Shown here: positions 1 to 37,900 of the stretch, in pieces
Layout: every line of letters starts with the position of its first letter
How positions within the stretch are numbered: position 1 is the first letter of the stretch
Virus record (IMG/VR): IMGVR_UViG_3300033429_000161
Span: 1-37,900 of that record
DNA length: 37,900 bases
Origin: a virus
Reading direction: 5' to 3' (one strand)
The notes under the pieces: generated by a model
Database searches by the model: none
Told to the model about the DNA's origin: nothing
Seen by the model: the letters and a program-made list of their open reading frames with translations, nothing else
Program-made: the position numbers and the translations under genes

Positions 1-239
1 CAATCACAGTTGATTGTCTTAGATGCCCTAGGCCAGCCTATCCACTTTATAGGAGCACTGATAGTACCAATACCAGGAGCTAGGTCAGCACCTACTACTG
101 TTGCCGTAGTCCGTCTTATCCAGCATGTATCTGGAGTCGCATGAGCAGCGACAGCATCGGCCCATGACTCCCAAGCATCAGTTGGGCTGCTACCATCATT
201 CGCGCCAGATGCACCCTCATCTAAGTATGTATCAGCCAT
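1..239 (-). CDS. Start of a beta-helix-like virion protein, cut by the window edge
   Basis: An open frame starts at an ATG at 239 and runs off the left edge, giving about 79 residues. The N-terminus (MADTYLDEGASGANDGSS, then an Asp-Ala-Trp stretch and a Cys-Trp-Ile-Arg stretch) has the pattern that opens right-handed parallel beta-helix (pectin-lyase-fold) phage proteins: a Gly/Ser/Asn-rich loop followed by short beta repeats. GAGGG lies 5-6 nt before the start, and the start overlaps the end of the upstream gene by 8 nt, so it belongs to the late operon. A surface, tail or capsid-decoration role is inferred from the fold and place. The missing C-terminus limits the call. Confidence 0.6.
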   Translation of the reverse strand, partial: MADTYLDEGASGANDGSSPTDAWESWADAVAAHATPDTCWIRRTTATVVGADLAPGIGTISAPIKWIGWPRASKTINCD

Positions 240-678
240 CTATACCCTCGAAAGTATTATTGATTATGTAGGTTTTAAGCTGTTCCCAGGAAGGCACATA
301 ACCGAGCTCATCCCTCAGCCATATGCGTCCAGCATCTAGAAGCTGCTCACCACGCCAAAGTGCGTCTGGATAGTTGTTATCATACCAGCTGATTGCCTGT
401 GCTTTGGTGAGGGCTGGCTGATTTCTAACTGCGACGATCAATTTGTCTATGATTTCCTTACTCTCAACAGAGCAAAGGGTAAATGAGTTTAGCAACGACC
501 TCTTAAGATTAAGCCTGGTAGTTTTGGCATCAGTTAGGCTAGATAGGGTAGGCGCATCAATAGGGCTGTCTGACCAAAAGGTATGAACACTCTCCACACC
601 AGATGCAGTATGCACAAAACGCACTGTGACCCAGTAACGATTACCCCTCTGGCCTCTAGATAGTTCTGTGACCTCCAT
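232..678 (-). CDS. Hypothetical late-operon protein, 148 aa
   Basis: I do not recognise this protein. It is 148 residues, with a beta-strand-like N-terminal half and a helical C-terminal half containing conserved-looking Trp and Tyr residues (ALWRGEQLL, GYVPSWEQL). It has no signal peptide, membrane segment or cysteine cluster. A short GAGG stretch precedes the ATG, and the gene ends 8 nt inside the next one. Its place downstream of capsid and LamG genes makes a virion or virion-assembly role likely, but nothing in the sequence proves it. Confidence 0.65.
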   Translation of the reverse strand: MEVTELSRGQRGNRYWVTVRFVHTASGVESVHTFWSDSPIDAPTLSSLTDAKTTRLNLKRSLLNSFTLCSVESKEIIDKLIVAVRNQPALTKAQAISWYDNNYPDALWRGEQLLDAGRIWLRDELGYVPSWEQLKTYIINNTFEGIDG

Positions 679-690
679 AGATAGCCTCGA

Positions 691-1083
691 CTAAAAGGTG
701 TTGGCGAATGAGTCGTATGACTCAGATGCCCTATTTGTCCATGCAGCAGCGTAACCACTACTCCCAGCCGTATAGTCAACAGCGGGGGTTCCTATATTAT
801 ACCTAGCGATATAGTAGTTACCATCCTTGTCCTGGAATCCGACGTATTTAGGATCACCACTAACATCGAAGTCATCCATCTTATACGTATCAAGAGAGTC
901 TTCTACCAACTGCTCCAGATCATCTGTATCAACCTGTACATCACCCGAGAAGGACACGAGTCCATCCCAAAGCTCGACACCACCAGCACCGTTATCAATA
1001 TAGATAGCGACTTCTTGCATATCGAAGTCGTAGCTATATCCATACTCAGCCTTACCAGTCTCGTCCTGTGGTAGTACCGACAC
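691..1083 (-). CDS. Hypothetical acidic late protein, 130 aa, GTG start
   Basis: Unrecognised acidic protein of 130 residues, rich in Asp, Tyr and Gly. A strand-like core (EVAIYIDNG, YVGFQDKDGNYYIARY) suggests a beta-rich virion component. The chosen GTG start at 1083 has GGGAGAGA about 5 nt upstream and overlaps the preceding gene by 32 nt, typical of coupling in this operon. The first in-frame ATG lies deep in the protein and would remove conserved-looking sequence. Confidence 0.6.
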   Translation of the reverse strand: MSVLPQDETGKAEYGYSYDFDMQEVAIYIDNGAGGVELWDGLVSFSGDVQVDTDDLEQLVEDSLDTYKMDDFDVSGDPKYVGFQDKDGNYYIARYNIGTPAVDYTAGSSGYAAAWTNRASESYDSFANTF

Positions 1084-1369
1084 TTTGTCTCTCCCTCTTG
1101 TTCATCAGTTGGGACATGGCCTTGGATACCGCAATGGCAGATGCGACTCGAACTGCCTTCCTCACCTCCTCCTCAGTATAACCAGACGAGTTGCGCTGGA
1201 ACCACCTCTTCTTCTTAGGAGGCAGCTCCAGCGCCTCAAGCACCAACTCACGGAGCCTGTCTATGGGAAGTTCTGCCCTCAGGTGAAGGACTGGGAGCGT
1301 CTCTCCAGCTTGCTTCCTGGGAGGGTCTGTTCGAATCATCGCTAGTGAGTAGCGCAACTTAGTTGACAT
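1052..1369 (-). CDS. Hypothetical basic late protein, 105 aa
   Basis: The ATG at 1369 overlaps the stop of the LamG gene (TAATG), with GGAG about 7 nt upstream. A longer frame with extra residues exists but would overlap the LamG gene further, so I chose the coupled start. The protein is helical and basic in the middle (PPKKKRWFQRN), with a C-terminal region containing EEEVRKAVRVASAIAVSKA that looks amphipathic. No known domain is recognised. It could be a small assembly or tail-completion protein; this is only inferred from position. Confidence 0.6.
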   Translation of the reverse strand: MSTKLRYSLAMIRTDPPRKQAGETLPVLHLRAELPIDRLRELVLEALELPPKKKRWFQRNSSGYTEEEVRKAVRVASAIAVSKAMSQLMNKRERQSVGTTTGRDW

Positions 1370-2490
1370 TAGGTCACTCCTGAGAAGATCCACCCGAAGT
1401 CGTAGGTACGTGAAGTGGTCTGTTCAGTAGCCATAGCGATACGAGCATAGCTACCTCGAAAGCCCTTCATCCACTGAGTTACGTCAACAGACGCAGGGTC
1501 TTGTCCACTGGCTACCACATCAGCATCTGCGCCATCAGTCTGGTCGACTACACGAGTCCAGCCAGGCCACTCATTCCCAATCAAGATGCGGTAGTTCTGG
1601 AGGACCTCATCAGCTGTCATCGCTCTGTTGTAGACTCGGAGGAAGTAGAATGTACCTGTCGTCAGACTGCCAGCCGAACGGTCACTATCACCACCGACTG
1701 CGAACCTGCCAGTATTCGTGAGCGTCAATGCCCTGGTAGCGATGGAGACTGCCGTACCAGCTACACCGTTGATATAGGGAGTCATGTTACCGTCCCTATC
1801 GAACGTGACGACTATGTGTTTGATAGTCCCATCTGCGATGTCCGTCTCGCCTGTCAGAGCAGTCTCACCTGAGGAGTCCTCAACCTTCGCCTCTAGCTGG
1901 TCGCTGGCATCCGTCCCGATGGTCCACCCCACCCCGTCCGTCGCACCTCGGTGCTCTACTAGGGTCGTCTCACCGATTCCAGTAGTCAGCTCACATACCA
2001 GCTCGACAGAGAAATCACCTGTGGTTATGTCAAGGTTAGGAGCAGATGCAATGGCGACGTCTAGTATGTCACCAGTACCATCAAATGCGACTCCACTCCC
2101 CAGCCCTGCAGTAGCTGCAGAGCTCTGCCACGTCGGATCACCCTGCTCAGTGAGAACGTAGCCACTAACCTCGTCAGTGGCAGTTGTCCCATCCGCATCG
2201 TCAAACCTCCACTCAGCCAGGATGCCACCGTGGGCATATCCATAGGACTGTGGAAACTTATGAGTCCAGGATTTGTTTCCTGCAGGCTTGACCCTGTAGT
2301 AGTTAGGGGCTGGATAGTTGAAGACGTGTGGGTGTGGAGACGTGTCGATGTTTACCAAACTTGCGTTCTGCAAGTCCGGAACTATGGCTGCGATGTCGAT
2401 GGCGTGGACTGGAATCATCACTGGATGAGTCACAAACCTATCATCATTGTCCACCATCCTCACCATGATAATGTCTCTGGTATGGGGCAT
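1369..2490 (-). CDS. LamG / concanavalin A-like domain virion protein, 373 aa
   Basis: The protein has an N-terminal segment of about 90 residues, then a LamG-like jelly-roll domain at about 95-300. Typical pieces are LAEWRFDDADGTTATDEVSG, GVAFDGTGDILDVA, FSVELVCEL, IKHIVVTFDRDGNMTPYING and FYFLRVYNRAMTADEVLQNY. This fold (Laminin_G_3 type) binds sugars in many phage tail and capsid appendages. GGAGG sits 5 nt before the ATG. The gene follows the 15-bp palindrome in the preceding intergenic space. The fold is clear; whether it sits on head or tail, and what it binds, is not shown by the sequence. Confidence 0.8.
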   Translation of the reverse strand: MPHTRDIIMVRMVDNDDRFVTHPVMIPVHAIDIAAIVPDLQNASLVNIDTSPHPHVFNYPAPNYYRVKPAGNKSWTHKFPQSYGYAHGGILAEWRFDDADGTTATDEVSGYVLTEQGDPTWQSSAATAGLGSGVAFDGTGDILDVAIASAPNLDITTGDFSVELVCELTTGIGETTLVEHRGATDGVGWTIGTDASDQLEAKVEDSSGETALTGETDIADGTIKHIVVTFDRDGNMTPYINGVAGTAVSIATRALTLTNTGRFAVGGDSDRSAGSLTTGTFYFLRVYNRAMTADEVLQNYRILIGNEWPGWTRVVDQTDGADADVVASGQDPASVDVTQWMKGFRGSYARIAMATEQTTSRTYDFGWIFSGVT

Positions 2491-2524
2491 AGTTACCTCC
2501 TGTTGTTTGTGTTTAACCCTCAGT

Positions 2525-2574
2525 CAAACACCCGACAGGTGCCGTTCAAAATTCGAACACAAGTCGGATGTTTG
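2525..2574. repeat. 12-bp inverted repeat enclosing a 15-bp palindrome
   Basis: CAAACACCCGAC at 2525-2536 is the complement of GTCGGATGTTTG at 2563-2574, except for one pair that becomes a G-U wobble in minus-strand RNA. The 26-nt loop contains the palindrome at 2544-2558. No U-run follows on either strand, so it does not look like an intrinsic terminator. It lies between the small zinc protein gene and the LamG gene. Confidence 0.7.
2544..2558. promoter_or_regulatory. 15-bp intergenic palindrome, copy 1
   Basis: GTTCAAAATTCGAAC is one of seven copies of a near-perfect palindrome found only between genes in this window. It lies about 54 nt upstream of the LamG start. The short symmetric form suggests a dimeric DNA-binding protein site. 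Confidence 0.65.
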
Positions 2575-2581
2575 GTTAGAG

Positions 2582-2791
2582 TTAAAGCTCGTCAACGACC
2601 TCCTTAATGTCGTTGCACTTGTCCATGATGTCGCTAATCGAGTCCTCAATGTCATCAAGGACAACTTCACCAATGGCTAGTTTACCGTCACCACCACAGA
2701 GTGGGCAGTCCTGGGACCCTCCATAGTAGGAGCTGTAGGTACCAGTCCCCTTGCACTTCCCACACTTCGTAGTGACTTCATAGGTTGCCAT
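2582..2791 (-). CDS. Small zinc-finger protein, DnaJ-like cysteine motifs, 69 aa
   Basis: Two CxxCxGxG-type motifs are visible, CGKCKGTG at residues 10-17 and CPLCGGDG at 29-36, as in the zinc domain of DnaJ. An acidic helix (DDIEDSISDIMDKCNDIKEVVDEL) forms the C-terminus. No J-domain is present, so it is not a co-chaperone by itself. Phages often carry such small proteins near head genes. The start has AGGAGGTGA 3-4 nt before the ATG. A role in folding or assembly of the neighbouring capsid proteins is speculation; zinc binding is well supported. Confidence 0.75.
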   Translation of the reverse strand: MATYEVTTKCGKCKGTGTYSSYYGGSQDCPLCGGDGKLAIGEVVLDDIEDSISDIMDKCNDIKEVVDEL

Positions 2792-2801
2792 AGATCACCT
2801 C

Positions 2802-3701
2802 CTAGGTGACTAAGGCGTTAGCTGCGTAGCATCCGTTCGCAGACAGGACTCCGTTGACATCATCTGTGCAGTCGAAGTAACACCCGTTGGCGTTGATGGT
2901 GGCGATGTTGTCCAGGATACCAGTTGCCATTGTCTGACTAGCACCGAGGAAGAAACAGAAGTTCACCATGTTGTGAACGCCAACCAGATCGGCACTGATC
3001 TCCATACCCGCGGTATCAATGCCAGTGAACCAGCAGTTCTCCATCAACAGATACGCCAACTTGTCACCACCATCGACGTAGTTGATGTCGAATCCCTTGT
3101 CAGCGTTAGCGAACCAGCAGTTTCTGAACGTGGTCTTGGTCAGGTCACTGCACACCAGAGCACCTGTCATGGTAGCTGTCTCAGCTGGACCAGTGAACAT
3201 GCAGTTCTCGAACAGGCAGTTGTTCAGGTTGGCGCTCGTAAACGCAGCTGTCGTATCCGGAGACTCGAAGTTGATGTTCCGGAACAGGGTGTTGATGGTT
3301 GAGGTCACGACCACGGGAGCACCAGAGGCAGGCTTGATCTTGACACCATTCTGAGCATCTCGGATGTCGTGACCGATTCCGATGACGTTACAGCCATATG
3401 GCAGCGCTGTCAGGTTCTCAGCGTAGGTTCCAGGAAACACAACGATAGTATCCTGCCTAGCCCACGGTGACTCGGCCCAGTCAATCCTTGCGTTGGCGAG
3501 AGTGGTTGCCTGCTCAATCGAAGCGAGCGCAGTTCCAGGGGTATCACCAACGTCGTTGTCCGAACCGTTGTTAGCATCCACGTAGTAAATCTTGGACTTG
3601 GAGTAGTTGTTCCTCTGGGTGAGGAGCTGCTCGAAGCCAAGTGCTCCACCAGCGTAGATCTCATTCTGGAGACTAACATCCAGATTTCTCATCTTAATCA
3701 T
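2802..3701 (-). CDS. Right-handed beta-helix protein next to the capsid gene, 299 aa
   Basis: After about 35 residues the protein shows the entry pattern of pectin-lyase-fold proteins (IYYVDANNGSDNDVGDTPGTA), then TIVVFPGTYAENLTAL and VIGIGHD. These are followed by regular coils with aromatic and Asn ladders (TLFRNINFESP, NNCLFENCMFTGP, TTFRNCWFANADKG, LLMENCWFTG, MVNFCFFLGAS, ANGCYFDCTDD). It directly follows the major capsid gene after a hairpin. GGAGG precedes the ATG by 6 nt. Catalytic residues of a lyase are not apparent, so a structural role such as head decoration is more likely than an enzyme. This location is inferred from gene order. Confidence 0.75.
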   Translation of the reverse strand: MIKMRNLDVSLQNEIYAGGALGFEQLLTQRNNYSKSKIYYVDANNGSDNDVGDTPGTALASIEQATTLANARIDWAESPWARQDTIVVFPGTYAENLTALPYGCNVIGIGHDIRDAQNGVKIKPASGAPVVVTSTINTLFRNINFESPDTTAAFTSANLNNCLFENCMFTGPAETATMTGALVCSDLTKTTFRNCWFANADKGFDINYVDGGDKLAYLLMENCWFTGIDTAGMEISADLVGVHNMVNFCFFLGASQTMATGILDNIATINANGCYFDCTDDVNGVLSANGCYAANALVT

Positions 3702-3726
3702 GCTTGACCTCCATTCATAGTTTACC

Positions 3727-3753
3727 CCCCTAGCCCTCTCACGAGGGCAGGGG
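3727..3753 (-). other. Strong RNA hairpin with GNRA loop after the capsid gene
   Basis: In minus-strand RNA, CCCC and GCCCUC arms pair with GAGGGC and GGGG around a GUGA (GNRA) tetraloop, with a small bulge between the two stems. It lies between the stop of the capsid gene (3769) and the ribosome binding site of the beta-helix gene. The following bases are GGUAAACU, not a U-run, so it is either a weak terminator or an mRNA processing or stabilising element that sets the capsid expression level. Confidence 0.6.
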
Positions 3754-3768
3754 ATACTGGGTCAAGGG

Positions 3769-5043
3769 TTAGTACAGCGCCGGCTCAACGAGGTCGAGCA
3801 ACTGAGTATTCGCGTTGCACTTCGTGGAGCCGAGGTTAGTATAGATGCACAGGAACGCATTCCACTCATCGTAACCTGAGCGCCTGTTGAGGATATTCCC
3901 GTCAAGGTCAGCCCACCCAAGCGACTTCAACTCATATCGCTTAATGGTTCCCTTGGTTTGGAAGAATATCTTACCAGGTACACAGTCAGGATCAACGGAG
4001 ATACGAATCCTCGCATCGCCACCAGCATATGTCAGCCTCTCAAACCCACCCTCCAACTGCATCGGGGTGTAACGAATGTCAGGCTGCAACAGTGCCACGT
4101 ACTTCCGGCGCTGGCCAAGACCCATCCTGATGTCGTTGATGGTTGAGCCACCACTGTAACGAGCGAGGTCAATCGCCCTCTGCATCAGGTCAAGGGTCAA
4201 CTCCCGATCCACACTGGAGTTAGCCAGGTAATTGGCCTTCCACAGCCTCTTACCAGCGGCAGTACGGTCGATGTCCTGGAAGGTCGCCACATTGGTACCG
4301 TCGTCGATGATACCCAAGAAGCCCATAATCTCCCTCGAAGTGTCAGAGGAGGTATCATGAGTCGCCTCACGGGTAGCAGTCCTCACAACCTCAGCGGCAC
4401 TTGCTACGGTGCCAGAGGCGGTGGCATTGGCGGCACAGGTGACTATCTTCGTGGACGGGTCGATTGAGGTGATCTCGGACACGTCATTATCCGCATCGAG
4501 GGTGTTGGACTCATAGAAGTCCACAATCATCCCCTCCCGAAGATAATGAACACCTGTGGTGTTGTCACACGTGAAGGTCCACGTAGCGACGGCGGATGGA
4601 GTGGCAGCCGCACTGAGTGTAGCGAGCTTACCCCATCCATCACCAAAGGTCATTCTCCCGAGATCAGTCCTCACGTCAATGAAAGCGTTGGAAATCTCCG
4701 AAGCGAGACTGTCCGCAAAGGCCATGACGTTCGCCTTCGCAGCCGCAATTGCAGGGCCAGTGACCCTGATTGTACCATACACATACTTGGGTGTGATGGT
4801 AACCTTATCGTAACGCTGCCTCTGGGGAGTCGGCAGCGCTTCACTTTCCAACTTCGCACCGATGGCCTGGTTAGAGCCAATATGGACGGGGAAGATGTAG
4901 CCAAGACCTCCAGGCTTCCGACTCGATATCGGTAGCTCCATGTAAGTCATAGCCTCCCGCCTCTGCTGCTGCTCAATCCGAGGTCCATACACCTGCTTGA
5001 GGATGTCGGTGAGGTTGGTCAGATCAGCATAGGTAGTGGTCAT
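3769..5043 (-). CDS. Major capsid protein, HK97 fold, 424 aa
   Basis: The N-terminal arm (LTDILKQVYGPRIEQQQRR), the strand region around PVHIGSNQAIGAKLESEALPTP and the helix with ITPKYVYGTIRVTGPAIAAAKAN match the layout of HK97-fold coat proteins of tailed phages. Residues about 145-215 form a Thr/Ala-rich beta insertion that resembles an I-domain. The C-terminal half contains the spine-helix and P-domain-like stretch ending in LVEPALY. The gene directly follows the scaffold gene and precedes a strong hairpin, as expected for the most abundant late protein. No protease gene is adjacent, so assembly probably uses the separate scaffold. GGAGGAG lies 9 nt before the ATG. Confidence 0.88.
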   Translation of the reverse strand: MTTTYADLTNLTDILKQVYGPRIEQQQRREAMTYMELPISSRKPGGLGYIFPVHIGSNQAIGAKLESEALPTPQRQRYDKVTITPKYVYGTIRVTGPAIAAAKANVMAFADSLASEISNAFIDVRTDLGRMTFGDGWGKLATLSAAATPSAVATWTFTCDNTTGVHYLREGMIVDFYESNTLDADNDVSEITSIDPSTKIVTCAANATASGTVASAAEVVRTATREATHDTSSDTSREIMGFLGIIDDGTNVATFQDIDRTAAGKRLWKANYLANSSVDRELTLDLMQRAIDLARYSGGSTINDIRMGLGQRRKYVALLQPDIRYTPMQLEGGFERLTYAGGDARIRISVDPDCVPGKIFFQTKGTIKRYELKSLGWADLDGNILNRRSGYDEWNAFLCIYTNLGSTKCNANTQLLDLVEPALY

Positions 5044-5044
5044 A

Positions 5045-5965
5045 CTATATGACTCCTCCCCCCTTCTTCATCATCTGTTCGAGAAGGGGTCCGAGTTCAG
5101 CATGAGCCTGGTCTAGAGGGTCAATGCTGTCACTCTCAGGTGCAGCCACGTGGACAGCATCTGGACTTGGCGTACCTGGGGGAGTCGAAGGAGCAGTCGG
5201 AGTCGGTGCCGGTCCAACACTCGAAGTTAACAGATCAGCCTTAAGCTTCTGAAACTCCGAGACCTGTCCACGTATCACTCTCTTAGCAACTCGTGGACGA
5301 GTCCAGTCGTGCTTACCAGCATCCATCTCCCTATTGATCATCTCCTTGACACGGACCACCTCCTTCTCATTGGTGATCCCAGCGTCGGAGAGGATCTTGT
5401 CCTCGACTGCGGCATAAGCCTTGTACGCTGCTGCCTCACTAGGCTGAGTAACTATACCCTGGACAAGGTTTTGGAGTCCCTGTACCGTCTGGGTCAGCTG
5501 GGCAATCTGTCCCTCCACCCCAGATGGAGGAGCAGGCCGCGCCGGCTGACCTGTCGGTACTGCTGCGGGCGGTATCTCTGGCTGCTGTGTTACTGGCTGC
5601 ACACCTCTCAATGCAACGAGAACCTCATCGAGTTCATCGGCAAGATCCCGTACATCATCCAGGTCTGCTAGCTGTGTTTTGAGTGTCGCAACCTCAGACA
5701 CTAGCCCTTGGATTCTCTCCTCGGCACTTTGTCCTGGCCTCGGCTCCCCACTGGCGGGTGGGGTTCCACCTTCACCCTCAACCGGCTGCGCCACCGGTTC
5801 ACCTGGTGTACCCGCACCAGGCTGGGCCACGCTACCCTCAGGTGCTACTACTCCCGGAGTGCCTTCCCCTGGCTGTACGTCGCCAGCTACGGTGCCCTCA
5901 CCCTCGCCAGGGTTGAGGGGAGCTATCGTGGCACCCGGAATGGGTAGATTCTGTCCTGAACTCAT
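5045..5965 (-). CDS. Scaffolding protein, 306 aa
   Basis: The protein is highly biased: a Pro/Glu/Gly-rich N-terminal 80 residues, a coiled-coil-like stretch (about 80-120, ERIQGLVSEVATLKTQLADL), a second helical segment around 150-240, and a Pro/Thr-rich linker before a short helical tail (DQAHAELGPLLEQMMKKGG). A low-complexity, helical, charged protein directly upstream of the capsid gene and downstream of the portal is the classical scaffold arrangement. The C-terminal helix is the usual coat-binding element. It ends 1 nt before the capsid start. The function is inferred from composition and order, not from a sequence signature. Confidence 0.8.
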   Translation of the reverse strand: MSSGQNLPIPGATIAPLNPGEGEGTVAGDVQPGEGTPGVVAPEGSVAQPGAGTPGEPVAQPVEGEGGTPPASGEPRPGQSAEERIQGLVSEVATLKTQLADLDDVRDLADELDEVLVALRGVQPVTQQPEIPPAAVPTGQPARPAPPSGVEGQIAQLTQTVQGLQNLVQGIVTQPSEAAAYKAYAAVEDKILSDAGITNEKEVVRVKEMINREMDAGKHDWTRPRVAKRVIRGQVSEFQKLKADLLTSSVGPAPTPTAPSTPPGTPSPDAVHVAAPESDSIDPLDQAHAELGPLLEQMMKKGGGVI

Positions 5966-5980
5966 AAGATCATTCCTTTC

Positions 5981-6379
5981 TTACAGTAACATGACTCCAG
6001 TACGCGAACACTCTGGGCACTGGACTTGCCTCTTGGCCGGCATGTTACCAGCGTTCGATAGGATACTCTCAGTCGCATAGACCATGAGTACCTCTCCATT
6101 CCCATTGATCTCGCAGGATGGACAGAACACTCTGGCCGAGCAACCAGTGTTCCTATCGGTTAGATGGAACTCCTCACGCTGCCTGTTCCACTCGGTTAAA
6201 CTCAAAGTCTTCGGCACCTCAGGCTTTACATCAACCTTGTAGTACCTATGAGACTTCCCATAACTCTTCTTGATGTAGTACTGCACTTCCCCAGGGTTCT
6301 TGGTAACCTCAATGTCACCCTCTCCCCTCTCGAGTGCCTCACGCTCCATATGTCTTAAAGTTCCCTCATGAGCCTTCAT
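5981..6379 (-). CDS. Zinc-ribbon protein, 132 aa
   Basis: The C-terminal half carries two cysteine pairs, CPSC and CPEC, about 36 residues apart, forming a zinc ribbon. The N-terminal half is basic with many Lys/Arg/Tyr (YYIKKSYGKSHRYYKVDV). The same CPxC...CPEC plan appears in the 73-residue early protein at 31728-31949. GAGGAGG precedes the ATG by 4 nt, and the start overlaps the previous gene by 14 nt. Nucleic-acid binding is plausible; the role between portal and scaffold genes is unknown. Confidence 0.7.
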   Translation of the reverse strand: MKAHEGTLRHMEREALERGEGDIEVTKNPGEVQYYIKKSYGKSHRYYKVDVKPEVPKTLSLTEWNRQREEFHLTDRNTGCSARVFCPSCEINGNGEVLMVYATESILSNAGNMPAKRQVQCPECSRTGVMLL

Positions 6380-6542
6380 GCTTCCTCCTCGCCTCTCTAA
6401 GGCTCCCCTTCTTCTTCTTTGTGTGGCCCTTCACAGAGGGACCTCCACTCTTGGGGAAACAGACGTTGAAGTATGTATTGCCTTTAGTGATCCTCCTAAC
6501 CCGACCACCAGCCTTCACACACTTATCAAATGCTGCTGGCAC
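6366..6542 (-). CDS. Small basic phage protein, 58 aa, GTG start inside portal gene
   Basis: A short frame overlaps the end of the portal gene. The GTG at 6542 has AGGAGG exactly 5 nt upstream; another GTG two codons earlier is possible but would overlap its own ribosome binding site. The sequence pattern (FDKCVKAGGRVRRIT then YFNVCF and SVKGHTKKKKG) matches a small basic protein type that I recall beside head genes in many phages. Two cysteines could bind metal. Function unknown. Confidence 0.65.
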   Translation of the reverse strand: MPAAFDKCVKAGGRVRRITKGNTYFNVCFPKSGGPSVKGHTKKKKGSLREARRKHEGS

Positions 6543-8622
6543 CTCCACCTCCTACTGCCACTTGGCTACCGCTCTGAGCCTGCTGCTCTTGCCCAGGTGG
6601 CATCTCAACTGGCTCTGCCCCAGCCTGTGAGTTCATCATAGCCTCGATATGGGCACCAACGTGAGATACGAACTCCTCCTGAACCTGAGGTGGTAGCTGT
6701 GGGAAGTTGGACTGTTTCATGTAGTCGGTATGGATAGCCAGATGGATATGATGATCGTCTAGCATAAAGACAGCTTCCTCTTCAAATAACTCACCCTGGC
6801 CAGCTGACAACATCGAGTTCTCCCTATGAGCCCTCTCAACGTCCTGACTTACCTCTGTTCGAAAGTTCTTCATCCCAAGCCTACGAAAGATCTCAGCCCT
6901 CTCGATGGGGTTGCCCACGTTCACCATGCCACTTTGAGCCAACTGCATCATGAGATAAGTCCTACCAGCACTAGTCCGTGCGATACCGCTGTCAGGCTCC
7001 ATAGCCACGTCGTTATTACCCCTCAGCTCAGCTCCAGTGTATTGGAGGACCTCCCACTGGTTATCCTCACCTACCATCTTGAGCAGCTTAGGTACCTTGT
7101 ACTCCTTCTGTACCATGATGAGCCTGAGTCGGTAAATCTGACCGAGAGCGTTAGCCATCCTCTCGTCCCGATGGAAGTGCCTAGATGCAGCCTTCTCCTC
7201 GAGCATATCGAGCGCTATGCCAGCCCTAACTCCCTGTGGTGCCTTTCCTTTGAGGATATCTTCTGAACCTGAGGACTCTTTGATGGCATCTGCCATCCCC
7301 ACCCTTTCGTTCCAAATTTGTGGCGCAAGTGGGACTCCTGGCATGATCTTAGGCTCATGTCCCATCGTCTGTGTTGGGTTCCATCTAACCTCGAGCCCTG
7401 GCTCACCTGTCCAGCTCGTAATGCCAGACCCCGCAGGAATAAGCTTTTGAGGGTTGATGCACGTTTTTCTATTGAGTACAACTTGAGCATCCACACCGTT
7501 GATCCTGTCTTGTGGGGAAAGGATGTCTTTGACAATACCTTTAGACCAAAATCTTCCAGGTACTCTTCGATAGTGGAAAGCAACTCCGCCATATTCGGCC
7601 AGTCCCTCATCGTCAGATATAGGGAGTGGACCATCATAGAGGAGGACGTTAGTTGCGACAACAGCGCACCTTCCTCTTGGGTAATCAAGAGTTGGTGCCC
7701 ATTCCTTAGTTTTAACAATAGTATGCCTATCGAGCCTCCCATAGAGAGTGCCCCTTGTTCCATAAGTTGACGAAAATACACGAGTAGATGCACTGCCAAC
7801 GAGCTCCGCCAGCTTAGCCTGATAGCGCACAGAGCTCCCCTCGATAGCATCGGCAGCCACGAAGTCAGCCTTATCCGGAAAGTTCTCCCTAATCCAATCT
7901 AGTGATTTAATCTCCTGAAAGCCCCACCACGGACACCTCGCTGGGTGTAGATCGGTAGCAAGCTCAGACACCCTCACCCAAAATGGATTAAGGTGTCGAG
8001 TGTCAATCATGACGTCGTTCGCTACCGTCTCGAACTCTGAGCCAAAGTCGATCTCCTCGTCCATCAAAGCACCAGATCTTCGAGTGGTCTTAACTGGCAG
8101 CTTGATGGCTTTGTTCCTCAGGTACATGACCTCAGGCCTCAAAAATCCAGTCCCAACGATACACGCCCAGAGATACGCCCACTCCTTCTCAGTGAACCAA
8201 GGAGACAGTAGATCACCATCAAGGTTTCGGAGAATAAGCTCGCCTACCTTTGAAGCAAACCTATCATCGGGTAAATTTGAGTTGGGTTTGACTACAGGGA
8301 CGAGCTTGGACGACAACATGTTAGAGTGGGCGACCTCAACTGCAGTTTGGACATGATTGTCAACTGGTGTAGGTATCCAGTCCTCTTTGGAGACTCTACG
8401 GTAGGTACCAGCAGCCTTCTCGAATGAGATCCACTGCTCTCCAAGATAGTAAAGGATGAACTCGAACCACTCGTTGTGGAGGATCTGCAGTGCGGGATGG
8501 GCACTGTCGTCGAAGGTCTGGTTCACATCACTGATTACCCAATCCTCTGCCATCGTAGGCATATAAGTCTTACCGGTTGGAGGACTGTAGTATCTCTGAT
8601 AGGCTAGATTAGAGTATGTCAT
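6526..8622 (-). CDS. Portal protein, 698 aa
   Basis: The protein forms the dodecameric ring through which DNA enters and leaves the head. The length, the position between terminase and scaffold, and the pattern of a helical N-terminal wing, a beta-rich clip region (WVRVSELATDLHPARCPWWGFQEI) and a central stem segment (VKDILSPQDRINGVDAQVVLNRKT) fit podovirus-type head-tail connectors. The C-terminal tail is Gln/Gly-rich (PPGQEQQAQSGSQVAVGGGG) and may be disordered inside the head. The start shares ATGA with the stop of the upstream membrane protein gene. The family assignment to a named Pfam model would need a profile search. Confidence 0.85.
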   Translation of the reverse strand: MTYSNLAYQRYYSPPTGKTYMPTMAEDWVISDVNQTFDDSAHPALQILHNEWFEFILYYLGEQWISFEKAAGTYRRVSKEDWIPTPVDNHVQTAVEVAHSNMLSSKLVPVVKPNSNLPDDRFASKVGELILRNLDGDLLSPWFTEKEWAYLWACIVGTGFLRPEVMYLRNKAIKLPVKTTRRSGALMDEEIDFGSEFETVANDVMIDTRHLNPFWVRVSELATDLHPARCPWWGFQEIKSLDWIRENFPDKADFVAADAIEGSSVRYQAKLAELVGSASTRVFSSTYGTRGTLYGRLDRHTIVKTKEWAPTLDYPRGRCAVVATNVLLYDGPLPISDDEGLAEYGGVAFHYRRVPGRFWSKGIVKDILSPQDRINGVDAQVVLNRKTCINPQKLIPAGSGITSWTGEPGLEVRWNPTQTMGHEPKIMPGVPLAPQIWNERVGMADAIKESSGSEDILKGKAPQGVRAGIALDMLEEKAASRHFHRDERMANALGQIYRLRLIMVQKEYKVPKLLKMVGEDNQWEVLQYTGAELRGNNDVAMEPDSGIARTSAGRTYLMMQLAQSGMVNVGNPIERAEIFRRLGMKNFRTEVSQDVERAHRENSMLSAGQGELFEEEAVFMLDDHHIHLAIHTDYMKQSNFPQLPPQVQEEFVSHVGAHIEAMMNSQAGAEPVEMPPGQEQQAQSGSQVAVGGGGASSI

Positions 8623-8927
8623 ACTACACCAGCTCCCTTATGTCCTATTACGTTATCATCATCGTCATACTCGAGCAAGTTACTCTGCGCTTCTATCTTC
8701 TCCTCATCTTGTCCGACTATCCTGATATGAGGTACGCTAGCTGCCATCTGTTCAATCCGCCCATAAAGTTGTTTGTTTTCAGCCCTCAGGGTCTCATTCG
8801 CTCCTCGAAGTTCCTCTATCAAGTAGTCATCCGAGCCGAAGTCCTGTCTAAGCATCCAGATCAGGAAGCCATTCGCAGTAAGTGACATAGCAACCACTAT
8901 CACAAGTCCAGTAATGATTCCACTCAT
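8619..8927 (-). CDS. Single-span membrane protein with coiled coil, 102 aa
   Basis: I chose the ATG at 8927 because it overlaps the upstream stop as ATGA and has GAGGAGG 5 nt upstream; a longer frame to 9041 lacks a binding site. Residues about 3-25 form one hydrophobic helix (IITGLVIVVAMSLTANGFLIWML). A charged coiled coil follows (IEELRGANETLRAENKQLYGRIEQM) and then an acidic tail with a DDDD run. This is the architecture of i-spanins (inner-membrane lysis proteins), but the gene lies between head genes, far from the endolysin, so a virion or assembly role is equally possible. Confidence 0.65.
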   Translation of the reverse strand: MSGIITGLVIVVAMSLTANGFLIWMLRQDFGSDDYLIEELRGANETLRAENKQLYGRIEQMAASVPHIRIVGQDEEKIEAQSNLLEYDDDDNVIGHKGAGVV

Positions 8928-9193
8928 GCCGGCCTCCTCAACAATCCCTCGGGTATGCCGCCGACTGGCTTCACCAACTGCTGCTTGGCCTGCTGAGCCT
9001 GCAGCGTACTCAAGAAGGTATCCCACACCTGCTTCTGGCACCTCATCAGAACGTCAAGAGTCATTGGGATGGGAGACCCCTTCGGAACCTCCATCTGGAA
9101 GCCACCATTCTTCTTAACACTAATAATGATGTCATACCAAGCCTCGTCAACAGCCTCCTGCTTCCTAGCAGCCTTTGCCTGTTTCTCACTCAT
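8924..9193 (-). CDS. Hypothetical helical protein, 89 aa
   Basis: The frame can extend to a TTG at 9217 inside the 15-bp palindrome, but the ATG at 9193 is preceded by AAAGGCGG and is preferred. The protein is helical, with an Ala/Lys/Gln-rich start (SEKQAKAARKQEAVDEAW) and a Gln-rich C-terminus. I recognise no domain. It is the first gene after a palindrome copy and is translationally coupled (ATGA) to the membrane protein and then the portal. Confidence 0.6.
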   Translation of the reverse strand: MSEKQAKAARKQEAVDEAWYDIIISVKKNGGFQMEVPKGSPIPMTLDVLMRCQKQVWDTFLSTLQAQQAKQQLVKPVGGIPEGLLRRPA

Positions 9194-9211
9194 TGCCGAT
9201 ACCGCCTTTCT

Positions 9212-9226
9212 GTTCAAAATTTGAAC
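9212..9226. promoter_or_regulatory. 15-bp intergenic palindrome, copy 2
   Basis: GTTCAAAATTTGAAC, identical to the copy at 17725, lies between the stop at 9232 and the start at 9193, only about 18 nt from the start codon and directly before the ribosome binding site. Its place inside the late operon argues against a simple promoter operator. Confidence 0.7.
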
Positions 9227-9231
9227 GCCAC

Positions 9232-10158
9232 CTAGAATGGTTGAAAGAACACCTCGCCAGCCTCCAACATCATGTCCTCAACCTGTTTGGCTGCGTTTCT
9301 CAGCTGCCTTAGATCAGAAGGAATATAATCCTTAGCCTCTCTATACGCAGCCTTAACAGCGTCCCTATAGTTAACCCCCTTACCCAACGCTGTCTCTATA
9401 GAGTTGGCTATCCTCTCACCAGGGTCGGCAGCCTCCAGTATCTTCTCAATAGAAGCTGCCCTATGTTCCTTAGCCAGATTTCCACTTATGGCACCAAGCC
9501 GCTCCATATAATCGAGCTGAGCGCGCATCTGATGAATTCCAACTACCGCCTCATCCACCTTAAGCTGGACCTTCCCTAGAGCACCGCCGACAGGAGCCCT
9601 ATGACGGAATATATCCTGCGTAGCGTGGCCATGTATCTCGTGTGCAGCTAGAGGACCGACTTCATACTTCAGAGAGTACGGATCTGCATATGCTTGCCTC
9701 TTCTTCGGAAAGTAGTATCCATGCCCCTCCTGAGCCCCTGGAATCTTTGATTTAAGTTTGAAGCTCCTAAGCCACTCCGCGAGACCAGGCGGCGTCTCCT
9801 CTACTAACTGATCTACCTGACCAAGCTCACTCGCAAGCTTCTCTGGAGTAAACTTGAACCTCTTAGCCCTCATCTTGACAGCACCACGGAGTATCTTCCT
9901 AAGCCCTGTGGTAGTGGTAAGCTCCATCAGTGGATCGAACGTGCTGGCTCCTTTTGGGGGCTCAGCCGTCTGGAGAATTCTACTCCTCCCCAGTTCATCC
10001 TCACCAGGCGTGAAATACATACCGGGCAGTCCAATAGACACAGGCCTATCAAAAGCATCCTTACTCCAGTTGAAGAGCCTCTGTGTAGGGGTCTCTTCAT
10101 CTAGCATGATCTGCCTAGGCCCAGTAGCCGTCCTAGCTGTCCTCAACCTCATAGCCAT
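9232..10158 (-). CDS. Late protein with HExxGH metallopeptidase-like motif, 308 aa
   Basis: The family is not recognised. Residues 173-178 read HEIHGH within LAAHEIHGHATQDIF, a hydrophobic-helix context like the zinc-binding helix of HExxxH peptidases such as dipeptidyl peptidase III (HExxGH) or TldD. A third ligand cannot be assigned, though Glu residues follow at about 214-240. The rest is helical and basic. The gene lies between terminase and portal genes, where phages sometimes place prohead proteases or internal proteins. The ribosome binding site is weak. It could also be a structural protein with a chance motif. Confidence 0.6.
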   Translation of the reverse strand: MAMRLRTARTATGPRQIMLDEETPTQRLFNWSKDAFDRPVSIGLPGMYFTPGEDELGRSRILQTAEPPKGASTFDPLMELTTTTGLRKILRGAVKMRAKRFKFTPEKLASELGQVDQLVEETPPGLAEWLRSFKLKSKIPGAQEGHGYYFPKKRQAYADPYSLKYEVGPLAAHEIHGHATQDIFRHRAPVGGALGKVQLKVDEAVVGIHQMRAQLDYMERLGAISGNLAKEHRAASIEKILEAADPGERIANSIETALGKGVNYRDAVKAAYREAKDYIPSDLRQLRNAAKQVEDMMLEAGEVFFQPF

Positions 10159-10175
10159 GAGAGTCCACCCTATCT

Positions 10176-10508
10176 CTAGTACTGGTAAGGTTCTCTGGCG
10201 TAAGCACCACCATATCCTCCACCGTACATTCTCCTAGCCCTAGACAGCGCGTTCACCCTCATGAGATTGGACAGGAGCTGATCACGCTCAGACTGTATGC
10301 CAGGGAGCGTCCTAGCACTGGCTATATCCCTAGATAGGTTAGCGCCTGACCTCCATGTCCCAAACTCCATACCAGTCATCGAAGGCCTAGCTCCCATCTC
10401 ACGTGCTCCGATGTCTCTAGCCCTACTGAGCCATGTCCCAGGTTGAGGCCTAGGGGAGAAGCTCCAGGGAGATCCACCAAATCTACTGGCTCCATACAAT
10501 AGTGGCAT
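10176..10508 (-). CDS. Gly/Arg/Tyr-rich protein, MPLLYG N-terminus, 110 aa
   Basis: Unrecognised small protein, rich in Arg, Gly, Ser and Tyr, ending in RMYGGGYGGAYAREPYQY. It begins MPLLYGAS, nearly the same as MPLLYGDS at the start of the protein at 12412-12813 on the other side of the terminase gene, although the codons used differ. AAGGAG lies 7 nt before the ATG. The composition suggests a flexible virion or DNA-associated protein. Confidence 0.65.
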   Translation of the reverse strand: MPLLYGASRFGGSPWSFSPRPQPGTWLSRARDIGAREMGARPSMTGMEFGTWRSGANLSRDIASARTLPGIQSERDQLLSNLMRVNALSRARRMYGGGYGGAYAREPYQY

Positions 10509-10519
10509 TTTAACTCTCC

Positions 10520-12421
10520 TTATATCGGGACGTTTCCTCTGTCCGCACTCCCTCCAAAGATGGGTACTCTAGACGCGTCCTCAAGTATCCTGTTACGATA
10601 CTCGTCCATGAACACCACATCTGGGTCCATATGCTTAATCCTCTCCCTCTCCTCTTTCTCCCTCTCCTCCTTAGACATAAGATCAGCTTCGATGTTCCAA
10701 CCATAAGGCAGTTGAGAATGGCCAGCAAGAGCGATTCCAAAGCCTGCCATTCTGTCATCGTTGTGACCCGACGCCCCTTGGAGTTTTCCACTTGGCCTCA
10801 CCTCTGTGTAGTAGAGTTCCTCGAGAAGCTCGATGGATGGAATCTTGCCTCCGGAGAAGTCGAGATGATTGTTGATGGCTGCCCTAACAAGTCCCCACGT
10901 CTGGGTTGTAGTCTTCCAGCCCCACTCGAGTGTCCACTTCTTGGTAACGGTACTCGTAATACGTCTTCGATATACTCGTGCATACTGTAGTGTCTCGATC
11001 ATGTACTGTATGACTGCTCTGCCCATACTGTTAGCTTCTGGGACAATCCAAGCCTGCCCAGAACGCGTCTTGTAGTAAAGGCCAAGAGCAACAGCAGCCG
11101 TAGCAAGTTCGTGCTCCTTGAAGATACCATGAAACTCTGCTGCCAGATTACGCGTCCTGCGATTGATAACTGGAATGTAGCAGAAGTCCCCATCCTCTCT
11201 CCCCTCTGTGCTGTCGACTCCGAGGATGTACTCGTCCCAATCCTCAGGCTCCTCCCATATCACCAACGGCCCAAAGTCGCTAGGTGTGAGGATCGGCTCG
11301 AGGGAGATGATCTCCTCCTCGATACTGCCTTCCCTCTTCAAGACGATACCACCCTTGAACAGTGGTACTATCGGTTCCGCCCTGAGGGTATCCATATGGG
11401 CCTTGAGGATCTCCCTGTCGAACGCGGGCGAGCCAGTTGTAAGGTACGAGATGTCAATTTCCTGGGCAACCTCGTGTGGACTCCTCCTCTCGACCTCGAC
11501 ATCGTACCAGGGCGAGCGGATTTTCTCCTTATGCGTTTTGATCTGTCCCTTATCGTCGTAGAGTGGAACTGACTGGACGTATCGTCCTCCCGCCTTGTCA
11601 GGGTGTTCCCACCAAGGCATCTCGAAGTGCTTGGTCTGTCCAGAGAACCGGAGTCGCTCGAATTCATTCCCTACTCCCTTCGGGGTTGATAGAGCATGAC
11701 GAGCTCTGGCAACGTCGCCAACAGCCGACCATGCCTGCCTATCGAGCCCTCTCTCCCACTTTGCAAACTCATCGAGCAAGACAGCCTTCCGCCTATCACC
11801 ACTACCGAAGTCGGCGTTACAGGACTCCCCAGTGATAGTACTGCCGGAGTGTGGATTCTCGAGATAGAGGCGGGAACTGTGGAGCCGCCAGTTAAATCCA
11901 GGAGGAGCAAGAAACTTGGGAAGTCGCTTAATAGCATATCGTGCCTTCCCAAATAGTGTACCCATTGATCGCTTAAAGTCGACATAATCCTCTTTCCTAC
12001 TCCCAAGCAGAAAGTCGTTGCCGGGCTCTGGTTTCAGCCAATACCAGACGTAGAGTTGTATGTGATCCCACGTCGCTCCCATGTCACGACTTTTGTCCGT
12101 AAGGACGTCGTGCCCAGAATCAATACTCTCCACAAGCACCTCTGTGTGACGTACTTGGACGGGCCAAAGAATTGTAGGGGAGTGCTTAAAGACGTTCTCC
12201 TTGCCGTGTACCCTCTCGTACGTCCAGAAAAATCCGTTGATGGCAAACATCCAGTCACGGTGAAACTTCTCCCTTACAAGAGTTCGTATGTCATGATCGC
12301 GTCTACATGCCCTCAGCAACTTATACCGCCACTCCAGGTTCTCCCTACGAACCTCTTCTTTAATCTTTCCCACTTCCTCTGCATCGAGGTCACGTGGGAT
12401 CATTGGGGGAGTTAGGTCCAT
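10520..12421 (-). CDS. terL: Terminase large subunit, 633 aa
   Basis: This ATPase and nuclease packages DNA into the prohead. The ATPase domain has an atypical Walker A (DKSRDMGATW, about 109-118), a Walker B ending in acidic residues (KAVLLDEFAKW, 212-222) and the coupling motif STPKG (245-249). The C-terminal RNase H-like nuclease shows its acidic residues in LGVDSTEG (D403), VPEANSMG (E462) and HNDDRMAGFG (D555/D556). The length is typical, and the C-terminal tail is charged and may bind the portal. The start overlaps the previous gene; no strong ribosome binding site is visible, so translation is probably coupled. The small subunit is encoded about 3.2 kb upstream, beyond the lysis genes. 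Confidence 0.92.
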   Translation of the reverse strand: MDLTPPMIPRDLDAEEVGKIKEEVRRENLEWRYKLLRACRRDHDIRTLVREKFHRDWMFAINGFFWTYERVHGKENVFKHSPTILWPVQVRHTEVLVESIDSGHDVLTDKSRDMGATWDHIQLYVWYWLKPEPGNDFLLGSRKEDYVDFKRSMGTLFGKARYAIKRLPKFLAPPGFNWRLHSSRLYLENPHSGSTITGESCNADFGSGDRRKAVLLDEFAKWERGLDRQAWSAVGDVARARHALSTPKGVGNEFERLRFSGQTKHFEMPWWEHPDKAGGRYVQSVPLYDDKGQIKTHKEKIRSPWYDVEVERRSPHEVAQEIDISYLTTGSPAFDREILKAHMDTLRAEPIVPLFKGGIVLKREGSIEEEIISLEPILTPSDFGPLVIWEEPEDWDEYILGVDSTEGREDGDFCYIPVINRRTRNLAAEFHGIFKEHELATAAVALGLYYKTRSGQAWIVPEANSMGRAVIQYMIETLQYARVYRRRITSTVTKKWTLEWGWKTTTQTWGLVRAAINNHLDFSGGKIPSIELLEELYYTEVRPSGKLQGASGHNDDRMAGFGIALAGHSQLPYGWNIEADLMSKEEREKEERERIKHMDPDVVFMDEYRNRILEDASRVPIFGGSADRGNVPI

Positions 12422-12813
12422 GTCGTATACTTGGGCATACTCGATCTCATCATACCCATACCACTAGCTGCCCTCATCCTGCCAAGAGTGGTATGTGCAG
12501 GGGCTAACCCAGCGAACGAGTAGTTCCACAACCTCTTTGGGGCGTAAGCGGTAGCCTGCGACGCAACGGGACCCCTCATAAATCCACTACTCATCCTACT
12601 GCCAAAGGGCTGCCTCACAGGACCCTGCATAGGCTGTCGCTCCCTCTCTCTACCTCCTCCAAAGAGAGATCTGACAGCACCGAATGAGTAGCCAGAATAA
12701 GGGCTTAACCTGCCCATACTAGGAGAGATCACACGTGGCTTATATCCAGCCCCTACATCTCCCTGCCTATATCTGGCTGATATGATACCTGAATCACCAT
12801 ATAGCAAAGGCAT
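12412..12813 (-). CDS. Gly/Arg/Ser-rich protein, MPLLYG N-terminus, 133 aa
   Basis: Unrecognised low-complexity protein rich in Gly, Arg, Ser, Met and Pro. It starts MPLLYGDS, the same hexapeptide as the protein at 10176-10508. Its start shares one base with the upstream stop (TAATG) and its end overlaps the terminase large subunit start. Basic, flexible proteins of this kind can be minor virion components; nothing further can be said from sequence. Confidence 0.6.
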   Translation of the reverse strand: MPLLYGDSGIISARYRQGDVGAGYKPRVISPSMGRLSPYSGYSFGAVRSLFGGGRERERQPMQGPVRQPFGSRMSSGFMRGPVASQATAYAPKRLWNYSFAGLAPAHTTLGRMRAASGMGMMRSSMPKYTTWT

Positions 12814-13190
12814 TAGACTCCGAACCTCCTCGCTTGACTAAGAGGTCTCCTGACCCCCATCTGTTGAGTACCCTGCGCAGTTGGATTTATCCTCAGAATC
12901 TCTCTACCAAAACTTTGTGCATTGGCTGACGAGGGGGCCTCGCCTTGAGGGGACGGAGGTGTGGGGCCTGCGCCTTGCTGGACATCGGTCCGGCCAGCCG
13001 ATGCAGCACCTTCAGGCGGCTGAGAAGGTTGGGTTCGCGCAGGGTCACCCGTCTGCGTTGAAGGATACGACCAGTTCTCCGCTGGAGAGTAGAAGTCCTG
13101 ACCGACGCCCAGTGCAGTTCCGAACTGACCTCCCGGCATGATAGGAGGTGTAAAGTTCGACAATATCCGTCTCGCTCGGTTGTAGGGCAT
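12813..13190 (-). CDS. Pro/Gln/Ala-rich disordered protein, 125 aa
   Basis: The middle of the protein (about 45-95) is Pro/Gln/Gly/Ala-rich and probably disordered (DPARTQPSQPPEGAASAG). The ends are basic (MPYNRARRILSN and RRPLSQARRFGV). GAGGAGG precedes the ATG by 5-6 nt. No domain is recognised. It belongs to the small-protein cluster upstream of the terminase large subunit. Confidence 0.6.
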   Translation of the reverse strand: MPYNRARRILSNFTPPIMPGGQFGTALGVGQDFYSPAENWSYPSTQTGDPARTQPSQPPEGAASAGRTDVQQGAGPTPPSPQGEAPSSANAQSFGREILRINPTAQGTQQMGVRRPLSQARRFGV

Positions 13191-13203
13191 AGCTACCTCC
13201 TCG

Positions 13204-13653
13204 TCAGCCCTTATTCTCCTTCTTATACGTGAAGACCTTACTAACCTGATGAGGGACGAAGTATGTCAGGCCGATAGCAGTGACCAGGAACACATACACC
13301 TTGACTACCTCTATAATGAAGGTGCTAAGAGGATGGTTGACCACACCAAAGCCTATCTCAAACCCTCTCGCAGCTATAGCCATGAAGAGCATCAGGAAGA
13401 ACGACTTCATAATCATAAAAGCCAGTTCACGCCTAGCCTTGCTCTGCTCTGAGTTCTCATGTGCGAACTGCTCCCAAAACTTACGGGTGAGTTCCATCGA
13501 CTTCTGGTTCTCGTGTACTCGCTCCTCCTCAGTAAATACCAACGCGTCAACCGCATCGAACAGTCCCTTAGTTGCCATCCTAGGGATATCGGCATTAGCC
13601 TCTACCACAGCAGCAGCGGAGGTCAGGCCCTTTATCCAGCCGAAGAAACCCAT
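13204..13653 (-). CDS. Holin-like membrane protein, 149 aa
   Basis: Two hydrophobic helices lie at about 79-101 and 111-133, after a charged helical N-terminal region and before a basic tail (VFTYKKENKG). The length, two-span plan, basic C-terminus and closeness to an M15 endolysin fit a holin, the pore former that releases the endolysin. The N-terminus (GFFGWIKGL) may add an amphipathic helix. It starts 3 nt after the stop of the small membrane protein, whose end supplies GGAG. Some phage holins of the gene-transfer-agent type have a similar plan, but I cannot confirm the family. Confidence 0.6.
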   Translation of the reverse strand: MGFFGWIKGLTSAAAVVEANADIPRMATKGLFDAVDALVFTEEERVHENQKSMELTRKFWEQFAHENSEQSKARRELAFMIMKSFFLMLFMAIAARGFEIGFGVVNHPLSTFIIEVVKVYVFLVTAIGLTYFVPHQVSKVFTYKKENKG

Positions 13654-13656
13654 TGC

Positions 13657-13776
13657 CTACTCCATCTTATCCTGTAGCTTCTTTAGCTCCTTGGCTGGCT
13701 TACCCCAGAAGTAACAGGTTAGCCACCCACACACCCAAGATACTACAGCTACTACCACTACACCAAAAAAGCTCAT
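13657..13776 (-). CDS. Tiny single-span membrane protein, 39 aa
   Basis: A 39-residue frame begins at the ATG at 13776 with a strong AGGAGG 5 nt upstream. Residues about 3-24 are hydrophobic (FFGVVVVAVVSWVCGWLTCYFW), followed by a charged helix (KPAKELKKLQDKME). It sits in the lysis cassette, directly upstream of the holin-like gene, and could be a pinholin, an antiholin or a lysis regulator. The excellent ribosome binding site and tight spacing make it a credible gene despite its size. Confidence 0.65.
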   Translation of the reverse strand: MSFFGVVVVAVVSWVCGWLTCYFWGKPAKELKKLQDKME

Positions 13777-13807
13777 GACTCCTCCTTCCTACACAACCCA
13801 AGCTCCT

Positions 13808-14152
13808 TTAGGATACAACATATGACTCGTCCGACAACTTCAGGCCAGTCATGGGAGCAGGGGCGTCGAAGTCGAAAGGGCCAGACACAACCGCCATATC
13901 CGCCTTGTTTCCAGCATCGTCGATAGCCATAATACCCAGTTCGTAAATGGCTTCAACCTGTGGAAAGCCTGGGAGATCATCAGGGATCGTGACCTCGTTG
14001 TTCTGAAACTGTGGGCTGTCTGATTCAAACCGCCACTTCATTGACGCCAGAGTCACGTTGCCACCTGGTTCTGAGACGTAGATCTCTGCAGCCACAACGT
14101 CTTCTGAAACCGAGGGTATCCAACTAAAGTACTTCTTAACTACTTCCGCCAT
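13808..14152 (-). CDS. Fibronectin-type-III-like protein, 114 aa
   Basis: The frame opens at a TTG, but the ATG at 14152 has AAGGAGG 6 nt upstream and is chosen. The protein looks like one Ig/FN3-type beta sandwich: VVAAEIYVSEPGGN, MKWRF, AIYELGIMAIDDAGNKAD and a Pro-rich linker near the end. No signal peptide is seen. The upstream exported protein has a similar strand pattern, so the two may be related or act together, for example in cell-surface or virion binding. Confidence 0.6.
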   Translation of the reverse strand: MAEVVKKYFSWIPSVSEDVVAAEIYVSEPGGNVTLASMKWRFESDSPQFQNNEVTIPDDLPGFPQVEAIYELGIMAIDDAGNKADMAVVSGPFDFDAPAPMTGLKLSDESYVVS

Positions 14153-14666
14153 CACCAACCTCCTTCTTACTTATAACTGGACCAGTGACTGGAGCCAGCC
14201 TCCAGTATATCCACCAAGCCATCGGTACACCATCCACTGTGGCTACGTCTATATCTGTGCTAACAGACCATCCAGAGACGGACTCCTCTGGCTTCGCTGG
14301 ATCTTCTATATGACAGTCAGCGTACTTACAAGTCCTGACCTGAGCTTCAAAGTGGCCTGCCCTCGGCTGCTTGAACGTAACGGATACCTCACTTGCCGGA
14401 ATTCTCGCAAGAGCGAAGTATGTAACGGGCTCTTGATATAGCATGAGCAGCCTTGCTTCGTATGCGAGGGCATTTGAAACAGTATCCCACTGAATCGTAA
14501 CCTCTGCACCTGAAACTATATATTCTGTTCCAGTCATAGAGGAGATCACACTCTGTCCACTTACAACTGTAGGTATAAACAGGAGGAGAATAGACAAAAA
14601 CGTAGCCGCGCATATGAGTCGGGACAAGCCCAAACAGGTTCTCCGATAGATATATCTCTTTTTCAT
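14136..14666 (-). CDS. Exported beta-sandwich protein of the lysis region, 176 aa
   Basis: A basic N-terminus (MKKRYIYRR) precedes a long hydrophobic segment (about 18-38, LICAATFLSILLLFIPTVVSGQS), an export signal or signal anchor. The rest is FN3-like with WDTVSNALAYEARLLM and one cysteine pair (CKYADC). The gene follows the endolysin by 3 nt and overlaps the FN3-like gene. It could be a periplasmic lysis accessory, a superinfection factor or a surface protein. An overlapping frame starting at 14673 gives a cysteine-rich, less plausible product. Confidence 0.62.
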   Translation of the reverse strand: MKKRYIYRRTCLGLSRLICAATFLSILLLFIPTVVSGQSVISSMTGTEYIVSGAEVTIQWDTVSNALAYEARLLMLYQEPVTYFALARIPASEVSVTFKQPRAGHFEAQVRTCKYADCHIEDPAKPEESVSGWSVSTDIDVATVDGVPMAWWIYWRLAPVTGPVISKKEVGDGGSS

Positions 14667-14669
14667 CCA

Positions 14670-15074
14670 TCACCTCACCAACTCAAAATGTCCCAGGTCC
14701 ATGAATGTCTGATCGTGGAGATCATCGTCCATATCCCAGTCTCCGCCCCATCTCAACTCTATACCAAGCATCCCTGCGACACCCATCACTATCCCAGCGG
14801 TATAGTAGAACCTCTCATCGTCATGCCAGTTGATAGGGTAGGGGGCGATGTCAACTGCCTCCGAGAGTGCATCCTCGACCTCAGAGTTATGCTTCGAGTT
14901 CGGAAACATCTTCTTCGAGAGGCCAGTTCGGAACAGATAGTTCTGCTCTACCTCACCCCTCAGCCCACTGATGATCTTAATGTCAGTGATCCTAATAACA
15001 TCGTTCATCACAACCTGGAGATCCTCGTCGCAAGTGAGGAGAATCTCCTTCGACCTTCTGGAGAACTTAGGCAT
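14670..15074 (-). CDS. Endolysin, M15-family peptidase, 134 aa
   Basis: The protein resembles VanY / L-Ala-D-Glu peptidases that cut peptidoglycan cross-bridges. It has the SxH zinc motif (NSKHN, H62), the downstream Asp (AVDIAP, D75) and the final zinc His in DLGHFEL (H129). An inner hydrophobic helix (YYTAGIVMGVAGMLGIELRWGGDWD) is typical of the family. There is no cell-wall-binding domain or signal peptide, so release would need the holin. The full core is present at the usual short length. Confidence 0.85.
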   Translation of the reverse strand: MPKFSRRSKEILLTCDEDLQVVMNDVIRITDIKIISGLRGEVEQNYLFRTGLSKKMFPNSKHNSEVEDALSEAVDIAPYPINWHDDERFYYTAGIVMGVAGMLGIELRWGGDWDMDDDLHDQTFMDLGHFELVR

Positions 15075-15086
15075 CCTTACCTCATA

Positions 15087-15614
15087 TTACGCCTTATTCG
15101 TATGTTCGTACCAGTCAAGTAGAGCTGTGATTAAGTCCCCATTAGCTCCCACAGCCTCAATAAGGTACTTAGTGTTTTGCTTCAGTATGAACTCGTGACG
15201 ATCCGCTCCAGTTGTAGCAGTAACTACCTTATTTGCTCCTGCTTTGAACGTCCAAATAGGTGTGCCTTTACCACTACCTCCGTCTGTGGCATCCGTGGTA
15301 AGAGTCAGTCCCGACGTATTGGAGGAGTTCCTATCTCTATTGAACGCGGTTAGCGCATCACCTCCAGTGTAATCGGACGTCTCATAGAGTGTCACAGTGA
15401 CTACATCGTCACTTACTATAGAGAATAGGAAATGCGGCCACTTGGTGGTATCTGGCGTTACGATTAGCACGTTTGGGCTAGCTCCCGCACCGTGGGTAAA
15501 TGCCTTACTTGCAGCAAACGCACTTCCACCATGGATCTCGTGATGTGGATAAGCTATTACCTTGACCGCATAAGTTGCTTCATCGAAAGTTAAGTCTACT
15601 TTTGCTCTAGACAT
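15087..15614 (-). CDS. Conserved phage protein of unknown role, 175 aa
   Basis: I recall this sequence type as recurrent in phage genomes: an IHGGSAFAASKAF stretch, then VLIVTPDTTKWPHFLFSI, a Thr-rich strand region with an FNRDRNSSN turn, and an end with EFILKQNTKYLIEAVG and LDWYEHTNK. It appears to be an all-beta protein. A virion decoration or adaptor role is often guessed, but I know of no proven function. AAGGAG lies inside the end of the terminase small subunit gene, and the starts overlap by 8 nt. Confidence 0.68.
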   Translation of the reverse strand: MSRAKVDLTFDEATYAVKVIAYPHHEIHGGSAFAASKAFTHGAGASPNVLIVTPDTTKWPHFLFSIVSDDVVTVTLYETSDYTGGDALTAFNRDRNSSNTSGLTLTTDATDGGSGKGTPIWTFKAGANKVVTATTGADRHEFILKQNTKYLIEAVGANGDLITALLDWYEHTNKA

Positions 15615-16131
15615 CTTCGGTGAGCTCCTTTAGCTGCTCCTCCAGTGCACGATCCAACTGTTCATCATCCAGCTCCCTAGGATCTCCCACATTAAACTGG
15701 ATATTCTCACCGCGGACGTGGATTCCACCCTGCGCCTTCTGTCCACGCAGTTCAGCATGGGACATCTTGAGGACTTCAACTGCCCTGTCGAAATGCTTGA
15801 AAGGGTCTACATCCTCAGAGTCCTTTCCTAGAACGTCCTCGATGATCTCCAGTGCCCGAGGGACGACTGCCCTCACGCGGTCCACAACGTCAACTGCCAG
15901 AAAGTCAGCCTCCTGGGCCAACCTCTCATATTCGGCAATGAATAGTGGATTGTCCTTAATCCTTGAGATCGTAACCTCAGTAACCCCGACCCGCCTAGAG
16001 ATCTCTGACTGCTTCTCCCCTGCTACCATCAGTTGGATAATCCTCCTGTGGTAGGGCTGGAGCTTGAACCTCTTCAACGGTGCGTCCAATGAGTGGTTAG
16101 GTGCCGGAACTATCTGTGACGGCCTTCCCAT
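15607..16131 (-). CDS. Terminase small subunit-like protein, 174 aa
   Basis: A helix-turn-helix lies at about 27-60 (YHRRIIQLMVAGEKQSEISRR then VGVTEVTISRIKDN), followed by a long helical region suited to oligomerisation and an acidic tail (DDEQLDRALEEQLKELTEDV). This is the layout of small terminases, which recognise the packaging site. The ATG at 16131 has GAGGAG 8 nt upstream; the longer frame to 16164 begins before this site. It is the first gene of the late operon, about 35 nt from the predicted transcript start. An ordinary transcription regulator is the main alternative. Confidence 0.72.
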   Translation of the reverse strand: MGRPSQIVPAPNHSLDAPLKRFKLQPYHRRIIQLMVAGEKQSEISRRVGVTEVTISRIKDNPLFIAEYERLAQEADFLAVDVVDRVRAVVPRALEIIEDVLGKDSEDVDPFKHFDRAVEVLKMSHAELRGQKAQGGIHVRGENIQFNVGDPRELDDEQLDRALEEQLKELTEDV

Positions 16132-16172
16132 CTTGTAGTCTCCTCTTCGAATAGTTCTCTCCACACACCACC

Positions 16173-16201
16173 ATTGTAATGGCCACGACTCGAGTTGTCA
16201 A
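16173..16201 (-). promoter_or_regulatory. Late sigma-70-type promoter
   Basis: On the minus strand, TTGACA (16201-16196) and TACAAT (16178-16173) are separated by 17 bp. The predicted transcript starts near 16166 and leads directly into the terminase small subunit gene. The -35 box extends as TTGACAACTC, shared with three plus-strand promoters. Confidence 0.8.
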
Positions 16202-16889
16202 ATGAAACCTGGATTTTCTCGAGGCTATTGGAGGCGTTCCCCTCTAAGTCAGTTCACAAATCCTACTATATCCTCGAGTAGGATGTGGGACTCCGACGTG
16301 TTTGAGATGAAAGATTGTTTCGACCGCCCGTCTCTCAGTCCAAATCCCACTAGCGTTCAAATTATGAACGGCATCTATGAGAACGAACCGACTAGGGGTG
16401 ATTCAGAAAACTGAGTAGCAATTGGCGGGCACCTGATTTTTCACATGGCGTGATCGGGCCTGGGCGTCCTAGCCCCCGGGGGGTGTGGGCCGGCCCTGGT
16501 TGACATGGACTGGGTGCTTGTGAACCCTTTCACACCTCGATCACTACCACAAAGTGGTACAGAACGATCGTGCGGGCGTGGTATGAAAAAGTGTACCATG
16601 CGTGTCACCTTTTGTGCACAAATTGGGATGCAAGCAAGATCCATGCCAAATGCACAATCTCGAGCAATATCAACAACTTGGGTCACTTGGCACGCGGATT
16701 GCATCGTGATGTTTTGAATCGCAATCGCGTCGCCCACGTCACACACACGTGACGTACCCACACATGGGCGTACATACCCATGCACACGTGGCATCATGCC
16801 CACATGGGGACGGGTACAGGATACCCAGCCGTAAAGCGGCAAAGCAGTCGTGTTCTCTGTCATGCTCTGGCCAGAAAGAGAGAACTAAC
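16202..16889. other. Gene-free divergent control region rich in inverted repeats
   Basis: This 688-bp stretch separates the late (minus) and early (plus) blocks. I see no convincing gene in it. It holds hairpin TCCTACT/AGTAGGA (16261-16283), a copy of the 15-bp palindrome (16355-16369) and GC palindromes CCCCCGGGGG (16473-16482) and GGGCCGGCCC (16487-16496). It also holds TTTGTGCACAAA (16611-16622), ACGTCAC/GTGACGT (16736-16755) and clustered CCCATG, CATGGG and CACGTG words up to about 16815. It probably contains early promoter and operator sequences or a replication origin. I could not find a consensus early promoter in front of 16890. Confidence 0.55.
16355..16369. promoter_or_regulatory. 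15-bp intergenic palindrome, copy 3
   Basis: GTTCAAATTATGAAC lies in the divergent region, about 155 bp upstream of the late promoter. It matches the other copies except for one internal base. Confidence 0.65.
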
Positions 16890-17174
16890 ATGGCGACACA
16901 GAAAGAGTTGCAGGAACTGGCCAAGACGGTGGAAGAGTCTGGCATGACGACGGAGGAACTGATCCGTGAGATCAGAGCCGTACAGAGTGGTGTGTTCTCG
17001 GTGGTGAGAACCCACGAAAAGTATGGCCTCCAGATCGAACTCACAGGCAGAACCCACAAGCCGTACAGCATGAGTGTGAACAAGGCGAGAACAGCCATGA
17101 TGCTGGCTGATGATATCGCCAAGTTCGTCAGGGACAATGACAAGCCGGAGACAAAGCTACGCAAATCTAGCTAA
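16890..17174 (+). CDS. First early gene, hypothetical 94-aa protein
   Basis: The frame is open from 16749, but the upstream part covers the inverted-repeat region and has Cys/His-rich noise; the ATG at 16890 with AAAGAGAGA upstream is a better start. The protein has a helical N-terminus (ATQKELQELAKTVEESGMTTEELIREI), a strand segment (YGLQIELTGRTHKPYSMSV) and a helical C-terminus. Early position and size fit a host-takeover or regulatory protein. No domain is recognised. Confidence 0.6.
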   Translation: MATQKELQELAKTVEESGMTTEELIREIRAVQSGVFSVVRTHEKYGLQIELTGRTHKPYSMSVNKARTAMMLADDIAKFVRDNDKPETKLRKSS

Positions 17175-17359
17175 CCAGTAGCAAACATACCGGCCAGAGT
17201 GTGACAGAAAGCACGACTGTGAGAGGAAGAATACCGCGTTCTTTGACATAACCATCTTGCTCCTTTGCTGAAGCCCTTTGGGCCAGACGGCGATGGTATA
17301 GCCGGATTGAGAGGATGGACTCGTGTGTTCCATCATGGGCACAGATGGAGAGGTACATC

Positions 17360-17452
17360 ATGACAGTGGCCATTTGGATCATAGACGTAGTGCTAGTGAT
17401 CGGAATAGCAGTGTTGTTGTGGTTTATGTACACTTATCCAAGAATTATGTGA
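17360..17452 (+). CDS. Micro-protein with one membrane span, 30 aa
   Basis: A 30-residue frame starts at the ATG at 17360 with GGAGAGG 6 nt upstream. It is almost entirely one hydrophobic helix (AIWIIDVVLVIGIAVLLWF) and ends YTYPRIM. The stop lies next to the GAGGAGGAG that serves the next gene. Between 17175 and 17359 I see no other credible gene. Confidence is moderate because of the size. Confidence 0.5.
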   Translation: MTVAIWIIDVVLVIGIAVLLWFMYTYPRIM

Positions 17453-17462
17453 GGAGGAGCCC

Positions 17463-17639
17463 ATGGTAGTAATAGTGAATGAAGACTCTAACATCACTGT
17501 AAGCAAGAGCACAGGTGAAGATTCTATCCACGTTGAGATAGGCGAACACCGTGGATCAGTTGAGCACATCTACGTGAGCGAAGGTATGACAGTAGCAATC
17601 AACCTTGCACAAGATGGATTCAGGATCAGTTTCTATTAA
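17463..17639 (+). CDS. Small hypothetical early protein, 58 aa
   Basis: The ATG at 17463 is preceded by GAGGAGGAG at about 3 nt. The protein is beta-strand-like throughout (VVIVNEDSNITVSKST, SIHVEIGEHRG, VEHIYVSEGMTVAINLAQ, FRISFY), which is not expected of random sequence. It has no cysteines or membrane spans. Function unknown. Confidence 0.6.
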   Translation: MVVIVNEDSNITVSKSTGEDSIHVEIGEHRGSVEHIYVSEGMTVAINLAQDGFRISFY

Positions 17640-17724
17640 CACCTAACAGTGCCCATGCTGGAATACACGGGTAGATTCATGCCTTCCTTTGGTGGCATCC
17701 CCTTCACCACCCCAACGAGGGTGC

Positions 17725-17739
17725 GTTCAAAATTTGAAC
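17725..17739. promoter_or_regulatory. 15-bp intergenic palindrome, copy 4
   Basis: GTTCAAAATTTGAAC ends 4 nt before the AGGAGG ribosome binding site of the next gene, the same arrangement as copy 2. Confidence 0.7.
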
Positions 17740-17755
17740 GACAAGGAGGATAGCC

Positions 17756-18046
17756 ATGCGGAACAGGTACAGGTATGTGTGCCTTAGTTGCGACATAGAG
17801 CAGAGTTGGTACGCACGCCAAGCAGTCAAGCAGTACAGCCCTCGTGATGGGTTCGTACTGTGTCCAGAATGTGGTGAGGGTGAAATGCTACGACTAGAGT
17901 TGCTCCTACTCGAAAGCGCACTCTTGCTAGGGGTAATCGGACGGATACTGACAGCCGAAGAAGAAGAGGAACTGATTAGGCTTCACCATGCAGGTGGTGA
18001 TGTCGGCAGGTGGATTGAGAGTCGAAGGGAGGTGGCGAAGCCATGA
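17756..18046 (+). CDS. Zinc-ribbon early protein, 96 aa
   Basis: Two cysteine pairs, CLSC (9-12) and CPEC (36-39), form a zinc ribbon in the first 45 residues (RYRYVCLSCDIEQSWYARQ). A Leu-rich helix and an acidic helix (AEEEEELIRLHHAGGDVGRW) follow. AAGGAGG lies 6 nt before the ATG. The gene ends with an ATGA overlap into the next. Similar ribbons occur in small phage proteins that bind nucleic acid or host polymerase; the target is unknown. Confidence 0.7.
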   Translation: MRNRYRYVCLSCDIEQSWYARQAVKQYSPRDGFVLCPECGEGEMLRLELLLLESALLLGVIGRILTAEEEEELIRLHHAGGDVGRWIESRREVAKP

Positions 18047-18237
18047 CCGAGGCGGAGAGACAGTTTATGAGGGAACTACAGGCCCTGTGCGCTAAGTACG
18101 GCGTCAGGGTTGAGGACCACGACGGATACGATATGGAGGACGAGTACACAGGAACTGATTGGTACATTAGGAACGGTAAGGACGGTGAAGATATGATAGG
18201 GCTGCACATCAGTGATGTAGCAGATAACATCTTTTGA
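18043..18237 (+). CDS. Small acidic early protein, 64 aa
   Basis: The start overlaps the upstream stop (ATGA), with GGGAGG about 10 nt upstream. The N-terminus is helical (EAERQFMRELQALCAKYGV), followed by an acidic strand-rich part (DYDMEDEYTGTDWYIR-like pattern). It resembles small acidic phage proteins of unknown role. The region after it holds no gene until the promoter at 18280. Confidence 0.6.
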   Translation: MTEAERQFMRELQALCAKYGVRVEDHDGYDMEDEYTGTDWYIRNGKDGEDMIGLHISDVADNIF

Positions 18238-18278
18238 CAAACCAGGGATGTCGCCACAGGAAGGCATGAAAGAAAACT

Positions 18279-18329
18279 CTTGACAACTGTGGAGGGATGT
18301 GGATAATGGAGACATGGTTGGAGGGGAGA
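18279..18329. repeat. Left arm of inverted repeat around gene 18384-18800
   Basis: This segment, which contains the promoter, recurs in inverted form at 18807-18851. The arms share GACAACTGTGGA and GTGGAT, and an exact 14-nt block GGTTGGAGGGGAGA (18316-18329). They differ by five substitutions in the first 31 nt and an 8-nt length difference. Confidence 0.7.
18280..18307 (+). promoter_or_regulatory. Sigma-70-type promoter for gene 18384
   Basis: TTGACA (18280-18285) and GATAAT (18302-18307) are 16 bp apart. The -35 box has the shared TTGACAACT extension. The transcript would start near 18314 and carry the hairpin TCGCTAC/GTAGCGA at 18343-18362 in its leader, before the AGGAG site. Confidence 0.75.
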
Positions 18330-18383
18330 AATCCAACTCGTTTCGCTACGCGATAGTAGCGACCAGAACAGGAGATCTCCGAT

Positions 18384-18800
18384 ATGGAAAAACACAGTTT
18401 CACTTGTGCAGTCCCGGCTATGGAATGGAAGGCCGACTTCACCATCGACCAGCCCACCACCCTCGATGAGTTCCAGGAGAGGTTTGGGGTCGATGCTCTG
18501 TCGTTCGCCCTCCGCCAGATCGTGGTAAACGTACAGAATGTCGTTCGAACTGCCCGTAAGGGCACAAAGACCAAGGATGGTATCAATGACGTTGGTGCCC
18601 TCCAGGAAATCGTTGACGCCTACAAACCTGGTGTCAGGGAGATCCAGCCCGCGTCCATCAGAGCCACTACCAAGCGGCTGAAAGAGATGGATGAGGGTCA
18701 GCGTGAGAAGATTGCTGCGGCTATCGAGATGCTGGCCAGTGATCCGAAGATGCTGGAGAAACTCGCAAAGGCGGCTGCTGAAAAGGCGGCTAAAGCGTAA
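18384..18800 (+). CDS. Hypothetical protein with Ala/Lys tail, own promoter, 138 aa
   Basis: Not recognised. The N-terminal part looks beta/alpha (FTCAVPAMEWKADFTIDQP) with a following helix (ALRQIVVNVQNVVRTARKG). The C-terminus is helical and ends in an Ala/Lys-rich tail (LEKLAKAAAEKAAKA) reminiscent of nucleic-acid-binding tails. It is transcribed from a dedicated promoter, has AGGAG about 10 nt upstream, a T-rich terminator-like tract follows, and inverted copies of its promoter segment flank it. It therefore looks like an independent one-gene cassette, possibly highly expressed. Confidence 0.65.
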   Translation: MEKHSFTCAVPAMEWKADFTIDQPTTLDEFQERFGVDALSFALRQIVVNVQNVVRTARKGTKTKDGINDVGALQEIVDAYKPGVREIQPASIRATTKRLKEMDEGQREKIAAAIEMLASDPKMLEKLAKAAAEKAAKA

Positions 18801-18806
18801 AACCCC

Positions 18807-18851
18807 TCTCCCCTCCAACCACCATCCACACCCTTCCACAGTTGTCGAGAG
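18807..18851. repeat. Right arm of inverted repeat, decayed promoter copy
   Basis: Read on the minus strand, this segment matches the promoter segment at 18279-18329, but the hexamers are degraded (TTGACA to TCGACA, GATAAT to GATGGT). TCTCCCCTCCAACC at 18807-18820 is the exact complement of 18316-18329. It lies just after the stop of gene 18384-18800. Confidence 0.7.
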
Positions 18852-18876
18852 TCATCGGCAAATTGCGAATCATGTA

Positions 18877-19083
18877 CTCCCAATTTGCAGGGGGTCACCC
18901 TCCCCCCAATTTCCGACCACCCCTCCCCCCTCGGTGGGGTCTGCGCCTGGGTGGGTCCTATCCTTTCTTTTTTTATTATCTTTTTTTTTAATAAAGATAG
19001 AACACCACCCACTATGAGGGGAATAGGCACTAGGGCGGGGGGTACGGAAAAATGGGGGAGGGCCAACCCATGCAAATTGGGAG
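18877..19083. repeat. 207-bp imperfect palindrome with perfect 13-bp ends
   Basis: CTCCCAATTTGCA (18877-18889) is exactly complementary to TGCAAATTGGGAG (19071-19083). The next 26 nt inward also pair well (CCCTCCCCC against GGGGGAGGG, TTTCCG against CGGAAA). CTATC (18958-18962) pairs with GATAG (18996-19000) near the centre at about 18980, which is a T-rich tract. The left half is pyrimidine-rich, the right half purine-rich. A third GCAAATTG lies at 18858-18865. No gene is seen from 18801 to 19159. Confidence 0.65.
18917..18990 (+). terminator. Probable intrinsic terminator with long T tract
   Basis: CCACCC (18917-18922) can pair with GGGTGG (18949-18954), with further GC pairing inside. The stem is followed by a T-rich tract from 18961 to 18990. 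It would end transcripts of gene 18384-18800 before the next promoter. The stem is not compact, so this is moderate. Confidence 0.45.
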
Positions 19084-19102
19084 GAGTTGATTTGCTTTTT
19101 GC

Positions 19103-19131
19103 TTGACAACTCGATCCATCCATGATATGAT
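19103..19131 (+). promoter_or_regulatory. Sigma-70-type promoter for the 19160-22310 gene cluster
   Basis: TTGACA (19103-19108), a 17-bp spacer and TATGAT (19126-19131) make the best promoter match in the window, again with the TTGACAACT extension. The transcript would start near 19138, about 8 nt before a perfect AGGAGGTGA site. Confidence 0.82.
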
Positions 19132-19159
19132 CTAGGGACAATGAGAGGAGGTGATTTCC

Positions 19160-19282
19160 GTGAGGTGCTGTAAGTGTGGAAAGCACAGTAGGAGACGACC
19201 AGGCCTTCGTTGGGTCTCTAAAACTGGCAAGGTATTCTGGACATGCTCCAAGTGTATTCCAAAGCTAGGCTGGAGAGGCTGA
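19160..19282 (+). CDS. Tiny zinc-finger protein, 40 aa, GTG start
   Basis: The GTG at 19160 has AGGAGGTGA 5 nt upstream, directly after the promoter. The 40 residues contain CCKCGKH near the start and CSKC near the end, with basic residues between (SRRRPGLRWVSKTGK), a plausible treble-clef or zinc ribbon. The stop overlaps the next start (TGATG). It is too short for usual gene callers, but the promoter, ribosome site and cysteine spacing all support it. Confidence 0.65.
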   Translation: MRCCKCGKHSRRRPGLRWVSKTGKVFWTCSKCIPKLGWRG

Positions 19283-19587
19283 TGGACGAACGATCACAAC
19301 AACAAACTTGCCTATCATGTATGGCCTGTTGCAAGGTCTTACATATACCCACTATCTTCAAACCTACCGACTATATGATATTCTTCTACGAGACACGAGG
19401 ACACACAGTTCTGGTTGCCGACGGCGTGATGTACATCGAGATCGAAGAGGCATGTCCGATGCTGACCGCACTCGGCTGCAAGATATACGACGCACGGCCG
19501 TACACCTGCCGAGTTTCATTCGGGTGGCAAAGTCCGATTGAGCGGGTGAGGCTGGCGTGTAAGCTGAAAGGAGGTGATACGGGATGA
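19282..19587 (+). CDS. YkgJ-like metal-cluster protein, 101 aa
   Basis: The protein has the signature of the YkgJ / zinc- or iron-chelating family: C10, C13, C16 and C17 in TCLSCMACCKV, then C58, C66 and C76 in EEACPMLTALGCKIYDARPYTCRVSF. I chose the ATG at 19282, coupled to the upstream stop, rather than the longer frame from 19243 that overlaps the tiny zinc protein. Family members bind metal through the CxxCxxCC core; their biochemical role is poorly known. Finding one in an early phage operon is unusual. Its last codons carry AGGAGGTGA for the next gene. Confidence 0.75.
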   Translation: MDERSQQQTCLSCMACCKVLHIPTIFKPTDYMIFFYETRGHTVLVADGVMYIEIEEACPMLTALGCKIYDARPYTCRVSFGWQSPIERVRLACKLKGGDTG

Positions 19588-19772
19588 AAGCTAGATTAGT
19601 AGAAAGGGAGGACCTCGAGTTGGCGGCTCCTGATTTGGTATTCTGCGCCAGTAATGAGTACAACTCTGAGGTGGAAATAGAGTTGTGTAAGGGCATTAGA
19701 CTACTGCTGTTGATAATACCAGACTACACAGTAGGATCGACGGTATATTGGAGGCTGAAAGGAGGTGATTAG
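19584..19772 (+). CDS. Small hypothetical protein, 62 aa
   Basis: The start overlaps the upstream stop (ATGA) with AAGGAGGTGA 7 nt upstream. The protein is 62 residues, with an acidic N-terminal part and a hydrophobic strand-like stretch (IRLLLLIIPDYTV). It ends in YWRLKGGD, whose codons contain AAGGAGGTGA for the next gene, the same ending (CKLKGGD) as the preceding protein. Function unknown. Confidence 0.55.
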   Translation: MKARLVEREDLELAAPDLVFCASNEYNSEVEIELCKGIRLLLLIIPDYTVGSTVYWRLKGGD

Positions 19773-19774
19773 GC

Positions 19775-19966
19775 ATGAACCTCCTGCGATTCGCTACGCG
19801 AGGTGTGCTGCTGACACTAGCACTCATCTCGCTACCAACTGTCGCCCACGCACCTGCTCCGAGGGGAGTGGTGCGGTTCATCCATCCAGTGGTGGTGATC
19901 TGGGCGGATAATACAGGCATTGAGACCCTCACTGTCTGGGAGAGATATGAGAGGCGGTTGCCGTAA
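19775..19966 (+). CDS. Small exported protein, 63 aa
   Basis: A Sec-type signal peptide is clear: basic start (NLLRFATRG), hydrophobic core (VLLTLALISLPTV) and an AHA cleavage site at about 24-26. The mature part of about 37 residues contains VVVIWADNTGIETLTVWERYERR, strand-like and basic at the end. Early exported phage proteins can act in superinfection exclusion or at the envelope; this is inference. AAGGAGGTGA lies about 8 nt before the ATG. Confidence 0.6.
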   Translation: MNLLRFATRGVLLTLALISLPTVAHAPAPRGVVRFIHPVVVIWADNTGIETLTVWERYERRLP

Positions 19967-19976
19967 CCCACTCGGC

Positions 19977-19991
19977 GTTCGAAATTTGAAC
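19977..19991. promoter_or_regulatory. 15-bp intergenic palindrome, copy 5
   Basis: GTTCGAAATTTGAAC followed by ACCAACT, the same right flank as copy 6 at 25097. It ends 16 nt before the next start codon. Confidence 0.7.
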
Positions 19992-20007
19992 ACCAACTGG
20001 AGCATCA

Positions 20008-20241
20008 ATGAACGAGCTGACGCCTGAGTTCTGCGAAGAGTTCCGAGAACTGATACACAAGTATGCCCACGCCCGTACTCTTCCGAGGACGTGGGACTTC
20101 CTCATAATGAGTGAGATATCCAAACTACGAGGGGAGGTGATAACTGGTGAGTTACAGAAACGTAGAGATGGATACCCAAAGCCCAAAGTTCAGGGCCCTG
20201 TACAAGAGTGTGATAGATGCAGTCGCGGAACTGACCCTTAG
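20008..20241 (+). CDS. Hypothetical early protein, 77 aa
   Basis: The frame begins at ATG 20008 with TGGAG 6 nt upstream. The first 48 residues (NELTPEFCEEFRELIHKYAH onward) look like a normal helical protein; the last 31 overlap the following gene in another frame by 95 nt and include a CxxC (CDRC). The large overlap is unusual here, so either this gene truly runs through or its end has been changed. Function unknown. Confidence 0.5.
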   Translation: MNELTPEFCEEFRELIHKYAHARTLPRTWDFLIMSEISKLRGEVITGELQKRRDGYPKPKVQGPVQECDRCSRGTDP

Positions 20242-20653
20242 TGGAGAGGTAGAGGTTAAGTTCGTAAACCACAGGGCACTCAGCATCTGGAGACGCCGGT
20301 GCTACGAGTACCAGAAGATCGTGGGCCACGCCTTCCGCATCGAGGTGCTGGACGGTCACACACTCATCCTCAGACCCACCCGACGGGTGGTAGACGCCCA
20401 CCCTATCACAATCTCGGGCAAGTCTATCAGTGTGCTGAGGGATGAACAGTTCGAGGACCTGGCGGACCTGCCCGACCTGTCGCCTGAACAGCAAGAGCTA
20501 GCCCGCAAGGCCCTGGAAATGGTGGAGGGAACTGAGGAACATCTAACGGTCGACGAGATATTTGGAGGGAGCCATGACGATACTCGACGAGCTGAGTCTA
20601 GAAGAGATGCAGCTAGTGCTGGACCTTCTAGCGGAAACGACGAGGATCGGTGA
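20147..20653 (+). CDS. Hypothetical early protein, 168 aa, GTG start
   Basis: The GTG at 20147 has GGAGGTGA 6 nt upstream, the best binding site nearby, which favours it over the ATG at residue 8. The N-terminal 110 residues are mixed alpha/beta with basic patches (HRALSIWRRRCYEYQKI) and a strand-turn-strand (GHTLILRPTRRVVDAH). The C-terminus is acidic, helical, then polar and disordered (ESRRDAASAGPSSGNDEDR). No domain is recognised. The end overlaps the next gene by 80 nt. Confidence 0.62.
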   Translation: MSYRNVEMDTQSPKFRALYKSVIDAVAELTLSGEVEVKFVNHRALSIWRRRCYEYQKIVGHAFRIEVLDGHTLILRPTRRVVDAHPITISGKSISVLRDEQFEDLADLPDLSPEQQELARKALEMVEGTEEHLTVDEIFGGSHDDTRRAESRRDAASAGPSSGNDEDR

Positions 20654-20990
20654 CGAGGAGGAGGTCGAGGTCCATCAGACCATCGTGTGCCTCCTCTGTG
20701 GTGACTCTATCAAGAGAGTCCACATGGCGAAGGAAGTAACTGAGATTAGCAAACTTGGAGAGGTCAAGCACACGCAACTCGTCTCCGATAACGGAGATAA
20801 ACCTGCCTTTACATCATTCGAGTCCACCACGCACAGACAGACCTGTCCAGTCTGTCCACCCAGGTTGAGGAGGCTATCGAGGGGACAACTCATAAGCCTG
20901 GTGGTGAAGCTCGCCAAGCAGACGATGTATGAGGCCAAACGACGTGGAGTTATAGATATCTCAGACACCACGGAGATAAAGAGGAGGTGA
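20574..20990 (+). CDS. Zinc-binding early protein, 138 aa
   Basis: The ATG at 20574 has GGAGGGA about 4 nt upstream; a TTG four codons earlier is less likely. The protein has CLLC near residue 40 and CPVC near 90 as a split zinc ribbon, with a Ser/Thr-rich strand region between. A basic helical C-terminus follows (RLRRLSRGQLISLVVKLAKQ). Its last codons supply GAGGAGGTGA for the next small gene. Nucleic-acid binding is plausible, target unknown. Confidence 0.65.
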   Translation: MTILDELSLEEMQLVLDLLAETTRIGDEEEVEVHQTIVCLLCGDSIKRVHMAKEVTEISKLGEVKHTQLVSDNGDKPAFTSFESTTHRQTCPVCPPRLRRLSRGQLISLVVKLAKQTMYEAKRRGVIDISDTTEIKRR

Positions 20991-20994
20991 TCCG

Positions 20995-21099
20995 GTGACT
21001 GGAGAGATTATCGCAATCATGCTGCTATCGGGACTAATCACGGCAGTTGCAGCTATACTAGCCACCAAGTTCTGGCTATGGTGGTTTACAAGGAGGTGA
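20995..21099 (+). CDS. Micro-protein with one membrane span, 34 aa, GTG start
   Basis: The GTG at 20995 has AGGAGGTGA 5 nt upstream. The 34 residues form one hydrophobic helix (IIAIMLLSGLITAVAAILA) followed by an aromatic and basic end (KFWLWWFTRR). The stop lies inside AGGAGGTGA of the next gene. It is the second early micro-protein with one span, after 17360-17452. Confidence 0.55.
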   Translation: MTGEIIAIMLLSGLITAVAAILATKFWLWWFTRR

Positions 21100-21104
21100 C
21101 ACGA

Positions 21105-21344
21105 ATGATACCTGAGGTACACAAATGGAGGAGGGAGTTGGGTGACGACAGCTATGTCCATATCCTCATCCTATCAAGTGGAGACCCAGACGAGCTATCT
21201 GACATAGCGCAGGAAATCTGGGATAGACTGACCAGGCTGGGATACGGCGGCAGTATGAAAGATGGGACAAGGCACAACTCGGCCACTGGCACCCTTGGCT
21301 ATGAACACCTACCTGGACTTAAGATAGCCACTGGAAGGTGGTAG
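21105..21344 (+). CDS. Hypothetical early protein, 79 aa
   Basis: The ATG at 21105 has AGGAGGTGA about 6 nt upstream; the longer frame from 21078 would overlap the micro-protein. The protein looks alpha/beta (YVHILILSSGDPDELSDIAQ, then EIWDRLTRLGYGGS) with a His/Gly-rich end. No known family is recognised. Confidence 0.62.
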   Translation: MIPEVHKWRRELGDDSYVHILILSSGDPDELSDIAQEIWDRLTRLGYGGSMKDGTRHNSATGTLGYEHLPGLKIATGRW

Positions 21345-21359
21345 AAAGGAGGTAACCCT

Positions 21360-21737
21360 ATGGGACTTGACACAATGCCAGACTATCCAATCGAGATAGG
21401 TAATGAGGAGGTACTGGTAGATGTCCTTTTCTACTATCACAAAGGATTCCCTGGAGTGATGAATCCGCCTGATCGCGCTCAGCCACCGGAGCCTGAGGAG
21501 GTAAATATACACAGTGTGGTCTACAAATCCGGTGCGAAGAACGAGCTGCACGCAGAGATGCTAATGGTTGCTATCGAGGCCATGATGGAGAGCAAGGGCT
21601 TTCTCCTCGAACTGGAGGAGGCCTGTCTGCAGTTCATAGCAGATGAGAGAGATAGGGCAGAGGATGCCTACTGGGATGGAGTAATGGAGGCTCGTATCGA
21701 CGCGAGAATAGCGGAGAGCCAGGAGGATGAGATATGA
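21360..21737 (+). CDS. Hypothetical early protein, 125 aa
   Basis: AAAGGAGGTAA precedes the ATG by about 5 nt. The N-terminal half is strand-rich (MPDYPIEIGNEEVLVDVLFY) and followed by a Pro-rich turn (MNPPDRAQPPEPEEVNI), a pattern I associate with a common small phage protein type of unknown role. The C-terminal half is helical and strongly acidic. It overlaps the next gene as ATGA. Confidence 0.62.
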   Translation: MGLDTMPDYPIEIGNEEVLVDVLFYYHKGFPGVMNPPDRAQPPEPEEVNIHSVVYKSGAKNELHAEMLMVAIEAMMESKGFLLELEEACLQFIADERDRAEDAYWDGVMEARIDARIAESQEDEI

Positions 21738-22150
21738 CGAAGATAAACATCATTGGACCTGCACCCGGTGAGGAGTACGAACAATGGGAGGCTAAGAGGA
21801 AAGAACTCTGGGAGCTCTACCGTCCGCACTATCTACAGGCAGTTGACGAAGTGGAGGGGGCGAATCTGTTCGTATTCGAGCATTGTGTGCTGGAGATACG
21901 GTTGTGCAACGAGGGCCTTGGGTTGGAGAATCTAACTGACAAACAGAGAGAGGAGATCGTAGAGTATGACTCGAACGCAGTCACTGTCATGGAGGAGCTC
22001 TACCGTGAGGCGAAGCTGCCTGTCGACGCTAGACTTGGTGACGTAACCTGTAGGCGGTGCGGCAGGCTGGCTCGTGGGTTTAAGATCTACATCAACCTGC
22101 CAGCTGAGGGACCGTTTCTGTATGATGAGTCTTGCAACTCTTGCAGATGA
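21734..22150 (+). CDS. Zinc-binding early protein, 138 aa
   Basis: The first 105 residues are helical and acidic (EEYEQWEAKRKELWELYRPH). The C-terminus holds CRRC and a final CNSC, a likely zinc ribbon within 35 residues. Start and upstream stop overlap (ATGA), with AGGAGG about 8 nt upstream. Role unknown; it follows the pattern of early proteins with a metal-binding end. Confidence 0.65.
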   Translation: MTKINIIGPAPGEEYEQWEAKRKELWELYRPHYLQAVDEVEGANLFVFEHCVLEIRLCNEGLGLENLTDKQREEIVEYDSNAVTVMEELYREAKLPVDARLGDVTCRRCGRLARGFKIYINLPAEGPFLYDESCNSCR

Positions 22151-22160
22151 GGAGGGAGTC

Positions 22161-22310
22161 GTGAAGATAACATGGAAGCGCTGGGGCGTCCTCCTGGGTG
22201 CCCTACACGTAGTCTGGTGGGATTGCTGGAAGAAACGCCCATGTCTAGAGATTATCTGGAGAACACAGAACGGACCTGGTAGAGATAAGGTCCTTGTAAA
22301 CATTGGGTGA
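22161..22310 (+). CDS. Small Trp-rich hypothetical protein, 49 aa, GTG start
   Basis: The GTG at 22161 is preceded by GAGGAGGGAG at about 2-3 nt. The protein is basic and Trp-rich (KITWKRWGVLLGALHVVWWD, then CWKKRPC). A longer frame from 22074 overlaps the upstream gene and is less likely. It is the last gene before the gene-free leader at 22311-22559. The call is tentative. Confidence 0.5.
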   Translation: MKITWKRWGVLLGALHVVWWDCWKKRPCLEIIWRTQNGPGRDKVLVNIG

Positions 22311-22326
22311 GGCGGTGCGATTTCGG

Positions 22327-22355
22327 TTGACAACTCCCCTCAAATCCCCTACAAT
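22327..22355 (+). promoter_or_regulatory. Sigma-70-type promoter upstream of the recombination genes
   Basis: TTGACA (22327-22332), a 17-bp spacer and TACAAT (22350-22355), with the shared TTGACAACTC extension. The transcript would start near 22362, about 200 nt before the next start codon. Confidence 0.8.
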
Positions 22356-22361
22356 GAGGGT

Positions 22362-22490
22362 AGAATATGAGAGGTTGGTGGTAGGCTCCCTCCTCCTCTC
22401 TAGCCCACATCGAATGGAACGCGGGAACGAAGAGACGCTCAGGCAAAAGGGTAGGCTCCCACTCGGTGGGTGGTGGGAGTCTTTTTATTT
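22362..22490 (+). ncRNA. Candidate structured leader or small RNA, about 130 nt
   Basis: The segment between the promoter and the terminator has no credible reading frame. GAGAGG (22369-22374) can pair with CCTCTC (22395-22400). GGTAGGCTCCC occurs twice (22380-22390 and 22450-22460), and the second copy forms the 5' arm of the terminator, so the first copy could compete for the 3' arm. It may be a stand-alone small RNA or an attenuator or riboswitch controlling the nuclease gene downstream. The segment CTCAGGCAAAAGG resembles the 3' core of glycine riboswitches, but no closing helix was found, so I assign no class. Confidence 0.45.
22454..22490 (+). terminator. Intrinsic terminator before the recombination genes
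   Basis: GGCTCCCAC (22454-22462) pairs with GTGGGAGTC (22473-22481) with one G-U, followed by TTTTTATTT (22482-22490). It is a textbook factor-independent terminator on the plus strand, placed between a promoter and the first DNA metabolism gene. Confidence 0.8.
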
Positions 22491-22535
22491 GATCACTTGG
22501 GGACAATGGAGGGTGTCGACTCCCCCCTCCGGCGT

Positions 22536-22557
22536 CGCCCTTGACGAAAGGCGGCTG
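22536..22557 (+). promoter_or_regulatory. Hairpin that can hide the nuclease ribosome binding site
   Basis: CGCCCTT (22536-22542) pairs with AAAGGCG (22547-22553) around a GACG loop with one mismatch. The right arm is the only Shine-Dalgarno-like sequence (AAAGGCGG) before the ATG at 22560. Confidence 0.4.
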
Positions 22558-22559
22558 GC

Positions 22560-23609
22560 ATGGAGATCGAAAGACCTTTTGGCCTCGTGGTAGTCCCTGA
22601 CATCTTTGACTCCTCAATCATAGGTGACAACCAGTCCTGCCCACGGTACTACTACTGGCGTCACGTGAGAGGGGCAGAGATCGACACTCCCTCCGTTGCA
22701 CCCCACTTCGGTACATCCATCCACTCGGCATTACAGATGCACTACCTCCTCCACGACAAGAGTCTCACCGTAGAGGAGATAATGCACGCACTTACAATCA
22801 TGATGCCACCTACCAGGGATGAAAAAATCGCCTATTCCACCATCCGAGAAGCCTTCCAGGAAATCATGAACTCATCGGAGCCTATCCACGCTGCGTGTAT
22901 GATTGCGTTTGACTGGGCGTGGCAGGATATGGAGGGAGATGCGATCCGCAACAGGAACACTGCGGACGTACTCATCAATCGTTATAGGGGTTACTACCTG
23001 ACAGAACCATTCACACTTATGGAGCCACGCGAGAACTATCTCGAAGTCGGCTTCACCTACCATTTATTCGGGGACATCTACTACTTCGGCAGGATTGACA
23101 TGGTGGTAGACTGGCCACCCTACGGCAAGGTCCCTATCGACCACAAAACCTCTCGCAATCTCGGAAAGAGCAAGTTCCTCGAGTTCAACCCCTTCTTCCA
23201 GGGTGACGGCTACCTCGGGGCAGCCCGCCATCATTGGGATAGAGTTGGGGCTATCTGCGTCAACGTGTTGCAGACTGCCAAGACCAAGCATGGGTTGGAG
23301 AGGTTTATCGAACCGAGGACTGACGACCACATCGAGGCGTGGTACAGTGACGCTGTTGACTGGGTCTCGGAAATCCTGGAGAGGTTCGAGAAGTGGAGGT
23401 GGCCTAGAGACAAAGGCGGCTATGGCGGCTACTGCACTCATTGGGGTGCGTGCCAGTTCAGATCACTCTGTGTCTCCCACGATTACATGACAGTTGAACA
23501 ATGCGACAGACAGCCCATCCCCGGCGGCTATATCGAGAACAGATGGGAGCCTTGGGATACTGGAGCGATCACAACGACGGTAGAGGATCTCAAAGAAGGG
23601 AGGGCATGA
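22560..23609 (+). CDS. PD-(D/E)XK nuclease, Cas4/RecB-like with Fe-S cysteines, 349 aa
   Basis: This is a PD-(D/E)XK-superfamily exonuclease of the Cas4/RecB/AddB type. Seen are GxxxH (FGTSIHSAL, H55), a Glu in YLEVGF (E162), the metal-binding Asp in GRIDMVV (D180), IDHKTS (D194, K196) and QxxxY (Q214-Y218). C27 in NQSCPRYYY together with C292, C298 and C304 (CTHWGACQFRSLC) forms the four-cysteine Fe-S pattern. Such enzymes process DNA ends for recombination, consistent with the Sak4-like gene nearby. It is the first gene after the promoter and terminator leader. It overlaps the next gene as ATGA. Confidence 0.85.
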   Translation: MEIERPFGLVVVPDIFDSSIIGDNQSCPRYYYWRHVRGAEIDTPSVAPHFGTSIHSALQMHYLLHDKSLTVEEIMHALTIMMPPTRDEKIAYSTIREAFQEIMNSSEPIHAACMIAFDWAWQDMEGDAIRNRNTADVLINRYRGYYLTEPFTLMEPRENYLEVGFTYHLFGDIYYFGRIDMVVDWPPYGKVPIDHKTSRNLGKSKFLEFNPFFQGDGYLGAARHHWDRVGAICVNVLQTAKTKHGLERFIEPRTDDHIEAWYSDAVDWVSEILERFEKWRWPRDKGGYGGYCTHWGACQFRSLCVSHDYMTVEQCDRQPIPGGYIENRWEPWDTGAITTTVEDLKEGRA

Positions 23610-23881
23610 TGAGAGTCAAGACGAAGAGGGTAGTGACAATTGAGATGGATAACTCGGACTACTCTATGCTCCTTGATACCCTCGGGGAGGCGTCTAAGGT
23701 AAGGTCCAGAGTCTATCCATCTCTGAACGAGAAGGCTGCTATGCTCTATGGCTTGATGACAGCCGGGGAGGTCTCCGAGGTCATAAACGTCGACTTTGCG
23801 GAGACAGAGAAGAGGACGGCGGCGGCTCTAGCGGTACATCTAGCAGAACATAAGGAGATACTAGATGCCTCGGATGAGTGA
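23606..23881 (+). CDS. Hypothetical protein between nuclease and Sak4-like genes, 91 aa
   Basis: The ATG at 23606 overlaps the nuclease stop and has GGGAGGG 1-2 nt upstream; a second ATG follows at once. The protein starts with a basic strand (RVKTKRVVTIEMDNSDYSML), then is helical, with an acidic C-terminus (LAEHKEILDASDE). It may be a recombination accessory, but I recognise no domain. Its end overlaps the next start by 17 nt. Confidence 0.6.
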   Translation: MMRVKTKRVVTIEMDNSDYSMLLDTLGEASKVRSRVYPSLNEKAAMLYGLMTAGEVSEVINVDFAETEKRTAAALAVHLAEHKEILDASDE

Positions 23882-24698
23882 CTTCAACATCAGGAACATG
23901 AACTGGAACGTGGGTCTAGTGTCCGCAGCGGGTGCAGGTAAGAGCACTATGGCAGCTGGCTTCCCTGGTACAAAGTTTGTATTCGACTTTGACGATAAGA
24001 TGGCGGCTTACGAGGGAAGTGACACCTACTACCACACCTTTCTAGACGAAGAGGATAACCCACGTGGACACGTGATGTGCAAGCGCCTTCTCGACACAGC
24101 CATCTCCAACAACGGAACTATCTATATGAATGAGAGCACTGGAGAGTTCTTCAACGATATGGACTGGGCACTCGATGCTCACTCTGATGGAGTGGTACCA
24201 GTAACGCCTGATGTCTGGATAATCGACTCTGTTACTGGCCTAGAGAAAACATCTGGATATCAATCTCTAGTCGATGACTCAAGGAAGAAGTCGCCAGCAG
24301 ATGGGATGGCTAAGCACCACTATGCATACTCTATGACTAGAACGATGCAGATCCTGGATAAGTTCAAGAGTCTACCAGGCTCTAGGATTATGACCTTCCA
24401 CTTTGAGATACTTGAGATTGTAAAGAATGAGACAGTGGTAGACGTACGCCACTATCCACTCATGGTAGGGAAGACTAGGTTCAGGATGCAGAAAGAGTTT
24501 GGCGAGTGGTACCACTTGTTCACCGAGACCGAAGATGGAGTCCAGGTCCACAGGATGCATACCCACCGTGCAGACCACATCAACGCACATACGACCTTGG
24601 GGTACGATACGGTAGGCGGAGTGCACATCTTCGACGACATCGAGATTCCAGACTTCGAACACCTAATCAGAAAGATAGAAGCATACAGAGGAGGATAG
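23865..24698 (+). CDS. Sak4-like RecA-fold ATPase, 277 aa
   Basis: The protein has a Walker A (GLVSAAGAGKST, about 17-28), an FDFDDK stretch after the first strand and a Walker B (VWIIDSV, D121), and fits the short RecA-core (AAA_24 / Sak4) proteins of phages. These act with a single-strand binding protein in strand annealing or recombination. AAGGAG is 7 nt before the ATG at 23865; a second ATG three codons on is possible. Position between a Cas4-like nuclease and an SSB candidate supports the role. It lacks the N- and C-terminal extensions of full RecA. Confidence 0.78.
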   Translation: MPRMSDFNIRNMNWNVGLVSAAGAGKSTMAAGFPGTKFVFDFDDKMAAYEGSDTYYHTFLDEEDNPRGHVMCKRLLDTAISNNGTIYMNESTGEFFNDMDWALDAHSDGVVPVTPDVWIIDSVTGLEKTSGYQSLVDDSRKKSPADGMAKHHYAYSMTRTMQILDKFKSLPGSRIMTFHFEILEIVKNETVVDVRHYPLMVGKTRFRMQKEFGEWYHLFTETEDGVQVHRMHTHRADHINAHTTLGYDTVGGVHIFDDIEIPDFEHLIRKIEAYRGG

Positions 24699-24702
24699 TA
24701 AG

Positions 24703-24915
24703 ATGAGAAGTGAGGTTTACTTGACCCTGGCGCACATTGCTGGTGAGCTGTGGGGTACTCAGGCACGTGCACATGCCGCACGGCCGCAGCCAGATGGATC
24801 GTGGAAGATACTCGGCTATGACGTTTACCTCGAGATCTTCGGAAAGCTTAAGGAGGACTTCAGAAAGGAGGTGACGGAGGATGAAGCTAAAGCTCCAGAT
24901 GGGGAAGACGATTAG
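24703..24915 (+). CDS. Hypothetical protein, 70 aa
   Basis: GAGGAGG lies 7-8 nt before the ATG. The sequence is helical at the start (SEVYLTLAHIAGELWGTQAR), with a central DGSWKILGYDVYLEIF strand and an acidic tail (TEDEAKAPDGEDD). It overlaps the following gene by 35 nt, and its end contains AAAGGAGGTGA for that gene. Function unknown. Confidence 0.6.
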   Translation: MRSEVYLTLAHIAGELWGTQARAHAARPQPDGSWKILGYDVYLEIFGKLKEDFRKEVTEDEAKAPDGEDD

Positions 24916-25087
24916 CCTCGGCGAACGCACATTCGAGAGTCTCCGCATCGACGTCGGTACCGAGTTCGATGTTCACTTCGAGCAGTTCGACTCGGAACTG
25001 GAGCAAACCCGCGACAGGCTGTCGGATGCGCTGCGGGAGCTGGAGAAGTTCATGAGGCTGACACATTCAGACAGGGCGATGCCTTAA
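24881..25087 (+). CDS. Hypothetical protein, 68 aa
   Basis: The start at 24881 has AAAGGAGGTGA about 7 nt upstream. The N-terminal half is strand-rich (KTISLGERTFESLRIDVGTE) and the C-terminal half is a coiled-coil-like acidic helix (LEQTRDRLSDALRELEKFMR). This plan occurs in small phage proteins near recombination genes. No firm family. The next intergenic region contains palindrome copy 6. Confidence 0.6.
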   Translation: MKLKLQMGKTISLGERTFESLRIDVGTEFDVHFEQFDSELEQTRDRLSDALRELEKFMRLTHSDRAMP

Positions 25088-25096
25088 CCAACTTCC

Positions 25097-25111
25097 GTTC
25101 AAATTTTGAAC
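25097..25111. promoter_or_regulatory. 15-bp intergenic palindrome, copy 6
   Basis: GTTCAAATTTTGAAC followed by ACCAACT, the same right flank as copy 5. It lies about 26 nt upstream of the SSB-like start. Confidence 0.7.
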
Positions 25112-25137
25112 ACCAACTCACAGAAAGGAGCAAGACT

Positions 25138-25599
25138 ATGGTAGAAGAAACCGTTATCACTTTGGGCGAGGAGCTGGGGGACGCCAGTCTAGTGCCCCCT
25201 CTCGTTGAGTCTCTCTATCCTCTTCGACTGAAGAAGGTAGTCAGAGAGCCCAACAAGGCGGGGGATGGATTCAACTTCGTCTGGAACTGGGAAATCCACG
25301 GAACCGGAAAGAAGGATGCAGATGGTAGGCCCATCGACGGCAGGGGTATCACGGACTGGACTGCGCTACCGAAGCCCGGGGACGAGAGCGACTACTGGAG
25401 CGATGGCAGGACCGCGAAGGAAGGCAAGCTGTTCTCCATCCAGCAGATCCTCAAAGCCCTCGGCTATGACTACGGGAAGAAGGGCATCATCGACCTGAAG
25501 AAGCTCGGAGGCGCTGTGTGCAAGGCCCTCATCCGTCCAGACAAGGATCAGAATGGCCGGCCTGTCAACCGGATCGTTGAGTACAAGCCAGCCAAGTAG
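25138..25599 (+). CDS. Candidate single-strand DNA-binding protein, 153 aa
   Basis: The protein follows the Sak4-like gene and has the pattern of phage OB-fold SSB-like proteins: strands around LRLKKVVREPN and FNFVWNWEIHG, a loop region with many Gly and Asp, a helix (KLFSIQQILKALGYDYG) and a final strand with QNGRPVNRIVEYKP. No acidic C-terminal tail of the E. coli SSB type is present. AAAGGAG lies 8 nt before the ATG. The role is inferred from context and strand pattern; a recombination accessory of unknown fold is the alternative. Confidence 0.5.
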   Translation: MVEETVITLGEELGDASLVPPLVESLYPLRLKKVVREPNKAGDGFNFVWNWEIHGTGKKDADGRPIDGRGITDWTALPKPGDESDYWSDGRTAKEGKLFSIQQILKALGYDYGKKGIIDLKKLGGAVCKALIRPDKDQNGRPVNRIVEYKPAK

Positions 25600-25651
25600 G
25601 CATTCACCTGGAGCCCTTCACCGCGAGGTGGTGGGTTCCTCGAGACTGCTT

Positions 25652-25888
25652 ATGGAACTGCATACCACAGAGCTACCTAGATGGGTAAGGCTACCGCTGG
25701 AGACCGTACGCGGCAAGGCTTATCTAGTCCCCTTCAGGGATGAGACTGGAAAGACGACTACCGCCAGGTGGGTGATGAAGAAGATATGGCATCATGGAGA
25801 CTTAAAGCTTGAGGTTATCTTCCGGTTGGATGGCAGGTCTGTAAGATACATGAAGAGGGTTAGGATAATAGAGTGTTGTGAGCTGTAA
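25652..25888 (+). CDS. Hypothetical protein, 78 aa
   Basis: The start is uncertain. The ATG at 25652 lacks a clear binding site, and GTG codons about 24 nt upstream are alternatives. The core is a beta-rich basic domain (LETVRGKAYLVPFRDETGKT, then LKLEVIFRLDGRSVRYMKRV) that could bind nucleic acid. I recognise no family. It lies between the SSB candidate and the ribbon-helix-helix-like gene. Confidence 0.5.
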   Translation: MELHTTELPRWVRLPLETVRGKAYLVPFRDETGKTTTARWVMKKIWHHGDLKLEVIFRLDGRSVRYMKRVRIIECCEL

Positions 25889-25897
25889 GGAGCTAAG

Positions 25898-26116
25898 ATG
25901 AAACCTATCAAGGTCGCCTTCGAGTGCGACCCCACCCTGTACGAGAAGTTCCGACGTATCTACTCCGGTCACGGAGACGTATCCCGATTTCTAAGAAAGG
26001 TAATCCACCGAGTTGTCCAGCGCGTTGAGGCTGAAGGGACTATCGGTTTGGGTAAGGCTGAGATAGATATAACCACTGATATAGTTAATGAGGACATAGA
26101 CAGGGGGAGGATATGA
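25898..26116 (+). CDS. Ribbon-helix-helix-like DNA-binding protein, 72 aa
   Basis: The first 50 residues read as a strand (IKVAFECDPTLYEKF), a helix and a second helix (VSRFLRKVIHRVVQRVEAEG), the pattern of Arc/CopG/MetJ-type ribbon-helix-helix regulators, which bind short palindromes as dimers. The C-terminal part is acidic. AAGGAG lies 5 nt before the ATG. It overlaps the next gene as ATGA. It is the best candidate in the window for a palindrome-binding regulator, though nothing shows which site it binds. Confidence 0.5.
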   Translation: MKPIKVAFECDPTLYEKFRRIYSGHGDVSRFLRKVIHRVVQRVEAEGTIGLGKAEIDITTDIVNEDIDRGRI

Positions 26117-26358
26117 GCAACGTAGTCAAGATCCTACTGGGGAAGGCTCCCCATGAGATGGACGACGATGAACTCGCCGAACACATACGCAACGTGCGCA
26201 AGCTGCGGGGAGACGCATTCGTCTCTGGCAGACACGGTAAGAAGGCTAAGAGTATGGCCTCGGGTGGTAAGGAGGCCAAGGGATTCACTGATCTATGCAA
26301 CCAGCTTGGGGTGGACGCCGACACTCTGGTTGACCTACTCGCGGAGGTTATAGAATGA
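26113..26358 (+). CDS. Hypothetical protein, 81 aa
   Basis: Coupled by ATGA overlaps on both sides, to the ribbon-helix-helix-like gene and to the ParB/methyltransferase gene, with GGGGAGG about 4 nt before its start. The protein has an acidic start (HEMDDDELAEHIRNVRKL), a basic middle (GRHGKKAKSMASGGKEAK) and an acidic helical end (LGVDADTLVDLLAEVIE). It may serve the methyltransferase. Function unknown. Confidence 0.6.
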   Translation: MSNVVKILLGKAPHEMDDDELAEHIRNVRKLRGDAFVSGRHGKKAKSMASGGKEAKGFTDLCNQLGVDADTLVDLLAEVIE

Positions 26359-27956
26359 AGGTTGACGAGAAGATCCACGTTATCGTACCCACCTCAGTTC
26401 ACATCCCTCAGGACAGACAACGCCAGGACCTAGGCGACCTCTCCGAACTGAAGGATTCCATCTCCGAGGTAGGCCAAATCCAGCCCATCGTAGTCGAGGT
26501 CATGGTCGCTGAGGATGGCAGTCAGTACTTCCAACTGGTCGCAGGACAGAGAAGGTTAGAGGCCTGTCGAGAGCTGGAGATATATGTCTCCGCTGTCTAC
26601 TGGCACGAGCTGACGGAGTTCGAGAGGGGGAGGATAGAGTTAGATGAAAACATCAGACGAAAACAACTCAGTTGGCATGAGAGGGACGCTGCGGAAAAAA
26701 GACTCGTTCTTATTGCAGCCGACCAGGGAATATCACTTCGGTCCGTCGCCACTACTATGGAGTCGTCTGCTGGAGGACTTTCAGATCGTGTGGCTATGGC
26801 AGATGCGGTGGAGGTCTTTCCTCAACTTAAGCAGTGTAAGTCCCGTCATGAAGCTGCAAAAACCCTCAAGAACCTCATGCACCAAGAGCTCATCGAAGAA
26901 CAGATGAGGCGTGAGAAGGAGAAGGCTGATGGAGAGATCAAGAAGTCTGATGAACTCGACCTATCAATATTTGAGGGAAAGATGCTTAACGGAACTTTCG
27001 GAATCGACTCCAAACAATACCCTGAGGGTAGCGCTGACATTGTCTTGTTTGACCCTCCTTTTGGAATCGAGCTACAAGATACTAAACAAAAGGACTACTC
27101 CGCGACAGCTAGCCAGCGTTCCGAAGGTATATATAAGGACTCACGTGAGGCGTTCGTAGAGCTCTTTCCACAGTGGATCGAGGAAATATACCGCCTCATG
27201 GCTCCCAACTCCCACCTCTGGGTATTCTTCGGAGTTGAGTGGTATCCCTTCATCGCACAGCAGCTACACGACAAGGGCTTTCGCTATGATAAGATCCCCT
27301 ACATCTGGCATAAGCAGGGCTCCTCTGGACAGACTAACAACCCCAACTACTACGCGGGGAGGGTATATGAAACCTTCATGTTTGCGTGGAAAGGCGAGCA
27401 GACGCTTGCGAGGCGAGGGCTTCCGAACGTCATCGAGGCACCGGTTATCCCTTCGCAGGATAAGATACATGAGACTGAGAAGCCACTCCTGCTACTCGAC
27501 AACATTCTTAGACGATCGTACTGGCCTGGAGCGTGTGTTCTTGATCCCATGTTCGGTAGCGGGTCGACGTTTAGAGCCCTCATGGGACTTGGTACCACTA
27601 AGTTCTTTGGTTGGGAACTGTCTAAAGAAAAGAGAGATAGGTCGCTTCTTAAGGCTCTGGCTCATGCACGGAACCTTGTCACAACGCCTGGATTCAGCCT
27701 CACGCATTATGACGAGGTCGCCAGGGTGGTGGAGTCAGTCTACGAAATAGGCCAGCGTATCAAGTGGCTGACCCAGACTGACGAGGAGCAGACTGGCACC
27801 ATCATCGAGATAAACATGCAGTATAGCAAGCTGCTAGTGGACCCAGATGATAAGAACTTCGGCTGGAACAAGAGGCACAATCCAGATGGACGGCCAAGAA
27901 ACTTCAGCTACCCAGTCAAGCCCGAGAAAGTTATTGAAGTCTTGCCGGAGCTGTAG
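26355..27956 (+). CDS. ParB-like domain fused to DNA methyltransferase, 533 aa
   Basis: The N-terminal 115 residues are a ParB/Srx-type domain: QIQPIVVEVM, the GERR-like LVAGQRRLEAC (61-71) and ENIRRKQLSWHERDAAEKRL. A helix-turn-helix-like stretch follows (120-175) and then a charged linker. The C-terminal part is an amino-methyltransferase: catalytic DPPF (233-236), KPLLLL (376-381) and the SAM-binding DPMFGSGST (397-405) and FFGWEL. Motif IV before motif I gives a beta-class order. It would modify phage DNA, perhaps guided by the ParB-like part, or protect it from host restriction. No nuclease partner is adjacent, so it is an orphan enzyme. Confidence 0.85.
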   Translation: MKVDEKIHVIVPTSVHIPQDRQRQDLGDLSELKDSISEVGQIQPIVVEVMVAEDGSQYFQLVAGQRRLEACRELEIYVSAVYWHELTEFERGRIELDENIRRKQLSWHERDAAEKRLVLIAADQGISLRSVATTMESSAGGLSDRVAMADAVEVFPQLKQCKSRHEAAKTLKNLMHQELIEEQMRREKEKADGEIKKSDELDLSIFEGKMLNGTFGIDSKQYPEGSADIVLFDPPFGIELQDTKQKDYSATASQRSEGIYKDSREAFVELFPQWIEEIYRLMAPNSHLWVFFGVEWYPFIAQQLHDKGFRYDKIPYIWHKQGSSGQTNNPNYYAGRVYETFMFAWKGEQTLARRGLPNVIEAPVIPSQDKIHETEKPLLLLDNILRRSYWPGACVLDPMFGSGSTFRALMGLGTTKFFGWELSKEKRDRSLLKALAHARNLVTTPGFSLTHYDEVARVVESVYEIGQRIKWLTQTDEEQTGTIIEINMQYSKLLVDPDDKNFGWNKRHNPDGRPRNFSYPVKPEKVIEVLPEL

Positions 27957-28098
27957 ACACGCTCTACTACGGGAAGAAAGAAAAAGGCACTTCAACTATG
28001 AGGCCTGCTCGCTCGGTCAGATACCTATGATGCCTACGCTACCAGACTACTGGAGGTGTGGCTTCTGGCGAAGGAAGGAGAAAACTGATGGCGGCTAA
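27934..28098 (+). CDS. Small zinc-binding protein, 54 aa, TTG start
   Basis: A short frame overlaps the end of the methyltransferase gene and the start of the polymerase gene. The TTG at 27934 with GAGAAAG upstream gives MKSCRSCRHALLREERKRH, then EACSLG and WRCGFWRRKEK, a CxxC...C...C zinc site typical of small phage proteins. The same frame is open further upstream, but that part is antisense-like to the methyltransferase reading and has no binding site. The cysteine pattern is the main support. Confidence 0.6.
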   Translation: MKSCRSCRHALLREERKRHFNYEACSLGQIPMMPTLPDYWRCGFWRRKEKTDGG

Positions 28099-30514
28099 TG
28101 TTCCTGGAGAGGGGTCTCCTGAAGCCAAGATGGTCGTGTTCGGGCAGTCCCCTGGAAAGGATGAGATGATTGAGGGGAGACCCTTCGTTGGCCCGGCCGG
28201 CCGTGTGTATGACCAGATACTACACAATGCGAAGGTGCTTAGGTCCAGGATCTGGACTGATAACATGGCACACTCCCAGCCACCCAACAATAAGATAGGG
28301 TCCTTCTTCGAGGGTCGAGCGCCTGGAGAGCGTGGCACTTCAAAGATAGTACCTAAGCCCATCTTGGAGGAATGGATCGAGGAGAACCGACAACTCATAG
28401 CAAGGATGAAGCCAAATGTTATTGTACCACTCGGAAACGAGGCCTTGTGGATGTGTACTGGCCTGGAAGGAATTGCCAAGTGGCGAGGGAGCATCCTATC
28501 TAGCTGGGATTACTTTGTCCCTGGATTTAAAGTCATTCCGACCTACCACCCCTCCTATCTTCAGAGAGGGGCTACTCATCTGCAACCTCTCGTGGAAGCA
28601 GACTTCAGACGGGCTAAGTCTGACAGTGACTTTCCCGAGAAGCGGCTTCCCAAGCCCACCTATCATATCAACCCATCACTTAGGGAAGTGATAGACTTCA
28701 TCGGCCATGTCTCAGAGAATGATTGGTGCTCCTGCGATATTGAGACACGCTACTCGCAGACACTAACTGTCGGCCTAGCGTGTGCGATTAATGAGGCCAT
28801 GTGCATCCCATTCACTGATGGTGGCCAGCCAAGGTGGGACGTGGATGAAGAGACCGCCATCTGGAGAGCCCTCTCAGTCCTGCTACAGAACCACGAGGGG
28901 ATATGTGGCCAGAACTTTATCTATGACGCAAGTGTCCTGGCTCGGTGGCACCGGATAGCCTGTGCACTACCGAGGATAGATACGATGGTTGCGTGGCATG
29001 AATGTTACCCTGCTCTACCGAAAGGCCTGGATACGATAACCTCAGTCCTGACACGCCACCCTTACTACAAGGGCGAAAAGAAAGAGTGGATGGGCAAGAT
29101 CAACGATGCCAAACTCCGCACTTACAACTGCACTGATGTAGTGTCTACCCTTGAGAGTGGTATGAAGCTGGAGCGCGAGCTCGAGAACTGGGGTGTGAGA
29201 CAAGGGTATGACTTCCAGATGGGGCTGCAATTCCCTGGAACGAAGATGATAGTCAAAGGCATGAGGTGTAGTGGTGAGGAGAAAGACAAACTGACGACTC
29301 ACTACTGCAAGGTTCGTGACGAGTCTCAGGCCCGCATCGACTTCGTAGCTGGACGGCATGTAAACGTTAGGTCACCACAACTCAAGAACTTCCTCTACGT
29401 TGAGTTAGGGCTGCCAGCTCGATTCGACAAGTACACTGGAAATCCCACCACCAACAAGGACGCACTCCTCCGCATCAAGTCCGTCTTGCCAGATAGCGAT
29501 CCAAGGAAGATTCTTATCTCCGACGTGATCAACGTCAGCGAGATGCGTAAGCTGATCGAGAGCTACGCAGATGTGAAGGTTGACCCGTGGGACGGGAGGA
29601 TGAGGTTCTCCTACTCCGTGGCAGGGACTGAAACTTGGAGAGGGGTGATGGGGAAGTCCATCTTCGGTGGTGGCTTCTCTATGCAGACTGCGCCAGTTCG
29701 CACCACCGAGGGAAGGAAGATACGACAACTCTTTGTAGCAGACGAGGGTAAGCGGTTGGCTAACATGGACCTCGCACGGGCTGAGGCTATGCTAGTCGCA
29801 TGGATGGCTAACGAAGTCCTAATGATCGAGATGTTCCAGCGAGGGGAGGACACTCACTGGCACAATGCGAAGTTGATTGCCCAGGAGCTGGGGATGAAGG
29901 ACGTCACGATGGATACTGTCTACAACCCCGAGGATGATGAGCACTACCATCTCCGCTACGCTGGCAAACAGTGTGCACATGCCATCCACTACAAGATGGG
30001 GCCTCGAGTTATGAGGGGTACGCTACTGACACACGGCCTGGACCTGCCAGAAAAAACCTGTAAGTCCATCATCGTGACCTATCGCGTCCAGCGACCTGCC
30101 ATACCACAGTGGCATCTCCGTGTGGACTACGATCTGAAACGGACGAGAACTATCACTACCCCTAGCGTAGGGGGAGTGGTAAAGAAGAGGGTCTTCTTCG
30201 GGAGGGCTGATGATGCGTTACTTCGTGAGGCACTGGCGTTTAACCCACAGTGTACAACTGGCCTTATCTTACATACCATACTCCAGAGAACCAGCGACGA
30301 GTTCACGCATAAAGGTCTGGATATTCTCCAAGAGTCGCATGATAGTTTTCTCTTTCAGTTTCCTGAGGATTGGGACGAAGTGGCCCTCTTCAATAAGATA
30401 GACGAGTTCGGAGACCTCCCTATGATGATTGGAGGACGAGAGCTGAACATCCCTCGTGAGTTCGAGACTGGACCTACGTGGGGAGATATGAAGGAAGTCA
30501 AACTCGAGTACTGA
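28088..30514 (+). CDS. DNA polymerase I with N-terminal uracil-DNA-glycosylase-like domain, 808 aa
   Basis: I chose the ATG at 28088, with AAGGAGG-like AGGAAGGAG 7 nt upstream, over a GTG at 28058. Residues about 14-172 are a family-4/5-like uracil-DNA glycosylase domain: GQSPGKDEMIEGRPFVGPAG (19-38), TDNMAHSQPPNNK, a middle PLGNEAL and TYHPSYLQR (152-160). The Fe-S cysteines of family 4 are missing. The 3'-5' exonuclease is complete (DIE at 217-219, N276-D280, Y346-D350). The polymerase has motif A (DLARAE, D561), motif B (R623, K627, then H631) and motif C (HDS, H751-D752). It is the replicative polymerase of the phage. A similar fusion is known in SPO1-type polymerase. Confidence 0.88.
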   Translation: MAANVPGEGSPEAKMVVFGQSPGKDEMIEGRPFVGPAGRVYDQILHNAKVLRSRIWTDNMAHSQPPNNKIGSFFEGRAPGERGTSKIVPKPILEEWIEENRQLIARMKPNVIVPLGNEALWMCTGLEGIAKWRGSILSSWDYFVPGFKVIPTYHPSYLQRGATHLQPLVEADFRRAKSDSDFPEKRLPKPTYHINPSLREVIDFIGHVSENDWCSCDIETRYSQTLTVGLACAINEAMCIPFTDGGQPRWDVDEETAIWRALSVLLQNHEGICGQNFIYDASVLARWHRIACALPRIDTMVAWHECYPALPKGLDTITSVLTRHPYYKGEKKEWMGKINDAKLRTYNCTDVVSTLESGMKLERELENWGVRQGYDFQMGLQFPGTKMIVKGMRCSGEEKDKLTTHYCKVRDESQARIDFVAGRHVNVRSPQLKNFLYVELGLPARFDKYTGNPTTNKDALLRIKSVLPDSDPRKILISDVINVSEMRKLIESYADVKVDPWDGRMRFSYSVAGTETWRGVMGKSIFGGGFSMQTAPVRTTEGRKIRQLFVADEGKRLANMDLARAEAMLVAWMANEVLMIEMFQRGEDTHWHNAKLIAQELGMKDVTMDTVYNPEDDEHYHLRYAGKQCAHAIHYKMGPRVMRGTLLTHGLDLPEKTCKSIIVTYRVQRPAIPQWHLRVDYDLKRTRTITTPSVGGVVKKRVFFGRADDALLREALAFNPQCTTGLILHTILQRTSDEFTHKGLDILQESHDSFLFQFPEDWDEVALFNKIDEFGDLPMMIGGRELNIPREFETGPTWGDMKEVKLEY

Positions 30515-30528
30515 GAGGGAGTCATGAC

Positions 30529-31731
30529 GTGTCAGAAGAAAGACACTTCCAGAACTGGATCGTTGCCTACACAGAGTACACGAGAGACACCGAGCCACCG
30601 CCTCATTACCATGTATGGACCGGAATCTATGTCGTTGCGTCTGCACTCCAGAGGAAGGTTTGGCTCCAGTTCGGAAGACGTAGACTATTTCCAAACTTGT
30701 ATATTGTCCTTGTTTCTTCACCAGGACGATGCAGAAAAGGTGCAGCTATCTCACTCGGAGTGGACCTCCTTAAGAAAGTACCTGGGATTACTGTCACTTC
30801 GGATAGCACTACTCGTGAGCAACTAATCCGTGCGATGGCTAATGCACGCAACGACCTCTCCTACGAGGAGGATGGCGGTGGGCTGATGATGGAGCAGCAC
30901 TGTTCGGTCAGTGTAGTCTCCAAAGAACTCGGCTCGTTCTTGGGAGTCAAGAACACACATCTAATAACCTTCCTAACCGACATATACGACTGTGACGATG
31001 AGTGGGAATACTCCACGAAACATAGTGGAACCGACAAGATACAAGGCGCCTGTCTCAACTTCATTGGAGCAATCACTCCTGACTGGCTTGCAAGAAACTT
31101 ACCGATGGATGCGATCGGTGGAGGATACTCTTCGAGAGTTCTCTTTGTCGTTGGAAGGCAAAAGCATAAACGAGTCACAATACCACCTGATTCGCCAGCA
31201 CTACGTCAAATGGCACGGGTGCTCTCTGAGGATCTCGAGAAGATTGCGACACTTACGGGACCCATCAGTTGGGACCCCGAGGCCTATGCCTATTACGATG
31301 AGTGGTACCAAGGAATAGACGACGAGAACCCGTCTATCGACGATCCACGATTCCAAGGCTATCTTGAGCGGAAGCCAGCTATGGTACTAAAGAGTGCTAT
31401 GATCATGTCGGCTGCCAAACGGGATAGTCTAGTAATTATGCCGGAGGATGTAAGCCAATCACTGGTGCTGATCGAGCAACTTGAACCATACATGACCGAT
31501 GCCTTTGGAGGTCTTGGGGAGTATGATAAGGCTGTTGTCATTGAGAAGGTTATGAAGCAGTTGATTACTCGAAGGGAGATGAGTTTTGAGGAACTGCTGA
31601 AGGCGAACTGGAGGGACATAGACATAGAGGGGCTTAAGACTATAATGGAGACCTTGCGGATTATGGGTACCGTGACCGTAATAGAGAGGGATGGAGTACC
31701 TGTTTATACTTCTAAGGAGGTAGGAAGATGA
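30529..31731 (+). CDS. Helicase-like / DUF3987-type P-loop protein, 400 aa
   Basis: The GTG at 30529 has GAGGGAG 7 nt upstream, just after the polymerase stop; the frame extends back into the polymerase gene but without a site. The protein has a NTPase-like first strand and an unusual P-loop (LYIVLVSSPGRCRKGAAISLG, Lys-Gly instead of Lys-Ser/Thr), then VTSDSTTREQL and a conserved SVVSKELGSFLG stretch. It resembles the DUF3987 and related phage proteins placed beside polymerase genes, thought to be replicative helicases or primase partners. The C-terminal 80 residues look like a winged-helix (EELLKANWRDIDIEGLKTIM). Activity is inferred. Confidence 0.65.
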   Translation: MSEERHFQNWIVAYTEYTRDTEPPPHYHVWTGIYVVASALQRKVWLQFGRRRLFPNLYIVLVSSPGRCRKGAAISLGVDLLKKVPGITVTSDSTTREQLIRAMANARNDLSYEEDGGGLMMEQHCSVSVVSKELGSFLGVKNTHLITFLTDIYDCDDEWEYSTKHSGTDKIQGACLNFIGAITPDWLARNLPMDAIGGGYSSRVLFVVGRQKHKRVTIPPDSPALRQMARVLSEDLEKIATLTGPISWDPEAYAYYDEWYQGIDDENPSIDDPRFQGYLERKPAMVLKSAMIMSAAKRDSLVIMPEDVSQSLVLIEQLEPYMTDAFGGLGEYDKAVVIEKVMKQLITRREMSFEELLKANWRDIDIEGLKTIMETLRIMGTVTVIERDGVPVYTSKEVGR

Positions 31732-31949
31732 AAACCCTGTATGAACATAACACTGAGATGAATGAGAAGTATGGGCTAGCGCCACGTAAGTGGAAGGGGG
31801 CAGGTGTGCTCTGTCCAATGTGCGCGAAGGCGGAGTCAAAGAAAGAGGTAGAAATGCTTCAGCAGATTGATATTGTCCATACGCAGAACCCACCAAGAGT
31901 GAAAGTACGATGCCCAGAGTGTAAGGTAGAATCCTACAAGATATTGTAA
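31728..31949 (+). CDS. Zinc-ribbon protein at the end of the early block, 73 aa
   Basis: Two cysteine pairs, CPMC (29-32) and CPEC (62-65), form a zinc ribbon with a charged middle (ESKKEVEMLQQIDIVHTQNP). The start overlaps the helicase-like stop (ATGA) with AAGGAGG 6-7 nt upstream. The CPxC...CPEC spacing is like that of the late protein at 5981-6379, so the two may be distantly related. It may bind DNA or the replication proteins. It is the last plus-strand gene. Confidence 0.68.
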   Translation: MKTLYEHNTEMNEKYGLAPRKWKGAGVLCPMCAKAESKKEVEMLQQIDIVHTQNPPRVKVRCPECKVESYKIL

Positions 31950-31962
31950 TCGACAACTTGGT

Positions 31963-31977
31963 GTTCATATTTTGAAC
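31963..31977. promoter_or_regulatory. 15-bp intergenic palindrome, copy 7, between convergent genes
   Basis: GTTCATATTTTGAAC lies in the 35-bp gap between the ends of two convergent genes. It is the clearest evidence that the element is not simply a promoter operator. No terminator hairpin is visible in the gap. Confidence 0.65.
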
Positions 31978-31984
31978 GCCCCCT

Positions 31985-34900
31985 TTATGGAATCTGCCAC
32001 CTCTTGGTTGGCTGGGGGAAGAGCCCTCTTCCGAATACTGCTCTCTGTGCCCCTTCGCCTCGGAGGAGGGTAGCTGGAGGAGGCAACATGCGCAGACCTA
32101 ACTTCCCCAGCTTCCGGCCCTTTCCCTCGGCCAGCCAATCGTAAGTTCCATCCATCAGAGCTGCGATGTCCGACCCCACTGGACCTACCATAAATCCCTT
32201 AATGGAACCCTCACCGAACTGGACAGAGCGAAAGAAGTCATAGAGGATACCCAATGTACCAACGTAAGCGTAGTTCTCAGCCAGACGTGCTAGACCTTCC
32301 GTGTCTCGAATATTACCCGTTGCTAAGTTTCGAACGTCTCCAACTATCTCGCCTACTACCGGAAAAGCTACAAGTAGTCGTAACAACCTCTCCGGATTCC
32401 GGTGAACGGCTAGCAGGAAGTCTCTTGTCATCAACCTGGCAGACCCGTAAGCGAAGGTCTTGAACATAGCGACGATTCTACCCATCGGGTGACTCATAAA
32501 CATAGGCATGTCTATCACACCCGTCCTCTTCTGGGTGCGGTTAGACAGTTCCATAGCCCCCTTGATCAGACTCTCCTCTGAAAGACCGTTCTTCAGCACA
32601 TCATCTGCGTTGATCAGCACCTCATCTAGCATCCGCCTGAGTCTCGGGGAGGTTGGATTCCTCTGAAGCTTTGCAACAGTGGACTCGATATACTGGATGC
32701 CGACATGAGAGGCTAGCTTGCGGTTCCACTTCTCGATGGGGGAGAAACCACTATACTTGAGAAACTTTGAGGTCAATGATCCTGCCCCACCTGCCTCACC
32801 AAAAAGATCCCTAATTGTAGAGCCAACCGCGGCAGCATTACGAGCTACAAGTTCGCGTGCGTCCATCCGAGATGTGCCACGTATCGCTCTGGCGAATCCC
32901 TTAGCAAAGTTATGAAACCCAGCAAAGACGGCGGTGTGGACTGGCTCGGAGGAGTTCATGATCTGTGCGAGTCCCATATGAGCTACGGTCTCGAACGATC
33001 TGATCCGTTTGAGCATGTCACTCATAGCATCATCGACGGCCTCGTGCTTAAAATGCCTGGTCATTGCCTGATGAGCGTAGATATACTCGTCAGGCCCAAC
33101 GTCCTGTCGTAGTGCATCCAGCCAAGTAGTCATCTTCTTAGGCAGCTGGGTGGAGCCAGTCCCGCCATAGAACTTGTGACGGGAAATTCTACGGGCTGAG
33201 CCATAGTAATACCGAGAGAGGTCTCGAAATAGATCGAACTTCTCAGGCTCAATCCAAGCCTCTCTGGCATAGTCAAGGTTTCCGAACTTATTGGTGACGT
33301 TCTTCCTGATAAAGTCATTGTATATCGTGAGGGCTTCGGTGGGCCCTGAGGCCTGTCCTGTCTCCATGAGGTGTTCAATGATCCTCCTTTTGATCTGGAT
33401 AGAGCTAGTCAGCTCGTCCGGTGGGATGTGAAGTGGGTAGTAATCATCCATCATCTCGAACGGCCGCTCACCACCGTTAGCGAGGCGAACTGGATCACCT
33501 ATCTCCTGACGTAGGGTGCCTATCTCGTTCAAGTCCTGCCTGATACGTACGGCCATCGCCTGTAGCTTGGGATCTTGTGGCATAACCACCCGACGGCCAT
33601 TCGCCTCCATAGGGTGTAGGGCTGCGACTATCTCATCCATCTGGCTAGGAGTAAGATTCTTAACATCCTCAGCAAGGGGCGTGAACCACTTCGACCACAG
33701 GTAATCAGTATGGAGCCTCTCCCGCCTGACCTGTCTGGTGATGTACTTACCCCACGTCCCCATCCTATTCATCACGTCCTCAACAGCGAGGGGCTGCCTA
33801 ATCAACGCGCCTAGGCCACGGGTACGGAGGAACCTCTTGGGCAACACCTCTAGGACAGATGTGAGGTCTTGCTTATTAAGCTCTCGAAGATCACGGTGGG
33901 CTCCAGTCACTCTACGGACTGCAGCGTCTATCCTCTTCTGAGCCTTACTCCCATGTAGCTCCATTGAAAGGTCTTCGATGTTCCTGATCTTGACAGCAGT
34001 ATCCAGCTGATCCTCAGGGAACATCTTCGAGAGTGCCATCCTCCTGGTGAGGTCCTGGTTGGCGACTACCATCTCGGCCTCAGTCATTTCACTGAGTCCC
34101 TTGCCGTAGGTGTCTAGTGTCCAAGCCCTCAACCCATCTCTCCCCATACCAGAGTCAACTGCCTTGGCAAACATCTTCTTCTGTAGGTCTCGCCTAGCTC
34201 CCCTGGTCTTGGTCTCGGCCCTCGTATGGAGGGGCTTGCGCATGACCTCTGGACCTTCGATCTCAGCGGCCCTGACTACTTCCTCTTGCATCTGTCTTAT
34301 GTTCCATGTGCCTCTCTCGTTACTTAGGACACCCATAAGGCTCTTCTTCTCCTCACGGAGCATCCCTTCCCATCTTGCGACTGCTTCTTCTGCCTCTATC
34401 GCTGAGTCAACAGTATCAACATGTAGCCACTCCTTCTTGGTCGGATCGTAACCCTCAACTATGTGGCCAGACACCGTCTGTTCCTCCAAATCCCATCTAA
34501 ACTTGCCAGGCTCTATTCTAGTTCCCTCAGGTGTCTCAATAACATCTCGAGCTCTCCTCCTCCCTACAGGTATCTTGAAGCTCCACTCATGTCTACCGCC
34601 TTCCTTGACTCTGAATTTGGTTAGTGGTCTACCAGTTGATGGATCCTCGAGATGAGGAAACTTGAACCTACCTACTGCTCCACGCTGTCCCAGTCCCCTC
34701 CCAAACCGGAGGACAGTCCCAAGAGTAAACGCGACGAGAGCACCAACAGCTGCGCCTCGGAGACGGTTCTCCTCATCAACTGCAGCGCCTGTGACAGCGC
34801 CGAGACCCATCTCACCCAGCCGCATCAGGAGGGACATCTCCATAAACCCCTGTTCCCTGTTCTTGTACCAAGGCTGGTTCCGAATATTCCTTGCCATGAG

Positions 34901-36220
34901 CTTGGCAAGCTTCTCCCTCAGGTTAGGATCTTTGCCGGCCTGAAGGATCTCCTCTGCCGTGATGTGTTGACCCTTTGGTAGACCCTCATTGAGAGCTGCT
35001 GCCATAGACTGACGTCTCTTGAGAGCCTGACCAGTGGCAGAGTAACGTGGGTCTCCTATCAGTTCGGGTATCCTCCTATCATGTATCTCCGTCACCAACT
35101 TGGGAGGAATACCCTGCCTCATGTTGTCCTCGAAGCTCCTCTTCACACGATTGAACTTGTCAGGCTCAACAGAGAGTGTCTCGTCAAACCTTGGATCTGT
35201 ATAGTCAACCCCTGCAGCCTCCATCTCATTCAGCAGCCTCTTCTCACTAGCAGTGGCACGCATCTTAGCGCGATTCATTCCGTGCTTGATGGATGCTCTC
35301 CTCCTCTCTGCGATCTGGAGGAGCTTGTCCCTCGCCTCCTCTCCCATGTAGGCGTAAGGATCTGTAGGCTCGAGCGGTGGAATGGAACGAGGCTCGTGGG
35401 TACTGATCCTCTCGAGGACCTCTGGTGTAGACTCAGCTGGAGGTGGAACTCTACCCTGGGCTCTCAGCTCCGGAGCAGTCATAGTAGGGATACGACCCTG
35501 TGCCCGAGTAGCGAGGTCCATAGCCATCTCATCTTCTGCAATCAACGAGCTCTCAACCCAATCGAGTGTGTGGGATATCTGCTGCTCGGCGCGGTCTAGC
35601 ATGGCTAGCTTCTGTGCCTCGTTGACGTCTCTCCACCACTCAGCTCCTCGCATAGCCTCCTCACCAAGAGATGTCAGGCGCTCTTGTGACTTGGCGAGTC
35701 GGGCTGGAAGTCTGGCCCTCCGATACGCCTCTGCCACTCGTGCGGCTGCTCGTTGATACGGGGCAGCTGCCCTCGCTAGGATCGCTTCCGCTCCTCGAGC
35801 CATCCCAACTGCACCTTCTGTAATGGCTCTAACACCTGTCGGGTAGGCTGCGAGCTCGACTGCTAATGGCAGGGCTTCTTGCAATATCTCTGGAGTGAGC
35901 TCGTACCCTCCCCAGGGATCTTCTGGCGATGCCTCTGCTCCTAACAATCCAGACTCGCCCATGACTCTACCGAGGCCTGAAAGCATCCCCCTGAACGTAG
36001 GCAGCTCCCCCGTTGGTGTCTCATGAGGCTCCGCTCCGAACGCCTCTGGGACGTCTACTACATCGAGGGGCTGATCCATCCACGCAACAGGGGCGTGAAG
36101 GATCTTGCCAAGATAACGAGCGGCTGCTGCACCACTGAGGTCGTGAGCCTCTGGCACAGCCTGGAACCAATCGTAAGGATCTTCCTTAACCTTAAGATCT
36201 TCTAACAGGTTGTATCTCAA
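31985..36220 (-). CDS. Giant internal virion / DNA-ejection protein, 1411 aa
   Basis: The length, the helical and Arg/Glu-rich composition, and the position after two smaller coiled-coil virion proteins match the large internal (ejection) protein of T7-like and related podoviruses. A hydrophobic Gly/Ala-rich segment lies at about 470-508 (MGLGAVTGAA, AAVGALVAFTLGTVL). Two AQGR(I/V)P pieces at about 240 and 254 form a small internal repeat. The C-terminal part contains NRTQKRTGVIDMPMFMSHPMG and FKTFAYGSARLM, a pattern seen at the ends of such large phage proteins. I see no transglycosylase motif. The start shares ATGA with the upstream gene. A tail-length tape measure is the main alternative, less likely given composition. 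Confidence 0.72.
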   Translation of the reverse strand: MRYNLLEDLKVKEDPYDWFQAVPEAHDLSGAAAARYLGKILHAPVAWMDQPLDVVDVPEAFGAEPHETPTGELPTFRGMLSGLGRVMGESGLLGAEASPEDPWGGYELTPEILQEALPLAVELAAYPTGVRAITEGAVGMARGAEAILARAAAPYQRAAARVAEAYRRARLPARLAKSQERLTSLGEEAMRGAEWWRDVNEAQKLAMLDRAEQQISHTLDWVESSLIAEDEMAMDLATRAQGRIPTMTAPELRAQGRVPPPAESTPEVLERISTHEPRSIPPLEPTDPYAYMGEEARDKLLQIAERRRASIKHGMNRAKMRATASEKRLLNEMEAAGVDYTDPRFDETLSVEPDKFNRVKRSFEDNMRQGIPPKLVTEIHDRRIPELIGDPRYSATGQALKRRQSMAAALNEGLPKGQHITAEEILQAGKDPNLREKLAKLMARNIRNQPWYKNREQGFMEMSLLMRLGEMGLGAVTGAAVDEENRLRGAAVGALVAFTLGTVLRFGRGLGQRGAVGRFKFPHLEDPSTGRPLTKFRVKEGGRHEWSFKIPVGRRRARDVIETPEGTRIEPGKFRWDLEEQTVSGHIVEGYDPTKKEWLHVDTVDSAIEAEEAVARWEGMLREEKKSLMGVLSNERGTWNIRQMQEEVVRAAEIEGPEVMRKPLHTRAETKTRGARRDLQKKMFAKAVDSGMGRDGLRAWTLDTYGKGLSEMTEAEMVVANQDLTRRMALSKMFPEDQLDTAVKIRNIEDLSMELHGSKAQKRIDAAVRRVTGAHRDLRELNKQDLTSVLEVLPKRFLRTRGLGALIRQPLAVEDVMNRMGTWGKYITRQVRRERLHTDYLWSKWFTPLAEDVKNLTPSQMDEIVAALHPMEANGRRVVMPQDPKLQAMAVRIRQDLNEIGTLRQEIGDPVRLANGGERPFEMMDDYYPLHIPPDELTSSIQIKRRIIEHLMETGQASGPTEALTIYNDFIRKNVTNKFGNLDYAREAWIEPEKFDLFRDLSRYYYGSARRISRHKFYGGTGSTQLPKKMTTWLDALRQDVGPDEYIYAHQAMTRHFKHEAVDDAMSDMLKRIRSFETVAHMGLAQIMNSSEPVHTAVFAGFHNFAKGFARAIRGTSRMDARELVARNAAAVGSTIRDLFGEAGGAGSLTSKFLKYSGFSPIEKWNRKLASHVGIQYIESTVAKLQRNPTSPRLRRMLDEVLINADDVLKNGLSEESLIKGAMELSNRTQKRTGVIDMPMFMSHPMGRIVAMFKTFAYGSARLMTRDFLLAVHRNPERLLRLLVAFPVVGEIVGDVRNLATGNIRDTEGLARLAENYAYVGTLGILYDFFRSVQFGEGSIKGFMVGPVGSDIAALMDGTYDWLAEGKGRKLGKLGLRMLPPPATLLRGEGAQRAVFGRGLFPQPTKRWQIP

Positions 36221-37008
36221 TATACTGGCTCCTTGGCTTTGATCTGCCCAAGTGCGTCAGTGTATATTCCATCTGCGATAGCCTCAGCTACTTCCGGATT
36301 AACACCACCTTCGACCATCTGCTCTATAAGACCCTCGAGGAAAGTGTTAAGTCCCTCCTGATCCTTAGCCTCCATCAGCTTGAGGACGTCTGGCAGAGCT
36401 GCTCCGGAGATACCTTTATAGACCATACCTTCCCTAGCGGTCTCGGGAGTTAACCTCTCGACTCCAGGCGTCTCACCAAACAAACCTCCGAACGTACTCT
36501 GGTCTTGCACGTCGAACTGACCAGGCATCATACTGTTCAGCAGCTCAGCTGAGAACATAGCCTGCAGTTCCTTATTACCCTCCAGTGCAGGGATCAACTT
36601 CATGAGCATGTTAGACTTGTCCTGCTGCATCTTATGCTGGAACTTCAGCAGCTCGAGTGACTGTTTCAGATCCATCCCCTGCCTACCCATCAAGGCCGCG
36701 GAGGGTGCACTACTCATCCCAAGAGCCTCCAGGTCCTTGAGATACCTGAGCTGGTCCTGTGGGTCACTCATGTCAGGAGGCTGGATCGGCATGTCGAGCT
36801 CCATGTTGGCATACTCGCCTAGGATATCGTTGAACGTACCCTGTATCTCGTCCCATAGCGGATCGGACTGAGCCCTCTGTGGTGGACCTGGGCTAGCCAT
36901 ACGGCCGAGCGCCTGTCCACCTACGCTCTCAGTTGGATCTCCCATATCAGGCCCATATCCACGGAAGCCACCAAAGCTGGGATATGAGAATCTACTTCTT
37001 CCATCCAT
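36217..37008 (-). CDS. Internal virion protein candidate, 263 aa
   Basis: The protein begins with a Gly/Phe/Tyr-rich stretch (DGRSRFSYPSFGGFRGYGPD) and is otherwise helical, with a Met/Lys/Gln-rich coiled-coil-like region (QSLELLKFQHKMQQDKSNML). It lies between a coiled-coil protein and the giant ejection protein, the arrangement of the three internal virion proteins in T7-like phages. AGGAGG precedes the ATG by 5 nt, and the end overlaps the next gene as ATGA. Function is inferred from position. Confidence 0.6.
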   Translation of the reverse strand: MDGRSRFSYPSFGGFRGYGPDMGDPTESVGGQALGRMASPGPPQRAQSDPLWDEIQGTFNDILGEYANMELDMPIQPPDMSDPQDQLRYLKDLEALGMSSAPSAALMGRQGMDLKQSLELLKFQHKMQQDKSNMLMKLIPALEGNKELQAMFSAELLNSMMPGQFDVQDQSTFGGLFGETPGVERLTPETAREGMVYKGISGAALPDVLKLMEAKDQEGLNTFLEGLIEQMVEGGVNPEVAEAIADGIYTDALGQIKAKEPVY

Positions 37009-37017
37009 CTCTACCTC

Positions 37018-37900
37018 CTATGGCGGTGTAAGGTTCTGCCAGGGATCGTAGCCTTCACCACCTGGCTCTATGTCCCACCAGTTCTGTCCGTAGCCATAAG
37101 TGTCCTCTGCATCTCCTCCACCCATCATCGCAGGTAGCCGAGGCTCTCTGGCCCGTGTGACCTGAGACATCCTACCGAACTGATCTACCCAGTTCTTGAT
37201 GACTGACATACTCTGGATCTTGGACATTCTGTCGAGGTACTCCATCCGGTATGCCTGATTCCTCTGCGATTCGGCCTCGGACATCTCTAGTCCAGCAGCA
37301 GCCCTAAGATTAGCCGCGTCCTCCTTATACTTCAGCATCTCCATCCCAGATGTGATTTTAAACATCTCGATATCGTAGGCAGTCCGACGGTTTATCTCCG
37401 CCATAGCCTTGTCGTGTCCCAACTGCTGTGTCAGCAGCCTAGCCTGATGGGAATGATTGGCCCTCATCTCAGCAAACTTAGCTTTGATGTTAGTGAGCAC
37501 TGCCCATGCGCCCTCCCTCAGCTGTCCCTGTGCAATCGAGGCCTGGGTGCGCCTCTGGAGGTCCTGCTGTTCGAGAGCCTCAACCTGTAGGCCAGCCTCC
37601 TCTGTTGCCTGTGACGCTGCGGCACTGGTTGCGCCCGCTTGTCTGATGGAACCAGCTAGAATCTCTGACTCGAGTTCTCCTGGCGCGCGGCCTGTATGAG
37701 CGGAGAGGGCTCTGCCCGACTGGATCGCTTCGGTGGTTGCATCCCGTCTAGCTGCCTCTGCAGGAGCTACGATGGACTGATAGTATGCCTCCTTGTCGAA
37801 GTCGACCTGCTGAGCAGGTATGTTCTCGATTCCACCTGCTACATCGAAATCGAAGGGCTCCATCTCAAATCCACCGTTACCTTCCCCAAAGCCCTGATAA
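37018..37900 (-). CDS. Coiled-coil internal virion protein, cut by the window edge
   Basis: The first methionine in the window is at 37863, but the frame stays open to the edge (GFGEGNGGFE before it), and no strong binding site precedes that ATG, so the true start may lie outside. Residues about 20-230 are almost all helical and Ala/Gln/Glu-rich (EAARRDATTEAIQSGRALSA, QLREGAWAVLTNIKAKFAEM), and the C-terminus is Gly/Asp/Trp-rich. It fits the first of three internal virion proteins before the giant protein. The fold is clear only in outline. Confidence 0.6.
   Translation of the reverse strand, partial: YQGFGEGNGGFEMEPFDFDVAGGIENIPAQQVDFDKEAYYQSIVAPAEAARRDATTEAIQSGRALSAHTGRAPGELESEILAGSIRQAGATSAAASQATEEAGLQVEALEQQDLQRRTQASIAQGQLREGAWAVLTNIKAKFAEMRANHSHQARLLTQQLGHDKAMAEINRRTAYDIEMFKITSGMEMLKYKEDAANLRAAAGLEMSEAESQRNQAYRMEYLDRMSKIQSMSVIKNWVDQFGRMSQVTRAREPRLPAMMGGGDAEDTYGYGQNWWDIEPGGEGYDPWQNLTPP

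What the first reader, a model, noticed from the sequence alone, without database searches (positions are those of the whole stretch)
22327..22490. Short promoter-to-terminator unit upstream of recombination genes
A strong promoter is followed about 125 nt later by a textbook intrinsic terminator in a gene-free region. The 11-nt word GGTAGGCTCCC occurs twice, the second time as the 5' arm of the terminator, so an alternative antiterminator pairing is possible. The unit is either a phage small RNA or a conditional leader for the nuclease-Sak4-SSB-polymerase genes. A segment CTCAGGCAAAAGG resembles the 3' core of glycine riboswitches, but the closing helix is not seen.
Basis: partly seen in the sequence, partly recalled or inferred. 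Interest (0 to 1): 0.65.

Follow-up and report, generated by a model that had tools for sequence, protein, structure and literature searches.

The report
Phage promoter-terminator leader before nuclease gene
A phage genome carries a good promoter followed about 130 bases later by a strong stop signal for transcription, just before its DNA-recombination genes; it is probably an ordinary short leader RNA or small RNA that limits expression of those genes, and nothing marks it as a riboswitch or a new mechanism.

Summary
The basic observation is right. A sigma-70-type promoter (TTGACA-17-TACAAT, 22327-22355) is followed by the strongest plus-strand terminator of the record (hairpin 22453-22482 plus U tract), predicting an RNA of about 128 nt. 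The promoter is very likely real: TTGACAACT plus a -10 box occurs four times in the record and never in 200 shuffles. The terminator beats 499 of 500 shuffles. The stretch is open in one frame but does not score as coding. The 11-nt repeat is at chance level. The two copies are identical, not complementary, so copy 1 cannot sequester the terminator's 5' arm. Predicted antiterminator pairing is no better than for shuffled leaders. Rfam gives no glycine riboswitch even at E<=10. No relative of the RNA was found in about 3 Mb of loci from related phages, so covariation cannot be tested. No good promoter lies between the terminator and the nuclease gene, so the nuclease-Sak4-SSB genes probably need read-through. 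My reading: a terminated leader that throttles this operon (leaky or factor-controlled), releasing a ~128-nt RNA; a trans-acting sRNA is the main rival. It is an ordinary kind of element; the exact mechanism is unproven.

The parts
22327..22355 (+). Promoter, sigma-70 type: -35 TTGACA 22327-22332, 17-nt spacer, -10 TACAAT 22350-22355
   Evidence: one of four TTGACAACT promoters of the record, none in 200 shuffles
22362..22488 (+). Predicted terminated RNA of about 128 nt (start site inferred 6-8 nt after the -10 box; 3' end in the U tract)
   Evidence: Inference from promoter and terminator; fold z = 0.21; non-coding codon score
22369..22400 (+). 5' hairpin GAGAGG...CCUCUC, about -13.8 kcal/mol, not better than shuffles
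22380..22390 (+). First copy of GGTAGGCTCCC (chance-level repeat)
22438..22450 (+). CTCAGGCAAAAGG, resembles glycine riboswitch 3' core; no aptamer found
22453..22490 (+). Intrinsic terminator: 11-bp stem 22453-22463/22472-22482, 8-nt loop, then U tract; overlaps the second GGTAGGCTCCC copy (22450-22460)
   Evidence: -17.7 kcal/mol; 1 of 500 shuffles as good
22560..23609 (+). First gene downstream: PD-(D/E)XK nuclease, start about 77 nt after the hairpin
   Evidence: PF12705, E 2.6e-13; phrog_1218
22161..22310 (+). Upstream small ORF (49 codons), ends 17 nt before the -35 box
   Evidence: Shine-Dalgarno-like AGGAGGGA before GTG 22161

Best explanation
A short non-coding leader transcription unit heads the nuclease-Sak4-SSB replication/recombination operon. 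Host RNA polymerase starts at P22327, makes about 128 nt and mostly stops at T22485, as does early transcription arriving from P19103. Only the fraction that reads through, through simple leakiness or a factor that suppresses termination, reaches the nuclease and the genes after it. The unit thus sets the level, and possibly the timing, of this operon and releases a ~128-nt RNA as by-product. Shown: promoter and terminator as sequence features, absence of a coding signal, and no consensus promoter between terminator and nuclease. Inferred: that both work in the host, that downstream genes depend on read-through, and that termination is modulated.
For: The promoter belongs to a set of four near-identical phage promoters, and the terminator is far better than chance. 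Between 22485 and 26330 no plus-strand site scores 10 of 12 or better, and the only 9 of 12 site listed there is at 26058. Nuclease, Sak4-like ATPase and SSB-like genes therefore appear to depend on transcripts crossing T22485. Within about 3 Mb of related-phage loci, promoter-to-terminator spacing below about 210 nt with no ORF is rare (3 pairs, against 0-1 in five shuffles). Of the two others, L016 has the same order: a 12 of 12 promoter at 1472, a terminator ending 126 nt later, then an early operon with a Shine-Dalgarno/ATG at 1699 and no consensus promoter between. L014, L102 and L117 also place a strong terminator 58-90 nt before the homologous nuclease gene, so a terminator right before this gene recurs.
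Against: No alternative (antiterminator) fold stands out from shuffles. No known antiterminator protein or site was recognised, though the early genes were searched only partly against family libraries. In L102, L117 and L126 the terminator simply ends a small gene. Most of the 69 relatives have neither promoter nor terminator before the nuclease, so the element is not conserved. Promoters of other classes downstream would remove the need for read-through. The host is unknown.
Confidence: 0.5

Rival explanations
1. A free-standing phage small RNA that acts in trans by base-pairing, for example through its CU-rich stretch CUCCCUCCUCCUCUCU (22386-22401) on ribosome-binding sites, like anti-Shine-Dalgarno sRNAs.
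For: Promoter and terminator closely bracket a non-coding RNA of typical sRNA length. The stretch is one of only four pyrimidine runs of 13 or more in 17.4-31.7 kb and is complementary to GAGAGGAGG at about 19143-19151, the RBS behind P19103. Anti-SD CCUCCUCCC motifs in alpha-r14 sRNAs are documented (PMC10746234).
Against: The CCUCUC part is buried in the 5' hairpin (unpaired probability near 0). Predicted duplexes with phage RBSs (mean -22.6) are no better than with coding windows (-22.6). The Rfam alpha-r14 match is noise (13.4 bits, cut-off 58.8). No conservation was found.
Confidence: 0.28
2. A boundary by accident: P22327 and T22485 are an early promoter and an operon-end terminator left next to each other after a promoter-gene-terminator cassette lost its gene. 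The RNA has no role.
For: L014 has promoter-like site, short ORF, terminator, nuclease; L102 and L117 have small gene, terminator, nuclease. A small gene weakly resembling these (24-26% identity) sits in the window at 18384-18800 with its own TTGACAACT promoter and terminator. The leader itself folds no better than shuffles.
Against: Sequence comparison of the 22311-22600 and 18200-19160 units finds nothing beyond the promoter word. The protein resemblance is weak and not detected by tblastn at 1e-3.
Confidence: 0.15
3. A ligand- or ribosome-controlled attenuator: glycine-type riboswitch, or Trp-codon leader peptide (AUG AGA GGU UGG UGG UAG, 22367-22384).
For: CTCAGGCAAAAGG equals the glycine aptamer 3' core (own knowledge); the only complete small ORF in the RNA reads MRGWW with tandem Trp codons.
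Against: RF00504: no match at E<=10 while the same search rings in control genomes. No Rfam family of any kind matches above its cut-off. The AUG lies only about 5 nt from the inferred start, with no Shine-Dalgarno. A ribosome stalled there would not free a segment that pairs with the terminator's 5' arm. Antiterminator energy equals shuffles.
Confidence: 0.04

Closest known systems
Lambdoid late leader PR'-6S RNA-tR' with Q antitermination (own knowledge)
   Same: Promoter, about 130-200 nt of non-coding leader, intrinsic terminator, then an operon with no other promoter
   Different: No Q-like protein or qut site identified here; placed before recombination/replication genes, not late genes; no homology tested or seen
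Terminated 5' UTR RNAs that both attenuate and act as sRNA, e.g. Listeria Rli51 (PMC11394854, listed)
   Same: A prematurely terminated leader gives a short RNA upstream of a gene
   Different: No sequence relation; no trans target shown here
Alpha-r14 / anti-Shine-Dalgarno sRNAs (RF02344; PMC10746234)
   Same: Similar length, 3' intrinsic terminator, CU-rich CCUCCUC stretch
   Different: 13.4 bits against a cut-off of 58.8; one stretch, mostly paired, not three exposed loops
Glycine riboswitch RF00504
   Same: 13-nt word CTCAGGCAAAAGG
   Different: No aptamer match at E<=10

Membership tests
Glycine riboswitch (RF00504) | Covariance-model match to the aptamer | tested here: not met
   No match at E<=10; the control genomes rang
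Alpha-r14 sRNA (RF02344) | Covariance-model score above 58.8 bits | tested here: not met
   13.4 bits, E 2.1
Alpha-r14 sRNA (RF02344) | Three hairpins each exposing CCUCCUCCC | tested here: not met
   One CU-rich stretch, its CCUCUC part paired
Terminated leader (attenuator-type) in front of an operon | Promoter, non-coding leader, intrinsic terminator, gene, with no other promoter in between | tested here: met
   (sequence level only)
Terminated leader (attenuator-type) in front of an operon | Mutually exclusive antiterminator fold | tested here: inconclusive
   An alternative pairing appears at an intermediate length, but its energy equals shuffled leaders
Terminated leader (attenuator-type) in front of an operon | Regulated read-through in vivo | not testable with these tools
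   Needs RNA-seq/Term-seq or reporter fusions
Phage trans-acting sRNA | Own promoter and terminator around a non-coding stretch | tested here: met
Phage trans-acting sRNA | Specific target pairing | tested here: inconclusive
   Phage RBS duplexes are no better than coding windows; host targets could not be tested
Lambda-Q-type antitermination leader | Q-like protein and qut site | not tested
   No specific search made; the early proteins that were scanned gave no such family

The most novel reading that the evidence does not exclude
The unit is a phage leader whose terminator is switched by an unrecognised phage- or host-encoded antitermination factor, giving delayed expression of the recombination-replication operon; L016 would carry an unrelated sequence of the same design before its early operon.
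Probability: 0.12. Interest if true: 0.45.

Novelty: new member of a known kind. Interest (0 to 1): 0.22.

Why it matters
If termination here is regulated, it would show how a group of small uncultured phages, with a polymerase carrying a uracil-DNA-glycosylase-like domain and a Sak4 recombination module, times its replication genes using only host RNA polymerase. If not, it is a routine leader or sRNA. Either way the four shared promoters give a usable transcription map of the phage.

Tried and rejected
Rfam at gathering score and at E<=10, and a dedicated RF00504 search with controls: nothing. DNA relatives: none in annotated phages; the one exact 18-mer hit in viral contigs (L004) shares only that word and lies in unrelated sequence that looks like tail genes. 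Nuclease and polymerase single-sequence scans found no close relative. Profile scans with polymerase and primase gave 160 distant loci, polymerase at most 33% identical and primase at most 46%. Capsid relatives (about 45%) lack a detectable nuclease or polymerase match. blastn of the unit in all loci gave chance hits only. A covariance model of the RNA itself found only chance hits (best E 0.36, inside the polymerase gene of L016). Covariation analysis was therefore impossible. Ideas rejected: antiterminator by the 11-nt repeat, Trp leader peptide, hidden gene 22303-22593, anti-SD targeting of phage RBSs. Comparison with the 18280-18962 promoter-gene-terminator unit showed no common origin beyond the promoter word.

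Full report
What was checked. The window is a whole IMG/VR virus record of 37,900 bases. Position 22327 has TTGACA, 17 nt, TACAAT; 22453-22482 is an 11-bp hairpin with an 8-nt loop, followed by a U tract. The hairpin alone folds at -17.7 kcal/mol, and only 1 of 500 dinucleotide shuffles of the terminator region folds as well. It is the best-scoring plus-strand terminator of the record in my scan.

The promoter is real by pattern. TTGACAACT followed by a -10-like hexamer occurs at 22327+, 19103+, 18280+ and 16201-, and in none of 200 dinucleotide shuffles. The sites are sensibly placed: before the structural genes on the minus strand (16201), before the 138-aa gene 18384-18800 with its own terminator at 18933-18962 (18280), before the early small genes (19103), and before the unit in question (22327).

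No gene in the unit. One plus frame is open from 22303 to 22593, but its codon score (-0.06 per codon) resembles non-coding frames, while the main trained genes of this phage score +0.04 to +0.26. The only complete small ORF in the RNA is MRGWW (22367-22384). The unit lies between the small ORF 22161-22310 and the PD-(D/E)XK nuclease 22560-23609.

The RNA has no remarkable structure apart from the terminator. The z-score of the 130-nt fold is 0.21, and 76 of 500 shuffles match the 5' hairpin. The 11-mer repeat is at chance level, since three places in the record have 11-mers repeated within 100 nt. Because the two copies are identical, the first can only compete with the 5' arm for the 3' arm. 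Such pairing is not predicted above probability 0.1. A different pairing, GGUGG 22377-22381 with CCACU 22459-22463, appears at one intermediate transcript length. However, upstream pairing of the 5' arm in the nascent leader is worth -4.5 kcal/mol against a mean of -5.0 in shuffles.

The glycine riboswitch is excluded at the level of tools: no RF00504 match at E<=10, while the same search finds it in control genomes. No other Rfam family reaches its cut-off.

Relatives. The replication module is a nuclease, a Sak4-like ATPase, a ParB-methyltransferase, a polymerase with a uracil-DNA-glycosylase-like domain, and a primase. It is shared with a broad set of phages, including MW202489, Microcystis phage Mel-JY34 and Desulfofustis phage LS06-2018-MD01, and with 160 viral loci, all distant. 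None has DNA similar to the unit, and a covariance model of the RNA finds only chance hits in 2.6 Mb. Conservation and covariation can therefore not be judged.

Comparison of architecture. In most relatives the nuclease gene follows the preceding gene directly. A strong terminator 58-90 nt before it occurs in L014, L102 and L117, and one further upstream in L126; there the terminator ends a small gene. L038 has a 12 of 12 promoter 226 nt upstream, before a small ORF. A promoter with a terminator 60-210 nt downstream and no ORF between was found three times in all loci and the window, against 0-1 in five triplet shuffles: in the window, in L016 (P 1472, T 1596-1626, before an early operon at 1699), and in L053, where by eye the promoter-like site lies in the 3' end of an ORF.

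Mechanism. Any transcript from P22327 or from upstream early promoters must cross T22485 to reach the nuclease, and no plus-strand site of 10 of 12 or better lies between 22485 and 26330 (the only 9 of 12 site there is at 26058). I therefore favour a terminated leader that throttles the nuclease-Sak4-SSB operon, either by fixed leakiness or by a factor not yet seen (0.5). A trans-acting sRNA is the main rival (0.28). Its CU-rich anti-SD-like stretch is mostly paired and does not prefer RBSs over coding windows. A functionless juxtaposition (0.15) and an aptamer or leader peptide (0.04) complete the list. None of these steps is shown experimentally.

Verdict. The interesting extras, antiterminator repeat and glycine core, do not survive.

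Noticed in passing
window 18280-18962: Self-contained unit: TTGACAACT promoter, 138-aa gene (18384-18800) with no family match, CU-rich 3' UTR and strong terminator. Its protein weakly resembles small proteins located before the nuclease in L102 and L126 (24-26% identity).
   Followed up: partly
window 16201-16173 (-), 18280, 19103, 22327: Four promoters sharing TTGACAACT, probably the main host-polymerase promoter set of this phage.
   Followed up: yes
window 28058-30511: DNA polymerase A with an N-terminal uracil-DNA-glycosylase-like domain (PF03167) in one protein; the same arrangement aligns in MW202489 and Mel-JY34, where it is annotated only as DNA polymerase.
   Followed up: partly
window 26355-27953: ParB N-terminal domain fused to an N6/N4 DNA methyltransferase; seen near the polymerase in most related loci.
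   Followed up: no
L016 1472-1626: Perfect 12 of 12 promoter followed by a terminator 126 nt downstream ahead of an early operon: same layout as the window unit, no sequence similarity; weak sub-threshold Rfam matches only (ohsC, E 0.04).
   Followed up: partly
window 3772-5043 (-): Major head protein matches phrog_14242 and, at 26-27% identity, Arthrobacter and Microbacterium phages; closer relatives (about 45%) exist in viral contigs without a detectable match to this replication module.
   Followed up: partly
window 22505-22559: After the terminator, inverted repeats (GGAGGG...CCCTCC; CGCC..UU/AA..GGCG) lie over the ribosome-binding site of the nuclease gene; possible translational control.
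   Followed up: no
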